This document shows positions 1-64,000 of a DNA stretch of 64,000 nt, piece by piece. Both the position numbers and the translations under genes were made by a program. The notes below the pieces were generated by a model that made no database searches, had not been told where the DNA came from, and saw nothing but the letters and a program-made list of their open reading frames with translations. Source of the stretch: Aurantiochytrium sp. KH105 (lineage: Eukaryota > Sar > Bigyra > Thraustochytrida > Thraustochytriidae); NCBI GenBank assembly GCA_003116975.1, contig BGKB01000010.1:372001-436000 (forward strand), written 5' to 3'. The stretch's first letter is position 1. The number at the start of each line of letters is the position of its first letter.

Positions 1-728
1 AGGAGCTCGATCGAGCGGAGCGGAAGTTGCATGACAATGAGGAAAGCGCCCGACTCCGTCCCAAGCAGTCGCCATCGATGGCAGGTGCCATGAGTACCTC
101 TAGACATTCAAGAACTTGTGTAGCCTGCGCAACCCTTTTCGCTAAGCGGACCCCGCGAGGACTCCGTTGTTCGGCGCTGCGGAGATACCTTCTGCTGCTG
201 TCGTGCGCCGCCGTGCGCTACGAGGCTAGCCTGCGCCGCGCCTGGGTCTCGTAGTTCGTCTGCGCGGCGCAGTGCCCGCGTGCCTCTGCCTCTCTCGCAG
301 CGGAGATTCGGCGTCGCGGCGGAGCGTGCGCGGGACGCGCAGTAGTGGCCGAGACGTCGTCGCGGGGACCACCTACCATGGCTAGTGATCAGAGTGCGTG
401 CACTTTTATCATAAGCTACCCAGCGCGAAGCCCGCGCGGCAATAACCGGCCTCGATCCGAGGAATCGTGAAGGCGCTTTCACGACAGCTGGGCCTACTTC
501 ACTCGGCGGCGCGAGGCCTCACGACGCAGTCAGTCGCGCCAGTTCGCTTGTCGCAAATGCAGAACTGGTCATCGACCTCGCGAGGGGCGAGCGTGAGGGG
601 CTGGCGTGCTAGGCTGCGGAGTGAAGTAAAGAACGGCTCGGGCTCGGTTCTGACGCGCGTGCAGCAGACCTTCAAGCCAGAGAGAAAGCAGTGTCGAGGT
701 CGATCGAGGTCGGGCAGAAAAACACAAA
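1..728. other. Left-edge non-coding stretch
   Basis: This GC-rich stretch lies upstream of the first recognisable gene. Only short, arginine-rich open frames are present on both strands and none resembles a known protein. It presumably holds the promoter and 5' UTR of the SCCPDH-like gene that starts at 729, and perhaps the end of a gene lying off the left edge. Confidence 0.5.
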
Positions 729-2312
729 ATGCAGGACGTCGACGTCTTCACGGATGTCAAGGCGCGAGACGGCAAGCGGGGGCAATATGACGGGTGCTAT
801 GGACGCTGGACGATCGCGTGGACGATCGTTGTACGCCTGCCGCTTCTGGTGCTTGTAGTCTTGCCAGTGGCGCTCATCTCGAGCGCGCTCCGGAAGACGT
901 GCTGCTGTCTCACCGCGGACGACAATGCCGAGATTCTGCCCGAGGACGAGTGGAATAGTGGCGATCACGAGCATGGAGACGGCGGCAGCGGAGACCTCGA
1001 GGCGGCCAAGGGCGTCCTTCCACTAGAGCAGCGCAAGTTCGATGTTGTCTTTCTCGGCGCATCGGGATTCACCGGCCGACTTGCAGTTCGCTACATGGCC
1101 GCACATTACGCAAGCAGCGTCAAGTGGGCGCTTGCGGGCCGCAGCATTGGCAAGTTGGAGCAGCTGCGCGCAGAGCTTGCCGCGGAATTTGATCCCGAGC
1201 TTGCCAAGCTGCAAATTCTGATCGTAAATGTGACCGACGACAACAGCCTCGCTGCCATGTGCTCGCAGACTCGCGTCGTCGCCACCTCGGTAGGACCCTT
1301 TGCCAAGTACGGCACCCCGGTGGTGCGACAGTGCGTGGCACACGGTTGCGCCATGGTCGATACTACCGGCGAGGCTGCATGGGTACGAGAGTGTACGCGG
1401 CAGTATTATCGCGCAGCGCAGGCTTCAGGGGCGCGCATTGTCAACTTTTGTGGTCATGATTGCATTCCGGCAGACTTGTGCGTGATGCAAGTGTTTGAGA
1501 CCCTTGTGGATGTCAATCCGAACGAAATGCTTGCGCGCGTCGAGCTCTTTGACGATGGCCGTGGCCAAATCTCCGGGGGCACACTTGAGACCGTTTTCTA
1601 CCACCAAAACACGTATCGGCCTCCCCAGGCTTCTTTCAACCCGCTCGACCTCGAGCGGGACGGTTCTCGCAGCGACTTCCGTATTGAGAGCCTTACGCGC
1701 CTCAAGCCAGGGTACTCGGCGACTCATGATAGTTGGTACGCCTGGTTCTACCTCTCTGCGGTCAATATGGCCTGCGTGCGGCGCTCGAATGTCATCAAGC
1801 ACTATGGTGCGCACCTCGAGTACAAGGAGCAGCTCGTATTGCCGAGTCTTGCCGCTGCCATTGCATGGGTCATCAACAACGCTTTGCTCGCGTTCTTTCT
1901 CTTTCATCCGTTCTGGCGCGCAGTCGCTTCCAAGCTCGGCATGCTTCCTGTGGCTGGCAAGGGTCCCTCCGAGGCCGAGATGGACAAGGGCTACTATGTC
2001 CAGCATGGACACGGTTTTGGCGACATGGGCTCCAAGGTCAGCGTGCAAATTTACTTTCCCACCGACACGCTGTACCGGCTCACAGCGCAAATGTTCGTCG
2101 AGTCAGCCTTGTGCTTTGCGCTGGAAGGCGCAGAGCTTGAAGATGAAGGGGGCTTTTTTACTCCTGCCTCTTGTCTTGGTCCTGTCTTGCGCAATCGTTT
2201 GCTCGAAGCTGGCATTTGCGAGATTGAAACTAAGATAGACGCCGTAGCCGACGTGGATTTCGACGTTGTCGATGATTTTGACAATTACAAGGCAACCGCC
2301 TACATGGCATGA
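729..2312 (+). CDS. SCCPDH-like (saccharopine dehydrogenase-like) membrane oxidoreductase
   Basis: The 527-residue product belongs to the saccharopine dehydrogenase-like oxidoreductase group (SCCPDH in animals, trans-acting enoyl reductases in bacteria). It opens with a hydrophobic segment at residues 28-53, unlike SCCPDH, where the hydrophobic segment is internal. The Rossmann dinucleotide motif GASGFTG lies at 110-116 and is followed by AGRS. Downstream come the family blocks SVGPFAKYG, DTTGE and a HDCIPADL segment. A second hydrophobic stretch (AIAWVINNALLAFFLF) falls near residue 380. Family members act at lipid droplets or membranes, and the true substrate is often unknown. True saccharopine dehydrogenase (lysine pathway) is less likely because the full-length match is to the SCCPDH branch. 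The ATG at 729 is the first in frame and gives the membrane anchor. Its 3' end converges with the VPS9 gene. Confidence 0.88.
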   Translation: MQDVDVFTDVKARDGKRGQYDGCYGRWTIAWTIVVRLPLLVLVVLPVALISSALRKTCCCLTADDNAEILPEDEWNSGDHEHGDGGSGDLEAAKGVLPLEQRKFDVVFLGASGFTGRLAVRYMAAHYASSVKWALAGRSIGKLEQLRAELAAEFDPELAKLQILIVNVTDDNSLAAMCSQTRVVATSVGPFAKYGTPVVRQCVAHGCAMVDTTGEAAWVRECTRQYYRAAQASGARIVNFCGHDCIPADLCVMQVFETLVDVNPNEMLARVELFDDGRGQISGGTLETVFYHQNTYRPPQASFNPLDLERDGSRSDFRIESLTRLKPGYSATHDSWYAWFYLSAVNMACVRRSNVIKHYGAHLEYKEQLVLPSLAAAIAWVINNALLAFFLFHPFWRAVASKLGMLPVAGKGPSEAEMDKGYYVQHGHGFGDMGSKVSVQIYFPTDTLYRLTAQMFVESALCFALEGAELEDEGGFFTPASCLGPVLRNRLLEAGICEIETKIDAVADVDFDVVDDFDNYKATAYMA

Positions 2313-2543
2313 AACAACCAATGAATCCATCTTTTTGAGTACTAAATATTCCATGAATCGTATACGTAGGCATTTTGCGCGGGGGAAGAGGAGCAGGAAA
2401 AGGTAAGCCCTGAAGCGGAAGTGGTTCATAGTGTTAGTTTCTTTTACCTTCGATAGCCTAAAACGAAGTAGTAATCGTGACAGCGTGTATTGTTCTCTTT
2501 CATTTTGATGTCCACATGCCCAATTAGCGCTTGCTTGCGGCCG

Positions 2544-4514
2544 TCAGATCGAGTCGTCATCATCCAATGTAGCCCCATTTTTGGGAGAGTCCGGCGACCG
2601 CGTAACTGCAAGCGCGTCGACGACGCTCGCCAAAGCCTTGTACTCTTCCAGCAGCTCCGAAACCTCGCCAAGTGTCAGACTCTCTGCGGTGCGATCTTTG
2701 AAGCGCAATCGCTGCGCCTTCCAGGCCTCGACAGTGCTCGCAGGACTTGGCTCACTTTCGGGCAAGAGCTCGCCTAAGCTCACTGCTGCTTTGTCAAGAC
2801 CCACGGCCACATCCGAAGTCTCTTGCTGAGCGTCGTGAAGTGGCAAAATAGCCTCGGCTCCGTGCGAAACGCCCTGCGCTTCTGCCAAGACTTTCGCTTC
2901 TTCTTCAGGGCGAATACCCTCCCAACCAAAGGAAAAAGCGGCGTCCTCAGCGAGTTTGCGCTGGCAGTGCGCCACGAGGGCGTCAAATTGCGACGCGGAC
3001 AATGATGAGAGCATGCTGCTATCAAGTGTTTGGACAAAGGCCGCAGCGCTCGCGAGCTGTGTGAAAAAGTATCCTGCCTCGCCCTTGAGGCGAGCCGGAT
3101 TCCGAAAGCTCGCAATATACGAGACGTTGGAGTGGACGTTGCGAGGATTTTCCTTGAGAAGCACGAAAATAAGAGCAGGCAAAAGATCGTCTGCGCCGGG
3201 AAGACGACCGTCATCGCCAAGGAGACTGCTCAAGAGCCTGCAGGCGTTTAGCACGCAAATCACCTTGTCTCGCGGACTCTTGAACTCGTTCATCTTGGCA
3301 AGTTCGAAGCCGGCCTTCTGCCATTGTTCAAGGTTGTTTCGGCCAAAGTGATGTACGTCGAGATGACTAGCCCGCACAAAGGTCAGCGACTTGATGCGAT
3401 CACAGAGGGCTTGGTCCAGTGTGCGCTCTCGATCCGTTGCGCAAAAGAAGGCTCCATGGAGTTTGAGAAGGACGAACTTTTCTAGCGCCTCGCATGTGGC
3501 CGCCCAGGCCTCCTCGCTGTCGTTTTTCCATTGCGCGTTGGCGCGCATCTTGGCTTCGAGTTTGCGCATTGCCGCTTGAAACTGTCGTGCCAAAGCGCTG
3601 TCCTGCCCTGGCACATCATCCCATACGGGCGCCGCGTCGCCGTCTTCGCGCTGCAGAGCGGCCGCCTCTTTGAAAAAATGTAGCACCAGTGCTTTAATAG
3701 CCGCAACCGTGTCTGCAGCGCGTGGTTCCTTGAGCGTTTGGATAAAGGTAGCGTATGCAGACTTGCGCGATGATTTGGCCGTAGAGTCTTTTCCGTTTGG
3801 AGTTTGTGTTTTCTTTGGCTTGGACGCTGTGACGCTGTTTGGCGTTTCGTTTTCCTGCGATGCGCCTTCAGACTGTGCAGACGCATCTTCGACCTGGGCA
3901 GAGCCAGCGTTGGCCGGCGTGGACGACGCTGGCTGGTCCGAGAGCGACACGTTCTCGCGATCGCTCAAGGTATCTTCATCATTGCGGCGCGTACTGTCTG
4001 CATCTCCAGATCCTCGGTTCCGCGGCTGGCTGCTAGTAGTGCTTGCGCCGCTAGTACGACTGCCGTGACTACCATTGCTCTGGTAGCGCTGCAAAGCACG
4101 AAGCGTGGCTTCGCCAGGGAGGGGAGGCCCAGGCTGGGTGGAAATCTTGTTCAGGAACTGCATAATTTGGGTCGTCACTGGAAAGGCAAATCCCGGCGGT
4201 AGCTCTCTTTTGTCATCGGTGGACCCGGCCCCCGACTGGTTTCCCTCGCTGTCCGTGTCGTCCTCTTCGGGCTGGCGGCCCTGCTCGTGGTCCGTCACAA
4301 AGGCGGCTTGTGCTGCACGAGCCGAATCAAGCAATTCTTGCCGCCGTTGTTCGTAGTTGCTGACGCTGCCGCCGCGCCTCTCTTCGCTGACGCCGCTCAC
4401 TGCCCCATCGCTCTGCAGGCTCGCGAACGGGTCGTAGCTTGCGTCTCCGTTGCCTCTGGCAACGTCGCCAAAGATGGGCTCGTACACGGGCGCGTGCGCG
4501 TTCGACTCGCTCAT
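2544..4514 (-). CDS. VPS9-domain Rab5 guanine-nucleotide exchange factor (Rabex-5/Vps9-like)
   Basis: The product is a 656-residue protein counted from the ATG at 4514; an in-frame ATG at 4580 would add 22 Pro/Ala-rich residues. The N-terminal half (about 1-250) is Ser/Gln/Glu-rich and disordered. A helical block at about 250-390 precedes a VPS9 domain at about 408-503. Recognisable parts of that domain are the SPRDKVICVLNACRLL segment, then ADDLLPALIFVLLKENP, then the NVSYIASFRNP and KGEAGYFFTQL segments. The Asp and Tyr residues typical of VPS9 catalysis are in place. A helical bundle followed by VPS9 is the Rabex-5/Vps9p catalytic core, so activation of Rab5-type GTPases on early endosomes is the expected role. 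No zinc finger or CUE domain is visible. Tetranucleotide-like GCAG/GCAA repeats lie just upstream of the start. Confidence 0.93.
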   Translation of the reverse strand: MSESNAHAPVYEPIFGDVARGNGDASYDPFASLQSDGAVSGVSEERRGGSVSNYEQRRQELLDSARAAQAAFVTDHEQGRQPEEDDTDSEGNQSGAGSTDDKRELPPGFAFPVTTQIMQFLNKISTQPGPPLPGEATLRALQRYQSNGSHGSRTSGASTTSSQPRNRGSGDADSTRRNDEDTLSDRENVSLSDQPASSTPANAGSAQVEDASAQSEGASQENETPNSVTASKPKKTQTPNGKDSTAKSSRKSAYATFIQTLKEPRAADTVAAIKALVLHFFKEAAALQREDGDAAPVWDDVPGQDSALARQFQAAMRKLEAKMRANAQWKNDSEEAWAATCEALEKFVLLKLHGAFFCATDRERTLDQALCDRIKSLTFVRASHLDVHHFGRNNLEQWQKAGFELAKMNEFKSPRDKVICVLNACRLLSSLLGDDGRLPGADDLLPALIFVLLKENPRNVHSNVSYIASFRNPARLKGEAGYFFTQLASAAAFVQTLDSSMLSSLSASQFDALVAHCQRKLAEDAAFSFGWEGIRPEEEAKVLAEAQGVSHGAEAILPLHDAQQETSDVAVGLDKAAVSLGELLPESEPSPASTVEAWKAQRLRFKDRTAESLTLGEVSELLEEYKALASVVDALAVTRSPDSPKNGATLDDDDSI

Positions 4515-4950
4515 GGCTCGCGCGACCTCGCGCAGCGCGGACGCGTGGCCAGGCGGGGGGGCAGGCAGGGGCGCGGGCAAGCAGGCAAGTCAGTCCGCGC
4601 GCGCGTGCAGCCTGCCCTTGCCGTCAGGCGAGCAGAGCAGAGCGCGCGGGCGGCCTCGCTCCTTGCGTCACTTCGTCCTTCGAGCAAGCCGGGTCTGCTG
4701 CACGATTGAAGAGACGACAGGGACCTTGTTTCTTTCTTTTCTTTTTTCATGTAGTAGTATACCTACGCAAAGCAGGCAAGCAGGCAGTGCAAAGCAAGCA
4801 CAGCAATGCGAGCAGAGCAAGGAAGCAAGCTGCGAAGAGCTCCCGTTCGCCACCAATACTAACAGCGGCAAGAGTGCAGACGCAGAGTCAGCCAGGAAAC
4901 AAGAGACAAGTCGTGCAAATGCGTGAAACCTACAATTTTTTAACTAGCTT
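4515..4950. other. Upstream region of the VPS9 gene / 3' flank of the homeobox gene
   Basis: A 436-base gap separates two minus-strand genes. Next to the VPS9 start it holds G-rich and GCAG/GCAAGCAG-type simple repeats, and runs of AGCAAGCAGGCA-like sequence sit around 4777-4832. Overlapping arginine-rich open frames here look like by-products of the simple repeats. It probably contains the VPS9 promoter and 5' UTR. Confidence 0.5.
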
Positions 4951-6294
4951 CTACTGTCCATGTCGCAGCGCCTTGGGGCCCACAACGCGACCACCTGCCG
5001 CCGCATGCTTGCGCTTGCGCCTCCAGTTACGCATTCGCTCGTTGATAAACCACGTGGAGACCTGAGAAGGCGTCAAGCCCGTCTGTCGAGCGAGAGTCTC
5101 CTTTTCCTCGTCGCTGGGATAGGGATTGTCTTTGTGGTTCTCGAACCATGCGCGGAGCTGACTCTTGGCCGCCTTGGAGAAGTTGCTTCTTGGCTTGACA
5201 ACACCCGAAGCGACAAATGTGGTATTTTCAGCTGCATTGACGGGACCTTTCCCGGCATCATGTGAACCCTTTGACATCGGTGCAATTTGCGGGAAAGGCG
5301 ACGTAAATGTCGCGTTGCCCGGCTGGTCTTCACGGAATGCTTGGGCTTCTTGCTCCCCTCCATTCAACAATATATACAAGAGTCTTCGCTTGAAGTGCAG
5401 CCGCATGCGAGCCCACTTGAGTCGGCAACGTACGATCGCGATTTCAGCCGCCCCAAAATTGCCCGGACACTTGCCATAGAGGTCAGCAAAGTAGGTTTCC
5501 TGGGCACGCATATGTTCCAATCCGGCTTCAAATGCCGGAAGGTAGACTTCCACAATAACGCGTGTTTTCTCAGAGTTGTACACGCTTCGGAGCAAGCAGC
5601 GTAAGTCGCTGTCGAGCGTCGTCTCCTCATTGAGAATGGGAAGAAGGGCATTGCGAATCTTGTGAAACTCGGGAAATCGAAGCGCTTGCTCTGGATCTGC
5701 GATACTGGCAAAAAACATGGCTTGGTCGCGCCCGCTTGAGTCAAATTCGTCCGTGCTCGCCAAAGCTTCGACCTCAATCTCATCATTCTCGTGGTTCCGT
5801 GCATCTTTTGCATCTTTTGCGGCCCGCGCATCATCATCACCATCATCTCCCGCCCCAACGTCCATCCTTTCATGAGAGTCCTCACGAGGACCCTTAAAGG
5901 CCCAGTGAGCAGAATCTTTGCTTGGCCATGAGGAAAGGTACGCCGTTTGCTGCGGCGCAGGTACTACTTGGTCAAAATACATTGGCGACTCGTTCGAGTT
6001 GCTTGGGCTCCACGAAGACGGCTCGGGATGGACGACGATATCCATTGCATCAGTGCTAGCGTAGTCCCTGTCCATTTGCGTTCGAGATTGCGGTTTTGTC
6101 ATCCCCAATGGTCCCTGCAAGGTTGCCAAAGAGCCGAGAGATACACTCGAGAGCGCCGAAGGCTGGCGCTGGAGCAACGGCGACTCTATTGTCCGCCAAG
6201 GAACGTCATGCGACATTTTATGCTCAGCGGATAACCAGTCCAAGTTGTAGTTCTTGCAAGTATGCAAGCCTGACCGCCTGCACACTCTCAGCAA
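4951..6294 (-). CDS. TALE-class homeodomain transcription factor
   Basis: The 447-residue product carries a homeodomain at its C-terminus (about 369-429). The NPYPS loop between helices 1 and 2 is the three-residue insertion that defines the TALE superclass (KNOX, BELL, PBC, MEIS, Iroquois). Helix 3 reads WFINERMRNWRRKRK, with Ile at homeodomain position 50 as usual for TALE factors and a basic tail that can act as a nuclear signal. Residues 1-200 are Ser/Asp-rich and probably disordered. An alpha-helical central block (about 205-310, FPEFHKIRNALLPIL onwards) is conserved-looking but matches no KNOX or MEIS domain that I can recognise. A second in-frame ATG at 6216 (MSHDVPW) would remove 26 residues and may be the real start. 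In algae and fungi TALE proteins often control life-cycle transitions; that role here is only inference. Confidence 0.92.
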   Translation of the reverse strand: MLRVCRRSGLHTCKNYNLDWLSAEHKMSHDVPWRTIESPLLQRQPSALSSVSLGSLATLQGPLGMTKPQSRTQMDRDYASTDAMDIVVHPEPSSWSPSNSNESPMYFDQVVPAPQQTAYLSSWPSKDSAHWAFKGPREDSHERMDVGAGDDGDDDARAAKDAKDARNHENDEIEVEALASTDEFDSSGRDQAMFFASIADPEQALRFPEFHKIRNALLPILNEETTLDSDLRCLLRSVYNSEKTRVIVEVYLPAFEAGLEHMRAQETYFADLYGKCPGNFGAAEIAIVRCRLKWARMRLHFKRRLLYILLNGGEQEAQAFREDQPGNATFTSPFPQIAPMSKGSHDAGKGPVNAAENTTFVASGVVKPRSNFSKAAKSQLRAWFENHKDNPYPSDEEKETLARQTGLTPSQVSTWFINERMRNWRRKRKHAAAGGRVVGPKALRHGQ

Positions 6295-8589
6295 CGTTGT
6301 AGTGTACTCGCTACTCGCTGCTTGATGTTCGTTCGTACGAAGGTGATAGTACTACTGGAGATGGTGCTGGCGGCAAACGAAGGCTTTTTGATTGCTGGCC
6401 AAAAAAAAAATCTCTTTCGCACGCCCATAACATTGACATGACTGGCATAAGCGCAGAAAAGTTGAGCTCATTGGCCGCTACCTGTCTGATTGTCTGTCTG
6501 TCGGATCTCTCTGGATGTAAAGGACACACTTAGTTCACAACGTTCGCTTCAGCAGGCCGTCATCAGCACTTGGACGTGGCACACATTCTTGAGGGACGCC
6601 TTTCGAGCAAGGACGCATTTTCCTGAGAGACGCCCTGACAGAGGTAGGGCAAAGCAAAAATGAACCTTTACACTGTTGCTCATTATTTAGCCATCTGGAC
6701 CTGCGCCTGAGCTATAAGACGATGACCATCGTGGGCTCGCCCTGTCCAATGAGCTCGAGTTTCGCGCAGGGTTGGGGGTTAGCTAACAAGTTCGGGTATT
6801 CGGATAAATATTTCAAACTCTCAATTACCAGATACTCTCATTGTTTAGTTTAGAAGGAGTTATCTAGGCCTGGTTTGTCCGAAGGTTTCCATCCGTTTAT
6901 TGCTGTCCAAAACGACTTGAGATGATGGTTGCGAACGGCGCACGCGAGCAAAAGGCATATGCACAGAGTCTTGACCAAGGGACTGACTCGTCAAAGGTAT
7001 GAAACGGCGACTCTGGCGATACGATGCCGCGGACGACAACGCCAACGATGAGACCAAAAAGTTACACGGCCGAGGGAGTTGGGCGTGGGGACGCAGGGGA
7101 CGTAGGGGCACTCAATTTCAATCTGGAAGTCTGCCCAGCTAACGTCCAGCGCTACCCATTCTTCTCCGAATCGCTCCATGTAAAAGTATGACTTCTGCAC
7201 GGTCGAGTCGAGGTACGTCGCTCCAAAAGGTGCAAGGCGCGTGCCGTGCATGTACGCTCATTCACAGGCAAGGCGAGCAAATTGGGCCGCCTTATCTTCC
7301 TTCCTCCTATCCCGTCGACCTGGCTTTTTGGCCGCATGTGCGAGGCGGACGCGTGAGCTAATTCCTCTTGTAAGCAAGCACGCGGAGCCACAAGCTTTTA
7401 CTGCTTGAGATGCATGCATGCGTGCGTAGACGTTTCTGCATGCGAGAGAAAAACTTGGCGCAACATCGTCTCTGGCTCCACGCCCGCCGCCGCGTGACCC
7501 GCGGCGAAAGGGCCGATCCGCGCTTCCCGTCGCATCAGTCATCTGTATGCAATCCATCATGGCCTCAGCTTTCTTTCTAACGTCAGCTTTGGCGCAAAAG
7601 AGTAGCCCGTGCGTTGGCAACGGTGCTCGCGCGAACTTTTCCGAGTCCATCGCACAATGTGTCATTATCGGACTTCGATCTCTCCGCCTGGACGAGGGAG
7701 GGGACCGGTCCGGGTCTCGCGCGGTAGGATTCGCCGCCATTCGCGGAGCTGCTCGAGAAGCTCGCATCAGTCTCTGCGTCCATACGCTCTGCGAAGCTGA
7801 TCGACCAGCCAAGCGACCTGCGCTTGGTCCTTCCCGTCGCGGAGGACACGGAGAAAGTTTGCGGAGCAATGAAATGCAATGAGATGCAACACGATACAAT
7901 GCAATGCCACGGTCGCCGGAGCAGACGTCCGAGCCGGCCCCGTCTTGCGGCTGGCCGCGCGCGCAGTCCAGCCACGGTTTGGCGCAAAAGAGTTCGCTCG
8001 CTGTGGGGAGGGGTGGACCATGCGATACTCGATCGGATCCATCGTCCATGGCTGGCCACACCAGTGGCGAGCGCAGCGTGTGGATGCTTGCATGCATTGC
8101 CAAAGCCAGCTGCAGGCCTGGTACGGGTCTCGAGCGCCGAGGCGTCGCGCGGCCAAAGAATCGTCTTGGCCCTAGGAAAAAGCGCCCTCGCGCGCGCGTC
8201 CTTGACCGCACCTCGTGTTCTCAGAGGACTCCAAGCAACACAGCGCAAATGCAAGTGCAAGGGCAAGTCCATTCCACGCGAGAGCATGGACGGCGCCGAT
8301 CGCGGCCGACACCAACGGCGGCAAGATCGACAACGCACTCTGGGGTTCTCATTAAAGTTTCTTCCGCCGCGAAACGGCGCGAATGTTGGCCGAGCGAAAA
8401 AGGAAGAAGTGGGAACAGGTACGTTTTTGGGGGCCCCGCCCCATCGCCACCCCACCAGCAGCGAGATGAACTCGGCGAGGCGAAGCGAGACGGATGCAAG
8501 CAAACCCAGAACAAAGACCCGAGAAGCAAATCCAGAACAAAGACGGACACCGACCTAATCAAAAACGGGTGTCAACCTTACAGACAAAC
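6295..8589. other. 2.3 kb divergent intergenic region
   Basis: This long gap separates the minus-strand homeobox gene from the plus-strand AA15/GH19 gene, so it should hold both promoters. Bases 6300-6860 are AT-richer. Bases 7250-8560 are GC-rich and carry overlapping long open frames on both strands (minus 7258-8211 and 7583-8503; plus 7824-8558). These are Arg/Ser/Pro-rich, overlap one another and match no family I know. A degenerate TGCAA-type repeat (GAAATGCAATGAGATGCAAC and following) lies at 7868-7906. No RNA gene was recognised. Confidence 0.45.
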
Positions 8590-11046
8590 ATGCGCGTTGA
8601 ATTGTTGCACCTTGTTCTTGCGATGGCCGCCTTGGCGCTCCGCGCAACCTACGTCGAGGCGCACGGCTACCTGCTCGTGCCGCGAGCGCGAAACCTCATT
8701 TACAATGGCGGTAGTCGAGGACCAGGAGATGTGCAGTCGATGTCTGCTGGTGGAACTGCAGTCGAGCGCACCGAGGGACACGGACTTTGCGGAGATCTGG
8801 CAAGTCGTCAAGAATTTATGGCACCCAACCAGTATGGTCCAACTGAGCCGCAAGTGACCGCTTACGCCGGCCAAGATCTAGAGATCCAGGTTGAGATCAC
8901 GGCGCACCATTGGGGATGGTTCGAGTTCCGCCTCTGCGTTCCCGAGGATGGCGGCCTCGACAAGACACAACCCATCACCCAGGCCTGTCTCAACGAAAAC
9001 ATTCTTCGCTTCAATGAATCTTTCACCATGAACAGCTACAAGGGAGAGATGGAAAGCGGCGTGTCAAGTCCTGCAGATTACCTAGGGCCAGGCGCGGACA
9101 ACTATCGCTTTGAGCATGCAAAGTGTCCTTATCTGCCGGATGGGGGTCTTCGCGGAAGTTGCTGCCGAGCCGGAGGTACGTGCTCTGACCCCAGCGATAA
9201 TCGCGAGCGTTGGGTCCTTCCCAAGCCTCAAGACGAGCCGTATGTCATGCGCTACATGATCCCAGAGGGCATCTCCTGCGAGCGCTGTGTACTGCAATGG
9301 TTTTACCAGACGGGCAACAGCCCAGACAGCTATCCGGAAGGGTTTTGGAATTGCGCTGACATTCGCATCATCAATGATGGGTCCACGTCCCCGCCCTCGA
9401 CAGCAGCCACGCCAACTCTGAACGTGGCGACGCCGTCGCCCACGTCAGCAATTGTCGCAAGCACCTCGGCGCCGACAACGAGTTCTAACCAAGAAAACTG
9501 CTTCGGAAATGGTGTCTCTGACGAGTGGTGCAGAAATACAGGCTGCGCGCAGGTCTACGTGGACGCTGGGTATTGTTACTATGCAGCAGAAACGCCAACA
9601 ACGAGCAATCCTCCAACCTTGGAGCCGACATCGCCGGTATCGAGCCCCACTACTTTTACTACAACCTTGGCACCTACCACCGGATCGGAGCCCCCCACAA
9701 CAGTCGCAAGTTCGCCAGCACCGACATCGAGTTCTGCCACATGCTATGGGAGCAACATTGGAGGCGCCACGGATGCTTGGTGCCAAAGTAATAACTGCGC
9801 TCAGGTTTACATCGACAGCGGACACTGCATTCTCAACAACTCGCCGTCGGAAACAAGCGCCTCGCCAACAACGGTTCCTACTCCAACACAAACGCCACCA
9901 ATGACAGCGTCTCCGACCATTGCTCAAGTGACGCCCTCGACTCAACCCACAACACTGATTGCTCCAACAAGTTCCACGATGCCGACAAAAGTGTACGAAG
10001 TTCTAATCGCCGCAGAAGAGACCATGAATAATGATGTCTTGCGCTCGCAGCAACCTGACCTCACCTGGGCGCCTTCGACACTGTATCGACATGGCGACTT
10101 TTTGCGCGCCGTGGAGGTCATGCATGCGCAGGGAGCCGGAGGCAAGCATCTGTACTTGGGCCAGAACGAGGACGGGCCACTCTATGGCCTCGTCAATCTT
10201 GCTGCCTTTCTGGCACAGAGCATGAAGGAAACCATTCAATACGATGCTTGCTCTGAGAACAGTTGGGATCTCGTCAACGGGTACTATCCGGTCAGCAATG
10301 CTTGCGGTCAACTTGGGCAGTCGTACCAAGACTACACGTGCTCTGGCGCTGATGCTCACATGGCGTGCGAGGTGGACCCTACCATGGAAATCGTCGCCAC
10401 CACAAACGCCAAGTGGTACGGCGCACCCGGGCCTCTGCGATGCGCCCCACGCGCCAAGACTGGGTCCATGGGTTACTGGGATTATAGCGCGGAATGCAAT
10501 AAACCGTGGGCAAGCCCACCCGAAACGTGCTCCGTGTATGAGGGTCAGCAGGCAGGAAAAGAGATTTCTGACGTTGAGTTTGCGAACCGTGCTGGGCGTA
10601 CCGACGTCGAAGGCTGCTGCTGGTGGGGGCGAGGCGTTATTCAGACGACGGGAGTGTGCAACTTTGGCAAACTGAACTACTTCCTCGGGGCCAGGGCTGC
10701 CGCGGAAGGTCGTGCTGCCCCCTATGCCGATGTCAACTTTTGCCAAGATCCCGAAGCCGTTTGCAGCAGCACGCAGTATCCCGAACTGAAATGGACCGCA
10801 GGTTTCTGGTACTGGATGGAAAGCGTCGAGTCTTGGTCTTCGAGCGACTTTGTCTACCTCGACGCCTTGCGCGTCTACGTTGACGGCGGAATGTCTGGCA
10901 CCGCCTTCATTGACGCTGTTTCTGGAATCGTCAATCGGGGATGCCCAGCTCTGTCGTGCCCGGCAGGCAGCGTCGACGGTGTCCAAGACCGACGCGACAA
11001 CTTTGAGCGCGTTATCGCCGCATTTGGATTGCGAGAGCAATTGTAA
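8590..11046 (+). CDS. Secreted AA15 lytic polysaccharide monooxygenase fused to GH19-type chitinase
   Basis: The 818-residue product starts at ATG 8590, chosen because it gives a clean signal peptide ending VEA before His25. The mature N-terminus HGYLLVPRARN supplies the first histidine of the LPMO copper brace, and the second (His107) lies in TAHHWGWFEFRLC, the hallmark of family AA15. The domain closes with CVLQWFYQTGNS and FWNCADIRI (about 252-259). Ser/Thr/Pro-rich linkers then separate two four-cysteine modules of about 28 residues (around 305-335 and 390-420). From about residue 475 comes a GH19/lysozyme-like domain. KETIQY places the likely acid Glu at about 547, and GCCWWGRGVIQTTG (675-688) is the GH19 substrate-cleft block. 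Together this implies oxidative plus hydrolytic attack on chitin or a related beta-1,4 glycan outside the cell. Upstream in-frame ATG 8494 would bury the signal peptide and is rejected. Confidence 0.92.
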   Translation: MRVELLHLVLAMAALALRATYVEAHGYLLVPRARNLIYNGGSRGPGDVQSMSAGGTAVERTEGHGLCGDLASRQEFMAPNQYGPTEPQVTAYAGQDLEIQVEITAHHWGWFEFRLCVPEDGGLDKTQPITQACLNENILRFNESFTMNSYKGEMESGVSSPADYLGPGADNYRFEHAKCPYLPDGGLRGSCCRAGGTCSDPSDNRERWVLPKPQDEPYVMRYMIPEGISCERCVLQWFYQTGNSPDSYPEGFWNCADIRIINDGSTSPPSTAATPTLNVATPSPTSAIVASTSAPTTSSNQENCFGNGVSDEWCRNTGCAQVYVDAGYCYYAAETPTTSNPPTLEPTSPVSSPTTFTTTLAPTTGSEPPTTVASSPAPTSSSATCYGSNIGGATDAWCQSNNCAQVYIDSGHCILNNSPSETSASPTTVPTPTQTPPMTASPTIAQVTPSTQPTTLIAPTSSTMPTKVYEVLIAAEETMNNDVLRSQQPDLTWAPSTLYRHGDFLRAVEVMHAQGAGGKHLYLGQNEDGPLYGLVNLAAFLAQSMKETIQYDACSENSWDLVNGYYPVSNACGQLGQSYQDYTCSGADAHMACEVDPTMEIVATTNAKWYGAPGPLRCAPRAKTGSMGYWDYSAECNKPWASPPETCSVYEGQQAGKEISDVEFANRAGRTDVEGCCWWGRGVIQTTGVCNFGKLNYFLGARAAAEGRAAPYADVNFCQDPEAVCSSTQYPELKWTAGFWYWMESVESWSSSDFVYLDALRVYVDGGMSGTAFIDAVSGIVNRGCPALSCPAGSVDGVQDRRDNFERVIAAFGLREQL

Positions 11047-11049
11047 AAG

Positions 11050-12425
11050 TCAAGTGATACGTAAACATTGAAAATCTTTATACTTTCCATGCTCTGCGTT
11101 ATGCTCTGCGACCAGCTGATCCGCGAGCCTCTCGATGCCTTCGCCGCCACTCTTGAATCTCATTGAGAAAATATCTGTGTTCTCCCCCTTCTTCCGTATA
11201 CGCATGCTTGGATTGTGTCTCGTCGCAACGAGCCGGCGAGGAACATAATCTCCTCCATAGATCTTTTCCTGGAATCTCTGAAAGAAGGATATGGCACCGA
11301 TGATGTCACAGATATCATCCTTTTCTAAGGCCTTGTTAATGTGTTGCTCGGAATTGGAGTAGACCTCTCCTGTATCGGAAATGGAGATTGAAGCAAGATG
11401 CAGCAAGATTCATCCCCGCCAACAGCGTAACGTGTGTGTCGTCATCTTTCGCTCGAGCAGTTCGTAATCGATCATCCTTTTGTTGCAGAAATTCCGGCGC
11501 GGGATCTCGCATCCTTGTTTTCTTGGATTGAGAGGACCCGCGACTTTCAACATAAGTTTCGTCGAGGACGAGGACTCGGTGAAGGAAAAGCCATTCCAGT
11601 TCGCTCGCTTGATTGTCACCGCCTTGCTTGGCAACACCAAGCTCTAGTAGCATCGCCTTGGTTACTGCGTACCACCAGCTGATAGACGCCGAATGGTAAT
11701 TCTTCAGACTCTCTTTCGGAAGAGTCGAAATGGATACACTCCGAAGTTCGTATTTGGGTGCCATACGCTTGAGCCATGATTTGTACCAGGATATCGACGC
11801 AATCTCGGCGGTGCCGACTTGGCATCCTTTCATCATCTCTGCTGCAAGTCGCCGAACCTCTTCATGTACGCAAACCTTCCCTCTCTTTGCCATACGAACA
11901 ACGTGCTTGGCAAGTTCCTCCTCCTGGGCTTATGACAATAGTGTACGTGTATCTCGTGCGATTCAACGAGTTTGGCGACCTCTTCTTGAAGTTTATAGCG
12001 AGCATCAAGATAGCTCGATTGACGATCAAGACTTCTAATTGCGTCGTGTGATCGCCAACATTGTGCATGGTTTTTCGAAGCTTGTGGTCAAGTGCGGTGC
12101 GATGGACCTTGCGTTTGCGCCGCCACGTTGCAATAGTATTTTTGAGTTCTTGCAAGCGCTGAGCGACTTTGTGAAGCATAAGGGCAAGCTCATTGATCCC
12201 TTCAGGCACCTTCTTCCCCTTGCAGACTCTGCCATGCTTGCGCTGCCACGGAACGAGCGCGGGCAGAACCTTCGTTACCCGGAGGCGTCTAGTTTTGCCG
12301 CCGCTCGTCTGGTAAGTCAAGAATGCCGAGTTACGCTCATATTCAACATTGACACCATCTTCCTCCCCCACTCGCAGCTGCTTCCCCTCCAGGGCGGCAA
12401 AGTACGCGCCCTCAAGCTCCTCCAA
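11050..12425 (-). pseudogene. Decayed transposase-like reading-frame run (possibly pogo/CENP-B type DDE)
   Basis: Three adjoining minus-strand open segments (about 11862-12425, 11336-11893 and 11050-11406) lie in three different frames and read like one protein broken at about two points. The first segment is basic and helical. The second contains a helix-turn-helix-like stretch (SWYKSWLKRMAP), then RVLVLDET and, further on, HVTLLAGMN, an order reminiscent of the first catalytic Asp region of pogo/Tigger DDE transposases. The last segment (SMRFKSGGEGIERLADQ) is unassigned. Base composition is visibly more AT-rich than in neighbouring genes, which supports a foreign or decaying origin. No terminal inverted repeats were found by eye. 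A host gene with unrecognised introns is the alternative. The link to a DDE transposon is tentative. Confidence 0.4.
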
Positions 12426-12977
12426 CGCGCTTCACGTTGTCGTGATTTGTGGGCTCGGCCAAGTGGGGCCTCAGCCAAATTCACGCTTTGGGCTGGTTCG
12501 CCTTGCGCTGGAGGTATACTTGAACTCAACTTATGCGGTGGTCCGACTAACAAAGTTCCCAAGGCCTATTGTCCGATGACCCGACCATCTCATCGTTTTT
12601 GCCACCCCAAAATGCACTCACTTCCCATGTTCGTTTCCGCGGCCCATTTGAGGAATTTCATGCAGGTTTTCCAGCGCATCGGTGGATGTTCCGGGAATGC
12701 GCCCCCTATCTACACACACACTTGCGTCGAGGCCCGAGGATGATGACGATGCCGTGGCCACCCACCCTCGTATGTCATCTTGTTCTTCAGGTCCTTCCCC
12801 CCTTGGAGGCGGAACCGCCCTTTTCCTTCTTCCCTTCTTTCGTACACGTACGCGTTGAACGTATACTACACGACAACTTGCCGCACACACGTGCTGACCC
12901 GGCCACGGCAAAGCCAATTTGCAAAGGCCGTGCCTGGTTCATCGATCCCGCGTCACCCCAGACGAAGAGCTGCGAGA
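12426..12977. other. Upstream region of the Rid-family gene
   Basis: About 550 bases between the decayed transposase-like run and the Rid-family start. A pyrimidine-rich tract (CCTTTTCCTTCTTCCCTTC, about 12820-12840) and a short CACACACACA run at 12711-12722 are visible. The frame of the Rid gene stays open upstream to 12780, but the extension has no domain character. I read it as promoter and 5' UTR. Confidence 0.45.
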
Positions 12978-13358
12978 ATGTCGCGCCAGCACGTGAGCTC
13001 GGGCGGTGTCTGGGAGGCCCAGGTCGGGTACGCGCGCGCAGTCCGCGTGGGGCCGACGGTGCATCTGTCTGGCACGACGGCGCCGGGTGCCGATGCACGT
13101 GCGCAGACGGAGGCCATCTTTGAGATTGCGGAAAAGGCGCTGGCTGCGCTCGGCGCGCGGCTCGAGGACGTGGTGCGTACGCGCATGTACGTGATCGACA
13201 TCGAGAAGGACTGGCCGGCCATCGCCGAGGTTCACCAGGCGCGACTCGGCAAGACACCGCCGGCGGCGACCATGGTGCAAGTCGCCAAGTTCATCGCGCC
13301 CGAAGTCAAGGTGGAGATCGAGATGGAGGCAATCATCCCGGGGCAGAGTTCGTTGTAG
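12978..13358 (+). CDS. Rid (YjgF/YER057c/UK114) family protein lacking the RidA catalytic Arg
   Basis: The 126-residue protein has the full Rid fold: VHLSGTTAPGADARAQTEAIF, then LEDVVRTRMYVIDI, then VKVEIEMEAI at the end. Family members form trimers with ligand pockets between subunits, and the RidA branch hydrolyses reactive enamines/imines from PLP enzymes. In RidA the pocket Arg lies in a PARSCVEV-type block, but here the equivalent reads PAATMVQV, so the Arg is absent. That places the protein in one of the other Rid branches of unproven activity. Length and sequence character are very bacterial, so acquisition from bacteria is possible. The ATG at 12978 (GAGAATGTC context) gives the usual family length; a frame opening at 12780 would add 66 unrelated residues. 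The gene is tail-to-tail with Rpt3, only 56 bases apart. Confidence 0.93.
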   Translation: MSRQHVSSGGVWEAQVGYARAVRVGPTVHLSGTTAPGADARAQTEAIFEIAEKALAALGARLEDVVRTRMYVIDIEKDWPAIAEVHQARLGKTPPAATMVQVAKFIAPEVKVEIEMEAIIPGQSSL

Positions 13359-13414
13359 GTGGTCACGGTACTACGTATACTAAAGAATGAAAAGAAAAAA
13401 GTGATAGATCTGGA

Positions 13415-14626
13415 TCAGGAGTAGAACTGGAACTCGGTGTCAGACTTCTTGGTGTGAGCCTTGTAGCCCTCCTCAAAGTCCTTGGGCATGATGACATAGC
13501 GGTTATTGCGGACGGCCTGCATGCCGGCCTCGAGGCAAATGGCAGAAATCTCTGCAGCAGAGATCTTCTCGGGACGGTTGACGTAGTCCTCGAGGTCGAC
13601 GTCGTCGGAAAGATTCATCTTGCTTGTGCAGGCCTGAAAAATGAGGCGCTTCTGGCGACGATCCGGGTTGGGGAACTCAATCTTGCGATCGAGACGGCCT
13701 GGTCGCAAGAGGGCCGGATCGAGGGTGTCAGCGCGGTTGGTGGCCATAATGACCTTGACATCAGTCGTCTGGTCGAAGCCGTCCATCTGGTTGAGCAATT
13801 CGAGCAGGATACGCTGCACTTCGCGATCTGCGCCAGTCTGGCTATCAAATCGCTTGGTGCCGATTGCGTCGATCTCGTCGATAAAGACGATACTGGGGGC
13901 GTTCTCGCGTGCGAGGCGGAAGACGTCGCGCACCATGCGCGGGCCTTCACCGAGGTACTTTTGCACAAATTCGGAGCCGACCATCTTGATAAAGGTGGCG
14001 TCCGTGGCATTTGCGACAGCCTTGGCCATCATGGTCTTGCCGGTACCGGGCGGTCCGTATAGGAGGACGCCGCGCGGTGGGTCGATACCGATTTGCCTGT
14101 ACAAGTCGCCCTGCTGCAGCGGGAGCTCCACGGCCTCGCGCACCTCCTGTTTCTGCTGGTCCATGCCACCAATGTCCTCGTAGCGCACGTCGGGCTTTTC
14201 CGTGGCCATCATGCTTTGGATGGAGCTGTCTGCCTCAGGCGGGAGCGCTTCGACGACGGCGTGGCTGTGTCTGTGCAGTGCCGTCGATGAGTTTGGCTTG
14301 AGCTCCTCGCGGTCGAGCGTGGAGAGGATGCGTACGTAGTAGGTGGATCCTGCCGTGCTCGTGACGATGCCGTGGTGCTCGTCAATGAGCTCAATAAACT
14401 GTCCAATCACGAGCGGTACGGACTGGATGCGGCGCACCTCCTCCTTGGCCCGGAGCATCTCGCGCTTGAGGTTCTTCATTTCGTCCTTAATGTACGACTC
14501 CTGGATCTCCGTGAACTCGAGCTGCTGCTCGAGCTTCTTCATCCGCTTGTACAGGTCCTCGCTCTCCCCGTCGCCCTCGGTCCCCGTCGCGACCTTGGTC
14601 CGCACGTCCACCTCCATGGCGGTCAT
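13415..14626 (-). CDS. RPT3: 26S proteasome regulatory particle AAA-ATPase Rpt3 (PSMC4)
   Basis: The 403-residue AAA ATPase belongs to the hexameric base ring of the 26S proteasome, which unfolds ubiquitinated substrates and threads them into the 20S core. Order of parts: an N-terminal coiled coil ([16 protein letters not shown]), the OB domain with [17 protein letters not shown], then LPPEADSSI, which is the Rpt3 signature. The ATPase domain has Walker A GPPGTGKT, pore loop [14 protein letters not shown], Walker [12 protein letters not shown], sensor ATNR and arginine fingers in [14 protein letters not shown]. It ends in QFYS. Rpt3 normally ends in an HbYX motif (hydrophobic-Tyr-X) that docks into the 20S ring, and Phe-Tyr-Ser fits this. 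ATG 14626 (MTAMEVDV) or 14617 is preferred; an open frame back to 14833 is Pro/Ala/Arg-rich and looks like 5' UTR. Confidence 0.97.
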
Positions 14627-15207
14627 CCTGCTCGCCTCCGACGCCGTCTCCTCCTCGCGGTTCTCCGGCGGGGCGGGGCGGGCGGGCGGGCGGGCGGGCC
14701 TGCCTGGGCGCGCGGCCAGAAGCGCTCGAGGGCTCGCGGCGAGGCGGGCGGGCGTCGGGCCTCTCTCGCGCGCGCTCGCTCCGAGCGGAGTTTGCCTGCG
14801 CTCTGTCTGAGCTGCTGCTCGCGCGCTCTTCAACCGCCCGAGACAGATGAAGCTTCGCTCGCGCCGCGGATCGGATACAGAACCGATGCGGAACCATGCC
14901 GTGCCTCACTGTGAGTCAGGGATGGTCCTTCTCTTGTTCTGCTCAAGCGCGCATGCTGATCATGTAAGTAAGATGATGGTGATAATGATATCGATGATGA
15001 TGAGGATGAGGATGTTGATGGTGATGAGGGTGAAAGTAAGAGAGGTGAAAAGCCTAGGCCTAGGCCTAGACCAGAGGTGATAGTACCGGATGCTGGCCTG
15101 ATTCGTTGATTGTGACTGGAGCACAATGATGACAATGGAAAAAGGAGCCAAGATGTCTTCACATGGTCATCCCATGTTTGCACGAATAAAAATCTGAATT
15201 TTAACGC
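14627..15207. other. Rpt3 upstream region / M16 peptidase 3' flank
   Basis: This 580-base gap between two minus-strand genes is GC-rich near the Rpt3 start, with a GGGC-type repeat at about 14672-14700. A degenerate GATGAT/GATGAG tract follows at about 14971-15035. A CCTAGG-rich segment (GCCTAGGCCTAGGCCTAGAC) lies at about 15051-15071. No gene or RNA was recognised. Confidence 0.5.
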
Positions 15208-18200
15208 TTAGAGCGCCGAGTTAGGGTCGGGAAGCATGGCGAGCGCGCAACCACGTGTGTGGAACCATCTTTTCTTGAAAAAACCATCAAGACTGTCAAG
15301 CGCAGCGCGACTCTCTTGGCCAAAACGAGCCGTGTCCGCGGTAGCAAAGACATTGCCGTCCACCCAGTCGACGGCGTCGCGCGCACAGACAGGTTTAATG
15401 TCCGCGAGGCAGCGCTTCCAGCTATCGAGGATCCAAAAGAGCCAATACGAATTGTTTGCAACCGCTTTTCGGTGCCATTCCACGAGCTCGCTGTGAACGA
15501 GATCAGCGCCAGCGACTTGCGCCGCACCCGCAGAAGTGAGACCCTCAAGCTCTTGAAACACGAGATCCACGACCTCGTCAACGACTTCGGCATTGCATGT
15601 CAGACTCACAAAAGCAATGCCAAAAGGCGAGAGAGAGTTACGCGAATGCTCGACGGCGACAGTATACACGAGCTGGCGGTCCATGCGCAAAACACTCAAA
15701 AGCTTGCGTTGAGCCACCTTGCACGCACACTTGAGTGCAAGATCCTGTTCGACCTCATTGCAAAGGCTCTCAAAGGGAATCTTAAAGCCAATCAAAAGCT
15801 GGGCACGGCTTTCTTCCTGATGGGCGGAATGCGAACCTGCATGGTGAATCTTGTGCACGACGCGCTCCTCTCCCTCGGGAAAGCCAAGCTTGACTGGACG
15901 CGGGACGCCCGAGCCTCGCCATCGCTTGCTTTGTCTACCCGTACGAGGCAGCATGCGCCCCAGATAATACTCCAAAAGGCCTCCACAAGTCGCAGCATCA
16001 TAGCTGGCAAAGTCGCCACAAAAGACAAAGGTGAACTCGCCGGCAGGGTCGCGTGTAAAAGCGTCGGAGAAAAGGTTGTCTAAACCCTCGAGCGTCGCAC
16101 GCTCGAGCGCCTGTGCCGAAAGCGGTCGCAGCAAAGGATCCTCGTCGCCCAACATGATGGCGCGTGTTGCCTCGCTAAATCGTGCCTCTGGGCTCGTGCG
16201 GGCCGCCGCCGCTTGCACGCTTTGCAGGGCCAAGTCGCGGTATCGTGCAAAGGCGCGGCCATCAAGAGGGCCCTGCCGGGGCGAGAGCCAGGCGACAATC
16301 ATTTGCAACAAAAGCTCCAGACGACCCGAGGTACACGACCCCCCAAGACCGCGATGAAACCAATGATGCTGAAAGCGCACAGAACAGCGATGCTCCGTCT
16401 CCACCTTGCGCAAGCTGAGTTCATCCAATGCCCCAACCCCACTGCTTTCCGCCACGGAACCTAGCAGGGAAAAGGCAGCGTCTTCATCCTCGGAAAGGTC
16501 CGCTGATCCACCGAGCGCAAATGCCTGAAAGGAGATTCGCCCCGGATGCGTCTTGGAAAAGTCTTTCAGGCACACGCGCATGCCGTTGCTCAAGACAACG
16601 GTACGCGCGCCTGCAAGAGGCATGTCCAGATCTTCCATGGGTTTGGTCGCTCCAAGAGACTTGAATGGGTCGAAACGCTCGCCGAGCAAGGCACGGCCCA
16701 AATCTCCAAAGCTCTCAAGAGGCGGCTTAAATGTCCACGCCTCCAAAAGAGTGTCCATTTGGGCAGCCTCGATGGCGCGCGCCACAAAGTCACCCAGCTC
16801 CGACTCGTGCACAACTTCCTCGACGCGCGGGCCTTGCAGCACAAGGACTGCATTTTGACCCTGTACGGGGGCGTCCACCACGAGGGCGTGAAGAGTACGC
16901 TTGGCAAAATCCTCGAGGTCGCTGCAGGTCATGCCCGTGCGGGCCAAAAGATCGAGAGCGAAACGGGCCTCGTGCGCAGGTCGTGGCTCGGGAAGAGCAC
17001 AATCCAGGGCCATGTGTTGCACAAGCTCTTCGCTTAGTTGCGACACGAGGACATCGCTCGACTGTGGTTTGAGTCTCTCTTGAAATACGCGTGCCCATTT
17101 GCGCTTGGCAAACTCGAGTTCCTCCACGGACACGCCGTACTTGAGAAGACGCACAATCTCGCGCATGAGACGGGAAATGAGCGTGTGCAAGGCCTCGCGC
17201 CGAGCGCCTGGAGCATCAAGGTCCACATGGTGCGTCTGCGCCGACAGCGAAGTGCACGTGGTGGGTTTATCATTGAGTGCCATGCGGGTTGCGACGCCAG
17301 CAGATTTCCACGGCCCGCTCGACGTTTCATCGCTGTCCGACTTGCTCGTGTCACCACCCGTGACCTCCTCTTCCTTGTCGTCATCGGCCTCATCCTCGCT
17401 GCTGTTGCTCTGCACAGAAAGGCGTGTTCGCGCACTGGGTTCATGAGCGTCGGGTCTCGCGCTCACCTCGCGCAGGCGCGCTTCCAGCACACTAGTAAAG
17501 ACACGCTTGGTTACTTCGAGCGAGAGAAAACGCTGTTCGTCCGCAAGCTCCTCGGCGTGCATTTCTTCGTACAATTCAATCGTGAGCACCGTTTCTTGCA
17601 GCTCGGCATCGTCGAGAACAAGTGGCAACGGCTTGCGTGCGGGAAGTCTGTGTGGTTCCCGAAGGACGGGCGGCAGGCTGTCGGCGCGGGGGCCAAAGAG
17701 GCCACCCTTTTCGATTTCTGCAAGCAAGCCCTGTGGACCTCCCACAGCACTAAGGTTACCGGCGACCACGAGACCAAAGTTTTCCGGCCGGTAGTGCGTT
17801 TTGTAAAAGCGCATGAGCGCCTCCGGGGTGAGCGCCTTGATGGATTTGACGGTGCCGATGGGAATGCGTGCTCCAACGCGCGGCATGGCACGTTCCCAAT
17901 ATGTTTGCTTGATGCGGGTGCCCGAGCCGCGCTTCATGCGGTACTCCTCGAGAATCACCTTGCGCTCGGCCTCCACATCGGCCTCGGAAAATCGAATGTG
18001 GCGGGCCCATTCGTCAAGAATGCGCAGCGCAGATGTGATATTGCGCGCGTCCTGCTGGACGGTGGACAGCGCTTCTTTGTCAGAGTCAGAGAAGTCCTCG
18101 TTCGCTGCGCCCTCCTGCACGGGCACGTTGAGGATCCATACGGTCTCCGTGAGCCCCGTGCAGGCGTTCAGGTCCGCGCCAAAGGACGACCCAAGGGACG

Positions 18201-18447
18201 CGATAAATTCGTGCAGCTCTTCGTTCTCAAAGCTCTTCGTCCCGCGGAATCCGCAGTGTTCTACAAAGTGGGCGGCTCCGACCTCCTCGTCCGTCTCGTC
18301 GAGCGAGCCCACGCGGACGACGAGCCGCAGGAGCACGCTCTTGGCGCGGGGCTCGTGGACCCAGGCAATCTTGGCGCCCCCGGCCAGGTCGGCGGTCTGC
18401 ACGCCGGGGTCCGCCGCGCCCTCCGTCTTCGCGGCGTCCTGCGCCAT
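15208..18447 (-). CDS. M16 family zinc metallopeptidase (PqqL/insulinase-like)
   Basis: The 1079-residue protein is an inverzincin of family M16. The catalytic HxxEH motif is HFVEH at residues 60-64, and the downstream Glu cluster (ERKVILEEY, about 161-169) supplies the third zinc ligand. FRGTKSFENEELHEF and the LNACTGLTETVW segment follow as in bacterial PqqL-like zinc proteases and their plant homologues. Three further M16-like units should complete the clam-shell fold; the second half restarts at about residue 610 with VVLSNGMRVCLKDFSKTHPG. An acidic insert (EDEADDDKEEE, about 350-365) is unusual. Insulinases, PqqL-like and plastid/mitochondrial M16 proteins clear short peptides. No clear targeting peptide is seen, so a cytosolic role is most likely. 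The start at 18447 follows a CCTG-type simple repeat. A 582-residue open frame on the opposite strand (17038-18786) is its shadow. Confidence 0.93.
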   Translation of the reverse strand: MAQDAAKTEGAADPGVQTADLAGGAKIAWVHEPRAKSVLLRLVVRVGSLDETDEEVGAAHFVEHCGFRGTKSFENEELHEFIASLGSSFGADLNACTGLTETVWILNVPVQEGAANEDFSDSDKEALSTVQQDARNITSALRILDEWARHIRFSEADVEAERKVILEEYRMKRGSGTRIKQTYWERAMPRVGARIPIGTVKSIKALTPEALMRFYKTHYRPENFGLVVAGNLSAVGGPQGLLAEIEKGGLFGPRADSLPPVLREPHRLPARKPLPLVLDDAELQETVLTIELYEEMHAEELADEQRFLSLEVTKRVFTSVLEARLREVSARPDAHEPSARTRLSVQSNSSEDEADDDKEEEVTGGDTSKSDSDETSSGPWKSAGVATRMALNDKPTTCTSLSAQTHHVDLDAPGARREALHTLISRLMREIVRLLKYGVSVEELEFAKRKWARVFQERLKPQSSDVLVSQLSEELVQHMALDCALPEPRPAHEARFALDLLARTGMTCSDLEDFAKRTLHALVVDAPVQGQNAVLVLQGPRVEEVVHESELGDFVARAIEAAQMDTLLEAWTFKPPLESFGDLGRALLGERFDPFKSLGATKPMEDLDMPLAGARTVVLSNGMRVCLKDFSKTHPGRISFQAFALGGSADLSEDEDAAFSLLGSVAESSGVGALDELSLRKVETEHRCSVRFQHHWFHRGLGGSCTSGRLELLLQMIVAWLSPRQGPLDGRAFARYRDLALQSVQAAAARTSPEARFSEATRAIMLGDEDPLLRPLSAQALERATLEGLDNLFSDAFTRDPAGEFTFVFCGDFASYDAATCGGLLEYYLGRMLPRTGRQSKRWRGSGVPRPVKLGFPEGEERVVHKIHHAGSHSAHQEESRAQLLIGFKIPFESLCNEVEQDLALKCACKVAQRKLLSVLRMDRQLVYTVAVEHSRNSLSPFGIAFVSLTCNAEVVDEVVDLVFQELEGLTSAGAAQVAGADLVHSELVEWHRKAVANNSYWLFWILDSWKRCLADIKPVCARDAVDWVDGNVFATADTARFGQESRAALDSLDGFFKKRWFHTRGCALAMLPDPNSAL

Positions 18448-18673
18448 GCTTGCCGTGCCGTGCCTGCCTGCCTGCCTGCCCTCCGCGCTCGCCTCCCGTG
18501 CACACGCCGGGCGATGCGCAATTGTCTGCGCAGGTTGCGTGCTTGCTTGGCGATTGACGCTCCATGCTTGCCAGCAGTACTAGTAGGCCTAGTAGTAGTA
18601 GTACAGGCAAGCAAGAGAAGAAAAGTCCTCCAGCCAAAATCACTGGCCCCGCGACGCCCATCCCATCCCAGCC

Positions 18674-18714
18674 CATCGCATCGCATCGCATCGCATCGCA
18701 TCGCATCGCATCGC
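18674..18714. repeat. (CATCG)n microsatellite
   Basis: About eight perfect pentamer units in tandem. The same pentamer (as GCATC) recurs at 27296-27332 on the far side of the P450 array. Confidence 0.95.
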
Positions 18715-19013
18715 CCGCATCACAGGCCGAGCCGAGCCATGCCATGCGGGCGGCGCAGAGCGGCGGTGCAGAGCGGTGCAGAGTAGACAGCAGAGAAAAG
18801 TAGCGCAGTAGCGCAGCATGAGACTAGCTTGGGCCAGCCAGCGATGACGCGATGACCCGAATGGTTGACTGTGAGAGCAAGCTTGTGAAGCGCGTAGCAT
18901 TCACTTGTCTACGAGGCTAAAACTGCGACATTGTCCCCGTTGGTCTTTTGTTTTTACAGAAGCAGACCGAGGTGCCGTTTCGCGAGACAGCCATTTATTT
19001 ACCGGTCATGTGG

Positions 19014-19053
19014 CCCTCCCTCCCTCCCTCCCTCCCTACTTCCTTCCCTCCCT
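19014..19053. repeat. (CCCT)n microsatellite
   Basis: Tandem CCCT/TCCC units with minor interruptions, within the region upstream of the first P450. Confidence 0.9.
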
Positions 19054-19258
19054 CATGAGGCAAGGTCATCAATCAATCGAAGCAAGTCGCGGGCTCGTTC
19101 CTGCGACGCAAAGAATGTCATCAATGGAGGCGTCAATGAAGGCAGAGACGAAACGGCCTCGACTGATGGGCATCATGATTCATGGTATACTAGATACGTA
19201 TAGTGAGAGGCCTAAATGGCAAGGCGAGGAGTGAAGCAGCCTATAGGCCAATGTGCGA

Positions 19259-19290
19259 GATGCAATGCAATGCAATGCAATGCAATGCAC
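19259..19290. repeat. (TGCAA)n microsatellite
   Basis: Five to six tandem TGCAA units 45 bases before the proposed P450 start, probably in the 5' UTR. A degenerate relative is present at about 7868-7906. Confidence 0.93.
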
Positions 19291-19334
19291 AAACTCCCGA
19301 GTCGAGCGCCGCCGTCGAGATCGAGACCGTGACG

Positions 19335-20870
19335 ATGCAGAGGCTGTTTGCGAGGACGAGGCTGGGCCCGAGAGCGGCATTGGCCGCGACACGATGCAAA
19401 TCTTCGCTGGGAGCCGCCGCAGCGGTTCGTGCTCCCGAGGAAGTGACCAAGGAGAAAGAGGTCAAGAACCTCGCCGACGCCGCGGGACCTGGATGGTGGT
19501 TCCTTTTCCACATGATGCGCACAGACCCTCTCTCGGCGCAGACGTACGTATACGAGCATTACGGGCGCGAGCATGGCGCGGTACGGGTGCGTGACTACTT
19601 TGGCAAGCAGGCCGTTGTGATCTTTGACCAGGACGACGTGCGCCACGTTTATCAACATGAGGGCAAAAACCCGAAAGGGACCGCCGACATGCCGCCGTCG
19701 ATCCGGTACTGGCGTGAGCGAGGCGGCGACACCGAAGACAATCTGGCTCTCAATATCAATCTCACTGGAGATCGTTGGCGCAAGGCCCGCGAAGCGCTCG
19801 GACCCGGCATCTACACAGAAGCAGTGGCAAAGTACGAGCCTTTCATCCAGGAAGCCGCGCGCGAGGCCGTGCGGTCCGCCAAGCACTATGAGACAGACCT
19901 TTCGCAGTGGGCCCCCTATGCCTCGTTTGACATGTTTTGCGCCTTAGCGCTTGGCAAGAGCGCCAACACGGCCGATCCGTCTTGCACGAGCCCCATGAGG
20001 GAGGTTGTTGACCTTGAAGCGCAAAGCATTGGACTTGCCCTTCGACTCACGTACACGCCCAAGTTCTCGCACCCACGTCTCGGCTACGAACAAATGCGCG
20101 ATGGCTTTGACAGAATTCTCGACATTGTGCGGCCCGAAGTGCATCATCTCTTTAGCCAGGAAAAGATGCCCGACTGCTGGTTCAAGGACTTGCGCGACGA
20201 GCAAGGCGTTCCCATTAACCAGCTCGAAGTCGTCATGGGGTTCCTGCTGTCGGCGGCCATTGGCACGACCATGTCTACGATTGAGTGGGCTCTTGTTGCT
20301 CTCGCGCACTTTCCTCGCGAACAAGCCAAAGTGCATGCCGAAATCCTCGCTACCCTTGGTGGTGACCAACCATACACCAAGGCGAACAAGATGCCTCAAC
20401 TCGAGGCTTTCTTGCGCGAAGTCAATCGCTTCTTTCCACCTCTTTCAGTGAGCGGAATTCGCAAACTTGAGCACGAGATTGTGCTGCCAACTTCGAATGT
20501 GCGTGTGCCGGCTGGAGCGACCATTTTTCTCGCACCTCTTTACCAGGCGCGCGACACGCACTTCATTTCGGATGCGGATCGGTTCATTCCGGATCGATAC
20601 CTGCGCGAAAAGATTCGCGAACGGAAAAGCTGTCCGTTCTCGTCCAAGCTTGATGCCTCCGTCGTGCGCAACCAATTTGGAAATGGCTCACGGGTCTGTC
20701 TTGGCAAGCGTGCCGCCGAGCTCGAGGTCCGCGCGCTCGTGTGCGAGCTTCTCTCGCATTACGAGATCGTCTTGGACCCTCCTAGCCAAACGTTACCGGG
20801 CATCGCTGCCACCACCGTCGGCGTGCCTAAACCTTTTCCCAAGCTACGACTCTTGCCTCGCAAGTCCTGA
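19335..20870 (+). CDS. Cytochrome P450, tandem paralogue 1 (mitochondrial-type)
   Basis: The 511-residue heme-thiolate monooxygenase is the first of four tandem paralogues. The N-terminus (MQRLFARTRLGPRAALAATRCKSS) is Arg/Ala-rich without acids, like a mitochondrial presequence, and there is no ER anchor. The I helix reads AAIGTTMSTIEW: the Thr is kept, but the Asp/Glu before it is Gly (about residue 310). The K-helix ExxR is EVNR, and the heme loop is FGNGSRVCLG with Cys about 455. Segment MPDCWFKDLRDEQ before the I helix is shared by all four copies. Mitochondrial P450s take electrons from a ferredoxin; no such partner is nearby. Substrate cannot be read from sequence. ATG 19335 is chosen because it starts the presequence and follows the TGCAA repeat; an earlier ATG at 19203 would translate that repeat. 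Confidence 0.95.
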   Translation: MQRLFARTRLGPRAALAATRCKSSLGAAAAVRAPEEVTKEKEVKNLADAAGPGWWFLFHMMRTDPLSAQTYVYEHYGREHGAVRVRDYFGKQAVVIFDQDDVRHVYQHEGKNPKGTADMPPSIRYWRERGGDTEDNLALNINLTGDRWRKAREALGPGIYTEAVAKYEPFIQEAAREAVRSAKHYETDLSQWAPYASFDMFCALALGKSANTADPSCTSPMREVVDLEAQSIGLALRLTYTPKFSHPRLGYEQMRDGFDRILDIVRPEVHHLFSQEKMPDCWFKDLRDEQGVPINQLEVVMGFLLSAAIGTTMSTIEWALVALAHFPREQAKVHAEILATLGGDQPYTKANKMPQLEAFLREVNRFFPPLSVSGIRKLEHEIVLPTSNVRVPAGATIFLAPLYQARDTHFISDADRFIPDRYLREKIRERKSCPFSSKLDASVVRNQFGNGSRVCLGKRAAELEVRALVCELLSHYEIVLDPPSQTLPGIAATTVGVPKPFPKLRLLPRKS

Positions 20871-21044
20871 TCATCATCATCACCACCACCACTACCACCA
20901 CCATCAATCAGAATAAGCGCATTTACGTTTACTTCTTGTTTTCAATTGCTTTCTTCATTGATAGTGAGCCAGTGGGCAATGAGGCGCCCAAGAAGAAGAG
21001 AAGAGACGATGTAAAACGAAAATAGGGCAGCGAGCGCGTGAACG

Positions 21045-22610
21045 ATGTTTGCACACGTAGCCCGAGCGGAAGGCCGGCACGCGTTGCGCGGACTCCGGCT
21101 CAAGTCTACGGCTGCAGCTGCGGCAGCGGCTGCGACGGCAACGCCAGCGACGCCAGCGACGACCGCGAGCGGGCAGGGGGAGACGAAACGTATTATCCCC
21201 CTTCACGAGGCGCCGGGCTTGGGCTGGTGGGGGCCTCTGTACCAGGTCTTGTACGGGTCCGCGGAGACTGGTCGCCTCGCGTACGAGAGGTACGGACGCA
21301 AGCACGGCGTTTCACGCATGAAAGGACCTCGAGGCGACACGGTACTCCTCGTGTTCAATCAAGATGACTTGCGTCACATATATCAGAACGAAGGCAAGAA
21401 TCCCATTGGCGTCAGTGCACCCTCTCTGGAGCGCTATTGGCTGGCAAAGGCTGGACACACGTCAGACAATCTCCCCGTTGCACTTGGTACCAAGGGCGAC
21501 GCCTGGCGCGAGGCTCGGGCGATTCTGAACCCTGGAATTAACACCGATGCTGTGGCCAAATATGAGGGTGGCGTATACCTCGCCGCGCGCGACGCCGTTC
21601 GCCAAGTTGAAAGCTATTCGGAAACAAGTCTTGCCATCTGGATTCAGCGAGCATCCTTTGACATGTTTTGCGGACTTGCAATTGGCAAAAATCCAGGTAC
21701 CACCGATCCGGAATGTGCGAGCCCCATGAAAGAGATTGTTCACTTGGAGGATGAGTCCCTGATGATCGCTCTACAGATGGATTTCTTGCCGCCCCTTCTT
21801 CATCCTCGCAATGCGTTCGATAGACTCACGCAGGCCTATGACCGCATCATCGAAATCACGGAAAAGGAAGTTCGCGAGCTCTTTGCTCAAGAGGAAATGC
21901 CCGATTGCTGGTTCAAAGATCTGCGCGATGAGCAAAATGTTTCCATTCGGCAACTTGAGCATCTCATGAGTCATCTCTTCTCGGTCGCAATTGGCACAAC
22001 TATGACTGCTCTACAGTGGGCCATCATTGCGTTGGCTCTGCATCCTCAGGAGCAGGCCAAAGTGTATGCAGAGATTCAGTCCGTGCTTGGTGCGGCGGGG
22101 GGCCACTACAAAAGAGGCGGAGTCAAAATGCCACACCTTGAGGCATTTTTGCGTGAGACCAACAGGGTGTACCCGCCTCTGCGCGTTGCTGGCCCCCGCG
22201 TCCTCGAGCACGACCTTATCTTACCTCATTCGCGAATTCAAGTCCCAGCTGGCACCACGCTCGTCCCTGCAACAACGTATGAGAACCGCGACACGCTGCT
22301 CAACGCCGACGCCAACGAGTTTCGACCGGATCGATTTCTTCGCGAAAACCTTCGTGCGAGCAAATCCTGCCCTTTTGCGAGCAAAATGACGTCCTCCATG
22401 ACGAAGGACCCTTTTGGCAATGGGTCTCGAGTTTGCCTGGGCAAACGCGCTGCGGAGCTCGAAATCCGCATGCTCATTTGTGAGCTCTTGAAAGAGTATT
22501 CGCTCGAGCTTGATCCTGCAAATCGCAAACGCCCTGCTCTCGCCAAGCACGGCGTCTTCAACACGGCCGACCCTTTTCCTCCAATCAAGCTCGTACCACG
22601 CATTCGGTGA
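21045..22610 (+). CDS. Cytochrome P450, tandem paralogue 2 (mitochondrial-type)
   Basis: The 521-residue protein starts 174 bases after paralogue 1. A presequence (MFAHVARAEGRHALRGLRLK, then ST and an alanine run) is followed by an Ala/Thr stretch. The core shows WWGPLYQVLYG, the I helix VAIGTTMTALQW with Gly about 317 in place of Asp/Glu, ExxR as ETNR, and the heme loop FGNGSRVCLG with Cys about 464. TTMTALQW resembles the TTSMTLQW stretch of animal CYP11A1, supporting placement near the mitochondrial clan. Its heme loop is identical to that of paralogue 1, so these two are probably the closest pair. The AATAAATAAA at 22684-22693 could serve as polyadenylation signal. Confidence 0.95.
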   Translation: MFAHVARAEGRHALRGLRLKSTAAAAAAAATATPATPATTASGQGETKRIIPLHEAPGLGWWGPLYQVLYGSAETGRLAYERYGRKHGVSRMKGPRGDTVLLVFNQDDLRHIYQNEGKNPIGVSAPSLERYWLAKAGHTSDNLPVALGTKGDAWREARAILNPGINTDAVAKYEGGVYLAARDAVRQVESYSETSLAIWIQRASFDMFCGLAIGKNPGTTDPECASPMKEIVHLEDESLMIALQMDFLPPLLHPRNAFDRLTQAYDRIIEITEKEVRELFAQEEMPDCWFKDLRDEQNVSIRQLEHLMSHLFSVAIGTTMTALQWAIIALALHPQEQAKVYAEIQSVLGAAGGHYKRGGVKMPHLEAFLRETNRVYPPLRVAGPRVLEHDLILPHSRIQVPAGTTLVPATTYENRDTLLNADANEFRPDRFLRENLRASKSCPFASKMTSSMTKDPFGNGSRVCLGKRAAELEIRMLICELLKEYSLELDPANRKRPALAKHGVFNTADPFPPIKLVPRIR

Positions 22611-22979
22611 AAAGTCACTTTATAAAAACGTTCCTGCCCTTCAACTTTCCTGCAGAAGTGACCCGATGTCTGTCGTTCAACAAAATAAATAAAAACTCAT
22701 TGTATACCGCCAAGTGAAAATAGAGTATAATGGTATACATCATTGTAGCATGGTGTGCACAAGTCAACAAAAAGGTGCCCTCCCTCAACTCGCACTCCTT
22801 CAGCACTCTTCGTTTTGGACCTGCGCAAGCAAGCAAACGAGCAAGCTCGCGCGACGTCGAGCGCAAGCGCTCAGGGCAGCTGCAGCAGCAGCTGCTGCAG
22901 GAGGAGGAGGAGGAGGAGGAGAAGTAGCAGAGCAGCAGCAGCTGCAGCAGCACGCAGAAGCAGAAGCAGGACCAGCAGG
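22611..22979. other. Spacer between P450 paralogues 2 and 3
   Basis: It is AT-rich at its start, with a candidate polyadenylation signal at 22684-22693. It then turns into GAG/GCAG-type trinucleotide repeats (about 22885-22975) that run up to the start codon of paralogue 3. An in-frame ATG at 22755 would translate the repeats as low-complexity Ser/Arg and Ala and is not favoured. Confidence 0.6.
22684..22693 (+). promoter_or_regulatory. Candidate polyadenylation signal of P450 paralogue 2
   Basis: Two overlapping AATAAA hexamers lie 74 bases past the stop codon. Plausible by sequence only; use of AATAAA in this lineage is not known from the window. Confidence 0.35.
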
Positions 22980-24527
22980 ATGATGTTCACTCTTCGGCGA
23001 CTCGACAGGGGGGTCCTCGCTTGGCACGCGCGGCACGCATCAACTGCAGCCGCGCAGTCAGCGGCAGCGGCGCAATCTGCGGCACGGAGCGAGCCTCCGC
23101 AGAGCGAGGAAGGACCAGTGATCGATCTCTTGCAATGTCCTGGACCCGGGCGGTGGTTTTCGCTGCTCGCGGCCTACTATGGAAGCCACGAAGTCGTCAC
23201 CTACATGTATGAACACTATGGTCGCGAGCACGGCGTTGCAAGGGCAGTTGACCCCATGGGAAACACGCTTCTGCACGTCTATAACGACGAGGACGTGCGC
23301 TTTGTCCTGCGCAACGAAGGCAAATACTCCTCCACGGCGCAAGTCTGGCCAATGATAAAATACTTTGAAGATAACGCCAAAGAGGGTGATGAAAACCATG
23401 CGCTGGGAATCCTCACAAAAGGCGAGGCATGGCGTCGCGCGCGTGACGTTCTCGGCCCAGGTATCTTTACGGAAGCCGTAGTGAGATACGAGCCCGCCGT
23501 CCTGGCCGCGGCGCAGAGCGCTGTCAAGCACATCGCCGACTGGGAGGACCTCAACAAGTGGGCCAACAACGCGTCTCTCGATATGTTTTGCAGTCTGGCG
23601 ATTGGAAAGAACTTTGTGACCTCCGATCCAGCGTGCACGCACCCTATTGGGGAGGTCGTTGAGATCAAGGCCGAGGCACTTCGCAAGGCACTGCAGCTCG
23701 CGTTCGTCCCCAGCTTCTTTTTTTCTTCCAATGTCTTTGAGGAGATGAGCGCGCAGTTCGATCGCGTCTTCGAAATTACAGAGCCTGAGATTAGGAAGCT
23801 CTGGATGAGTGAAAACGTCCCGGATTGTTGGCTCAAGGATCTTCGTGACACCCATGGCCTTTCTTCTGAGCAGTTGACTCTCGTCATGTCCCACTTCTTC
23901 TCTGTTGCCGTCAGTACCACCTCCAGCTTCCTCAAATGGTCCCTCATCGCTCTTGCGTATCATCCCCATGAGCAAGAAAAGTTGTACCAAGAGATTCGTG
24001 CTTTGGAATCTTCGAACCTGCCCTACAGCCAAAACAGTCGCAACAGACCCCAGCTTGAGGTCTTTATACGCGAGGTACACCGTTGCTTCCCGGTTCTACC
24101 CGGAGTGTCATCGAGAATTCTCGAGCACGATATTACGTTGCCGTCGTCTCGCGTCCATGCTCCAGCTGGGACACTGATCATTTGCTGCCCCGGAAGCCAG
24201 GCGCGCGACACTAATTACAATGTGGACGCGGATCGCTTCGACCCGGACCGATTTCTGCGTGAGAATCTGCGCGCTCGAAAGGGCTGTCCCAATGCTTCGA
24301 AGATGGATACTGTACTGAACAAGGAGCCTTTCGGTGGCGGCTCACACGTTTGCCTGGGTCGGCGCGCAGCCCAGCTTGAATTGCGAACCCTCATTTGCGA
24401 GCTTCTCAAGGCGTACGAGCTTGTTCTTGATCCCGCAGATCAGCCAATGCCCGAGCCGCACAAGCAGGAAGTCTTGCGGGATCCGGGCCGCTTTCCTCAT
24501 ATCAAGTTGGTCCCCCGTGCTGCCTGA
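22980..24527 (+). CDS. Cytochrome P450, tandem paralogue 3 (mitochondrial-type)
   Basis: The 515-residue protein begins MMFTLRRLDRGVLAWHARHA, a typical amphipathic mitochondrial presequence. The I helix is the most divergent of the four: AVSTTSSFLKW, with Ser where Asp/Glu is expected. ExxR is EVHR, and the heme loop reads FGGGSHVCLG with Cys about 458; His replaces the Arg that usually contacts a heme propionate, a swap seen in many bacterial P450s. The shared segment is VPDCWLKDLRDTHG. Divergence from copies 1 and 2 suggests an older duplication and perhaps a separate substrate. The ATG pair at 22980/22983 is preferred because upstream codons are repeat-derived. Confidence 0.95.
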   Translation: MMFTLRRLDRGVLAWHARHASTAAAQSAAAAQSAARSEPPQSEEGPVIDLLQCPGPGRWFSLLAAYYGSHEVVTYMYEHYGREHGVARAVDPMGNTLLHVYNDEDVRFVLRNEGKYSSTAQVWPMIKYFEDNAKEGDENHALGILTKGEAWRRARDVLGPGIFTEAVVRYEPAVLAAAQSAVKHIADWEDLNKWANNASLDMFCSLAIGKNFVTSDPACTHPIGEVVEIKAEALRKALQLAFVPSFFFSSNVFEEMSAQFDRVFEITEPEIRKLWMSENVPDCWLKDLRDTHGLSSEQLTLVMSHFFSVAVSTTSSFLKWSLIALAYHPHEQEKLYQEIRALESSNLPYSQNSRNRPQLEVFIREVHRCFPVLPGVSSRILEHDITLPSSRVHAPAGTLIICCPGSQARDTNYNVDADRFDPDRFLRENLRARKGCPNASKMDTVLNKEPFGGGSHVCLGRRAAQLELRTLICELLKAYELVLDPADQPMPEPHKQEVLRDPGRFPHIKLVPRAA

Positions 24528-25098
24528 CTGACTGGAAATCGAAAGACCAGAGCCAAGCGCGCAAAAAGCAATCTTTTGCCCCAAAGAACAAATTTCCTAT
24601 CCCAATCCCTTTTCTTTTCCTTTCTTTCCTTATCTCTCTGCCACGCCCGCCTGAGGACCTTTTATTTCTTTCTACTGCTCAACTTAGAAGCAATCCTGCA
24701 TCGTAAAATTTTCTCAGTATAACTGCCTGTCCGTGTTGGCGGATCTTTCTTTGCCTCACAAGATCTTCACAGTCAACTCTAGTTGGAGAACCTGCGACAG
24801 CCAGGTGTGTACTGTGTCGGTACTGTGTGCGGCTTTGATTGCGACTTTGCCGACAACCAAATCTTTTTCTTTGTATAAAAAAAAATTATGCGGCCCGTTC
24901 CTCGGACAATCAACGACGCCTTCCTTTGACTTTGTCGGGCAGCCATACAAGCAGACCTCCATCTCCCGCGTTCCTCCCTCGTCCTCACGCGCACCGCCGT
25001 GGGCGACTAGCCCAGGCTGCGCGAGCATCGAGCACCAGCAGAGGACGCCAGTAAAGGAGAAAGAAAAAAGAAAGCCTCGCGCGTGCCGGACGACGACA
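24528..25098. other. Spacer between P450 paralogues 3 and 4
   Basis: It is pyrimidine-rich at about 24600-24680 and has a TATA-like motif (TATAAAA, 24874-24880) about 220 bases before the start of paralogue 4. The P450 frame stays open upstream to 24733, but those codons have no domain content. Likely contains the promoter of paralogue 4. Confidence 0.5.
24874..24880 (+). promoter_or_regulatory. TATA-like element upstream of P450 paralogue 4
   Basis: TATAAAA within an A-rich patch in otherwise mixed sequence, 219 bases before the ATG. No transcription start evidence; a chance A/T run is equally possible. Confidence 0.2.
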
Positions 25099-26646
25099 AT
25101 GAGAGTGCACAACACGTCAGCGAAACTGTTCTTGGGCAGAGCAGCACCGCGTCGGCCCGCACAATGGACCTGGAATCACCTCAAGTCGACGGCAAGCGCC
25201 GCGGTTGCCAGTACGCAAGACGAAAAGCCTGTGATCCCCCTCGACGATGCACCCGGCCCCGGCTACCTTCATACACCGCTCGTCGCAATGTACGGCGTAC
25301 ACGGATGCCAGGAGTACATGTATGAAAAGTACGGGCGCGAGCACGGCGTTGTGCGGACCAAGACACTTGCAGGAAAGACCATGCTGCACATCTTCGACCA
25401 TGCAGATCTGCGCTTCATTTATCAAAATGAGAATGCCGAGACAATCGGGAGCAAGCTGCGGTCTCAAGACGAGTTCTGGATCGAAAAGGCTGGCGATGGA
25501 GCTGACAATCTCCCATACGCCATGACCTCAGAGGGCGAAAAGTGGCAAAGTACGCGCAAAATGCTTCACCCCGGCATCAACTCCGATGCGGTCTCCAAGT
25601 ACGAAGACGTGGTGTACAAGGCAGCTCGCGACGCAGTCGACCAAGTAGAGCACTACGAGGGTCCAGATCTGGCCAAGTGGTCGACGCACGCCACTTTTGA
25701 CATGTTCTGCAGTCTATCTATCGGAAAGAGCAGACGCACGGCGGATCCCAACTGTACGGACCCCATGACGGAAATCCTCTCGCTCGAGAAGTCAGCGCTC
25801 GATCTCGCCATGCAGATCGAATTCCAACCCTCCATCTTACTTCCTCGAGACTCGCGACAAAAGCTTCGCGACGCGTACAATCGGATCATCGAGGTTACTT
25901 CGCCGGCAATCCAGGAGCTCTTTGCGCGTGATGACCTGCCTAATTGCTGGTTCAAAGATCTGCGTGATGAGCAAGACTTTTCGCTCACGCAGCTCGAACA
26001 TCTCATGTCGCAGCTCTTCACCGCAGCGATTGGCACAACAAAGGTTATCGTGCAGTGGATGCTCATTTCGCTAGCTCGGCATCCCGAAGAGCAAGCAAAG
26101 GTGTACGATGAAATCGCGTCCAATCTCGCCCATGACGCTGCCTACAGCAAGAGCGTGAAAATGCCCTATCTGGAGGCCTTCATTCGTGAGACGACCCGTG
26201 TCTATCCGACAGTGGCCGGCGTGGGAATGCGCTCCCTAACGTATGATATCGTACTGCCCAGCTCGCGCATCCATGTTCCAGCCGGCACAACGATGCTAAT
26301 GAACACCCTTAACGCGAGTCGCGATGTCACGTACAATGCCGACGCTGACCAGTTTAAGCCGGATCGTTTCCTCCGCGAGAACATCCGCGCCCGCAAAGGC
26401 TGCCCAATGGCGGCAAAGATGAATTCACCCATGACAAAGGATAACTTTGGCAGCGGCGGTCATTCCTGTCTGGGTCGCCGTGCTGCCGAGCTGGAGATTC
26501 GCATGGTTGTCTGCGAGCTTCTCAAGCGCTATGAGCTCATTCTCGACCCCGCTGAGCGGTCGGCGCCCGTGTCTTTGGACAGATTCTCGACGCTGCGCGT
26601 ACCGGCGACCTTTCCCAACATACGGCTTCGACGCCGCTCTGCCTGA
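25099..26646 (+). CDS. Cytochrome P450, tandem paralogue 4 (mitochondrial-type)
   Basis: The 515-residue protein has a presequence MRVHNTSAKLFLGRAAPRRP and then LKSTASAAV, close to the KST boundary of paralogue 2. Other parts: I helix AAIGTTKVIVQW with Gly in place of the acid, ExxR as ETTR, and heme loop FGSGGHSCLG with Cys about 457 and His in the usual Arg position. LARHPEEQAKVYDEI directly after the I helix confirms the alignment, since this is the J helix of P450s. The segment LPNCWFKDLRDEQ is again present. The start at 25099 is preceded by GACGACA and gives the same length as paralogue 3. It is the last member of the array. Confidence 0.95.
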   Translation: MRVHNTSAKLFLGRAAPRRPAQWTWNHLKSTASAAVASTQDEKPVIPLDDAPGPGYLHTPLVAMYGVHGCQEYMYEKYGREHGVVRTKTLAGKTMLHIFDHADLRFIYQNENAETIGSKLRSQDEFWIEKAGDGADNLPYAMTSEGEKWQSTRKMLHPGINSDAVSKYEDVVYKAARDAVDQVEHYEGPDLAKWSTHATFDMFCSLSIGKSRRTADPNCTDPMTEILSLEKSALDLAMQIEFQPSILLPRDSRQKLRDAYNRIIEVTSPAIQELFARDDLPNCWFKDLRDEQDFSLTQLEHLMSQLFTAAIGTTKVIVQWMLISLARHPEEQAKVYDEIASNLAHDAAYSKSVKMPYLEAFIRETTRVYPTVAGVGMRSLTYDIVLPSSRIHVPAGTTMLMNTLNASRDVTYNADADQFKPDRFLRENIRARKGCPMAAKMNSPMTKDNFGSGGHSCLGRRAAELEIRMVVCELLKRYELILDPAERSAPVSLDRFSTLRVPATFPNIRLRRRSA

Positions 26647-27506
26647 ACAACCGATCGTGGACATCGATCGCAAAAGGGTGTAGTGTGCGGCCGCGCCAGC
26701 CGCGCCAGCCGTGCCAGCGGCAGCTTCCACGACCGACGATAAACTTCCGTAGGTAAACCCAAACGCTAGCTTTACGCTCTCACTCACACACAGGCCAGTC
26801 AGTCATGGCATCCGCGAGCGACACCGTCCGCAGCCGCGCGCCGTCATCCCCGCTCCCCTTCCCCCCACTCGCACGAGCCTCCGCAGACCCGCGCGGCGAC
26901 ATCCTTGACTCCCGCCGCTCGCCACACGAGTGACGAGTGACCACTGCCTGGCCCGACATGTAGTAGTATGTGAATCCTCCCTTGCCATGGTTGTTTCTTG
27001 GTTGCTGCCTAGCCCCCCCGGGTCCCGTACCCCCCCCATCCCGCCTTCTCCCGGCGGCACGCGGCCGGGGGCGCGCGCATACGGGACCCGCCTGCTCGTC
27101 GCTGCGCGGGAGCCCCGCTACGAGTTCGCGCGCGCGGCCCCCTCGGCGCCACCAAACCCCGATCCCGCCCCGGCCTCGAGCGCGCGAGCCCGGGCCCGGC
27201 AGACCAGACCAGGCCAGACCAGGACCGGCCGGACCTGCCGCCGCCGCCGCCGCGCGTCGCGAGGAGCAGCGCGCGGGCGGCCGTCGCGGGGCAGCGCATC
27301 GCATCGCATCGCATCCTTTCGCATCGCATCGCCGCGGTCCGGACAGACGCCCCGAGACGGTCCGGCGGGCGGCGCCCGAGCGCGCGGGCCGGAGCTAGCT
27401 CGGTCGCTCGCTCGGTCGGTCGCCGGCGCGCTCGGTCGCGGCGGCCGGCGCCGCGGCGTCCGGGCGAGCGAGGAAGGCCAGCGGCCCCGCCGGCGCGCGA
27501 GCGACC
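26647..27506. other. GC-rich spacer after the P450 array
   Basis: About 860 bases before the next plus-strand gene. From about 27000 it is extremely GC-rich, so long open frames appear on both strands; all are Arg/Ala/Pro-rich shadows. It includes a GCATC pentamer array (27296-27332) and CGGTCGCTCGCTCGGTCGGT-like runs just before the ATG at 27507. Likely the promoter and 5' UTR of the following gene. Confidence 0.5.
27296..27332. repeat. (GCATC)n microsatellite
   Basis: Four units, a five-base interruption (CTTTC) and two further units. Same pentamer as at 18674-18714. Confidence 0.93.
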
Positions 27507-29783
27507 ATGCAGCTCCAGTATGTGACGGCGTTCAAGGACAAGTACCAGCGCAACAACAAGCAGACGGGCCGCAAGAACCTGCGATGCTTCCCGCTGTGCC
27601 ACGCCGCGAAACACATCGCGTCCGGGTTCTGCGGGCAGCAAGTGAAAATCCTGGGGAGGCACTGCAAGGCTGACCCAGCGCAGCTCCGGGTGTGGGCCCA
27701 GTTCGAGGGCGCCGTCGACGCGCCCGAGATCCAGGTCGGCGATATCCTCACGGAAGCTGAGGCCGTCAAGAAAGAGAGGAACAGGCAGAACCCCGTCCTC
27801 CCGTGGATGCGAGGCAACGTGTACCAGGGCGAAGTCGAGTTTGATGAGAATGGCTTTGAAAAGGCCGGTTCAAGACGTCTCAACGTTTACGATGGCAGCA
27901 TCACAATTGTGATCAACGCCGAACGCATGGGCTGGCACTACCAGTGGGCAAGCAACAAGCACACCTGCAACAACTTTCATGTGATGCGGACCTACGTCTT
28001 TGAAATGCTTGACGACGGGGTCTCAATGCAAAATGTTGGATCCTTTGATTCGCCTTCCTTTCAGATCTTTTGCCGTCGTAGGCAACGCAAGCCCACGGCT
28101 AATTTCCAGCCCGTCCCTGCAGCGGTCTCCTCCGCTCCGCCTGCCGTGCGTGAACCGCCTGCGGAGACCGCGGAGATCGCGGAGACCGCGGTCTCAACAT
28201 CCTCATCCGCACCCGCATCCGCATCCGTGTCGGTATCCGCCTCGGCCTCGCCGTCAGCGTCATCGTCCTCGCCGCCGCGGGAAGCGTCACCGCCTCTGTG
28301 GGAGGGACGCAAGCGGAAAACGGCCGATCCACAGTCACCGTCAAATTCCACCATCTCCTCTCCGACCGTCCACGCTCTGGACCGCCGTGAGAGTGATTTG
28401 CTCGAGTTTCGAGCCACGATGCGACGGCGCATCTCATCTATCTCGCACGGTCAAACGATGCTCCCGCAGAGTGCGCTCCTCAAGCTCATGGAGTTTAGCT
28501 GTTTTCGAGGCAAGCCCGATCGGATCGTCGAAGAAGAGGAAGAGGAAGAAGACGGAGCTCGCGAGTTCAAACAACAAGGCGGCGAAGAAGCGGGGCCCGA
28601 CCAAATTCGCGAGGGTGGCCTTTTGGTCGGCGCCGCTGACAGCGCGATCGAAGACTTTTCCTCCAATCTTCTCGGCGGCATTGTTTGTGGCTTTGACATG
28701 AACACCCTCATGGACGATGGAGACATCTTTTCCGGTCTCGAGAATGAACAGAGCCAGGGAAGTGCTGCGAGCCGATCGTCATCCACGCCCTCGTCACCTT
28801 CGTCTCACCATCGTCACATTAAGCGCGAAAACCCGGTGCGCAGTGTCGCCGCAGATCTCGCAGCTTACCTCCAGGAAGAGGAATCCTTTACGCAGGCCAT
28901 TGACGACTTTTTCCAGTCCAACGCGCTCATGCAAATGAGCGAGGACAATCTTTCCTGGCTCTTTCGCCAGTTCGTCGACGTCGTCCAAATGCACATTGAG
29001 GGCTACCTGTTGTCACGCGGTATTTCCATGGAAAGCTTCCAGCGCGATCTCGAAAAGGAGTCATCCGTGCTCCCGCGAAGCGAGGGTGTTTTTACACCCA
29101 AGGAGAGCGAAGTGGAACCTACGCAGCGATTTGCTGCCTTTAAGCTCAATTTTCTGCGCCGTCTGCGCAGCGAGACGCGCCCCTCGTCCTTTCCGCCGAA
29201 TCAGCAGCCAGCCCATCCCGACTTTGACGTCAGTGGAAATTGGGTCAACACTGGCCAGGACGAAGATGACGCGCAGGTCGTGCATAAAATTCTCCAAGTA
29301 CATGGGTATCCAGTTTTCATCTTCCAGACCGTGCGCAGCATGCTCTCGAGATTCCGCGTGACCATGTCACGAGACTGGGTACTCATTCAAGGAGTCAAGA
29401 AGCTCATGAGCAATGCGGAATTCCTCTTCCGTTTTGATGGAAAGGACCATGAGTTCGAGATTCCTTACGTTGTTCCTTTGGGTATGCCTTCGATTCCCTG
29501 CAAGTATCGCTGCTCCAAATTCACGCGCGATGGTCATCGTGTCTTGCAATGCGTCGTGCACGGTGAGTTTCCTCGTTCCGAGGGCGGCCGCTTCGAGATT
29601 GTGCGCGAAGTTTTTGTCATGTCAAACAAGGAGATGCTCCAATCGCACGTCTCCTTTGACATTGTTCGCCAGGACCAAACACGCGACACCATTGCTGAAA
29701 TTGCCCAGCGATTCATTCGTGTCTGCGACGAAAATGAATACCACGAGCTTCTTGACATTGCCGATGATCTCTTGTCCATGTGA
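27507..29783 (+). CDS. Large unclassified protein with two conserved-looking domains
   Basis: I do not recognise this 758-residue protein. Residues 1-195 form a compact, Cys/Trp-containing domain (LRCFPLCHAAKH, MGWHYQWASNKHTCNNFH, SPSFQIFCRRRQRK) ending in a basic patch, which could bind nucleic acid. Residues 196-330 are Pro/Ser/Ala-rich and disordered. An acidic run (EEEEEEDGA) lies near 345. Residues 440-520 are helical. The C-terminal 180 residues (DFDVSGNWVNTG onward, then DWVLIQGVKKLM, FRFDGKDHEFE, GGRFEIVREVF) alternate like a beta-barrel and recall lipocalin/FABP-like domains of protists; this is weak inference. The ATG at 27507 follows very GC-rich leader sequence. The 3' end has a decayed tandem copy just downstream. 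Confidence 0.8.
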   Translation: MQLQYVTAFKDKYQRNNKQTGRKNLRCFPLCHAAKHIASGFCGQQVKILGRHCKADPAQLRVWAQFEGAVDAPEIQVGDILTEAEAVKKERNRQNPVLPWMRGNVYQGEVEFDENGFEKAGSRRLNVYDGSITIVINAERMGWHYQWASNKHTCNNFHVMRTYVFEMLDDGVSMQNVGSFDSPSFQIFCRRRQRKPTANFQPVPAAVSSAPPAVREPPAETAEIAETAVSTSSSAPASASVSVSASASPSASSSSPPREASPPLWEGRKRKTADPQSPSNSTISSPTVHALDRRESDLLEFRATMRRRISSISHGQTMLPQSALLKLMEFSCFRGKPDRIVEEEEEEEDGAREFKQQGGEEAGPDQIREGGLLVGAADSAIEDFSSNLLGGIVCGFDMNTLMDDGDIFSGLENEQSQGSAASRSSSTPSSPSSHHRHIKRENPVRSVAADLAAYLQEEESFTQAIDDFFQSNALMQMSEDNLSWLFRQFVDVVQMHIEGYLLSRGISMESFQRDLEKESSVLPRSEGVFTPKESEVEPTQRFAAFKLNFLRRLRSETRPSSFPPNQQPAHPDFDVSGNWVNTGQDEDDAQVVHKILQVHGYPVFIFQTVRSMLSRFRVTMSRDWVLIQGVKKLMSNAEFLFRFDGKDHEFEIPYVVPLGMPSIPCKYRCSKFTRDGHRVLQCVVHGEFPRSEGGRFEIVREVFVMSNKEMLQSHVSFDIVRQDQTRDTIAEIAQRFIRVCDENEYHELLDIADDLLSM

Positions 29784-30201
29784 CCAATGATGTCCATGTG
29801 ACCAATGAATGCAAATATATGAATAATTGTTTTGGATTTTTTCGAATGAAGCCTAGCGTCTCGTGCACGTCGACTTTCCTCGCTTCGAGTGTGATCATTG
29901 CAATCTTATGCGCATTTTTCTTTCGTCGTGTCAAGCACGAAGATGCTCCAGTCTTTTGTTCTCTGCAATGTCGCTCGTCAGGAAGAAGGAACACGTAACA
30001 CCACCGCGCAGCGCTTCACCCATGTCCGCGATGAACGTGAGTATCGAATTGGGATTGACGATGAAAGCCTTCTTGTTCGTGTAACCAATCAGTGCAAATG
30101 TATCAATAATATTATGTCGATTTGATCAAACAGCTTGCCCTGGTGCTTGCTCACCTCGGATTTATTGTGTCATAATCAACAAAAGAGAGTCATTGGCACT
30201 T
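29784..30201. other. Convergent intergenic region holding the decayed duplicate
   Basis: About 420 AT-richer bases between two convergent genes. Right after the stop at 29783 a GTGACCAATGATGTCCATGT-type short direct repeat occurs. The remainder is the duplicate remnant described separately and the 3' flank of the GPR180-like gene. Confidence 0.6.
29922..30110 (+). pseudogene. Decayed tandem copy of the 3' end of the preceding gene
   Basis: Read in the frame that opens at 29898, this stretch gives KMLQSFVLCNVARQEE and then AQRFTHVRDEREY. This matches EMLQSHVSFDIVRQDQ and AQRFIRVCDENEY from the C-terminus of the 758-residue gene that ends at 29783. The similarity continues past the old stop into the 3' UTR: ACCAATCAGTGCAAATGTAT here against ACCAATGAATGCAAATATAT there. 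It has no start of its own and is best read as the remnant of a local duplication, with a few small gaps. Confidence 0.8.
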
Positions 30202-31725
30202 TCAAGCTTGCCAAACAGGTGTCCAATTGTTGTGCTGCGGCAAGCCCGGGAGATCCTCGTCGTGTTGCAATAGTCGTTTTTCTGCAGGGTCAATTTCTTC
30301 CAGGTACCGCATCATGTCGCACGCTAAAAGCATGGAAAAGTCGATTGCACGCGAAATGTCTCGATTCATGTTCGCAGCGCGTGCTGCACTTGAAGGAGGA
30401 CCCTTTGGTGGAATGATCATGTGCGTCGTTGTCGCATGAAAGGGGAATGAGCTGCCAAAGACCCCATCGGGATTGTAGAGCATGGCCAATCCCAATTGAA
30501 AGAACATCATCACAAGAGTTTCAATCCCAAAGACGACGGTCCAACGTTTATACGGCGGAGCACCTCGCAACGCAGCCACCGTGAAAGGCACAGCCAGCAT
30601 CCACAATCCAGCGAGAGCTCTAAACTTTCCGTAAAAGCGTCGCTTGGCCTGGTAGCGGCTCAACGTGATCTGGATTGCCCTTTGTACCCATAAAAATGAA
30701 ACCAGGCGCATGAAAAGTAACAAGAAACCTGACCAGGAGTCGTAAATATATGCCAGGTCCTGTTTGGGGACGTAAAGATCGAAATAGAGAGTCGAGAGCG
30801 CAGACACGGAAAAGAAAACTCCCACAAATGCAGTCAGTCGCACACGACCTTTCGCTGACACCTTGCGCGCGACAATAGTCCATCCCTTGCCAAGCAAGTT
30901 GCACAGAAGAAGCGTGAGGGTATCGGCTAGCACATGAGCGAGGTCGGCAAAAAGTATTAATCGCCAGCTTCGCTTTCCCGTGTGAGCAGTCAGAAACGTA
31001 GCAAATGCTCCAAGAAGCAGTGCCGCTGACTGCGCGCAGATAGACGCTAATAAGATGAGAACTGTTGTGTGAAATTTGCACAACCTAATAAGCTTGCGAA
31101 GGACAGGAAAAAAGTACGTAATGGTCCACAAGGCGTAAGCGGCCGCGAATGTGAGCGAGACACATGCAATGCCCGTCTCGCCTGCATTCAGGCCTGATAG
31201 TAGACCATCTCCGTTTTGCAACTTCAACGCCCACCTTACGTCCAGGTCGGCGTCACACCCATAGACTCCACATGGCTCCTCAAAAGCGCAGCTACCGAGT
31301 GCAGCAAAGAGAAAACGCGGTCGAAGCGTCACAAAGTCTGCATAATATTTCATGTGAACATAGGTCTCGCCCTCCATTACAAGCTCATCATATTGGGTCA
31401 CGCCAGCCGAATCCTGTTTCAAAAGCATCGCATAATCAGCGGCAGCGAGCTTTTCGGTGCACGTGAGTGGCCCATTTACGGTTCCACGCCAAGTTTCCAC
31501 CTCGTTGTCGCCACTACCAGAGTCTAAAAAGTATAAGGCCAGAGTAAGCGGAAGACTTGCTGGGTATACTGCCTCGAGCTCGACTGTTCCCATGCCCTCG
31601 GAAAAGATGAATTTCTCCAGAAAGACCCACGAAGTCGATTCGCGCGTGGTTCCTGAGTTTTGTACTGCTGCGCTGCGCTGCACGAGGCAGGCGGCAATCG
31701 TCAGAAGAAAAGGACGCCATTGCAT
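30202..31725 (-). CDS. GPR180/TMEM145-like seven-transmembrane protein
   Basis: The 507-residue protein has a signal peptide (MQWRPFLLTIAACLVQRSAA) and a luminal/extracellular beta-rich domain of about 180 residues with Cys pairs. Seven hydrophobic helices then fill about residues 190-440. The block LLCNLLGKGWTIVARKVS matches the intracellular-loop signature of the GPR180/TMEM145 (GOST) superfamily, whose members work in the Golgi or at the cell surface in trafficking or signalling. The C-terminal tail of about 80 residues is cytosolic and polar. The start at 31725 is chosen for the signal peptide; an upstream ATG at 31806 would add an (AspAla)n stretch translated from a GTCAGC hexamer repeat. 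The gene diverges from the OB-fold-like gene at 32579. Ligand and function are unknown in most of the family. Confidence 0.88.
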   Translation of the reverse strand: MQWRPFLLTIAACLVQRSAAVQNSGTTRESTSWVFLEKFIFSEGMGTVELEAVYPASLPLTLALYFLDSGSGDNEVETWRGTVNGPLTCTEKLAAADYAMLLKQDSAGVTQYDELVMEGETYVHMKYYADFVTLRPRFLFAALGSCAFEEPCGVYGCDADLDVRWALKLQNGDGLLSGLNAGETGIACVSLTFAAAYALWTITYFFPVLRKLIRLCKFHTTVLILLASICAQSAALLLGAFATFLTAHTGKRSWRLILFADLAHVLADTLTLLLCNLLGKGWTIVARKVSAKGRVRLTAFVGVFFSVSALSTLYFDLYVPKQDLAYIYDSWSGFLLLFMRLVSFLWVQRAIQITLSRYQAKRRFYGKFRALAGLWMLAVPFTVAALRGAPPYKRWTVVFGIETLVMMFFQLGLAMLYNPDGVFGSSFPFHATTTHMIIPPKGPPSSAARAANMNRDISRAIDFSMLLACDMMRYLEEIDPAEKRLLQHDEDLPGLPQHNNWTPVWQA

Positions 31726-31777
31726 GGCCCTGCCTTTTTTCCAAATGGTCAAGGCCAAGTTGGTGTTTGTGTTCAAG

Positions 31778-31804
31778 TCAGCGTCAGCGTCAGCGTCAGC
31801 GTCC
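31778..31804. repeat. (GTCAGC)n hexamer repeat
   Basis: Four to five tandem hexamers immediately upstream of the GPR180-like start, followed by related GTCTGC/GTCTAC hexamers to about 31850. Confidence 0.85.
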
Positions 31805-32080
31805 ACGATTGCGCCTGCGTCTACGTCTGCGTCTACGTCTGCGTCTCCTTCTCCGCTGTTGCTGTCACGCCATTCAGATGGTCAAATCTAGCCTCTCGCG
31901 AGCTTGCGTTTGCAAGCTCGCTGCCGATGCCAAAGGCTGCTGTTCGCGCGCCTCTGTGTTTGCCGCACCTATTGTTGCTCCTGTTCAGCGCCGCTGGCGC
32001 CTGACACAGCAATACCTTAAACTATGCTTTTCTTTGCTTTCCTTTGTTTTCTTGCTGTAATGTGTGCAAGGTTGCAAAGC

Positions 32081-32108
32081 CTCCTCCTCCTCCTCCTCCT
32101 CCTCCTCA
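32081..32108. repeat. (CTC)n trinucleotide repeat
   Basis: About nine perfect CTC units in the intergenic region. Confidence 0.93.
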
Positions 32109-32578
32109 CAGCGCCTTTTGTGGCGCCCTCCACCTAATGTGAACGTTTGGTCGTACTTGTCGGCTCCAGAGAGGCCACAACCTTACCCTTTCCCATTCCA
32201 CACAACCACGAGTCAGTCCCCGCTCGCGAGAGGTCCTGCCTTTGTTGCAGTTACGTTCATCCCGTCGTAGGGGCGGCAGTAGCTCTCGGCGGTCCGTTCT
32301 GGAGTTGCAAACTCGTGACTGCTGTGAGGTAGATCTCGCTCAACGGATCCGAGGCACTCAAACTTTCGAGACCTGCAATTGGGGGCCGCGAGCCCAACCA
32401 TCCTCAAGTACAGGAAAGATCAACGACGCGTGCACAAACCGCGCTCGTTCCATCCCATCTTTTCTTCTCTTTTCTTTCCTGCGCCATTCCGTTATTGCAG
32501 CGAGTGGCGTCGCCGCGGACTGCTAGGCCCGCGCTGGCCAGCGCCCGCGAAGATCCTTGAACCAGGAAAACTGCGGCC

Positions 32579-34600
32579 ATGAGCGAGGCCTGGCTCGAGA
32601 CCGAGGCCACTCGTTGCTGGATCCGCGCGTCACAAGCACTCGCGCAAAGGTCCCGTGTGCAGGGCCGGGTCGTAAAGACGGAGATCCACGACTCCACGCC
32701 CAGCTCGAACCCCGTGGCAGGCATTTCTAGAGCGGAAGAAGAAGAAAAGGTCGGTGATACCGAGAACCTGAAGAGTAATACGAAGGATCAAATCTCGCGC
32801 AGCTTGCGCGTGCTTCGCGTTCACGCCTCAGGTCTTGTCGTGACGGATGGCAGACACAAGGCACGAGCTGCTCTTGAATCGAAAGGCGGCCTACGAGAAT
32901 TGGTCACGGCGGAATGTCAGCCCGGAACGATGCTGGAAGTTCTGGAATGCTGCCTTGCCTTTGACGATATTTCACTGGGCCGACCCCTTGCAAATCGCAA
33001 ACACGGTAGCATCATTCCTCTGGAGATCAAACCCGTGTTCTTCTTCTCGATACGTGCGACTGCCCAAGCCAGTGACTCTGATGTTCCTTTCGTGTCACAC
33101 AAGCAGAATAACACGCTTCCCGACGCGCTCGCGTTCTTGAATACGATCCTTGCCGAAGATAAGAAGCTCTTGCACGGCGAAATGAGCGACTTACTTTATG
33201 AGTCAGCCTATCAAGGCAGAAAAGATTGTTCATGGAAACCAACAAACATTTCAGCCGTGTCAGATGTTGCCTCTTTGCAGCGGCTGCCGAGCAAAATTTC
33301 AGCTGCGTCGTCAATGGTTGCTTCTCCGAAACGGCACGGCATCTCATCTGCAGAACCACTGAATAATTCAAGAAGCAAAAGTTCGCCGTCTTGCTCCGTC
33401 GCGTCACATAGAAGCAACGACTCTGAATGCTGGGATGCGGGCCATTGGGGCTCTGCGGCGCCCTTTCTCGGGACGCAGTCTCCCCCAGCGAGCCAAACGT
33501 CAAATGACCAACAGGCCCAGGTCAAGGAGAAAGAGAGCGAGGACGCCTCACAACACGACCATTCGGAAGAGGTCCAAAATGTAGATGACATTGGTCGAGG
33601 TGATACGTGGATATTCGAATGCAGGCACAACGAGTCCATGACGTGGGTATGGGGATGGATCGACCCTCCAGAGGGCGTTGGAAAGAGTGAGAAGTGCACG
33701 CGCCTCCCCTTCCAGGGAGTTCCTCGAGCGACCATAGAACCAAAAACCTGGGACTTTGAAATCACCCTGGATCCAGAACTGGTGTGGACCGGTTCTGCGG
33801 TTCTTGAAGATATTGCGTGCAAGCCCTGGGCGTTTAAAGGCTCCGACTTTAGCATTCAAGCCTCAAATAACGAAGGCACTTTCAAAGGTACCCTATCCAC
33901 CTCGAGCAAGCCCTGTCCAATCTCTGAATCTGCAGTCCCAATCCCGTGGCCTCGCAAGCGGCAGAGCACGGCGCCACCGGCAAATATCTCAAAGGTTAAT
34001 AAGTTGGCAACCTTTGCTCGTGATTTCGTACCGCAAGTGCAGCCAGCAAGATGCGACAAGGCTTTGCAGACGGACCATAACCCTATGATTGAGTCCAAAG
34101 GTACGCAGACAGGTGGAGTTTCGAGTCCTCCTTCCGTAGAAACAAAGCATTGTCAGACAGAGTTTTGCACCTCAGGAAGCGGCGAATCGCCATCTCGCGA
34201 AACGCACGCTCAGAACGACGTTGCGTCAAAGGCTGGCAAGTCGCTTCTGGCAACGTCAACGCCAGAGAGCCCTTGCAAGGACAGAGTGAAAGAACGGCCT
34301 CTTCTCGCGACGTCGTCGTCCAGCGAATCTGACGACAAAGATGGTAGCGAGAGCCCACTGACACAAGCTGCAAAGTTGGTAGACGAGGGAAGCCAGCTGT
34401 CGGGCAGCAGCGCATCGTCTGCTTCTTCTCCAGAAAGAAAAGATTCAATCGCAGCAGATTCCAAAGGGCAAGCGACGAGAGAAAAGCGGCCTTCAAAAGA
34501 GCGGAGCTGGATCAAGAAGCTATGGCGGCGTAGAAACGAAGAAAAAGGTTCGGTGTCTTCGTCCTCACGCGCAACGAGTAAGCGGCGCAAGCTGTCATGA
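32579..34600 (+). CDS. Unclassified protein with a possible TPP1/ACD-like N-terminal OB fold
   Basis: The 673-residue protein has no certain family. Residues 8-165 look like an OB fold. CWIRASQAL is followed by ASGLVVTDGRHKARAALES, then GTMLEVLECCLAF and IPLEIKPVFFFSI. This order and spacing resemble the telomere protein TPP1/ACD, where PWIREL and LLVSDGTHSVRC open the OB fold. The middle (190-340) is Ser-rich and disordered. A second beta-rich block (about 342-440, TWIFECRHNESMTWVWGW onward) is unassigned. The C-terminus is Ser/Lys-rich and ends in RATSKRRKLS, a likely nuclear signal. If the resemblance is real, the protein would bind at chromosome ends and assist telomerase, but this rests on a short by-eye match. 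It diverges from the GPR180-like gene and converges on TXNDC9, with a TTAGG-containing minisatellite in between. Confidence 0.7.
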   Translation: MSEAWLETEATRCWIRASQALAQRSRVQGRVVKTEIHDSTPSSNPVAGISRAEEEEKVGDTENLKSNTKDQISRSLRVLRVHASGLVVTDGRHKARAALESKGGLRELVTAECQPGTMLEVLECCLAFDDISLGRPLANRKHGSIIPLEIKPVFFFSIRATAQASDSDVPFVSHKQNNTLPDALAFLNTILAEDKKLLHGEMSDLLYESAYQGRKDCSWKPTNISAVSDVASLQRLPSKISAASSMVASPKRHGISSAEPLNNSRSKSSPSCSVASHRSNDSECWDAGHWGSAAPFLGTQSPPASQTSNDQQAQVKEKESEDASQHDHSEEVQNVDDIGRGDTWIFECRHNESMTWVWGWIDPPEGVGKSEKCTRLPFQGVPRATIEPKTWDFEITLDPELVWTGSAVLEDIACKPWAFKGSDFSIQASNNEGTFKGTLSTSSKPCPISESAVPIPWPRKRQSTAPPANISKVNKLATFARDFVPQVQPARCDKALQTDHNPMIESKGTQTGGVSSPPSVETKHCQTEFCTSGSGESPSRETHAQNDVASKAGKSLLATSTPESPCKDRVKERPLLATSSSSESDDKDGSESPLTQAAKLVDEGSQLSGSSASSASSPERKDSIAADSKGQATREKRPSKERSWIKKLWRRRNEEKGSVSSSSRATSKRRKLS

Positions 34601-34935
34601 GGATCGCTTCGTTTGCAGCTCTCTCCTTCTCTCTGAGTGTGTATTGCGAGCGGCAACTCGATTCAAGTAGTCCAAAGAAGAAGAAGCGCGTGGCCGAGGA
34701 AACGCTTCGCAAAAGATGTAATAAGTTTGTGTTCTTTATGTGGTTTGTCCGAGACAACATTGAAGTCAATGCGGAAAAGAAAAAAGTAAAAGAAAGGAGA
34801 GATGACGCTTGCACTTGCTTGAGATAGGAAAGGCACAACATTCAGCAGGCAGACGGGTTAGGCAGACGGGTTAGGCAGACGGGTTAGGCAGACGGGTTAG
34901 GCAGACGGGTTAGGCAGAAAGGCGAAAAAGAGGAT
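34601..34935. other. Convergent 3' region
   Basis: Spacer of 335 bases between the OB-fold-like gene (+) and TXNDC9 (-). It is purine-rich in the first part and ends in the 13-base minisatellite listed separately. Confidence 0.55.
34848..34918. repeat. 13-bp minisatellite containing GGGTTAGG
   Basis: Five perfect units of GGCAGACGGGTTA (34848-34912) plus a partial sixth. Across unit joins the sequence reads GGGTTAGG, which contains most of a TTAGGG-type telomere repeat. It ends 18 bases from the TXNDC9 stop codon. Confidence 0.95.
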
Positions 34936-35775
34936 TTAGTCGTCGAAAGGATCCTCGAAATCCTCCGTGCGCGAAACCTTGCCGCGAGTGATTGTGCTAA
35001 CAACTTTTTTGGGCGCGTCATCGGCGCGTTCCTCGTAGAACCCACGCTCCATCTTGATGCAGCCAGTGATACCGATGCGCTCCTCGAGGTCCCGCGTCGA
35101 GAACTCGTCTCCGTTCGGGAGACCATTGAAGCCAAGCAGCTTGTCGATAGCTTTGCCGTCCTGAAAAAACACAACGGTGGGCAATGTACGAATCTCGAGC
35201 TTCTCGACGAAGAAGAGGGCCTTCTCGGCATTGATCTTGAAGAACCTTGCTTCGACATGATTGGTCGCGAGCAGCTTGAGATGTTTGTCCATGATCTTAC
35301 AGCGCTCAAAGTCCTCATGAAAGAAGTGCGCGACGCAGAACTTGCTCGCCAGCACGGTCTTGAGAAAATTTTCCTCAAAGACTTCATCGTACACGCCGTG
35401 TCCCTTGGCAAGGTTTTCCTGCATTTGCGCCTTCTGCTTCTTCATCTTATTGATACGCGCCAAGCGCAGGGCGTCGAGCTCATCATCGTCGTCAAGAACG
35501 GCGTCGCGGTCTTCTTCGTCCTGGTTGCTTTGGCGCTTGTACATGTCTGCGGTGAAGACGTCATCAGAGTTCTTCATGTACTCGAGGCGCTCTTTCGCAG
35601 GTCGCCGTGCCTCCTCGCGTGCAGCTGCACGCTGCTCCTCTTGCTCCTTGAGAGCCTTTTCTGCGCGCTGACGCTCGCCCTTGGCCTTGAGTTCCATGCA
35701 CGCCTGCTCGAATCGCGTCGACACATTCTGCTGCACCTCCTCGCTGCCCAGCAGCTCACCTTGCGGAAGCGGCAT
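34936..35775 (-). CDS. TXNDC9: TXNDC9/phosducin-like 3 family thioredoxin-fold protein
   Basis: The 279-residue protein matches TXNDC9 (yeast Plp1-type), a co-chaperone that binds the CCT/TRiC chaperonin and helps fold tubulin and actin. An N-terminal charged helical region with RRPAKERLEYMKN and VFTADMYKRQ leads into an acidic stretch. The thioredoxin fold lies at about 120-230: FCVAHFFHEDFERCKIMDKH, then ARFFKINAEKALFFVEKL, and the cis-Pro loop IRTLPTVVFFQDGKAIDKLLGF. As in the rest of the family the redox CxxC is missing (only one Cys, in RCKIMDKH), so it is not an oxidoreductase. The tail is acidic (EDFEDPFDD). Start at 35775 gives the family length. Confidence 0.93.
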   Translation of the reverse strand: MPLPQGELLGSEEVQQNVSTRFEQACMELKAKGERQRAEKALKEQEEQRAAAREEARRPAKERLEYMKNSDDVFTADMYKRQSNQDEEDRDAVLDDDDELDALRLARINKMKKQKAQMQENLAKGHGVYDEVFEENFLKTVLASKFCVAHFFHEDFERCKIMDKHLKLLATNHVEARFFKINAEKALFFVEKLEIRTLPTVVFFQDGKAIDKLLGFNGLPNGDEFSTRDLEERIGITGCIKMERGFYEERADDAPKKVVSTITRGKVSRTEDFEDPFDD

Positions 35776-36355
35776 CCTTGCGCACGCGCGTGTCTGTCCC
35801 TCGGCGCTGCTCGCTGCTTTCTCGCCGTCGGTTGCGGCGCTCTCGCTCCCGATCGATCGCTCTCGCGACGCCGCTCTTCACCTCGCGTCCGCTGCGCCGC
35901 TCTTCCTGCTCGCTCGCGCGCTCGCGCGCTTTCTCGCCGCCGCTGCCGCGTCTCGCCTCCACTCCGCGTCGCGCCGTCGTCGCTGCCGCGGGCTCTCGCG
36001 TCGCTGGGCTCTCCTCGCGTTTGCTTTCTGCTGCGTGGCTCGTGCCTTTTCAGCCGCCGCCGATGGTCCGTTGCAGCTGCCGGTAACAGCGCTAACGGTC
36101 GCTCCATCGATCGATCGATCGATCGATCGAAAGAGAGGCCGCGCCCGAGACCAAGACGAGAGACGGCACGAGCCCACCTACCGGCGAAGCAGCGTCACCG
36201 GCCGACCTGGACAAGATGCAGGGTGGATCGAGCACCTTTGTTACAACGTAAGCGCGATGCGGCAAGGTTTAGTGGTGAACGGGATGATGATTGGGAGTCT
36301 CTAGAAATACGAATAGATTGCTTGTTGCTTGGTTGCTTGGTTGCTTGCTTGTTGC
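35776..36355. other. TXNDC9 upstream region
   Basis: A gap of 580 bases between two minus-strand genes. Very GC-rich, with CTCGCG-type runs next to the TXNDC9 start, a CGAT tetramer array at 36106-36130 and a GCTTGGTT/GCTTGTT-type repeat (about 36316-36358) at the 3' end of the following gene. Long arginine/serine-rich open frames here are composition artefacts. Confidence 0.5.
36106..36130. repeat. (CGAT)n microsatellite
   Basis: Six perfect CGAT tetramers about 330 bases upstream of the TXNDC9 start. Similar CGAT arrays lie at 59714-59739 and, shorter, at 44827-44846. Confidence 0.93.
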
Positions 36356-38197
36356 TTACGAAGAGGCGAGGTTCTTGGAGAGAATGTCGGGGACGAGGAC
36401 GTCTTCGGGGAGGTCCATGCCGAGAAGAGCGCCAAGGGCAATCTCGAAGGTGGTGAGGTAGTACGCCGCCTCGCCAGAGACAAGCTCGTCGTTGAGCAAG
36501 TCGCGAAGCAGCATCGTGGTCGCGTATGCGTGCTGGAGCTGCGCCTGCACGATAACAAAAGTCACTACAGGAAGAAACTCGTCCGCGTTCATGTCCATGA
36601 CACCCAGACGACCCGACTCTGCGTAAATCTCATCCTTGAGACGAAGGAGGATTCGTAACTTGAGCGAAGGCATGTCCACGTCGTCAAAGCTCTTGAGCGT
36701 GGCAATAGCGCCGCCCCACGTTGCCTGCCCCAACCCCTTGCGATCAGGCAAACCCAAGAGCGATCTCAGACGATCCGCAGAGAGACTACGTAGAATCAGC
36801 ACTCGCTCCTGTAGAGCGCATTCTTGTGCCGAATGCTCGCGGAGAGCACCTAGCAATAATCTCGACAAGACCGGAGCCAGCACGATTCGCTCCACGCAGA
36901 GCCGCACATGGTCCACGATCTTGTCCCAATGCTCGGCGGAACGGGACCCACTTTCCTCAAAGAGACGCTCTTTGCGCGCTCCTGAAATTTTCTTGACAAG
37001 GGAGTTGATAAGCTTGCCCGTGGCCGGAGCCGGGACACTTGGGAGCTGGCTGCGAGATGCGGCCTGCACGTAGGAACGCTGCTGCGAAGAAGAAGCCGCG
37101 CCACCACTTTCTCCGTTCCGAGTGGGCGAGAGATTTCCGTCTCCACCCGCAGCCCCGCCCCTCCCCAAAGAGTTCACAATGTCCCCTGATGACCGTATGA
37201 TTTGCGCACCGGCATTTTCCGCCAAAAGACGAAGTCTAGATGCTGCTGTCGTTTGGCCAGCATTCGGTGCCGCGCTCGCGCCGTTAGGAGTGCCTCCGCC
37301 TCCGTTCCCACTCACAAGCAACGAAGATGATGATCCACTTGACGCAGTCGTCGCAGCCCCGGTGCCGCTGCCGCCTCCATTGTTTTGTGCGCCGCTATTG
37401 CTGGTCTCCTTTTTACGAAGACGCGCGCGGAAAGCACGGATGACGCGACCCTCTTCCTCGGACTCTGATTCAAACAGAGACTCGATCCAGCCCTCGATCG
37501 CATAAAGACTCTCCAAGAGCATTTGGTCAAGAGACCAAGGCGGTTCGCACCGGAGAGAGACTTCTTCGAGCTGACTTTCTTCTTGTTTGGCAGGCCGTGA
37601 CGCCAGAGACTGGAGCATAATTTGCAGCGCAACGTCTGGTTCATGCGTGTACATGCGCTGGCACCAATCTCCATTTCCTCGAACGGTTGTGATCCACTTG
37701 GCCAGCACCTCGTACTGTGCTTGTACCGTGCGCAGATCAATACGTGCCGCTTCGGCAGCGCGCGCCTGCTCAGCCTTTTTCTGTTCTTCTTGTTCCTCTT
37801 CCATGGGAAACGGAGTGTCGAGTCCAAACTCGAAATCGGCCTTGCTACTTGCCGCGAGTGGAAGTGCCGAGTCTGAATTTCGCAAGGTATTGCCGTTGCT
37901 CGCGCCTTGCGCCTGATCGTCTCCTGAGGCGTCATCTGTACTTGCAAAAATACCTAGGGGGTCGAACTCGCTCGTGCTGGGGCTCGCCTTGGCGCTCCCG
38001 GTGCCGGTGCTCGAGCTCCGGACTTGCATCGACAATATTTTCGGCGGAGAAGATGTCACCGCTGCCAAAAGATCTTCGTCGTGGTTTTCTGACTCATTTT
38101 GCGCCTCATTGGACACTTGGGGACTCTGAACTGTCGAAGCTTGACTTTTTCCCGCTGCTCCAGGACTGCTCGATGCCCTGGTTGCAGCTTCGGCTTC

Positions 38198-38231
<34 letters not shown>

Positions 38232-41200
38232 GCGACCTCGAGTGCCTGAAGAGAAAAGATGACACCGTGCAAGTAGGGAATGCGTGCGCTGCCAAGGAAT
38301 TCCGTTGGGTCCAGGCCAAGAGGAACCGCCCTGGCCTCGTCATCGGCACGAAGCCAGTCCGACTCGGTCTCAGTCTCAGTCTCAGTCTCGGTCCCAGACT
38401 CAGCTGCGCCATTTTCCGGTTGACCCAGCGATCTCGTGCCCCCGTCTTCTTCGCCAGCATTGACAGCTGTATTCTTGACTGGGTCGAGAGCGTCTCCGTT
38501 GGAAGCCTTGGATCCAGAAATTCCAAGTGGCGTATCCAAGCCGAGCGAACTTGCGCGCGAATGCTTCTTCGCTCCGCGCCTTGCTTGCACGCTCGGGCGT
38601 GGTGAGTCGAGTGTGCTCGCATTGGGTTTTGTCAAGAGCTCACCAATTCCGGTGATTCGCTTGAGATCGTCAAACGCCTGCCATCGGTCGCCCGCGACGT
38701 TGCGCCAGGTCAATTCAAGCCTTCGAATGGGTCGCGATCCAAGAGCTTCTAAGCAGGCCATGACGAGCGATGCGTTCCGCAGCGATGGCCCGGCAGCCAC
38801 ACTAGCAATGTCGATAATGCATTCTACAATCTGCGCCCGGAAACTGGGCGTTTCCCCACGCAGAATTTGCGTCTTGAAAAAGTAGACGAGCTTGTCAAAT
38901 TCCAAGAGAAAGCGTTTCTCTGCGACACAGGCGTCTTGGCGCGCAGCAAAGGGTACTTTGGCAAGAACCACGAGGTTCCATGGGTCTGTAGCCATGTAAA
39001 GACGTTCGAGACGCAAAGATATCTGCACTGCAACTGCGCCAGGATGACCGTGCCACTCGGAGAGCAGAACCTCGGCTTCCTTGCGTCGCGCGGCAGCCGC
39101 GGGGCTGTCTACCTCTACCTCATCCTGAAAACTGCCTGAACCCGCATGCAAAAGTGGCGAGAGAATGAGATTGCTATGCGAGGGCACGTACGAATTGCTC
39201 ATGCGCCGCTGAGGAGCTTGCTCGCTGGACTGAGACTCCCAACTTCGGGAAATCTGGCCTCCCGTCATCGTTTGTCTTCGGGGAAGCCGTCCATCGGCGC
39301 CACTTTGCGATGCGTTCTTGCCGGAAACATCGATGGGGCCAGACGAGGACGTCCCCGACGCCTTGTTGAGGCGGAGAATATCACGTGGGGACATGACGGA
39401 TGCGTTCGTGGGCGCAGAAGACTTGCCCAGCAATTCTTTGGCCTTGTCAGCACTGGATTTGCGGCGTGGCCGTATTGCGCCTGGTGCCGAATCTCCTGGC
39501 GCGCCGTTTCCACGCGAAGTAAGAGCGGGCTCCGTTGAACTTTGCCGCTTCATGAGGGCACTGCTCAGTGGTCCCTGGCCGCCTTCATGGTGGAAAGAGC
39601 GATAGGGAAGCAATGGCAGCGTACGCAGCCGACGATTCGAAACATCGAGCAAGCTGTATACGCAGCGACCCATGTACTCGGCATACTCGGGAAGGTCAAG
39701 GCGGCGGAGTACCCCGACAAAGCTTTCGGACGCAGGAACAAAGTCAAATGTCTCGTCATCTTTGCCGTTCTGAGTCCACGCGACCCCACTGCCGCCGGAG
39801 GCTCTGTCGGCGTCTGGAGACCCGAAGAGGACTTCGAGAACGCGAGGAGTTGCTTCCAGTCTTCTACGAAACTTGGGATGAGCTGTGAGCATGAGAACAA
39901 AAGATATAATGCGAGACGCCTCAGGTCCGAGAGGGAGAACGATATTGGGGTCCGATAGACTGATCTTGGCAGTTCCGCTGTTGCTTATAAGCTGCGCAAA
40001 CTTTTGCATCAGCGCTCGCAGCAAAGCCACAAGGGTGACAGAAGTGCTTGTCGTGAAATGGATAAAATCGAGATTGAGCAGAATGGCGCGACCTGTGAAT
40101 CCATCGTCGTCCTCGTGACCAGCCAAGAGAAGGTCCTGCAATGGGGCATCGTTGCCGCATATAATTTGCTCAACGAGATGGTCCTTGACAGAGAGCGGGC
40201 CAGCCAAATGTGACCCCCCAAGATGCTCTACCTTGTCCTCGTCGTTCCCAAAGTCGAGCAGATCTCCCTGCGTATCTTCGTTGCCCTTTTGTGGGGAGCC
40301 CTTTTCATTGCAAATAGTGTTCATGGTCTCCATGATGCGCTGAAAGATCGGACGATCCATTCGCGACCCAAGTGCTGCATTGCCGCTCTGATACGCCTGT
40401 GAAATGACCATGCGGATTTGCACGTCGTCGCGCGCAGAAATGCAAAGATTATGCAAAAGCATCGAAGTCCAGCATGAGAGCTTGCGGGCGGCCTCAAACT
40501 TGCTTTCTGCGGCGACCTCGACGGTTGCGTTGCTCGACTTGCTCGCTGCCCCCCCTGCATTGGCAGGCGAGTTGGAGCGGGAGCTGTTGGCCTGATTTTG
40601 CGCGTTTGCCTGTCGACGAATAAGATTGTTAAAAAGCGAAGATCCTGCTGACACGGCATTTCGCGCCGTCGAGTTGAGCGCGTCCACCGTCACATCTGTG
40701 TCGCCTCCGAAGAGACCATTGCCGATACCCGTAAAGCTGCGTCGGCGCCCTTGGCGGGACGGAGAGGCCTCTGATGACCGAGGCGATAAGTCCTGGTCAC
40801 CCGGGGTTTCCATTGCCTGTGCGCGCTCCTCGGCGTCCAGCTGCTCCGCAAGCCGTCGATCTGCGAGCTCTTGCTCGCTGAGGTCATTTTCAAAGCCGAG
40901 AGATGCATACAGATCGGTCTCCGAGGTTGTTGTGTCGTGCGCCGGGCTGTGTTGCTGGGAAGCATTCAGAAGCGCTGTGGTGGAGTTGTGAAGGACTTGC
41001 ACGATATAGCCGAGGGACCCTTCATAGGCCAGAATAGCCTTCGCGCCTGATGGCGCCGTGCTCACCATGCACAGCAGGCAATTTATAGCACCGTGCAGGG
41101 CCAAATCCTCCTTGTGCACATGAGCTGCGCACTGAAGGAGCCGTTCGACGCGGGGTTCCACTTCTTTTCGCACCTGCAGATTGAAGACGGACATGGTCGC

Positions 41201-41776
41201 GAGCACACGGGCAATGAGCAAGAGGGTTTGCTTGTCGTTGATTTTGTCCTTGTCGAGCATGTCGATCATGACAACATGCACGTTGGCCTCGGCAAGCATG
41301 CGCGTGCCTTGGTCTGAGGCGGCAACATTGTACAGCACTCGAAGACTCGAGTTGAGGAGAGCTAAGGTCCGAGTTTTCAGCTTCCAGTGGGCCACCATGG
41401 CATCGACGATGACGTGCACGCCGTGGGCGCGCAGCAACACGCAAAAGGCGACCACATCGTCGTCGAGTCTAACATAAGGCCCGAGTTGCACCAGGATATC
41501 CAGACAAGTTCCGACAAGCTGCACGCGTGGAACCTGGTCCTTTTCATGTCCGCGGACGTAGAACTGCCGTATGATGCCGATGATCGACGACACAACGCCC
41601 TTTTCCACGGCGAGTCTGCGGTTCTCCCCGAGAATCTCGCGAACAAGGTCCGTCACGAGCGTCTTGCATGCCTTGGCGCTATCCTGGCGCGCGGACTCTT
41701 CGAGATTGCTCAAGAGGTGGTCGATCACCTCTTCGAATTTGACCATGGTCGCGCGACAAAGCGAGCAATGAAGCAA
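36356..41776 (-). CDS. ARM-repeat / RasGEF / VPS9 multidomain exchange factor
   Basis: This 1806-residue protein appears to hold two guanine-nucleotide exchange domains. Residues 1-290 are helical ARM/HEAT-like repeats (VDAMVAHWKLKTRTLALLNSS, less the last residue, is typical). Ser-rich linkers follow. At about 890-1170 lies a CDC25-homology RasGEF domain: PWNLVVLAKVPF, FKTQILRGETPSFRAQIVEC, RNASLVMACLEALGSRPIRRL, LTWRNV and finally ARIPYLHGVIFSLQAL. A Ser/Thr/Glu-rich insert of about 115 residues separates the last two blocks. A polyglutamine run sits at about 1182-1192. The C-terminus (about 1690-1800) is a VPS9 domain: VDMPSLKLRILLRL, DEFLPVVTFVIVQAQLQHAY and GEAAYYLTTFEIAL. It would couple Ras-type and Rab5-type GTPases. 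Start at 41776 or 41746 (MVKFEEV). Low-complexity runs are frequent, but the frame is intact. Confidence 0.9.
38198..38229. repeat. CAG/CTG trinucleotide repeat (coding, polyGln)
   Basis: About ten CTG units on the plus strand, read as CAG by the minus-strand RasGEF/VPS9 gene, giving about eleven glutamines just after the RasGEF domain. Confidence 0.95.
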
Positions 41777-42308
41777 GCAAGCGAGTCAGAACGCGGCAAG
41801 GCGGTAGGAAGAGAGAGATTGGCGCGCGGGGACGCCTTTCGCTCTCGCTCCGCCTGTCGCCTCCCTCGCCTGCGTGGTCGGCGAGTGACAGGAAAAGGAC
41901 CCTCGCAAGTCGCGGGCCCACGAGGCCGCGATCCGGGACCTTGGCGCGCACGCTAGCTCGCCGGACCAGGCTGCCCGCCCTCGCGAGCAGGCCTGCCCTC
42001 GTGTCTCCCGCCCGGCGTCGAGCGGAGGAGAGCCCGCCCTCGGCGCGGCGCGGCGGGGCTCAGGTCTGGTGCGTGTAGTATCTATTCTATTCTGCCAATC
42101 CCGATCGTCTATTCGTCCCTTCTTCGGTCGAAGGCAAAAGCAGAACGACGACGCTCGCGCCGCGGGCGCCTCGCTGCGACCCCGCGCGCTCTTCTTCGCG
42201 CGTCGCCGAGATCGCTTCCGTCGCTCTTTCTTCTCGCAAGCAGGCAAGCAAGCAGGCAAGCAGGCAAGCAGGCAAGCAGGCAAGCAGGCAAGCGAGCGAG
42301 CGAGCGAG
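41777..42308. other. Divergent promoter region of RasGEF/VPS9 and SPF30 genes
   Basis: About 530 bases between two start codons facing away from each other. GC-rich centre; the last 70 bases (42237-42308) are a GCAAGCAG octamer array running directly into the SPF30 start. Open frames on both strands here are repeat-driven (for example repeated ACLLACLP on the minus strand). Confidence 0.6.
42237..42308. repeat. (GCAAGCAG)n repeat ending in (CGAG)n
   Basis: Tandem GCAAGCAG units followed by five GCGA/CGAG tetramers, ending at the base before the SPF30 ATG, so it forms the immediate 5' UTR. Confidence 0.93.
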
Positions 42309-43466
42309 ATGGATGTTGATGGGCTTCGCAAGCAGCTCGTGGACGTGGAGAAGCTGCTGGAGAGCGACCCGGCCAACGAGGCGTACGTGGAGCTGCGCAA
42401 CAGCCTGACCGAGGCTCTGGCTCTCGCAGACTCGGACTCGGACTCGGACTCGGACGCAGAGTCCGAAGCGGAGGCGCAGGTGGAGGCGACCGACGCCGCA
42501 GCAAAGCAAACCTCAACCCACAAAACACTCGACGAGAACGAAAAGGATGACGCAAAGGCACCGGCCCAAGAGCACCTCAATGTGGCGCCTTCAAAGCCCG
42601 AGGCACAGGACAACGAGCCAACAGCGATAGCTCGAACAGACAATGTCACAGAACCCCAAGATGATAAGAAAACCTCTCCACAGGAATTCACGCTGCCTGA
42701 CTCCATGCGGCAAAAGAGGCAAGACCTTGAGAAAATTGTGCTTGGGAGCGTGTGCGAGGCCTTCGACAAGGTCACTGGCGTGTGGAACAGCGCAATTCTC
42801 GAACAGTATACCAATGTAGAGCAGGGCAAGTGCAAAGTGCGTTTTCTCTACAAGAAAGATGACTTGTGCGCTGTTGATCCAGAGGGTGTGCGTCCCACCA
42901 AAGCAAAGACAAGCTTTGACAAAATGTCCGTGCAAATTGGTCAGCCCTGCGAAGCACGCTTTTCCGGTGACGGAAAGCGCTATGCAGCCACCGTTTTGCG
43001 CTTGACACCACACGGGTGTGTCGTTCGTTTCAAGCGGTACAACAACGAGGAAGAGGTCGCATATCAGCATTTGCGGCTTTTGTCGCCCGAAGAGGTAGCT
43101 CAGCCCACCTCGGACCGCCAGGCGATCGCGGCAGCAATGTCGGGGATTGCGCCAGCCTCCGCAACGAGTAGCCAGGCCTCCTCGACTGATATTTCCGCCG
43201 GGGGAGGCGGTACGAGTGGCTCAAATACAAACGAGACGGCAGACAGTGCATCAGGAATGCGTTTGAGCCAAGACATTGCGAGCATACCTGAGCACCTGCG
43301 TGTGAAAGAAGGTGACTCGGAAAAGGTAAAGGAGCGAAAGCGCAAGGCCTTACGTCTGCTGAAGAAGCAGACCAAGGCGGCCAAGAGGGATTTGGCTCTC
43401 GAGCAAAAGAAACAGGGCTGGAAAGCTTTTCAGGCCAAGTCAAAACTGAAAAAGAGAAAACGATGA
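42309..43466 (+). CDS. SMNDC1: Splicing factor SPF30 / SMNDC1-like Tudor protein
   Basis: The 385-residue protein resembles SPF30 (SMNDC1), a U2-associated spliceosome assembly factor. The N-terminal helix (MDVDGLRKQLVDVEKLLES) and acidic SDSDSDSD run fit. A Tudor domain lies at about 218-260 (QIGQPCEARFSGDGKRYAAT, VRFKRYNNEEEVAYQHLRLL), the fold that reads symmetric dimethyl-arginine on Sm proteins. An upstream block (about 148-190, CEAFDKVTGVWNSAILEQY, CKVRFLYKKDD) also looks Tudor- or chromo-barrel-like, which the human protein lacks. The C-terminal EGDSEKVKERKRKALRLLKK and QGWKAFQAK match the conserved SPF30 tail. Its presence suggests the organism still has introns even though the genes here show none. 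AATAAATAAA follows the stop by 19 bases. Confidence 0.9.
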   Translation: MDVDGLRKQLVDVEKLLESDPANEAYVELRNSLTEALALADSDSDSDSDAESEAEAQVEATDAAAKQTSTHKTLDENEKDDAKAPAQEHLNVAPSKPEAQDNEPTAIARTDNVTEPQDDKKTSPQEFTLPDSMRQKRQDLEKIVLGSVCEAFDKVTGVWNSAILEQYTNVEQGKCKVRFLYKKDDLCAVDPEGVRPTKAKTSFDKMSVQIGQPCEARFSGDGKRYAATVLRLTPHGCVVRFKRYNNEEEVAYQHLRLLSPEEVAQPTSDRQAIAAAMSGIAPASATSSQASSTDISAGGGGTSGSNTNETADSASGMRLSQDIASIPEHLRVKEGDSEKVKERKRKALRLLKKQTKAAKRDLALEQKKQGWKAFQAKSKLKKRKR

Positions 43467-43869
43467 GACTTACGTTAGAAAAAAATAAATAAAGGCAAAA
43501 AGAGTATGATAGGTCCAGCCTACTTTGTCTCTATCTTCTACCGCGTACGTTGACATGAATTGACTCAACTTAACTTGTCTACTTTAAACGTAAGATTTGA
43601 CTTGACGAGACCTGAATCAAGTCTGACTTGATTCAACAGGATGAGCACATTCAGCAAACACTTTAATGACTCGCACTATTTCAGCTGAAGTTGTCTGAGA
43701 GCACCAAATCTATCATCGTTTTGGATGCCTACGTCCGATTTTTCTCGCATTCATTGCAGGGACTTTTTGGTTTGTGCGATCCAGAAGAGCTGATGATTGG
43801 TGTCGTTGCAAGCGAACCATTTGCGGACTTGCAAAAATCTGTCGTCATACTTTTCTGATCAATATATCA
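43467..43869. other. AT-rich convergent intergenic region
   Basis: Spacer of 400 bases between SPF30 (+) and the METTL2-like gene (-). It is AT-richer than its surroundings, with imperfect copies of GACTTGA/CAAGTC-type motifs around 43560-43640. No gene recognised. Confidence 0.5.
43485..43494 (+). promoter_or_regulatory. Candidate polyadenylation signal of SPF30
   Basis: Overlapping AATAAA hexamers shortly after the stop, the same arrangement as after P450 paralogue 2. Confidence 0.35.
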
Positions 43870-44859
43870 TCATTTGTCACATGGAGATGGAGACGAAACG
43901 TCGCTGAGGGCAGCGCGTTGAAATACGGCATTGAGAAAGACGCGATCGATGTTTTGACCCGTCTTTCGATTCACATTGCGCACAGTTACATATTTGCACT
44001 CAACACGGTGCATAGAGATTTCAGGGCCTAATGAAGCGAAAAGAGCCTCCAGATACTCTACAGAAAAGAAATAGCACTGTACACCATCTTGCTTGATGTA
44101 CCAATTTTCGCCAAGGCGCGTCTTGCACCGTGTCTGGACCATGTCAAAGAGACCGTAATCGCGAAAGCACATGAGGCCGCCTGGCCGAAGAGCTGTTGCA
44201 AGAGCGCGAAGCACCCGACCATGATGCGTTGGCGAGATAGCGGAGAGCGTAAACACCAAAAGACCAAAGTCGAGCGAACCGGGCGCCATTGGCAGCGGAT
44301 CTCTGACGATGTCGCAGACGCCTGCAGTGAGTCTCTCGGGCCCCAGACCAGCGGCAGCAGCACCCCGGTGCAGCGCCTCAATAGCAGACGACGACACGTC
44401 CACGGTTTGAGCGACCAGTTGCGGAATCTCCTTTAAGAGAGGCAGCACGGCAGCGCCAGTTCCGCATCCCAGTTCTCCCAAGGTCGCCGTCGGGCGGTCC
44501 TCATTAATTCCTGCTTTTGCGAGCGCCGGAAATGCTTTCGCCAGATAAGATCTCGACTTGAAAAACTTGTTCGTGTGCGCCGCGTAAAAGCTCTCCCAGC
44601 TTTCTGCAAGTTTCTCTTCATCGGTGCGCAGGGCGACGTCCTGCTCGTCGAGCACGGGCGGCGCCTCGTTGCCAACGCACTTTTCCCTCCGCGCCGCTGC
44701 GACGTCTTCCCACGCGAAGTCTGCGTCAAAGTACTCCACGCGTCGCGCGCTAGCGTCTCCCGCGGCCGTCCCCTCCGCTCCAGAATCCTGCTCGCGCGCC
44801 GCGGCGGTCTCCATCTCCATGGCCGGTCGATCGATCGAGATCGATGAATCCATCATCAA
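43870..44859 (-). CDS. METTL2: METTL2/Trm140-type tRNA m3C32 methyltransferase
   Basis: The product (329 residues from 44859) is a class I SAM methyltransferase of the METTL2/METTL8/Trm140 group, which makes 3-methylcytidine at position 32 of tRNAs. The family-specific lead-in SWESFYAAHTNKFFKSRSYL precedes motif I LGELGCGTGAAVLPLL. Then come the VDVSSSAIEAL block, FTLSAISPTHHGRVL, LRPGGLMCFRDYG, and the family hallmark RLGENWYIKQDGVQCYFFS. The N-terminus is Ala/Glu-rich with EYFDADFAWEDV, also seen in the family. Three adjacent Met codons start the frame; a later ATG at 44820 (MEMETAAA) would place the CGAT-rich stretch in the 5' UTR and is a real alternative. Confidence 0.93.
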   Translation of the reverse strand: MMMDSSISIDRPAMEMETAAAREQDSGAEGTAAGDASARRVEYFDADFAWEDVAAARREKCVGNEAPPVLDEQDVALRTDEEKLAESWESFYAAHTNKFFKSRSYLAKAFPALAKAGINEDRPTATLGELGCGTGAAVLPLLKEIPQLVAQTVDVSSSAIEALHRGAAAAGLGPERLTAGVCDIVRDPLPMAPGSLDFGLLVFTLSAISPTHHGRVLRALATALRPGGLMCFRDYGLFDMVQTRCKTRLGENWYIKQDGVQCYFFSVEYLEALFASLGPEISMHRVECKYVTVRNVNRKTGQNIDRVFLNAVFQRAALSDVSSPSPCDK

Positions 44860-45956
44860 TCTCTCCAGCGATGGTCGCCTCCCATTTCATCCCGCGGACC
44901 GGATGCGGAACCGACGCGGAACCGCAAGACCGCGCACGTGGCGGAGCAAGTTTTTAACGCCGCGTAACGCATTCCTTGCTTGACCGCCATCGCGCAGCAC
45001 GGACCTTGTCGGTCGGTACGTCGAGCGAGCGGGCGCGCGGGCGAGCAGGACTTCTGGCGCGCCAGCGTGCATCGAAGAGCAAGCGGGAGCCAGCGCTCGC
45101 TCGCTCGCTCGCTCGCTCTCCCCGAGAAGCACCGGCAGCTTGCGCTTGGCAGCTCGATCTCGCCACCATCGCTAGCCTCGCCGTCGCTGCTGCTACTGCA
45201 GGCGCTGCTGCCGCCATTGTCGTCGCCATCGCGCAGGGTGGACGCGAAGAGGAGGGGGGGGGGAGAGAAGAACCGTCGAGGACGCCGCGCGAACGTCCGC
45301 TGCCGCGCCCCGAGCCGGCCTGCGCAGCGCAAGAAGCAGGGGCGGATTCCCCACGAAGAAAGGATCATTTGCGCGTGGGGAGGCGGTCAGTCGCACTGGG
45401 GTCACCACGTCCGTCAGGGCGGCCACTGACGCGAACGCAATTCGCGCTGTACGGGCCGAGGTGAGCTCGGTGCATCGTACGGTAGAAGACGCGCTCCCTC
45501 TGACATTGTGACTGAGGGTGTCAGAACGAGCGTTCGAAGATCCTCGGTGCGTCGAGACTGGGGAAGAAATAGAGGGCGGGGAACAATCTGCTGCCGAACA
45601 ACGCTATTTCTCAGGACATTTGTGAGGTCCGCACATCCGTACCTTGCGAAGCTGGGCATCGGAGCAAGCTCTGTCAGCGCGGAGGGGACAGTCAATCCGC
45701 CTCTGGTACAGCCGCGGAGGCTCTTTCGAAGAAAAGGTTCGGCTTTTAGCAGTCGAGGCTCTTGAGCACCGTCCCAAGACATCCGAGTATCGATCTTTTT
45801 CCCGGAACGAAGCGGCGCGCAAATTGGATTTTAAAAACCAAATCGTAAACACCTCGTGGCCATCTCCTCCACGGGCTTCCTCTTGAGGCCTGCGCCCATT
45901 CTGTACTCTTTCCCACTTCAAAGCGTGCAGTCCTCGGCGTACGTGCATTGTGAATC
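44860..45956. other. 1.1 kb divergent intergenic region
   Basis: It separates the METTL2-like gene (-) from the BART-domain gene (+) and should hold both promoters. It has a GCTCGCTC array (about 45093-45120) and a G-run at 45255-45264. Open frames up to about 170 codons occur on both strands but overlap each other and look like GC-driven artefacts. Confidence 0.45.
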
Positions 45957-46424
45957 ATGGCTCGCAAAAAGTCAAAGGGCAATGAGGTTCCCAAGGAAGA
46001 GGCCATTATCATTTCTGTAGCGCAGCTCCTCGTGTCAAAGGAGTTCCGAGAGGGCGTTTTTAGCTTCATGGAAGACCACGCAGCATCATTTGCGACCGAG
46101 AACCCCGGGGAGGCCAAAGCTAAGGCGTGCGATTTTGAGCACCCCCTGGAATATAAGGAGATTCATGCCGAGTTTTCCAAGACCTTTGAGGACCGCATTG
46201 AAAACCACGTCAAGGAGCAAGGTTCCAGTCGCGCAGAGATGTACGACTACCTTCGACGTCAAGAAGAGGCCAAGGTTGCGGACACCGGTGCTAGCGCTCT
46301 TGTCCAGACACTCTTGACGGTCTTCGAGTACGAGACGTTCGTAGAGGTCATGCGAGACACCGAGCGGCGCAAGTACCTGGAGCACATTACTCGATCGTGG
46401 GCGTCTACTCTGCAATCCGCATGA
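45957..46424 (+). CDS. BART-domain protein (ARL2-binding protein / CFAP36-like)
   Basis: The 155-residue protein is filled by a BART domain (ARF-like 2-binding protein). It starts with a basic MARKKSKGNEV, then FREGVFSFMEDHAASF, LEYKEIHAEFSKTFEDRIEN and LLTVFEYETFVEVMRD. These fit the five-helix bundle that binds GTP-loaded ARL2/ARL3. Relatives work at mitochondria (ARL2BP) or in cilia (CFAP36). The short length with little C-terminal extension fits ARL2BP better than CFAP36, but the sequence gives no clear decision. Thraustochytrid-type protists have flagellate zoospores, so a ciliary role is possible. The ATG at 45957 follows GAATC and is the first in frame. Confidence 0.88.
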   Translation: MARKKSKGNEVPKEEAIIISVAQLLVSKEFREGVFSFMEDHAASFATENPGEAKAKACDFEHPLEYKEIHAEFSKTFEDRIENHVKEQGSSRAEMYDYLRRQEEAKVADTGASALVQTLLTVFEYETFVEVMRDTERRKYLEHITRSWASTLQSA

Positions 46425-46726
46425 ATTGAATTGCCCTCAGTCTCGATTTCTTTCCTTTTCCAGCACCAGCTACACACTTTTGTACACATCGACTGACACA
46501 TCAACAGACATCTTCACTTCCATCTTGTTTTTCTTCCGGTCTCCAACTTTCCCAGCTTCATTTGCAATTGAATGGACAACAACTTGCCTTGGCAGCGACA
46601 TGCGCACTTCCGTATTGACACATCCAAAATTGATGGCTTGGAGACACAAAAAATGAAAGGATAATAAGTTGATACAGAAAGACAACAGAACGCTTGAGGC
46701 TCGAACGACCCCAATGGGAAAAGAAA
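46425..46726. other. AT-richer convergent spacer
   Basis: About 300 bases between the ends of the BART gene (+) and the cNMP/RGS gene (-). Nothing recognisable apart from possible 3' UTR sequence. Confidence 0.5.
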
Positions 46727-48736
46727 TCACTCTTCGATCTGCGCACGAATCATGGAATGATCAAATCGATTTGCCGTGCGCTGCTTGGCCATGAACTCCT
46801 TGCGTTCCCGCTTACGTTCGCGGCGAGTCGCAATGCTCTGAATCTTGCGCGCCATGGACCGCGGACGACCTTCTTCCTCAGGATCGTAAGGGCCAATTTG
46901 CCTGAGGACATCTGCCAAGCCCTGCGAGGTCTCGAACCGCATGAAATTGTCACCCGCCATGAGCTTGTAGATGGCGTCCTTTGCTGGGGTGAACATCTCG
47001 TACGAGTACTCTTCTGCTGCGAACTGAGCCTCAAGGTCTCTTCGATGATTATCTTCGAGGTTGACGCACATTTCGGCATCTGCGTCGACAAACTTGTCAT
47101 AGATCTCGTGCGACGTCTTGACGAGATGGTTGAAACGGGACTGGATGACCGCTTCAATGTCATACCCGAGCGACTTAAGGACGCCCTTTCGAATGCGATG
47201 CTGCCCTCGCGCCTCGAGCTCCTCCACAGCAAAGTAGAATTGGACATTTTCCTGTGCGACTTCCTTTTCACAATGGCGCATGAAAGCCTGTCGGCAATCT
47301 TGCTGGTAGAGAATGTCTCTAAGGTTGCACTCAGCGCCAAGAACACGAAGACGCAGCTCGGCGTAGACGGTGGGCTCGTCGAGAAAGACGCGCGAAAAGT
47401 CGTCCTCGTTCACAGCGAGGCAGACCAGACCTTTGGGGCCAGCACGCACCGTGGCTGAGTGCGGACGACCCGTGACCAGCGAGAGCTCGCCAAAGTATTC
47501 ACCAGGAGAAAGCTCACGCACAGGGGTCTCATCGATCCCTTTGAGAACTTTTGCAACACCCTCTGCGATAAGGTAAAAGGTTTTGTGATGTACCGTGCCC
47601 TCTGAAACAACGTCCTGGTGAGGATTGAAGGTCACGGGCGCCGCCATGGAGGCGAGCATTTCAATTTTCGTGGGCGACAGAAAACGCGTAAACTTTGACG
47701 CATCCGAAGTTCCCGTGAGAAGTGTTCGTGCTCGCATGGCATCAATAATTTCCTGACGAAGGTCTGGGGCCGTTGAAATTAATTTGTCAAAGGCTTGTTT
47801 GGTGATCTCTAAGAGCACCACATCAGAGAGCGTGCTGACGGTGATCGGGCGCTTTGGTGACTTGCTTTTACTAATAAGCGCGCACTCACCAAAGCCTTGA
47901 CCAGGCGTAATATTCTTGAGCTCCGTCACGCTGAATGCGGTCTCGTCGCTATCGTTACTCATGGTCGCGACGGCCTTGCCATTTGCGAGCACGTACCAGG
48001 CATTGGCGTTTTCTCCCAGTGTGTAGACGCGCTCGTAGGCGCCGACGCGACGGACACGGAAAGATCCGGCGGCTTTGGCAAGGCGTTCTTTAGAGATGCG
48101 CTTGGAAAAGAGATCGACGGAGCCGAGTACCTTTGTGATCCATACGTTGCCCTTTTCGGTAATATGTTTTTGGACGCCAACAAGGCTGGACGGCGTGCGT
48201 GCGCCTGGGGAGGGCTCCATCATGCGCTGCGAGATCCGGATAATGTGCGTCTCCTCCTCTGTCACGTAGCTTGCGGCGTACCATATTTTGTGCTTGAATT
48301 CTACAGCACCAGCGATTTCATCCGGACCGAGCTTTCCAGGTTGTTCGCCTTCGGCATGTCTTGACACGGAGCCGGACATAATGATGGCAATCTCGTTGGC
48401 AGGATCACCTTGCGTATAGATGGCGACGCCACGAGGGACGACATCGACCTGCAGATTCATCGCAGAGCCGCTCACTGCATAGCTAAGCTTGCGGTTCGAC
48501 TGCTTGCCGGCAAAGAGGGGGCTTCGCATCATAAAGGCAACGAGAGCGTCTTTGTGATCGTCGGGCGAAAATGTCCCGCGTCTTGAGCTATGTGCATCGC
48601 TGCCGGTCTGACTATTGGCGGATTGGTGAGCGAAGGCCTCCAGATTACCTTCGTACTGGGCAATCTGCTGACCCCGCGTGCCAACATTGCTGGTTTCCGT
48701 CACCGCCCTGGCCGGCGAGGATTCGACGCAACCCAT
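46727..48736 (-). CDS. Cyclic-nucleotide-binding / RGS fusion protein, probably N-myristoylated
   Basis: This 669-residue protein (start 48736) begins MGCVESSPARAV. Gly2 followed by Cys and Ser at position 6 is a typical myristoylation plus palmitoylation signal, which is why this ATG is preferred over 48817. Three cyclic-nucleotide-binding-like beta barrels follow (about 70-165, 205-318, 348-453). In the second the phosphate-binding cassette reads FGECALISKSKSPKRPITV, keeping the Glu and Arg. In the third it is FGELSLVTGRPHSATV, where His replaces the Arg. The first is degenerate. An RGS domain fills about 471-605 (LRDILYQQDCRQAFMRHCEK, ENVQFYFAVEELE, DAIYKLMAGDNFMRF). RGS domains speed GTP hydrolysis by G-alpha subunits, so the protein may let cAMP or cGMP tune G-protein signalling at the membrane. 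No kinase domain is present. Confidence 0.9.
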   Translation of the reverse strand: MGCVESSPARAVTETSNVGTRGQQIAQYEGNLEAFAHQSANSQTGSDAHSSRRGTFSPDDHKDALVAFMMRSPLFAGKQSNRKLSYAVSGSAMNLQVDVVPRGVAIYTQGDPANEIAIIMSGSVSRHAEGEQPGKLGPDEIAGAVEFKHKIWYAASYVTEEETHIIRISQRMMEPSPGARTPSSLVGVQKHITEKGNVWITKVLGSVDLFSKRISKERLAKAAGSFRVRRVGAYERVYTLGENANAWYVLANGKAVATMSNDSDETAFSVTELKNITPGQGFGECALISKSKSPKRPITVSTLSDVVLLEITKQAFDKLISTAPDLRQEIIDAMRARTLLTGTSDASKFTRFLSPTKIEMLASMAAPVTFNPHQDVVSEGTVHHKTFYLIAEGVAKVLKGIDETPVRELSPGEYFGELSLVTGRPHSATVRAGPKGLVCLAVNEDDFSRVFLDEPTVYAELRLRVLGAECNLRDILYQQDCRQAFMRHCEKEVAQENVQFYFAVEELEARGQHRIRKGVLKSLGYDIEAVIQSRFNHLVKTSHEIYDKFVDADAEMCVNLEDNHRRDLEAQFAAEEYSYEMFTPAKDAIYKLMAGDNFMRFETSQGLADVLRQIGPYDPEEEGRPRSMARKIQSIATRRERKRERKEFMAKQRTANRFDHSMIRAQIEE

Positions 48737-48883
48737 CTTTGCGCGGAGATGGGCGTCCTCGTCAGCGCTCCTCCAATGCTGATCGTCCGTTCGAGATTCG
48801 CGTTTGCTTTCGCGCAAAGCATGTCATGCATGCTTGTCCCATGCGTCCACACGCACCCTCGCACGCAACGTCCAGTTGCCTGC

Positions 48884-48914
<31 letters not shown>

Positions 48915-49512
48915 GGTGCGTGCGTGCCAGTGACTCCCTCCACAATGTCCCGTGCTGCCAAAAAAGTGTCATTCGCAAAACAAAAATGGACTCCTCGATC
49001 GAAGCCAGCTCCAGCTTTTTCGCGGGGGGGAGGGGTGTTATCAACCCAGGGCCGCGAGCACGCGCCCACACGGGGCCATACCACAGGCATTAGCAGCAAT
49101 GGCGGCAGCCATGTGCGCACGAGTCCCTCGCTCGCGTGGCCCCAGTGACGTTGCGTCATTCCTGGCTTGCCCGAGACTGCAAGCAACGGGACTACTTTTC
49201 AACGCATAATAGGACCCAGCCTACCACAACTTCGCAAGCAAGCAGATTGAAGCATGGTCAATCGCGCTCATCAACTCCGCCGAAAGCGACAGAGACTCCG
49301 GGTCGAGTCGAGAGGAGCCGCCGGGCCCATCGAAGCCGTCAAGTCGAGCTCGGCGCAGCTGCTCCGGTCGAGGGGCCGAAGCGATGATGATGATCTGGAG
49401 CCGGACGGTGGTTAGACGCAGCGCGAGCATGTGACGTGAAGAGGAAAACCGAGACCAGAACACAACCACTCGCGAGGCCGCAAGACCGGCGCGCCGGGAG
49501 AACTCGCGCGCG
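48737..49512. other. Divergent promoter region
   Basis: About 780 bases between the starts of the cNMP/RGS gene (-) and the exonuclease gene (+). A GCTT/CCTG tetramer array lies at about 48878-48915. No gene recognised. Confidence 0.5.
48878..48915. repeat. (TGCT/TGCC)n microsatellite
   Basis: Two TGCC and about eight TGCT tetramers, about 140 bases upstream of the cNMP/RGS start. On that gene's strand it reads (AAGC)n(GGCA)n, like the repeat before SPF30. Confidence 0.9.
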
Positions 49513-51438
49513 ATGGTCGTGCTCCCGCTCGCTGCAGGCCTGCTGCGCAGACCCGGGGCCGTGTGGCTGCGCGGCGCGCGGGTCGCGGGAAGTGGCGGGG
49601 CAGCGAGACCCTGTGCCGCGGGGGCGCCATGGGGGATTCTCTCGCCGCCGACGTCGAGGGGGCAGCGCTGGGCGGCGCTTGCGACCAAGACACAGGCGAC
49701 ACCTCCGTCGGAAGCGCTGCGCGAAATGCTAAAAGAGGTCCGTAAACCTCGCAAGGATGTGCTCGTGAACAAGAAGCCGACGCTTTTGGCGTTCGACACC
49801 GAGTACAGCGCTCTGTCGAAACAGTTTCCCAAGTCGCAGCGTGACTTTGAGGAGGCAGGCATTCGGCTAGCGAGCATCGGGTGGGCACTTTTTGATGCCG
49901 AGGGCTTCATGATCAATACAGCGCCATCGCATTACATCGTCAAGCCCGACGAAGCTTTTCCAGTGAGTGCTGCAGCTACAGCCGTTCACCATATCTCGCA
50001 AGAGGATGCCCTCAAGCACGGTCGGGACCTCAAGACGGTGCTTCTTGCGTTTGCGGATTCTTGTGAAGCTGTGATGGAGAACGGAGGCTTCGTTGTCGGT
50101 CACTCGGTCACGGGAGATGTCTCGCTCGTTCTTTCAGAATTGAGTAGACTGCTCATCGACGGGGATGTGAAACTCGCGGCGGCCGAGGAAGCCTCGCTCG
50201 GCCGCTGCGCGCGATTCTTAGCCACGTCGTCAGTTTGCACTCTGCAAGCCTCCGGAATATACAGAGAAGTAGTGCTCAAGGAAGGCTCCAGCAGATACAT
50301 GTCTCTCCGGGACATTTATGCAAGCGTATCCCCTTCGACGATTCCCCAGGGCAGGAAAAAGCGAATTAGGCCAGCTCTCCAGTCCAAGCTTATGGATGCC
50401 TGGCACAATGCAGCCGCTGACGCAGTGATGTCAGCAATCGTCTATTATGGTCTGAAAGATCATGGGTTTCAGATGGGCTCTATCTCTTCCCCGGCCAGCG
50501 ACGCGATTGCCGCCGCATATATTAACAACGACGATTCCGTGCATGGCAGAAGCCAAGTCGCTGTCAACAATGTGCAAAATACGGAATCTGACACGATTGT
50601 TTTGGACCAAGAGATCGGTGATGATGCAGAGATGAGTGATGGAACGGATGACGAGGATGCATTGGAGGGCAACGAGGTGGACACGCCGCCTCTCAGCCTG
50701 TCGAAGCTCCCGCCGTTTTCGTTGGAGCTAGTGGACGACGTTTCTGTAGGCGCTGCGGCGCCTCGGATTCGCGAAGTGACGATTTGCGCCAGTGTGCCGT
50801 CGACGCACCCACTCGCGCATGATGCCACAATGACCTTGAGCAATGACAAACACCAGTCTCGACAGTTTCTGCACTGGAGCCTTGTGGAAGACGAGGATGG
50901 CGTGCAATCTTTGAAGACAGGGAATATCGTGCCGGATTCGATTCTTCGTGTCATTTTGAGCCCGCTGCGAATGTTCAGAGTATTGATTCTTTCGCGGGAA
51001 AAGAGACAAGAGGTCGCAGCGGTCATGTCCCAGGGCCTCCATGAGGTTCAGGCATTCTATGATGCAAATCATGAAGAACCAGACTGGTACTTGGCTGCGC
51101 AACCAGACATGAAAGTGCGTGATATTGAGCGCTACCGCTTTCCCGTCACCCAGCGTGTCATCCTGGATCTACCGCGATTCGATCAAGAGGTGAATGCGAG
51201 GCTCAAGGAGGAACTGGGGGCCAAATTCGATGGGGCTGGCAAGGTTTGGTATGTGCTGCTTCTTGGCGACGCAGGAGATCCATTGTCTACCTTTCGTACG
51301 ACGACTTATCAGAAGGTGTACATGAAAGAGATGGTCGAGATCTTGCATGCGATCGACCCTTCTATTACGTATTACCTGCAGGAGCCTGTGGACTTGGCTG
51401 CAGAGCGTGACCGCAATTTGGAAGCCCCGGTTTTGTGA
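49513..51438 (+). CDS. DEDDh-type exonuclease with possible organelle presequence
   Basis: The 641-residue protein has an Ala/Arg-rich N-terminus (first 60 residues, few acids) resembling a mitochondrial presequence. An RNase T/DEDDh exonuclease domain follows. Motif Exo I is FDTEYS (Asp95, Glu97), Exo II contains VVGHSVTGDVSLV (Asp202), and Exo III is AWHNAAADAVMS (His298, Asp303), so all four metal ligands and the general-base His are present. A long acidic linker (about 380-410) follows. The C-terminal part (about 535-575) reads VILDLPRFDQEVNARLKEEL then GAKFDGAGKVWYV, like the small DUF5710-type domain found with helicases and nucleases. Relatives of the exonuclease act on RNA or DNA 3' ends; a substrate cannot be named. 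Confidence 0.87.
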   Translation: MVVLPLAAGLLRRPGAVWLRGARVAGSGGAARPCAAGAPWGILSPPTSRGQRWAALATKTQATPPSEALREMLKEVRKPRKDVLVNKKPTLLAFDTEYSALSKQFPKSQRDFEEAGIRLASIGWALFDAEGFMINTAPSHYIVKPDEAFPVSAAATAVHHISQEDALKHGRDLKTVLLAFADSCEAVMENGGFVVGHSVTGDVSLVLSELSRLLIDGDVKLAAAEEASLGRCARFLATSSVCTLQASGIYREVVLKEGSSRYMSLRDIYASVSPSTIPQGRKKRIRPALQSKLMDAWHNAAADAVMSAIVYYGLKDHGFQMGSISSPASDAIAAAYINNDDSVHGRSQVAVNNVQNTESDTIVLDQEIGDDAEMSDGTDDEDALEGNEVDTPPLSLSKLPPFSLELVDDVSVGAAAPRIREVTICASVPSTHPLAHDATMTLSNDKHQSRQFLHWSLVEDEDGVQSLKTGNIVPDSILRVILSPLRMFRVLILSREKRQEVAAVMSQGLHEVQAFYDANHEEPDWYLAAQPDMKVRDIERYRFPVTQRVILDLPRFDQEVNARLKEELGAKFDGAGKVWYVLLLGDAGDPLSTFRTTTYQKVYMKEMVEILHAIDPSITYYLQEPVDLAAERDRNLEAPVL

Positions 51439-51940
51439 GAAAGGTCTGTCTGGCGAAACATCAAAGTATTTTCTCTTTCTGATTTGCTGTTGAAGAGAGA
51501 GATCGTTTCGATGCTGCGCTCGTCTGGCGAAAAGAAGCATAAAAATGAAGAAGAAAATGTAGCTTCTGTTTGCCAGTGATTTGACGACGGATTTCGAAGG
51601 CAGCAGTTCTGTACGGAGTCAATGGCACGGGCAAGCTTAACGGGCCTTCAGCTGCCACAGAACAAATGAAACAAAGAGGAAAATGACTATCGCTGCCAAT
51701 TAATGATGGTATGGTATGCTATCTAATGTGCATTACATATGCGTGTGGTGAGGCCAAAATTGCACAGGTGCGTGTATACTCGCACAGCACGAATCGAGGA
51801 AAATGGCTCGCAGGTCGCGGCGCTCCTCCCAAAAATGGAAAAAATGATAGGAGGGGGGGGAGGGAATAAAGCCGTGTCTGTCTCCCCGAGCCTCGCCGTC
51901 ATCACGGAAGGCTTCAGGGGCGGACAGGCTTGGTCGATGT

Positions 51941-52273
51941 TTACAGGATAAGGTTGCTGTTGGTGCGCGTAACGAGGAGCAACATGCGCAGGGAAGGGCC
52001 AAAGACCTGAAGCAGGCCCGAGGAGATGAGGCCCGCAGGCTTGCTGGCGGTCGTCTGGGCCACACCCGCCGTCGTCCTGTTCGCCGTCGCCGTCGCCGCG
52101 GCGCTCGCCTCCGCCGAGATGGACCTGTCCACCACGACGCCCTTGGGCGTCTGCGTCGCGGCCTTGGCCTGCGTCGTGCACGTTCTCCACGCGCCGGCCG
52201 CGCCGCGGGGCCCTGCGCGCGCGCCCGCGAGCCGCGCCGACGCGCGCGCCAGCGTCTGCAGCGTCGATGCCAT
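51941..52273 (-). CDS. Candidate small protein with mitochondrial-like presequence
   Basis: A 110-codon frame starting MASTLQTLARASARLAGARA, an Arg/Ala/Ser-rich, acid-free start typical of mitochondrial presequences. A Thr/Ala-rich middle is followed by a hydrophobic C-terminal stretch (GLISSGLLQVFGPSLRMLLL). I do not recognise a family. In favour: the tail has non-random hydrophobicity, and AT-rich sequence starts right after the stop as in a 3' flank. Against: the length is short and the region is generally GC-rich with open frames everywhere. Confidence 0.35.
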   Translation of the reverse strand: MASTLQTLARASARLAGARAGPRGAAGAWRTCTTQAKAATQTPKGVVVDRSISAEASAAATATANRTTAGVAQTTASKPAGLISSGLLQVFGPSLRMLLLVTRTNSNLIL

Positions 52274-53100
52274 CTCGCCCGACCGGGCTCCTCTCCGCTC
52301 CTCTCCGCTCCTCCCGGCTCCGGACCGCGACAGCGACGGCGCCTTCGACGAAGCCGCGCGCGCGAGCAGCTGCTGCAGGTCCCGCTCCCCCGACGTCTGC
52401 AGCTGCGCGTCGCGAGTCGCTCGCTCGGTTGATCGGAGTCTGCTTTCTCGTTCTTCGCCTCTTCTCCTCCTCCTCATTTCTCCACGGGATGGCAAGGGCT
52501 CCGGCGCTCACAGGTAGGACTCCGCCCGCGCCCCCGTGTGCGCCTCCGCCTCCGCCCAAGCGAACGGCCGCGTGAGGTACACACTGCGGGTAGCCTGGGG
52601 TTGGCGCGCCCCCAGGAAATCGCGCGCCCTGCGTCGACTTGACAGCGTCGTGGGCTAAAGACGACGACACAAGTGACACACAGACGCGCACGCACGCACG
52701 CACCCTGCCATTGGTTGGACATAGGCCAGTAAGAAGTAGTTCATTACATCTCCTCTGCAGCTGCTCCTTTCGCTGGTCGCAGTCGCTCGCTCGCCGCCAG
52801 TGCTTGCTTCTCTCGTCACACTCGACACTCGTGCGGTGGACTGCCGACCTGGCCGTGAAAAAAAGACAGAAGCAAGCGCGCAGCCACCCAGGCAGGCAAC
52901 CCGTTTCTGCACGCAAGAGACTTATTCGACTAACTTCTTGCAGCGCGAAAGGGAGGCCTGGCGGCCGGCTCTGCAGGGCCAGGTCAGCTGCCACGGCTGC
53001 AGCTGCGTGCGCGGGGAAGCCCCCGGCAAGCGGCGGCCAGCTGCGGCGTCGTGCGGGCGCGACGCCGCCGAAGCCGCGGGGAACGAGGGCCCCGCGAAGC

Positions 53101-53176
53101 CCTCGAAATTTGGGGGGCCGAATCGGGGTCCTCGAATTTGGGTAGCCGAGTCGGGGTCCTCGAAATTGGGGGTCCG
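53101..53176. repeat. 28-29 bp minisatellite
   Basis: Two full and one partial unit beginning CCTCGAAATT and ending TCGGGGT (53101-53129, 53130-53157, 53158-53176), upstream of the methyltransferase-Rit1 gene. Confidence 0.85.
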
Positions 53177-53360
53177 TCTGTCGCGGGTGGATGGGCGGGC
53201 GAAAGAGGACTTTCTTTTGTTGACCGTCATCACCGTCGCGCCGCGAGAGACGATAGAAGCGGGGAGGAGAGGAGAGGAGAGCGAGCAAGCTGTGATCGTG
53301 ATCGTGATTGAGGTCGCGATCGTGATCGAGCGAAGCTCTCGCCCACTAGCGATTGCGAAG

Positions 53361-55790
53361 ATGGCGCTCGAGGAGGAGGACAGCGAGGATGACCAAGGCC
53401 CCGTGGGACTACGGCAGCTCTTCGAGATGAGCCTGCCTGAGGTCGAGCTGCGCCAGAGCTTTTGCGTGAGGCCTCTGGGAAGGCGGCACAGGCAGCGATC
53501 AGGTGCGCAACAAGGTAGCGCAGACGATGACGACGACGACCAAGAAGAAAACCTTGACGACAAGGTGGAAATTTGCGACGCAAAGGGAAACACGTCGGCA
53601 ACCGAAGCTGAGAATGACGACGACGTCCTCGATGCCCAGGAACTTGACATCCGCGTCCTCTGCGCGGAGATGGACCAAGGCTCGAGCTGGCAGTCTGGAA
53701 AGTTCCTCTGGCCTGCGGCGCGAGCGCTTTGCGAATACCTCGGAAGCGACGAGTTCGCCTTCGCATCGCACGCACGAAAGGACCGCATCACACGGGTCAT
53801 GGAGCTTGGTGCCGGCGCGGGACTCGTAGGTATCTTTCTGGCGCGGCTCCAAGCACGGCTGCATCGACGCCGCGGCTACGTGGTTCTCACCGACCGCGAC
53901 CCATTCCTGCTCGACATGATTCAGCGAAATGCGGCAAAGAACGCCACAGATGGGCCGATGCTGCCTGTCGAGACAGCAGAGCTGAGTTGGGGCGCCGACG
54001 ACCCAAGTCTGGACGCCTTCCGTCGCAAATACTCGCGCCGCCCCTTTGATCTCATCGTCGGTGCGGACCTCTTGTACTCGACTGAGGTCGTTGCCTTGGT
54101 TTTCGAGACCGTAGACCAACTCTTTCGCCACGCCGAGGGACGCGGGGTCTTTGGCCAATTCGTGCTGTGCTCGAGTTTTCGAGTACAGGAGACATCGGAT
54201 CTGATCTGTGGACACTGTCGGCGACTTGATCTTGAGCGTGAGGTGCTTCGTGACGAAATTGCAAACGGCGGTGTGATCGTGGAGCGCTTTGTGCGCGCTG
54301 CGAGTGCCATGGGGTATGTTCAAACCGATCACTCGCTCAGCCATGCGCTTCGTAATCTCAAACGGGACGAGTACGGTTTGTACGCCCGCATTCAATCGAT
54401 CCACGCCGACGCAAACTTTGTGGAGCGTACCTGCTCACAAACCTTTGGCGCTGCGTTGCCCGTATTTGCAAACCTGCGCAATGGTGCATGGTATACGCGG
54501 GCAGATGGCTGCTACTTTAAAAGCACTGACGGCCACGTTGCAGATCCTACGTTTGCAGCGAGACGACTCAATACGAACGTGCTACGCGCGGCCTGCAGTG
54601 CAAAGTCAGAGGGTGCTTCTGCTCTTGGGTTTCTTCCGAGCGAATACCGCGGAGGAGCAATTCTCGTTGACGCCACGCGAAGAGGAAAACGCTTTCCCGA
54701 CGCGTTCACCCGGACGGTGCCCATTTGGTGCTTTGTACTCAATAGGGTTGCGGGACATGACAGCGCAGTCTTGGACTTGCCGCCATGGGTCTCTGACTCT
54801 GAGCGTAGCGCACTTGAAACCCGCTATGAAGAATGGATGGCGCTTGTTCCAGCGCCGGCGCGCGAGGTAATCCATACTCTGCTCGCCGAGAGACCCCCTC
54901 TGCGGCCTGTGTGGGTGTGTTGCGACACCAAGCAAGACTGGAATGAGGATGCTCGATGCACGGAGCTCACTTTGCCGCTTGTCAATCCCGAGGCGCCGTG
55001 CACACCAATAATTTGCTTGAGTGCCTCCGTAGCCATTGACGCCGAAACGGAGCGAATTTTTCGACGGTCTTGGCGTTATATCCCCGGAGCTGGTGACGAC
55101 CACGAAATGTGGGCTGGTTTACTGTCCCCAGAACTGTTTTGGTCTCATCGGCAGACGCTCGTGGAGTGTCAGAGTAATGAGGAATGCGAGCAAGTCTTGG
55201 AACACATCGCTTCTGGGGTGCTTGCGTCTGATGGCGTCGAGCGCGGAAATGTTGATGCAACTGAATTCGCATCGTCCGTGCCTGTGGAAGGCGCGCAGAC
55301 GATGCTCGTGCCTGTGGTGCTTGCCGTCGATGACAATTTTGTCAATGAGCTTGACGCGGATAGGCACGTGCTGATCGACCTGCGAGGTTCGGAGCAGAGC
55401 GCGCTCGATGGAAAATGGGAATCCGCTCTACCTGCTTCGCAGACACTTGTCCTTCGCGCAAGCGCAAAAGACTTTGTCCAGCGCCCATTCTGGCAAACTC
55501 GCTGTCTTTTGCCCGCATGTTCACTGCTCTTGAGTGCACGCTCAAATAACCTGACATGCGTTGTTCGCGCAGCTCCTATGACAACCGAGCGAGCGACGTT
55601 GGCGACAGCATTGTCGTGCATGGGCGTTGTGTCGGGCACCGAAGACATCAAGGCTGAGGTGAATGCTTCACTCTTTCGCGTCATGGAGGCTGCAGGGAAA
55701 CGTCTTCCTCAGCCCCCGGCGCGCAAGCTGCTCAAGAATGTGATTGTATTTCTGCATGACCAACGGAGAATGCAAGGAACTGCTTTATAA
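53361..55790 (+). CDS. METTL21/FAM86-type methyltransferase fused to Rit1 tRNA ribosylphosphate transferase
   Basis: The 809-residue protein appears to combine two enzymes. Residues 90-300 form a class I SAM methyltransferase of the METTL21/FAM86 (MTF16) group: WQSGKFLWPAARALCEYL, motif I VMELGAGAGLVGIFL (about 146-160), then VLTDRDPFLLDMIQRN and FDLIVGADLLYSTEV. Relatives methylate lysines on eEF2, eEF1A, HSP70 or VCP. From about 360 to the end it matches Rit1, which adds 2'-O-ribosyl phosphate to A64 of initiator tRNA-Met and keeps it out of elongation. Key blocks are FANLRNGAWY, DGCYFKSTDGH (about 380-388), ILVDATRRGKRFPDAF, PIWCFVLNRV and PGAGDDHEMWAGLLSPELFW. A C-terminal phosphatase-like region (HVLIDLRGSEQS) completes Rit1. 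The ATG at 53361 has a good context (GAAGATGGC) and begins an acidic leader. The upstream open extension is rejected. Confidence 0.93.
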   Translation: MALEEEDSEDDQGPVGLRQLFEMSLPEVELRQSFCVRPLGRRHRQRSGAQQGSADDDDDDQEENLDDKVEICDAKGNTSATEAENDDDVLDAQELDIRVLCAEMDQGSSWQSGKFLWPAARALCEYLGSDEFAFASHARKDRITRVMELGAGAGLVGIFLARLQARLHRRRGYVVLTDRDPFLLDMIQRNAAKNATDGPMLPVETAELSWGADDPSLDAFRRKYSRRPFDLIVGADLLYSTEVVALVFETVDQLFRHAEGRGVFGQFVLCSSFRVQETSDLICGHCRRLDLEREVLRDEIANGGVIVERFVRAASAMGYVQTDHSLSHALRNLKRDEYGLYARIQSIHADANFVERTCSQTFGAALPVFANLRNGAWYTRADGCYFKSTDGHVADPTFAARRLNTNVLRAACSAKSEGASALGFLPSEYRGGAILVDATRRGKRFPDAFTRTVPIWCFVLNRVAGHDSAVLDLPPWVSDSERSALETRYEEWMALVPAPAREVIHTLLAERPPLRPVWVCCDTKQDWNEDARCTELTLPLVNPEAPCTPIICLSASVAIDAETERIFRRSWRYIPGAGDDHEMWAGLLSPELFWSHRQTLVECQSNEECEQVLEHIASGVLASDGVERGNVDATEFASSVPVEGAQTMLVPVVLAVDDNFVNELDADRHVLIDLRGSEQSALDGKWESALPASQTLVLRASAKDFVQRPFWQTRCLLPACSLLLSARSNNLTCVVRAAPMTTERATLATALSCMGVVSGTEDIKAEVNASLFRVMEAAGKRLPQPPARKLLKNVIVFLHDQRRMQGTAL

Positions 55791-56074
55791 TGACAATGAT
55801 GATGATCATGATCGACAATTTGAATCTCTGGCACGCCGCGTTGAAAGGCAAGATAGATTGCTCGCATCTGTCAAAGATGGAAACAACAAAGAAGCCTAAC
55901 GTGCAACGTACGCCCTTGGGATACCGATACGATTTTATCACAATAAAAAGGTGTCATTTTCGGCGTCCTTTTCAGCCTCATCAAAACGCTCATCAGACTT
56001 CGAATTTGTGTACGTTGCACGAGCAAGGAAGGACATAAGGTAAATGTTGGTTGTTTATAGTGATTGTAAAGGTA
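55791..56074. other. AT-rich convergent spacer
   Basis: A 284-base spacer between the methyltransferase-Rit1 gene and Ssl1. It starts with an ATGATGATGATCATGATC-like stretch; an AATAAA occurs at about 55943. Nothing else seen. Confidence 0.5.
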
Positions 56075-57394
56075 TCATGCGGGTTCCATCGCAGAGTCTG
56101 TCTGCTGGGGCTCTTGTTGTTGTTGTTGTTGCTGTTGTTGTTCGGCAGGCCGTGTTTGGAGGCAAGATGGACAGTTGTGCAAGGTCTCGTGAATGAATTG
56201 TTCGCAAACGTCGCAAATGAAGGCCTGGCAGCGCGGACATTGGTAAAAAGCGGACACCGTAGGTCCCTTCGTGAACGAGATAGCGCAAGCGCTGCAGGCT
56301 GGAGCAGACGTTTGCTGATTCAATACTTGGGCCATTTTCACCTCGCGGAAACGCGGCACAGGGAAGAGATGATGGTAGGATCGCGAAAGGTGCGCCGAGG
56401 CAATGAGCTCGAGATCGCATATTGGGCAGTCTGTAGGAAGCTCTGTGACTACTGTAGAGCATCTCGGACAAGCGTAGCCCTTTGTCGTAACATCGTTGAT
56501 GTCGGCAGCCATGGCCTTGCCAGCGGTGACCGCATGGCCAGACACCAACGTACGACCATCTTGCGCGTCGCTCGAGCCTGCTGCTGTGCACTGCGAGGGG
56601 AAGCCCATTCGCACAAACGTACATCGCAGACCTTGTTGGTCTTCAGCAAGCGCGGGCGCAGGCGGCACATGACTTTGCAAAAGCTGACGAAAGTGCTCCT
56701 TGCTGGTGATGACGGCGTGTCGGCCCAAGGTCTTTTCCGCTAGGTATTTGGCCACATAGATCTCGGCAGAGAGACCAATGACAGAACTATGAACCTTGGA
56801 TCGCTGAAGTTTTTCGATCGTTTCAAAGACATCACCTTGATCGCAGGTGCTGAGTGAGGACATGAGCACGAGAATTTCGCGGCTGCCGTGCTGCGGAACG
56901 CTCTGAAGCGCGGCATGCGCGAGTTCGAGTCCATTTTGTAGGGAGAACTCTCCTCCCTCGGAGAGCATGCCGAGGGCTGCCTGATGGCGCGTGGCGCTGG
57001 CAGACATGTCGGTGAGCTTTTGCGCGACGCCATCGCGCGACATGACAATACACAGGTTGCTAAGAGGATTTTCGTCAAAGTACGAGAGGATAAAGTCGTT
57101 CAAGAGCTCTGAAGTGACGACGCGTCGCGAGGGACGCAAGTCGCTCTCCGCCATGGATTGCGACATGTCCACGATCAGCACCAGGTAGCGGATCATGTTG
57201 CGGCACAGAGTGCCGTCGGGGCCAGACAATCTCCTGGAGCCACCTCTACCCCCGAATCCGGGCCCATTCGCGTCACCATCGCCGCGACCCCCGTTGCCGG
57301 CGGCACCAGCGACGGTACGCAGCACGCCGTGCTCATCTTCTTGCAAGGCCTCCCAGCTTCGCGCGAGGTTGGTCTCCCACGCGTACCCGGACAT
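56075..57394 (-). CDS. SSL1: TFIIH core subunit p44 / Ssl1 (GTF2H2)
   Basis: The 439-residue subunit of TFIIH works in RNA polymerase II initiation and nucleotide excision repair, where it binds and stimulates the XPD helicase. A Ser/Gly-rich N-terminus precedes a von Willebrand A-like domain starting MIRYLVLIVDMSQSMAESDL, with the DxSxS-type motif. Further blocks are RRVVTSELLNDFILSYFDEN, REILVLMSSLSTCDQGDVF and VIGLSAEIYVAKYLA. A zinc-binding C4 motif (YACPRCSTVVTELPTDCPIC) and a C-terminal C4C4 RING (CSACAISF, YQCPRCQAFICDVCEQFIH, NCPSC) complete it. It ends in a poly-Gln run (about ten) and EPQQTDSAMEPA, which the human protein lacks. Start 57394 (MSGYAWETN) is chosen by family length; the frame is open upstream to 57856 because of a 66-base in-phase duplication. 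Confidence 0.96.
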   Translation of the reverse strand: MSGYAWETNLARSWEALQEDEHGVLRTVAGAAGNGGRGDGDANGPGFGGRGGSRRLSGPDGTLCRNMIRYLVLIVDMSQSMAESDLRPSRRVVTSELLNDFILSYFDENPLSNLCIVMSRDGVAQKLTDMSASATRHQAALGMLSEGGEFSLQNGLELAHAALQSVPQHGSREILVLMSSLSTCDQGDVFETIEKLQRSKVHSSVIGLSAEIYVAKYLAEKTLGRHAVITSKEHFRQLLQSHVPPAPALAEDQQGLRCTFVRMGFPSQCTAAGSSDAQDGRTLVSGHAVTAGKAMAADINDVTTKGYACPRCSTVVTELPTDCPICDLELIASAHLSRSYHHLFPVPRFREVKMAQVLNQQTSAPACSACAISFTKGPTVSAFYQCPRCQAFICDVCEQFIHETLHNCPSCLQTRPAEQQQQQQQQQEPQQTDSAMEPA

Positions 57395-57988
57395 GTGTCT
57401 GCCCGATGAAGCGGACGTAAAGAATGGATCGCGCGTACGAGCGAGCGACTCGGGCCAGGACGCGCGTGCTCCTACCTCGCGGCGCAGCGGGCAGACGTGC
57501 GGTTTCGCTGACCTTTTCCCGGCTGCGACACCGCGCTTTGCCGGTGGAGATTGAAGATTGGTGTTGCTGCTCGTTGAGGATAACGAGCTACGGGCTGCCG
57601 GTGGGGATGAAAATGAAAAGATGAAGATGAAGACGAAGATGGACCAAAGAGCAGGAGGGATTTTGGCTTCGTTAGGCCTTGCTGTTATGAAGATGCAGAC
57701 GAAGATGGACCAAAGAGCAGGAGGGATTTTGGCTTCGTAAGGCCTTGCTGTTATGAAGATGCAGATGCAGACGAAGATGTTAATGAGACGATCAGGAAGC
57801 AAGGCGAAACCAAAATCGCCTCCAACACTGGGGGAAACGAATAAATCAAAGCACAAAAATTACACTTCGTTGTCTGACAGTGAGACTGGTTGGGTTGAGA
57901 GACACAAGAAAGAAACAAATAAGACACATCCACACGAAAAGAGAAGAGAAGTGAAGAGAAGTGAAACAAAGCAATGTCTCTTTTTTTC
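57395..57988. other. Ssl1 upstream region with 66-bp duplication
   Basis: About 590 bases between two minus-strand genes. It contains the tandem duplication listed next and GAAGATGAAGAT-like flanks. From 57800 on it is AT-richer, the 3' flank of the kinase gene. No gene recognised. Confidence 0.55.
57631..57762. repeat. 66-bp tandem duplication
   Basis: Two adjoining copies (57631-57696 and 57697-57762), starting AGACGAAGATGGACC, identical except for one base (GTTAGG against GTAAGG). A third partial start follows. The near-identity points to a recent event. Confidence 0.95.
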
Positions 57989-59623
57989 TCAGTTCGAAGC
58001 AAGCTTGGCGAGCTGCTTGCGCATGGCTTCCACGGTTGGCCGTTTGGATGCGTCGAGGCGCAGCGATTGTTTGACTACCTTGTGGAAAGTATCAGAGTAC
58101 AGTGCCTTCGTCTCGGAAGGGTACCGCACATTCGCCTGGAGAATCGCGAGTGTCTGCACGCCCTGCGTTGGGTGCTCAAAAGGAGACCACATGCGTCCAT
58201 AGGTCATAGCATATAGAGTGGTCCCTATGGACCACACATCGAGGGCAGGGCCAAACTCATAGGGAAGCTCGGGAACCTCGAAAAGCTCGGGGGCGCGATA
58301 GGGCGCAGAGCATTTCACAGTAGCTTCATCGACCGCGAGACGCGCCTCGTTCCGCGTGGTGACGGTCGTTCGGAGCGGGCCACACGAGCCAAGATCCATC
58401 AGCACGGGCTGAACACTAGAGGCCGCATCAGGAAGGATCACTTCGGAAGAGCCTCGCGCGTCAAGCAGGATATTGTGCGGTTTAATGTCACGATGCGCAA
58501 AGCCGGCGGCGTGCAAAGCCTCCAAGCCGGAAAGAACGCCAGACATGATGCGTGCTGCGACAGCCTCTGGAAAAGGCCAGGGTGCTCCAGGTTCCTGCGA
58601 CGCACGTTCCATTTGATCAAAAAGAGAACCTCCGCCGTAGAGCGGAAAGAGCAAGAAAAATTCGCGCGCCCCAGGCACACGGCGCGAGTCTTCATCCATG
58701 GCGTCCACGAGCTGCATGACAAAGGGGCTCTCTGTACGCTTATGCACTGAAATTTCGAGCTTGAGGGCCGTGACGTCTTCCCGCGTTTGCGCCAAACAAC
58801 GCTTGAGGGCCAGGGCCTGACCGGTCTGCTGATCCTGAGCGAGAAAGACCTCGGAGAAGCCGCCGTCTGCAATTTTCTTGCGCACATCTACGACCCGAGA
58901 AGGGAATTGCACAGACTCTGCGTTTTGGATAGCATCGCTCGCGGCAGCGATGCCTTTCTTGGCCCAACTGGCAAATCGACCAAGATTGCTCGCGACCCCT
59001 TGCGAGGTCTTTTGAAAGGTATCTTGCACGTTCATTGTGGCCAGACGGTCGCTGAGTTTGTTGGCCGCGTTTGCCGCTGCCTCACTAATGGCAGCCTTTG
59101 ATCGGTTAACGCCTGCGGAGGAAAAGTTGTTTCCAGCGCTGGAGGCGGCAGGTCCGGATCCAGCGGCGCTTTGTTTGCGCGTGCTTGTCTTGACGGGCGA
59201 GTCTGCTTCGACCCACCAAACATCGGCGTCTGGATGGGCCGCAAGGCACGGGAACTCGTTTGCTTCTACCACTTGGACCTGGAGCATGTCATCTTCGAGA
59301 AGGAGCTGCTCGTACGGGCTGTCCGTGAGGAGCCACATGTATCGGCCTTCCTGTCCGGGCACGGGCTGGCGCACAAAGAATCTTGCGCCTCTGCCTGCAG
59401 CTTCTCGCGGGAATCCGTCGAGAAGCGCTTGCGCCGTGAGCCAGCGCGCCCCCGCGCGTCCCTCGCGCAGGTGTTCTGCCTCCACGCGCAGCGTCACCGC
59501 GTTGGGTCTCGGGCGTCTCAGTTTCTGCGCGTCCTTGCCGCCCGCGTCTGCGCGGGCCTCCTGCGCTGCGCGCAGCTCGCTCGCGAGCGCGTACAGCACC
59601 GTCGTCGTCGCCGCCGTCGCCAT
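57989..59623 (-). CDS. STK16/NAK-family Ser/Thr protein kinase with a novel N-terminal half
   Basis: The 544-residue protein has a kinase domain at about 250-540. The glycine loop is ADGGFSEVFLAQD, the ATP-site lysine lies in ALKRCLAQ, the catalytic loop is HRDIKPHNILL, and the magnesium motif is DLG (VLMDLGSCGPL). After KCSAPYRAPELFEV comes DVWSIGTTLYAMTYG. DLG in place of DFG and this activation segment are typical of STK16 and its NAK relatives (AAK1, GAK), which act at the Golgi or in clathrin traffic. The first 240 residues are unusual for STK16: an Arg-rich start, RPNAVTLRVEAEHLREG, then FFVRQPVPGQEGRYMWLLTD and a Ser/Ala-rich helix region. I cannot name a domain there. Start 59623 (MATAATTT) is preferred; an open extension to 59812 translates the CGAT repeat. 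Confidence 0.92.
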   Translation of the reverse strand: MATAATTTVLYALASELRAAQEARADAGGKDAQKLRRPRPNAVTLRVEAEHLREGRAGARWLTAQALLDGFPREAAGRGARFFVRQPVPGQEGRYMWLLTDSPYEQLLLEDDMLQVQVVEANEFPCLAAHPDADVWWVEADSPVKTSTRKQSAAGSGPAASSAGNNFSSAGVNRSKAAISEAAANAANKLSDRLATMNVQDTFQKTSQGVASNLGRFASWAKKGIAAASDAIQNAESVQFPSRVVDVRKKIADGGFSEVFLAQDQQTGQALALKRCLAQTREDVTALKLEISVHKRTESPFVMQLVDAMDEDSRRVPGAREFFLLFPLYGGGSLFDQMERASQEPGAPWPFPEAVAARIMSGVLSGLEALHAAGFAHRDIKPHNILLDARGSSEVILPDAASSVQPVLMDLGSCGPLRTTVTTRNEARLAVDEATVKCSAPYRAPELFEVPELPYEFGPALDVWSIGTTLYAMTYGRMWSPFEHPTQGVQTLAILQANVRYPSETKALYSDTFHKVVKQSLRLDASKRPTVEAMRKQLAKLASN

Positions 59624-60276
59624 GGCGCCCGTCTCGCGACCTCCTGCTCCCGTCCTCCTCCTCGTCGACGACCAACGATCGACGATTGTTGATCCATCGA
59701 TCATCATCGATCGGTCGATCGATCGATCGATCGATCGATGATCCATCGTCGTGCAAGCGGCCGCAAGTGCAGCTCTGCCCCGCCGCAAGTGCACAGTTCC
59801 GCCAGCGCGCACTGTAACGGCCCGCTATAACCCACTTGCGCGGCTCGAGTTCGGCCGCCGCAGCGTCGAGCAGAACAGCGCGGCGCAGAGAGAGCAGATA
59901 GAAAACAGAGCCGCGAGACGCCGCCGCCAGCGCCAGCGCCGAGGCCCGCTGCGCCGCTGCCCGGCCCGGCCTGGCCTGCCCCGCGCGGCTGCCCCGAGCT
60001 CGAGCGGAGGCCGAGGCCCCGGTCGAGGACCCATCCGGGCGGGGAGGGTCGACTCGACTCGACGCGACTCGGCGACTCGACGCAACTCCGCTTGTCTCGC
60101 TGCAAGCGCCTGCAGCAGCAGAACGTGCCGGGCGCGGGGGCGGCTCGCGCCGGCCAGCCAGCCAGCCAGCCAGCGAGGAGATCGGCGTCGCGTGGCGCAG
60201 ACCCTCATCGTCGAGCCCGCGGGAGGCGAGGGTCTCTCTCGCGTGCGAAGCGCGAGGCAGGTTTTTCCAAGGCGCT
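59624..60276. other. Divergent promoter region of the kinase and syntaxin genes
   Basis: About 650 GC-rich bases between start codons pointing away from each other, with a CGAT array (59714-59739) on the kinase side and a CCAG array (about 60158-60174) on the syntaxin side. Long open frames here are compositional. Confidence 0.55.
59714..59739. repeat. (CGAT)n microsatellite
   Basis: Six tandem CGAT units about 90 bases upstream of the kinase start codon. Confidence 0.93.
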
Positions 60277-61188
60277 ATGCATAGCAGGCTGTCAGATATC
60301 CTGCCCTCGCGCGAGGAGGCCGGCGAGGGCAATGGCGCGGCGGAGACGGACGTCGTGCTTGCGGGCGACGTGGAGATGAGCCCGGTGGCGTCCAAGTCGA
60401 TGCGCGAGTTTTTCGCACAGGTAGAGCAGCTGAAGAATACGATTACCTATGTCAAGTCGCGCACGAGCGAGGTAAACAGGCTCCAAGACGAGGCGGTCAA
60501 TGCCGTGCTGACCGCGGACCAGCAGCAGACGAGCGAAGACCTCGACCGCGTGTTGACGGATGTGAACAAGAGGTGCGCGGAGGCTAAACAAATGCTGACG
60601 GCAATGAAGGCGGAGACAGACTCCCTGGAGAAGAAGTCGACCGCGCCTGCGTCCGAGCTACGCATCCGCAAAAACATGTATAATTCGACGACGCAGAACT
60701 TTGTCAACGCTGTACGCGCATTTCAGCAGGCGCAGCAGACGTACAAGAACAAGATGAAGGAGAAGTCGGCCCGGCAAATCCGCTACGTGAAGCCAGATGC
60801 AACCTATGAAGAAATTGATGCAGTCATGAAGTCGGGCGATCCTAATGCCGTGTATCGCGCCGCCATCTTGAACCAAGGTAGCGACGCAGTAGCACAGACC
60901 TTCATGGACGTCCAGGCCAAGTATCAGGATGTCCTTCGACTCGAAGAGAGCGTGCGCGCCTTGCATCAAATGTTTCAGGATTTGGCGCTTTTGGTGGAGA
61001 CTCAGGGTGAGATGCTAGACCAAATCGAGATTTCTGTGAATCAGACGGTGGAGCACGTGGACAAGGGTAAGCAGGAGCTGAAAAAGGCTCTCAAGGCGCG
61101 TAAATCCATCCGCAAAAAGTACTTTATCCTGGCGATCATTGTCATCATCATTATTGTTGTCATCGTCCTCGTGGTGATCCGTCCCTAG
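60277..61188 (+). CDS. Qa-SNARE syntaxin (plasma-membrane Sso1/syntaxin-1 type)
   Basis: The 303-residue tail-anchored syntaxin drives vesicle fusion as a Qa-SNARE. The N-terminal Habc helical bundle spans about 40-165 (SMREFFAQVEQLKNTITYVK is its first helix). The SNARE motif at about 205-267 includes LEESVRALHQMFQDLALLV, then ETQGEMLDQIEISVNQTVEH with the central zero-layer Gln in ETQGEMLDQIE. A basic stretch (KARKSIRKKY) leads into one C-terminal membrane helix (FILAIIVIIIIVVIVLVVI) with only RP after it. The Habc-SNARE-TM order and the GEMLDQIE sequence fit the plasma-membrane branch (Sso1, syntaxin 1, SYP1). The ATG at 60277 is the first in frame after a stop-rich GC leader. Confidence 0.95.
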   Translation: MHSRLSDILPSREEAGEGNGAAETDVVLAGDVEMSPVASKSMREFFAQVEQLKNTITYVKSRTSEVNRLQDEAVNAVLTADQQQTSEDLDRVLTDVNKRCAEAKQMLTAMKAETDSLEKKSTAPASELRIRKNMYNSTTQNFVNAVRAFQQAQQTYKNKMKEKSARQIRYVKPDATYEEIDAVMKSGDPNAVYRAAILNQGSDAVAQTFMDVQAKYQDVLRLEESVRALHQMFQDLALLVETQGEMLDQIEISVNQTVEHVDKGKQELKKALKARKSIRKKYFILAIIVIIIIVVIVLVVIRP

Positions 61189-61306
61189 ATCAAGACCGTC
61201 CATCTCTGATAGACTATGAGTCCCTAACATAATTTTCCCAATAGCTAGACTTTTGCTTTCCCTCTTATTTTCTTCTTTTCTTTTCGTCAACAAAAGTTGC
61301 GTGTTT

Positions 61307-62629
61307 CTACAAATGCAAGACGCCCACGTCCTTGCGCAATTGAACATCGATGCGTATGCTTTTTACTGTCCCGAGGAAGCCAATCGAGAGCATGGCGACA
61401 GCGAGCTGGACAATCCTATGCACGTAATCTTGCAGCGCAGCGTCCAGGCAAGGTCCCAGCAATGCAATCACGATGAGGGCGAATGCAAGCGCGCGAGGGA
61501 CAATGGCCCACTTTATGCCCAATGGCAAGCGAATGTAGAGTGCAGCTTCAACACCGCACAAAATACAAAGAGCAATAAGTGCAGACACATTGTCGTCGTC
61601 GCCATGAGCAGTAAAAGTAGATCCTGGTTCCGGTTCCGGTTCCTGTCGCGGTGAAGAGATCCGTAAAAGTGCTGCCGCAAAAAGATAAATTGCTGCAAAC
61701 ATGGAAAGGCGGCGCCATCCTGCGGCGATGCGACCGAGTTTGGCTTGAACAACTACAGCTTGAACCACATAGAGAACCGCGAGAGCAAACCATATGAGAA
61801 ACGCAATACCCCGGAGCGCTGAAAAGATGAGCTGCGGGGGTATTTCGAGCATATTATTGTGCAAGGCAATGCCAGCAAGAATAAGCATGGCCAGCCACGT
61901 CGAAATTCTCAACGGCCTCCACTCGAAATACACTTCGCGCATGGCGCAGCGATCGAGCATGAAAGGGCGAACAAGTTCGCTTTCGAAATGTTCGACGCGA
62001 CGAAGTTTGAGTCGCTCGGTCTCAGCAAACCGAAGGGCGCGAATGGATCGCATGCGGGCCGAAAGTTGCGTACTGACTGTCATGATTCCGTATTCGACCT
62101 CTTTGGTGACGCGCATGAGATCAGTGAGTTCCTGTTGGATCTTTTCAAAAGGTTGGCGCGAAGGTGTCCATGGCTCTGGTGCTTTTGTTGTCGTCTCTGT
62201 TTTCTCACACGAAAAGTTCTTGTCGAGCTTCTTGGTGATCTTTCGCATGGCTGTTCTATTTGTGACGCAAAACTTCAAGAGACTTGCAACCTTTTCGGCC
62301 CAGTGAACGAACGTCACAAGGGCTTGATCGTCTTTGGGGGAGAGCGAAAGGCTTCCCGGATGGCGCACAGCCTGTACATCCTTGATGACCTTTTCTCTTG
62401 ACGAGCGCACCTCGGCAAGCAAGCCTTCAGCAAAGGCTTCGGCTGCAGCGAGATTGGCCTCGAGTCTGGCGTAAAACTGCTCATGAAGTACATTTGCCTC
62501 CTGCCCACGATGATGCTTTTGGGCCTGCACAATGGCGAAAATGATCTTCTTGAGCGTATGATACTGGACGTAGTAGACCTCCCAGTTGGGTTCCATGAGT
62601 TCCTCGAGCAACCTCCTACCGAACTTCAT
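61307..62629 (-). CDS. SPX-domain integral membrane protein
   Basis: The 440-residue protein starts directly with an SPX domain (about 1-155): MKFGRRLLEELMEPNWEVYY, the YHTLKKII block, and NRTAMRKITKKLDKNF near 125-140. The Tyr and Lys residues that bind inositol pyrophosphates are in place, so it should sense phosphate status. A helical stretch (about 165-245) then leads to five or six hydrophobic helices (about 250-425). They lack the EXS, VTC, MFS or SLC13 features found with other SPX proteins, so transported substrate and activity are unknown. It could be a phosphate or polyphosphate-linked membrane protein. Start 62629 puts Met at the expected first SPX residue. It converges on the syntaxin gene (118 bases). 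Confidence 0.92.
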   Translation of the reverse strand: MKFGRRLLEELMEPNWEVYYVQYHTLKKIIFAIVQAQKHHRGQEANVLHEQFYARLEANLAAAEAFAEGLLAEVRSSREKVIKDVQAVRHPGSLSLSPKDDQALVTFVHWAEKVASLLKFCVTNRTAMRKITKKLDKNFSCEKTETTTKAPEPWTPSRQPFEKIQQELTDLMRVTKEVEYGIMTVSTQLSARMRSIRALRFAETERLKLRRVEHFESELVRPFMLDRCAMREVYFEWRPLRISTWLAMLILAGIALHNNMLEIPPQLIFSALRGIAFLIWFALAVLYVVQAVVVQAKLGRIAAGWRRLSMFAAIYLFAAALLRISSPRQEPEPEPGSTFTAHGDDDNVSALIALCILCGVEAALYIRLPLGIKWAIVPRALAFALIVIALLGPCLDAALQDYVHRIVQLAVAMLSIGFLGTVKSIRIDVQLRKDVGVLHL

Positions 62630-63570
62630 TGTGCTCTTGTTCTCGCAAACACTTTTACAATATTAAAAAGTCGGCATCTACCAGAGCGAGTTTTTTGTTT
62701 CGCGACAAGCGATCTCGTTCCGTGCGACGAATGCACCCGTTTTTCCGTGCGACTTTTTAAGGAGGGCGTGACTACGCGAGCGATACGTTGACCGTATCTA
62801 TTCTCTCTTTCCTTTGGCGTTCACTCGTTTTGTCATTCGTGTGTTCGCTGTAGAGCCAAGTCGCTCACGTTCACCTGATCGAGGGCGTTGCAACGCACAG
62901 AGGACCTCGACCTTGTCTCCTTTCTTTTTTTCTTCCTGGCCTTTGCAATCTTCGCTGACGTGAGGCTCTAATAATTGCCGGACTACGCTAGCCTTGCTTG
63001 GCCTCGTCGTGCTTTGGCTAGTGTCGCTCAATCTTAACGTTGGCGCGGTGGCGCAGGTGAGTGAAGCTGCTTGGTCTTCCTTCGTCTTGCCCTTCTCGTT
63101 TTCCTTGCGCGTGGTTCTTAGTTCTTTGCTCCTCCTCGCCTTCGCGAGGCGAGGTGCCGCTCGCAAGGCGCGCGTCCTCTGCGGCGGCGGCGACGCTCCT
63201 CCGCTTGGTGGTCTGGATCGCGCTAGCGTCGCGGCTAGCGTCTTCTGCCCTTGTGCTGGCTGGTCCGCGAGAAGGAGGTTGACCTCCGCATCCGTGAGAG
63301 AGATCCCATCAGAGTTTCTTGCTTGCAAGCAAGATTCGATTTCTCAAGGTGTGCGAAAAGAAAGACCTTGTAAGAAGTTATACTAGCATTGGGCCTATGT
63401 AGTCGTGGATGACGTAGCAGCAGCAGTACTACTCTGCCTGGAGAGAGAGAGACAGGTGAAGCACCTAGCAAAGACGAGCGAGCGCCGCAGAAATTTACAA
63501 GACAGCAGCGCTCTGCCTATAGCCTGGCATGTTTCAGATGGGCTGGGTGACATCAAAATGAGATCGAAAA
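62630..63570. other. 0.94 kb intergenic region with an unsupported open frame
   Basis: It lies between the start of the SPX gene and the end of the DNAJC25-like gene, both minus strand. A 176-codon minus frame (62798-63328) is Lys/Arg/Ser-rich without recognisable domains, and a plus frame (62994-63386) overlaps it. Neither can be supported. The first 150 bases are likely to hold the SPX promoter. Confidence 0.45.
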
Positions 63571-64000
63571 TCAGAATGGAGAAGGCTCGTCAGGATTGGC
63601 CTTTTTCCAGCGAAGATATTGCTTGTAGCGTTCGGGGTACTTGCGCTTGAAGCGAAGCTCTTGAAACTTTGACATGTTCTCTCTGTGCCAGCACTCCATT
63701 TCGATGAGCTCTTCCTTTTCTTCAGGGGTAAACTCATCGTCGATGGCGCCCTCGGGCATGTGCATTGCTTGCGTGAGAAGAAGGATTTTCTCTGCACGTG
63801 AAAACGGCTCACCACGCAGCGTGTGACGAATGTACCAGTCCGTATGGAACCAAATGGTCTTCGGCAACGTGTAGGGCAGCTTGATGATGCGGACAATGAG
63901 CAGCCCTTGAAGCGTCGGCTTGCTGTACCCGCCTTCGATTTTGACCTCTTGCGCGAGTTCATCCGAGACCTCCTTTTCGAGGCTCTCCAAAGCCGCGGTT
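63571..64000 (-). CDS. DNAJC25-like J-protein, C-terminal part (cut by the window edge)
   Basis: The frame is open to the right edge, so only the last 143 residues are present and the start lies outside. LLIVRIIKLPYTLPKTIWF looks like the last membrane segment. HTDWYIRHTLRGEPFSRAEKI, less its last residue, and the KILLLTQAMHMP, CWHRENMSKFQEL and PERYKQYLRWKKANPDE blocks follow. This order matches the cytosolic tail of DNAJC25, an ER-membrane J-domain protein whose partner is an Hsp70. The J domain itself would lie beyond the window, so the assignment rests on the tail only. Confidence 0.75.
   Translation of the reverse strand, partial: TAALESLEKEVSDELAQEVKIEGGYSKPTLQGLLIVRIIKLPYTLPKTIWFHTDWYIRHTLRGEPFSRAEKILLLTQAMHMPEGAIDDEFTPEEKEELIEMECWHRENMSKFQELRFKRKYPERYKQYLRWKKANPDEPSPF

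Follow-up and report, generated by a model that had tools for sequence, protein, structure and literature searches.

The fusion gene and its second copy

The window, a stretch of 64,000 nucleotides of Aurantiochytrium sp. KH105 that lies on contig C10 of the assembly that we searched (76,034,492 bases in 367 contigs), carries a single open reading frame in which Pfam profiles recognize a methyltransferase domain followed by the transferase domain of Rit1 (Table 1). The original prediction had placed these two activities in one polypeptide, which was borne out by an open frame of 809 codons matching both PF10294 and PF17184 and by recurrence of the same fusion on contig C81; the motifs that it had quoted (FDLIVGADLLY, CYFKSTDGH and GAGDDHEMW) are all present in the translation. 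The methyltransferase fold probably extends past its profile match, to about residue 330; its last part could not be aligned to family members, and its final strand may overlap the first Rit1 residues. Convergent to the fusion gene lies an ordinary gene (56078-57460, reverse strand) for an Ssl1-like TFIIH subunit (PF04056, E 4e-62) with a C1-like domain.

Table 1. Features of the fusion gene and initiator-type tRNA loci; coordinates without a contig name are positions in the window.
Feature	Position	Strand	Basis or remark
Fusion gene	53361..55790	+	809 codons plus TAA; ATG at 53361; intron not required
N-terminal extension	53361..53630	+	acidic low-complexity stretch; without Pfam match
Family 16 methyltransferase domain, residues 109-257	53685..54131	+	PF10294, E 6.3e-19
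W117, at the first of the two conserved Trp columns in family 16	53709..53711	+	alignment, Trp in 18/18 rows
W210, at the second of the two conserved Trp columns in family 16	53988..53990	+	alignment, Trp in 18/18 rows
D236-L-L-Y239, the [D/E]XX[Y/F] motif of family 16	54066..54077	+	alignment
Internal in-frame ATG, residue 317	54309..54311	+	16 residues upstream of the Rit1 profile match; same codon in the second copy
Rit1 transferase domain, residues 333-616	54357..55208	+	PF17184, E 1.5e-62
C-terminal 193 residues, position of the DUSP-like domain of Rit1	55209..55787	+	without PF04179 match; dN/dS 0.14
Initiator-type tRNA clusters of four genes	G000:C72:179600-181400; G000:C149:2000-3900		same mature sequence, C64, unusual D-arm

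A second copy of the gene, at G000:C81:61456-63876, has the identical fusion, is free of stops and shares 98% protein identity with the first. Because the flanks of the two copies align as well, over 1,500 bases on each side, they are probably two haplotypes. Inside the frame the copies differ in length by only two single codons, both in the N-terminal extension, with no gaps around the junction. Upstream of position 53361, by contrast, they are separated by many gaps, and neither has an in-frame ATG in the part of the frame that stays open there (621 bases in one copy, 99 in the other), all of which favours 53361 as the start.

Across the whole gene the copies differ by 71 substitutions, 51 of them synonymous and 20 nonsynonymous (dN/dS 0.119). 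The ratio was 0.086 for residues 91-300, 0.10 for the Rit1 transferase domain and slightly higher, 0.14, for the C-terminal residues 617-809. For residues 290-400, which contain the junction, it was 0.119, a value resting on few changes (5 synonymous and 2 nonsynonymous) between two copies that give no date for the fusion. With a ratio of about 0.12 and no gaps across this interval, the junction looks constrained as protein.

These comparisons bear on whether the fusion is an artefact, in which a sequencing error has merged two genes or a cryptic intron lies between them. Three donor-like words occur within 54241-54480; the frame is nevertheless equal in the second copy despite the substitutions that separate the two, and the junction is gap-free, which makes an artefact scarcely credible. 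The assembly error at the junction against which the original prediction had cautioned is likewise unlikely, given the second copy and the pattern of substitutions across the junction.

The junction also holds the internal ATG at 54309, a possible start for a stand-alone Rit1. It lies just ahead of the first Rit1 profile position, its codon is identical in both copies, and its context, gccATGg, is one that we take to be favourable for initiation. Rit1 might thus be made also, or only, from this ATG through a second promoter or leaky scanning, or arise by processing, with the fusion accounting for part of the product. Against such a division, no stop separates the halves in either copy, so that the methyltransferase alone would need alternative polyadenylation, splicing or cleavage, and constraint is similar across the junction. 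We consider it unlikely that the gene yields two proteins in this way.

The Rit1 half and the initiator tRNA

The Rit1 half matched PF17184, the N-terminal domain of Rit1, with 211.9 bits against a curated cut-off of 27 and over profile positions 1-269 of 271. A search of the 76 Mb assembly with this profile, which works exon by exon and scores its best candidates, returned two rows, both of them the fusion copies, and found no separate Rit1 gene. Rit1 comprises two domains in Pfam, the transferase and a C-terminal DUSP-like domain. PF04179, the DUSP-like profile, gave no match to the last 196 residues of the fusion at E up to 10, and none of its 7 rows in the assembly at that threshold fell at the fusion gene. 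The fusion resembles Rit1 of fungi and plants (tRNA A64-2'-O-ribosylphosphate transferase) in holding a nearly complete PF17184 domain, but differs in placing it behind a methyltransferase and in having a C terminus that PF04179 does not recognize; of the full Rit1 originally described, the transferase domain stood and the DUSP-like part found no match. None of the solved structures matched the Rit1 half at E up to 10, and two single-sequence structure models were of low confidence (mean pLDDT 38.5 and 35.0), with no usable model of the C-terminal fold.

Elsewhere in the assembly, two frames of 239 and 242 codons passed the PF04179 cut-off over profile positions 14-61 of 114 (at G000:C46:143013-143156 and G000:C86:144526-144669). 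This pair probably represents ordinary DUSP-type proteins and not a separate C-terminal half of Rit1.

No relative of the fusion or of Rit1 was confirmed in viral contigs, phages or a set with one genome per prokaryote species, collections that hold few or no eukaryotes. Chance pattern matches in these collections failed tblastn, and one motif match (L082), a 149-codon ORF in which no other Rit1 motif was seen, was set aside. In the open-licence literature, covered by titles and abstract openings, no report of a methyltransferase-Rit1 fusion was found among the matches listed.

Rit1 is the classical means by which fungi and plants bar initiator tRNA from elongation. The initiator has A64 in yeast, G64 in plants and fission yeast, and U64 in vertebrates, in which we know of no Rit1. 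The enzyme attaches phosphoribose to initiator tRNA, at the 2'-OH of A64 or G64 (PMC7694415), and this mark prevents eEF1A from binding the tRNA (PMC11301382). Of the four phosphoribosyl ribonucleosides, all of which have been made by chemical synthesis, just those of A and G are named in the part cited here as natural in tRNA (PMC6269823).

To our first initiator pattern, which used the D-arm typical of other eukaryotes, the assembly contained no match. A pattern of anticodon and T arm found four identical tRNA-Met(CAT) genes, and the 12 rows of a similarity search with this initiator-type tRNA, every one of them 100% identical to it, correspond to the four whole genes and to eight halves of four further genes. 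On each of the two contigs concerned, two of the genes are intronless and the other two are interrupted after position 37 by an intron of 35-39 bases, and ARAGORN in intron mode, given one of these contigs, agrees with the intron reading. Features of the tRNA that count as initiator traits are A1-U72, successive G-C pairs in the anticodon stem, A54 and A60; its D-arm differs from the usual initiator form, which speaks somewhat against a textbook initiator.

The T stem of this tRNA, GGCGG/CCGCC around a 7-base loop, makes position 64 a C, paired with G50 in 8/8 gene copies found; the numbering was also taken from the drawn structure and from an Rfam tRNA alignment of one copy. The A64 site assumed in the original prediction is thus replaced by C64, and a purine at position 64, a property of the host tRNA and not of the protein, occurred in none of the initiator-type genes reachable by pattern and similarity searches, which a strongly divergent initiator would escape. 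In this respect the organism differs from the fungi and plants with Rit1, whose initiators have A64 or G64, and a Rit1 gene beside a C64 initiator is unexpected from the published pattern. Either Rit1 acts on a pyrimidine in this organism, or its substrate is another.

With up to one mismatch allowed, an intronless elongator tRNA-Met pattern matched in 22 rows but never exactly; four of them are initiator genes and one lies on C366. A distinct intron-bearing CAT tRNA with T54, present on C25 and C163, accounted for six of seven pattern rows (the reversed control pattern gave two). We read it as the elongator tRNA-Met(CAT), although ARAGORN labels the C25 copy (G000:C25:347040-347190) as Ser(TGA).

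The methyltransferase half

The methyltransferase half belongs to family 16 by its profile, matching PF10294 (Methyltransf_16) with 68.8 bits against a curated cut-off of 21. It retains the family hallmarks, namely both tryptophans and the DLLY motif, in an alignment with members from the same genome, whose 17 other rows were drawn from 34 loci filtered by motif and likeness and include some genes repeatedly. Among solved structures the closest was METTL21B (EEF1AKMT3), at E 2.5e-9 over fusion residues 105-278, followed by 7oas (E 5.9e-8), presumably a plant protein, and then by METTL21A, C and D. The fusion shares the two tryptophans and DLLY with the METTL21 group but differs from it in its long N terminus and attached Rit1. 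The fused domain is METTL21-like by sequence, but METTL21A-D scored close together (26-40 bits), with neither an ortholog nor a substrate to be read from such near-equal scores. An NCBIfam search returned weak generic methyltransferase matches only, none near its cut-off.

The original prediction had called this half METTL21/FAM86-type, of which the family assignment and the likeness to METTL21B stand, and the kinship with FAM86 finds no support. EEF2KMT (FAM86A, 8fzb), also a family 16 member (PMC5324768), reached only E 0.13, far behind METTL21A-D, and the FAM86 N-terminal domain PF14904 was absent from the Pfam matches of the fusion and was not found in the assembly, in a search that likewise had no match in the control genomes and so no positive control.

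The family 16 profile gave 52 rows in the assembly, mostly both copies of each gene and with the two fusion copies included. Other genomic matches to the fused domain had 25-42% identity over parts of it (12 of 14 rows), which means that no recent duplicate was seen. Two weak family 16 matches (G000:C56:307744-308082 and G000:C27:316062-316400) lie inside frames of more than 5,700 codons that match one part of the PfaA profile repeatedly, as in a large polyketide synthase; PUFA-synthase-type profiles had matches in the assembly, none of them above the curated cut-off, and 11 of 14 control genomes match too.

Family 16 enzymes are characterized by the [D/E]XX[Y/F] motif, an invariant active-site tryptophan and a second conserved tryptophan; the known ones methylate proteins, and several act on eEF1A or eEF2 (PMC5324768). 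METTL21B methylates Lys165 of eEF1A, and substrates elsewhere in the family include HSP70, VCP and calmodulin (PMC10238732); chaperones, calmodulin and a ribosomal protein are all among the targets of the family (PMC10238732, PMC5324768). The fused methyltransferase might instead act on RNA, methylating the initiator tRNA near or on the phosphoribosylated nucleotide, as its attachment to an enzyme of initiator tRNA and the unusual C64 site would suggest. This we judge very improbable, since family 16 enzymes are known as protein methyltransferases (PMC5324768) and the fused domain keeps the hallmark residues of that family.

A predicted bifunctional enzyme

In the most likely reading, which we hold tentatively, the fusion gene is real and its product is predicted to be a bifunctional translation-modifying enzyme. 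The Rit1 half would take phosphoribose from PRPP and place it on nucleotide 64, here C64, at the 2'-OH; the initiator tRNA so marked would be unusable by eEF1A. The other half would be a METTL21-like lysine methyltransferase with a translation protein as its acceptor, eEF1A being the leading candidate because METTL21B, the nearest solved relative, acts on eEF1A and because Rit1 keeps eEF1A off the initiator tRNA. One polypeptide would in this way set two marks that affect the sorting of initiator from elongator tRNAs, and the fusion may co-localize the two modification steps.

Domain scores far above their cut-offs, the occurrence of the fusion in two copies, the retained hallmarks and the failure to find another Rit1 all count in favour of a bifunctional enzyme. 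Counting against it are C64 in place of a purine, the undetected PF04179 domain and the internal ATG that could give a stand-alone Rit1, and the close METTL21A-D scores together with the varied family 16 substrates weaken the case for eEF1A as the acceptor. The coupling of initiation and elongation controls that was originally proposed fits the known roles of both families, while the methyl acceptor is one that we infer.

Gene fusions can be functionally neutral, and it is a serious possibility, although we lean away from it, that the fusion is real but its activities are independent. The join would then be accidental and harmless, and the methyltransferase would act on a protein outside translation, for instance a chaperone. 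The variety of family 16 substrates, which include HSP70, VCP and calmodulin (PMC10238732), the similar order of the METTL21A, B, C and D scores, and the abundance of the fold in this genome are consistent with such independence. Set against it are the stop-free and constrained domains and junction in two copies, with which a neutral join is still compatible, and the finding of no separate Rit1 in the assembly.

A bolder form of the bifunctional enzyme, to which we give little credence, has the Rit1 half phosphoribosylating C64 to Cr(p) and the methyltransferase half marking either eEF1A or that same initiator tRNA; the two initiator-excluding marks would then both come from one polypeptide. 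Cr(p) appears in the cited part of the literature as a synthetic compound only (PMC6269823).

If the methyltransferase is indeed joined to the only Rit1 found here, the fusion indicates the pathway in which that methyltransferase is likely to act and, if true, offers a direct test of a link between elongation-factor methylation and initiator marking. C64 adds a sharp prediction, that this Rit1 tolerates a pyrimidine or has a different target. Two translation controls may thus be physically linked in this single-celled eukaryote.
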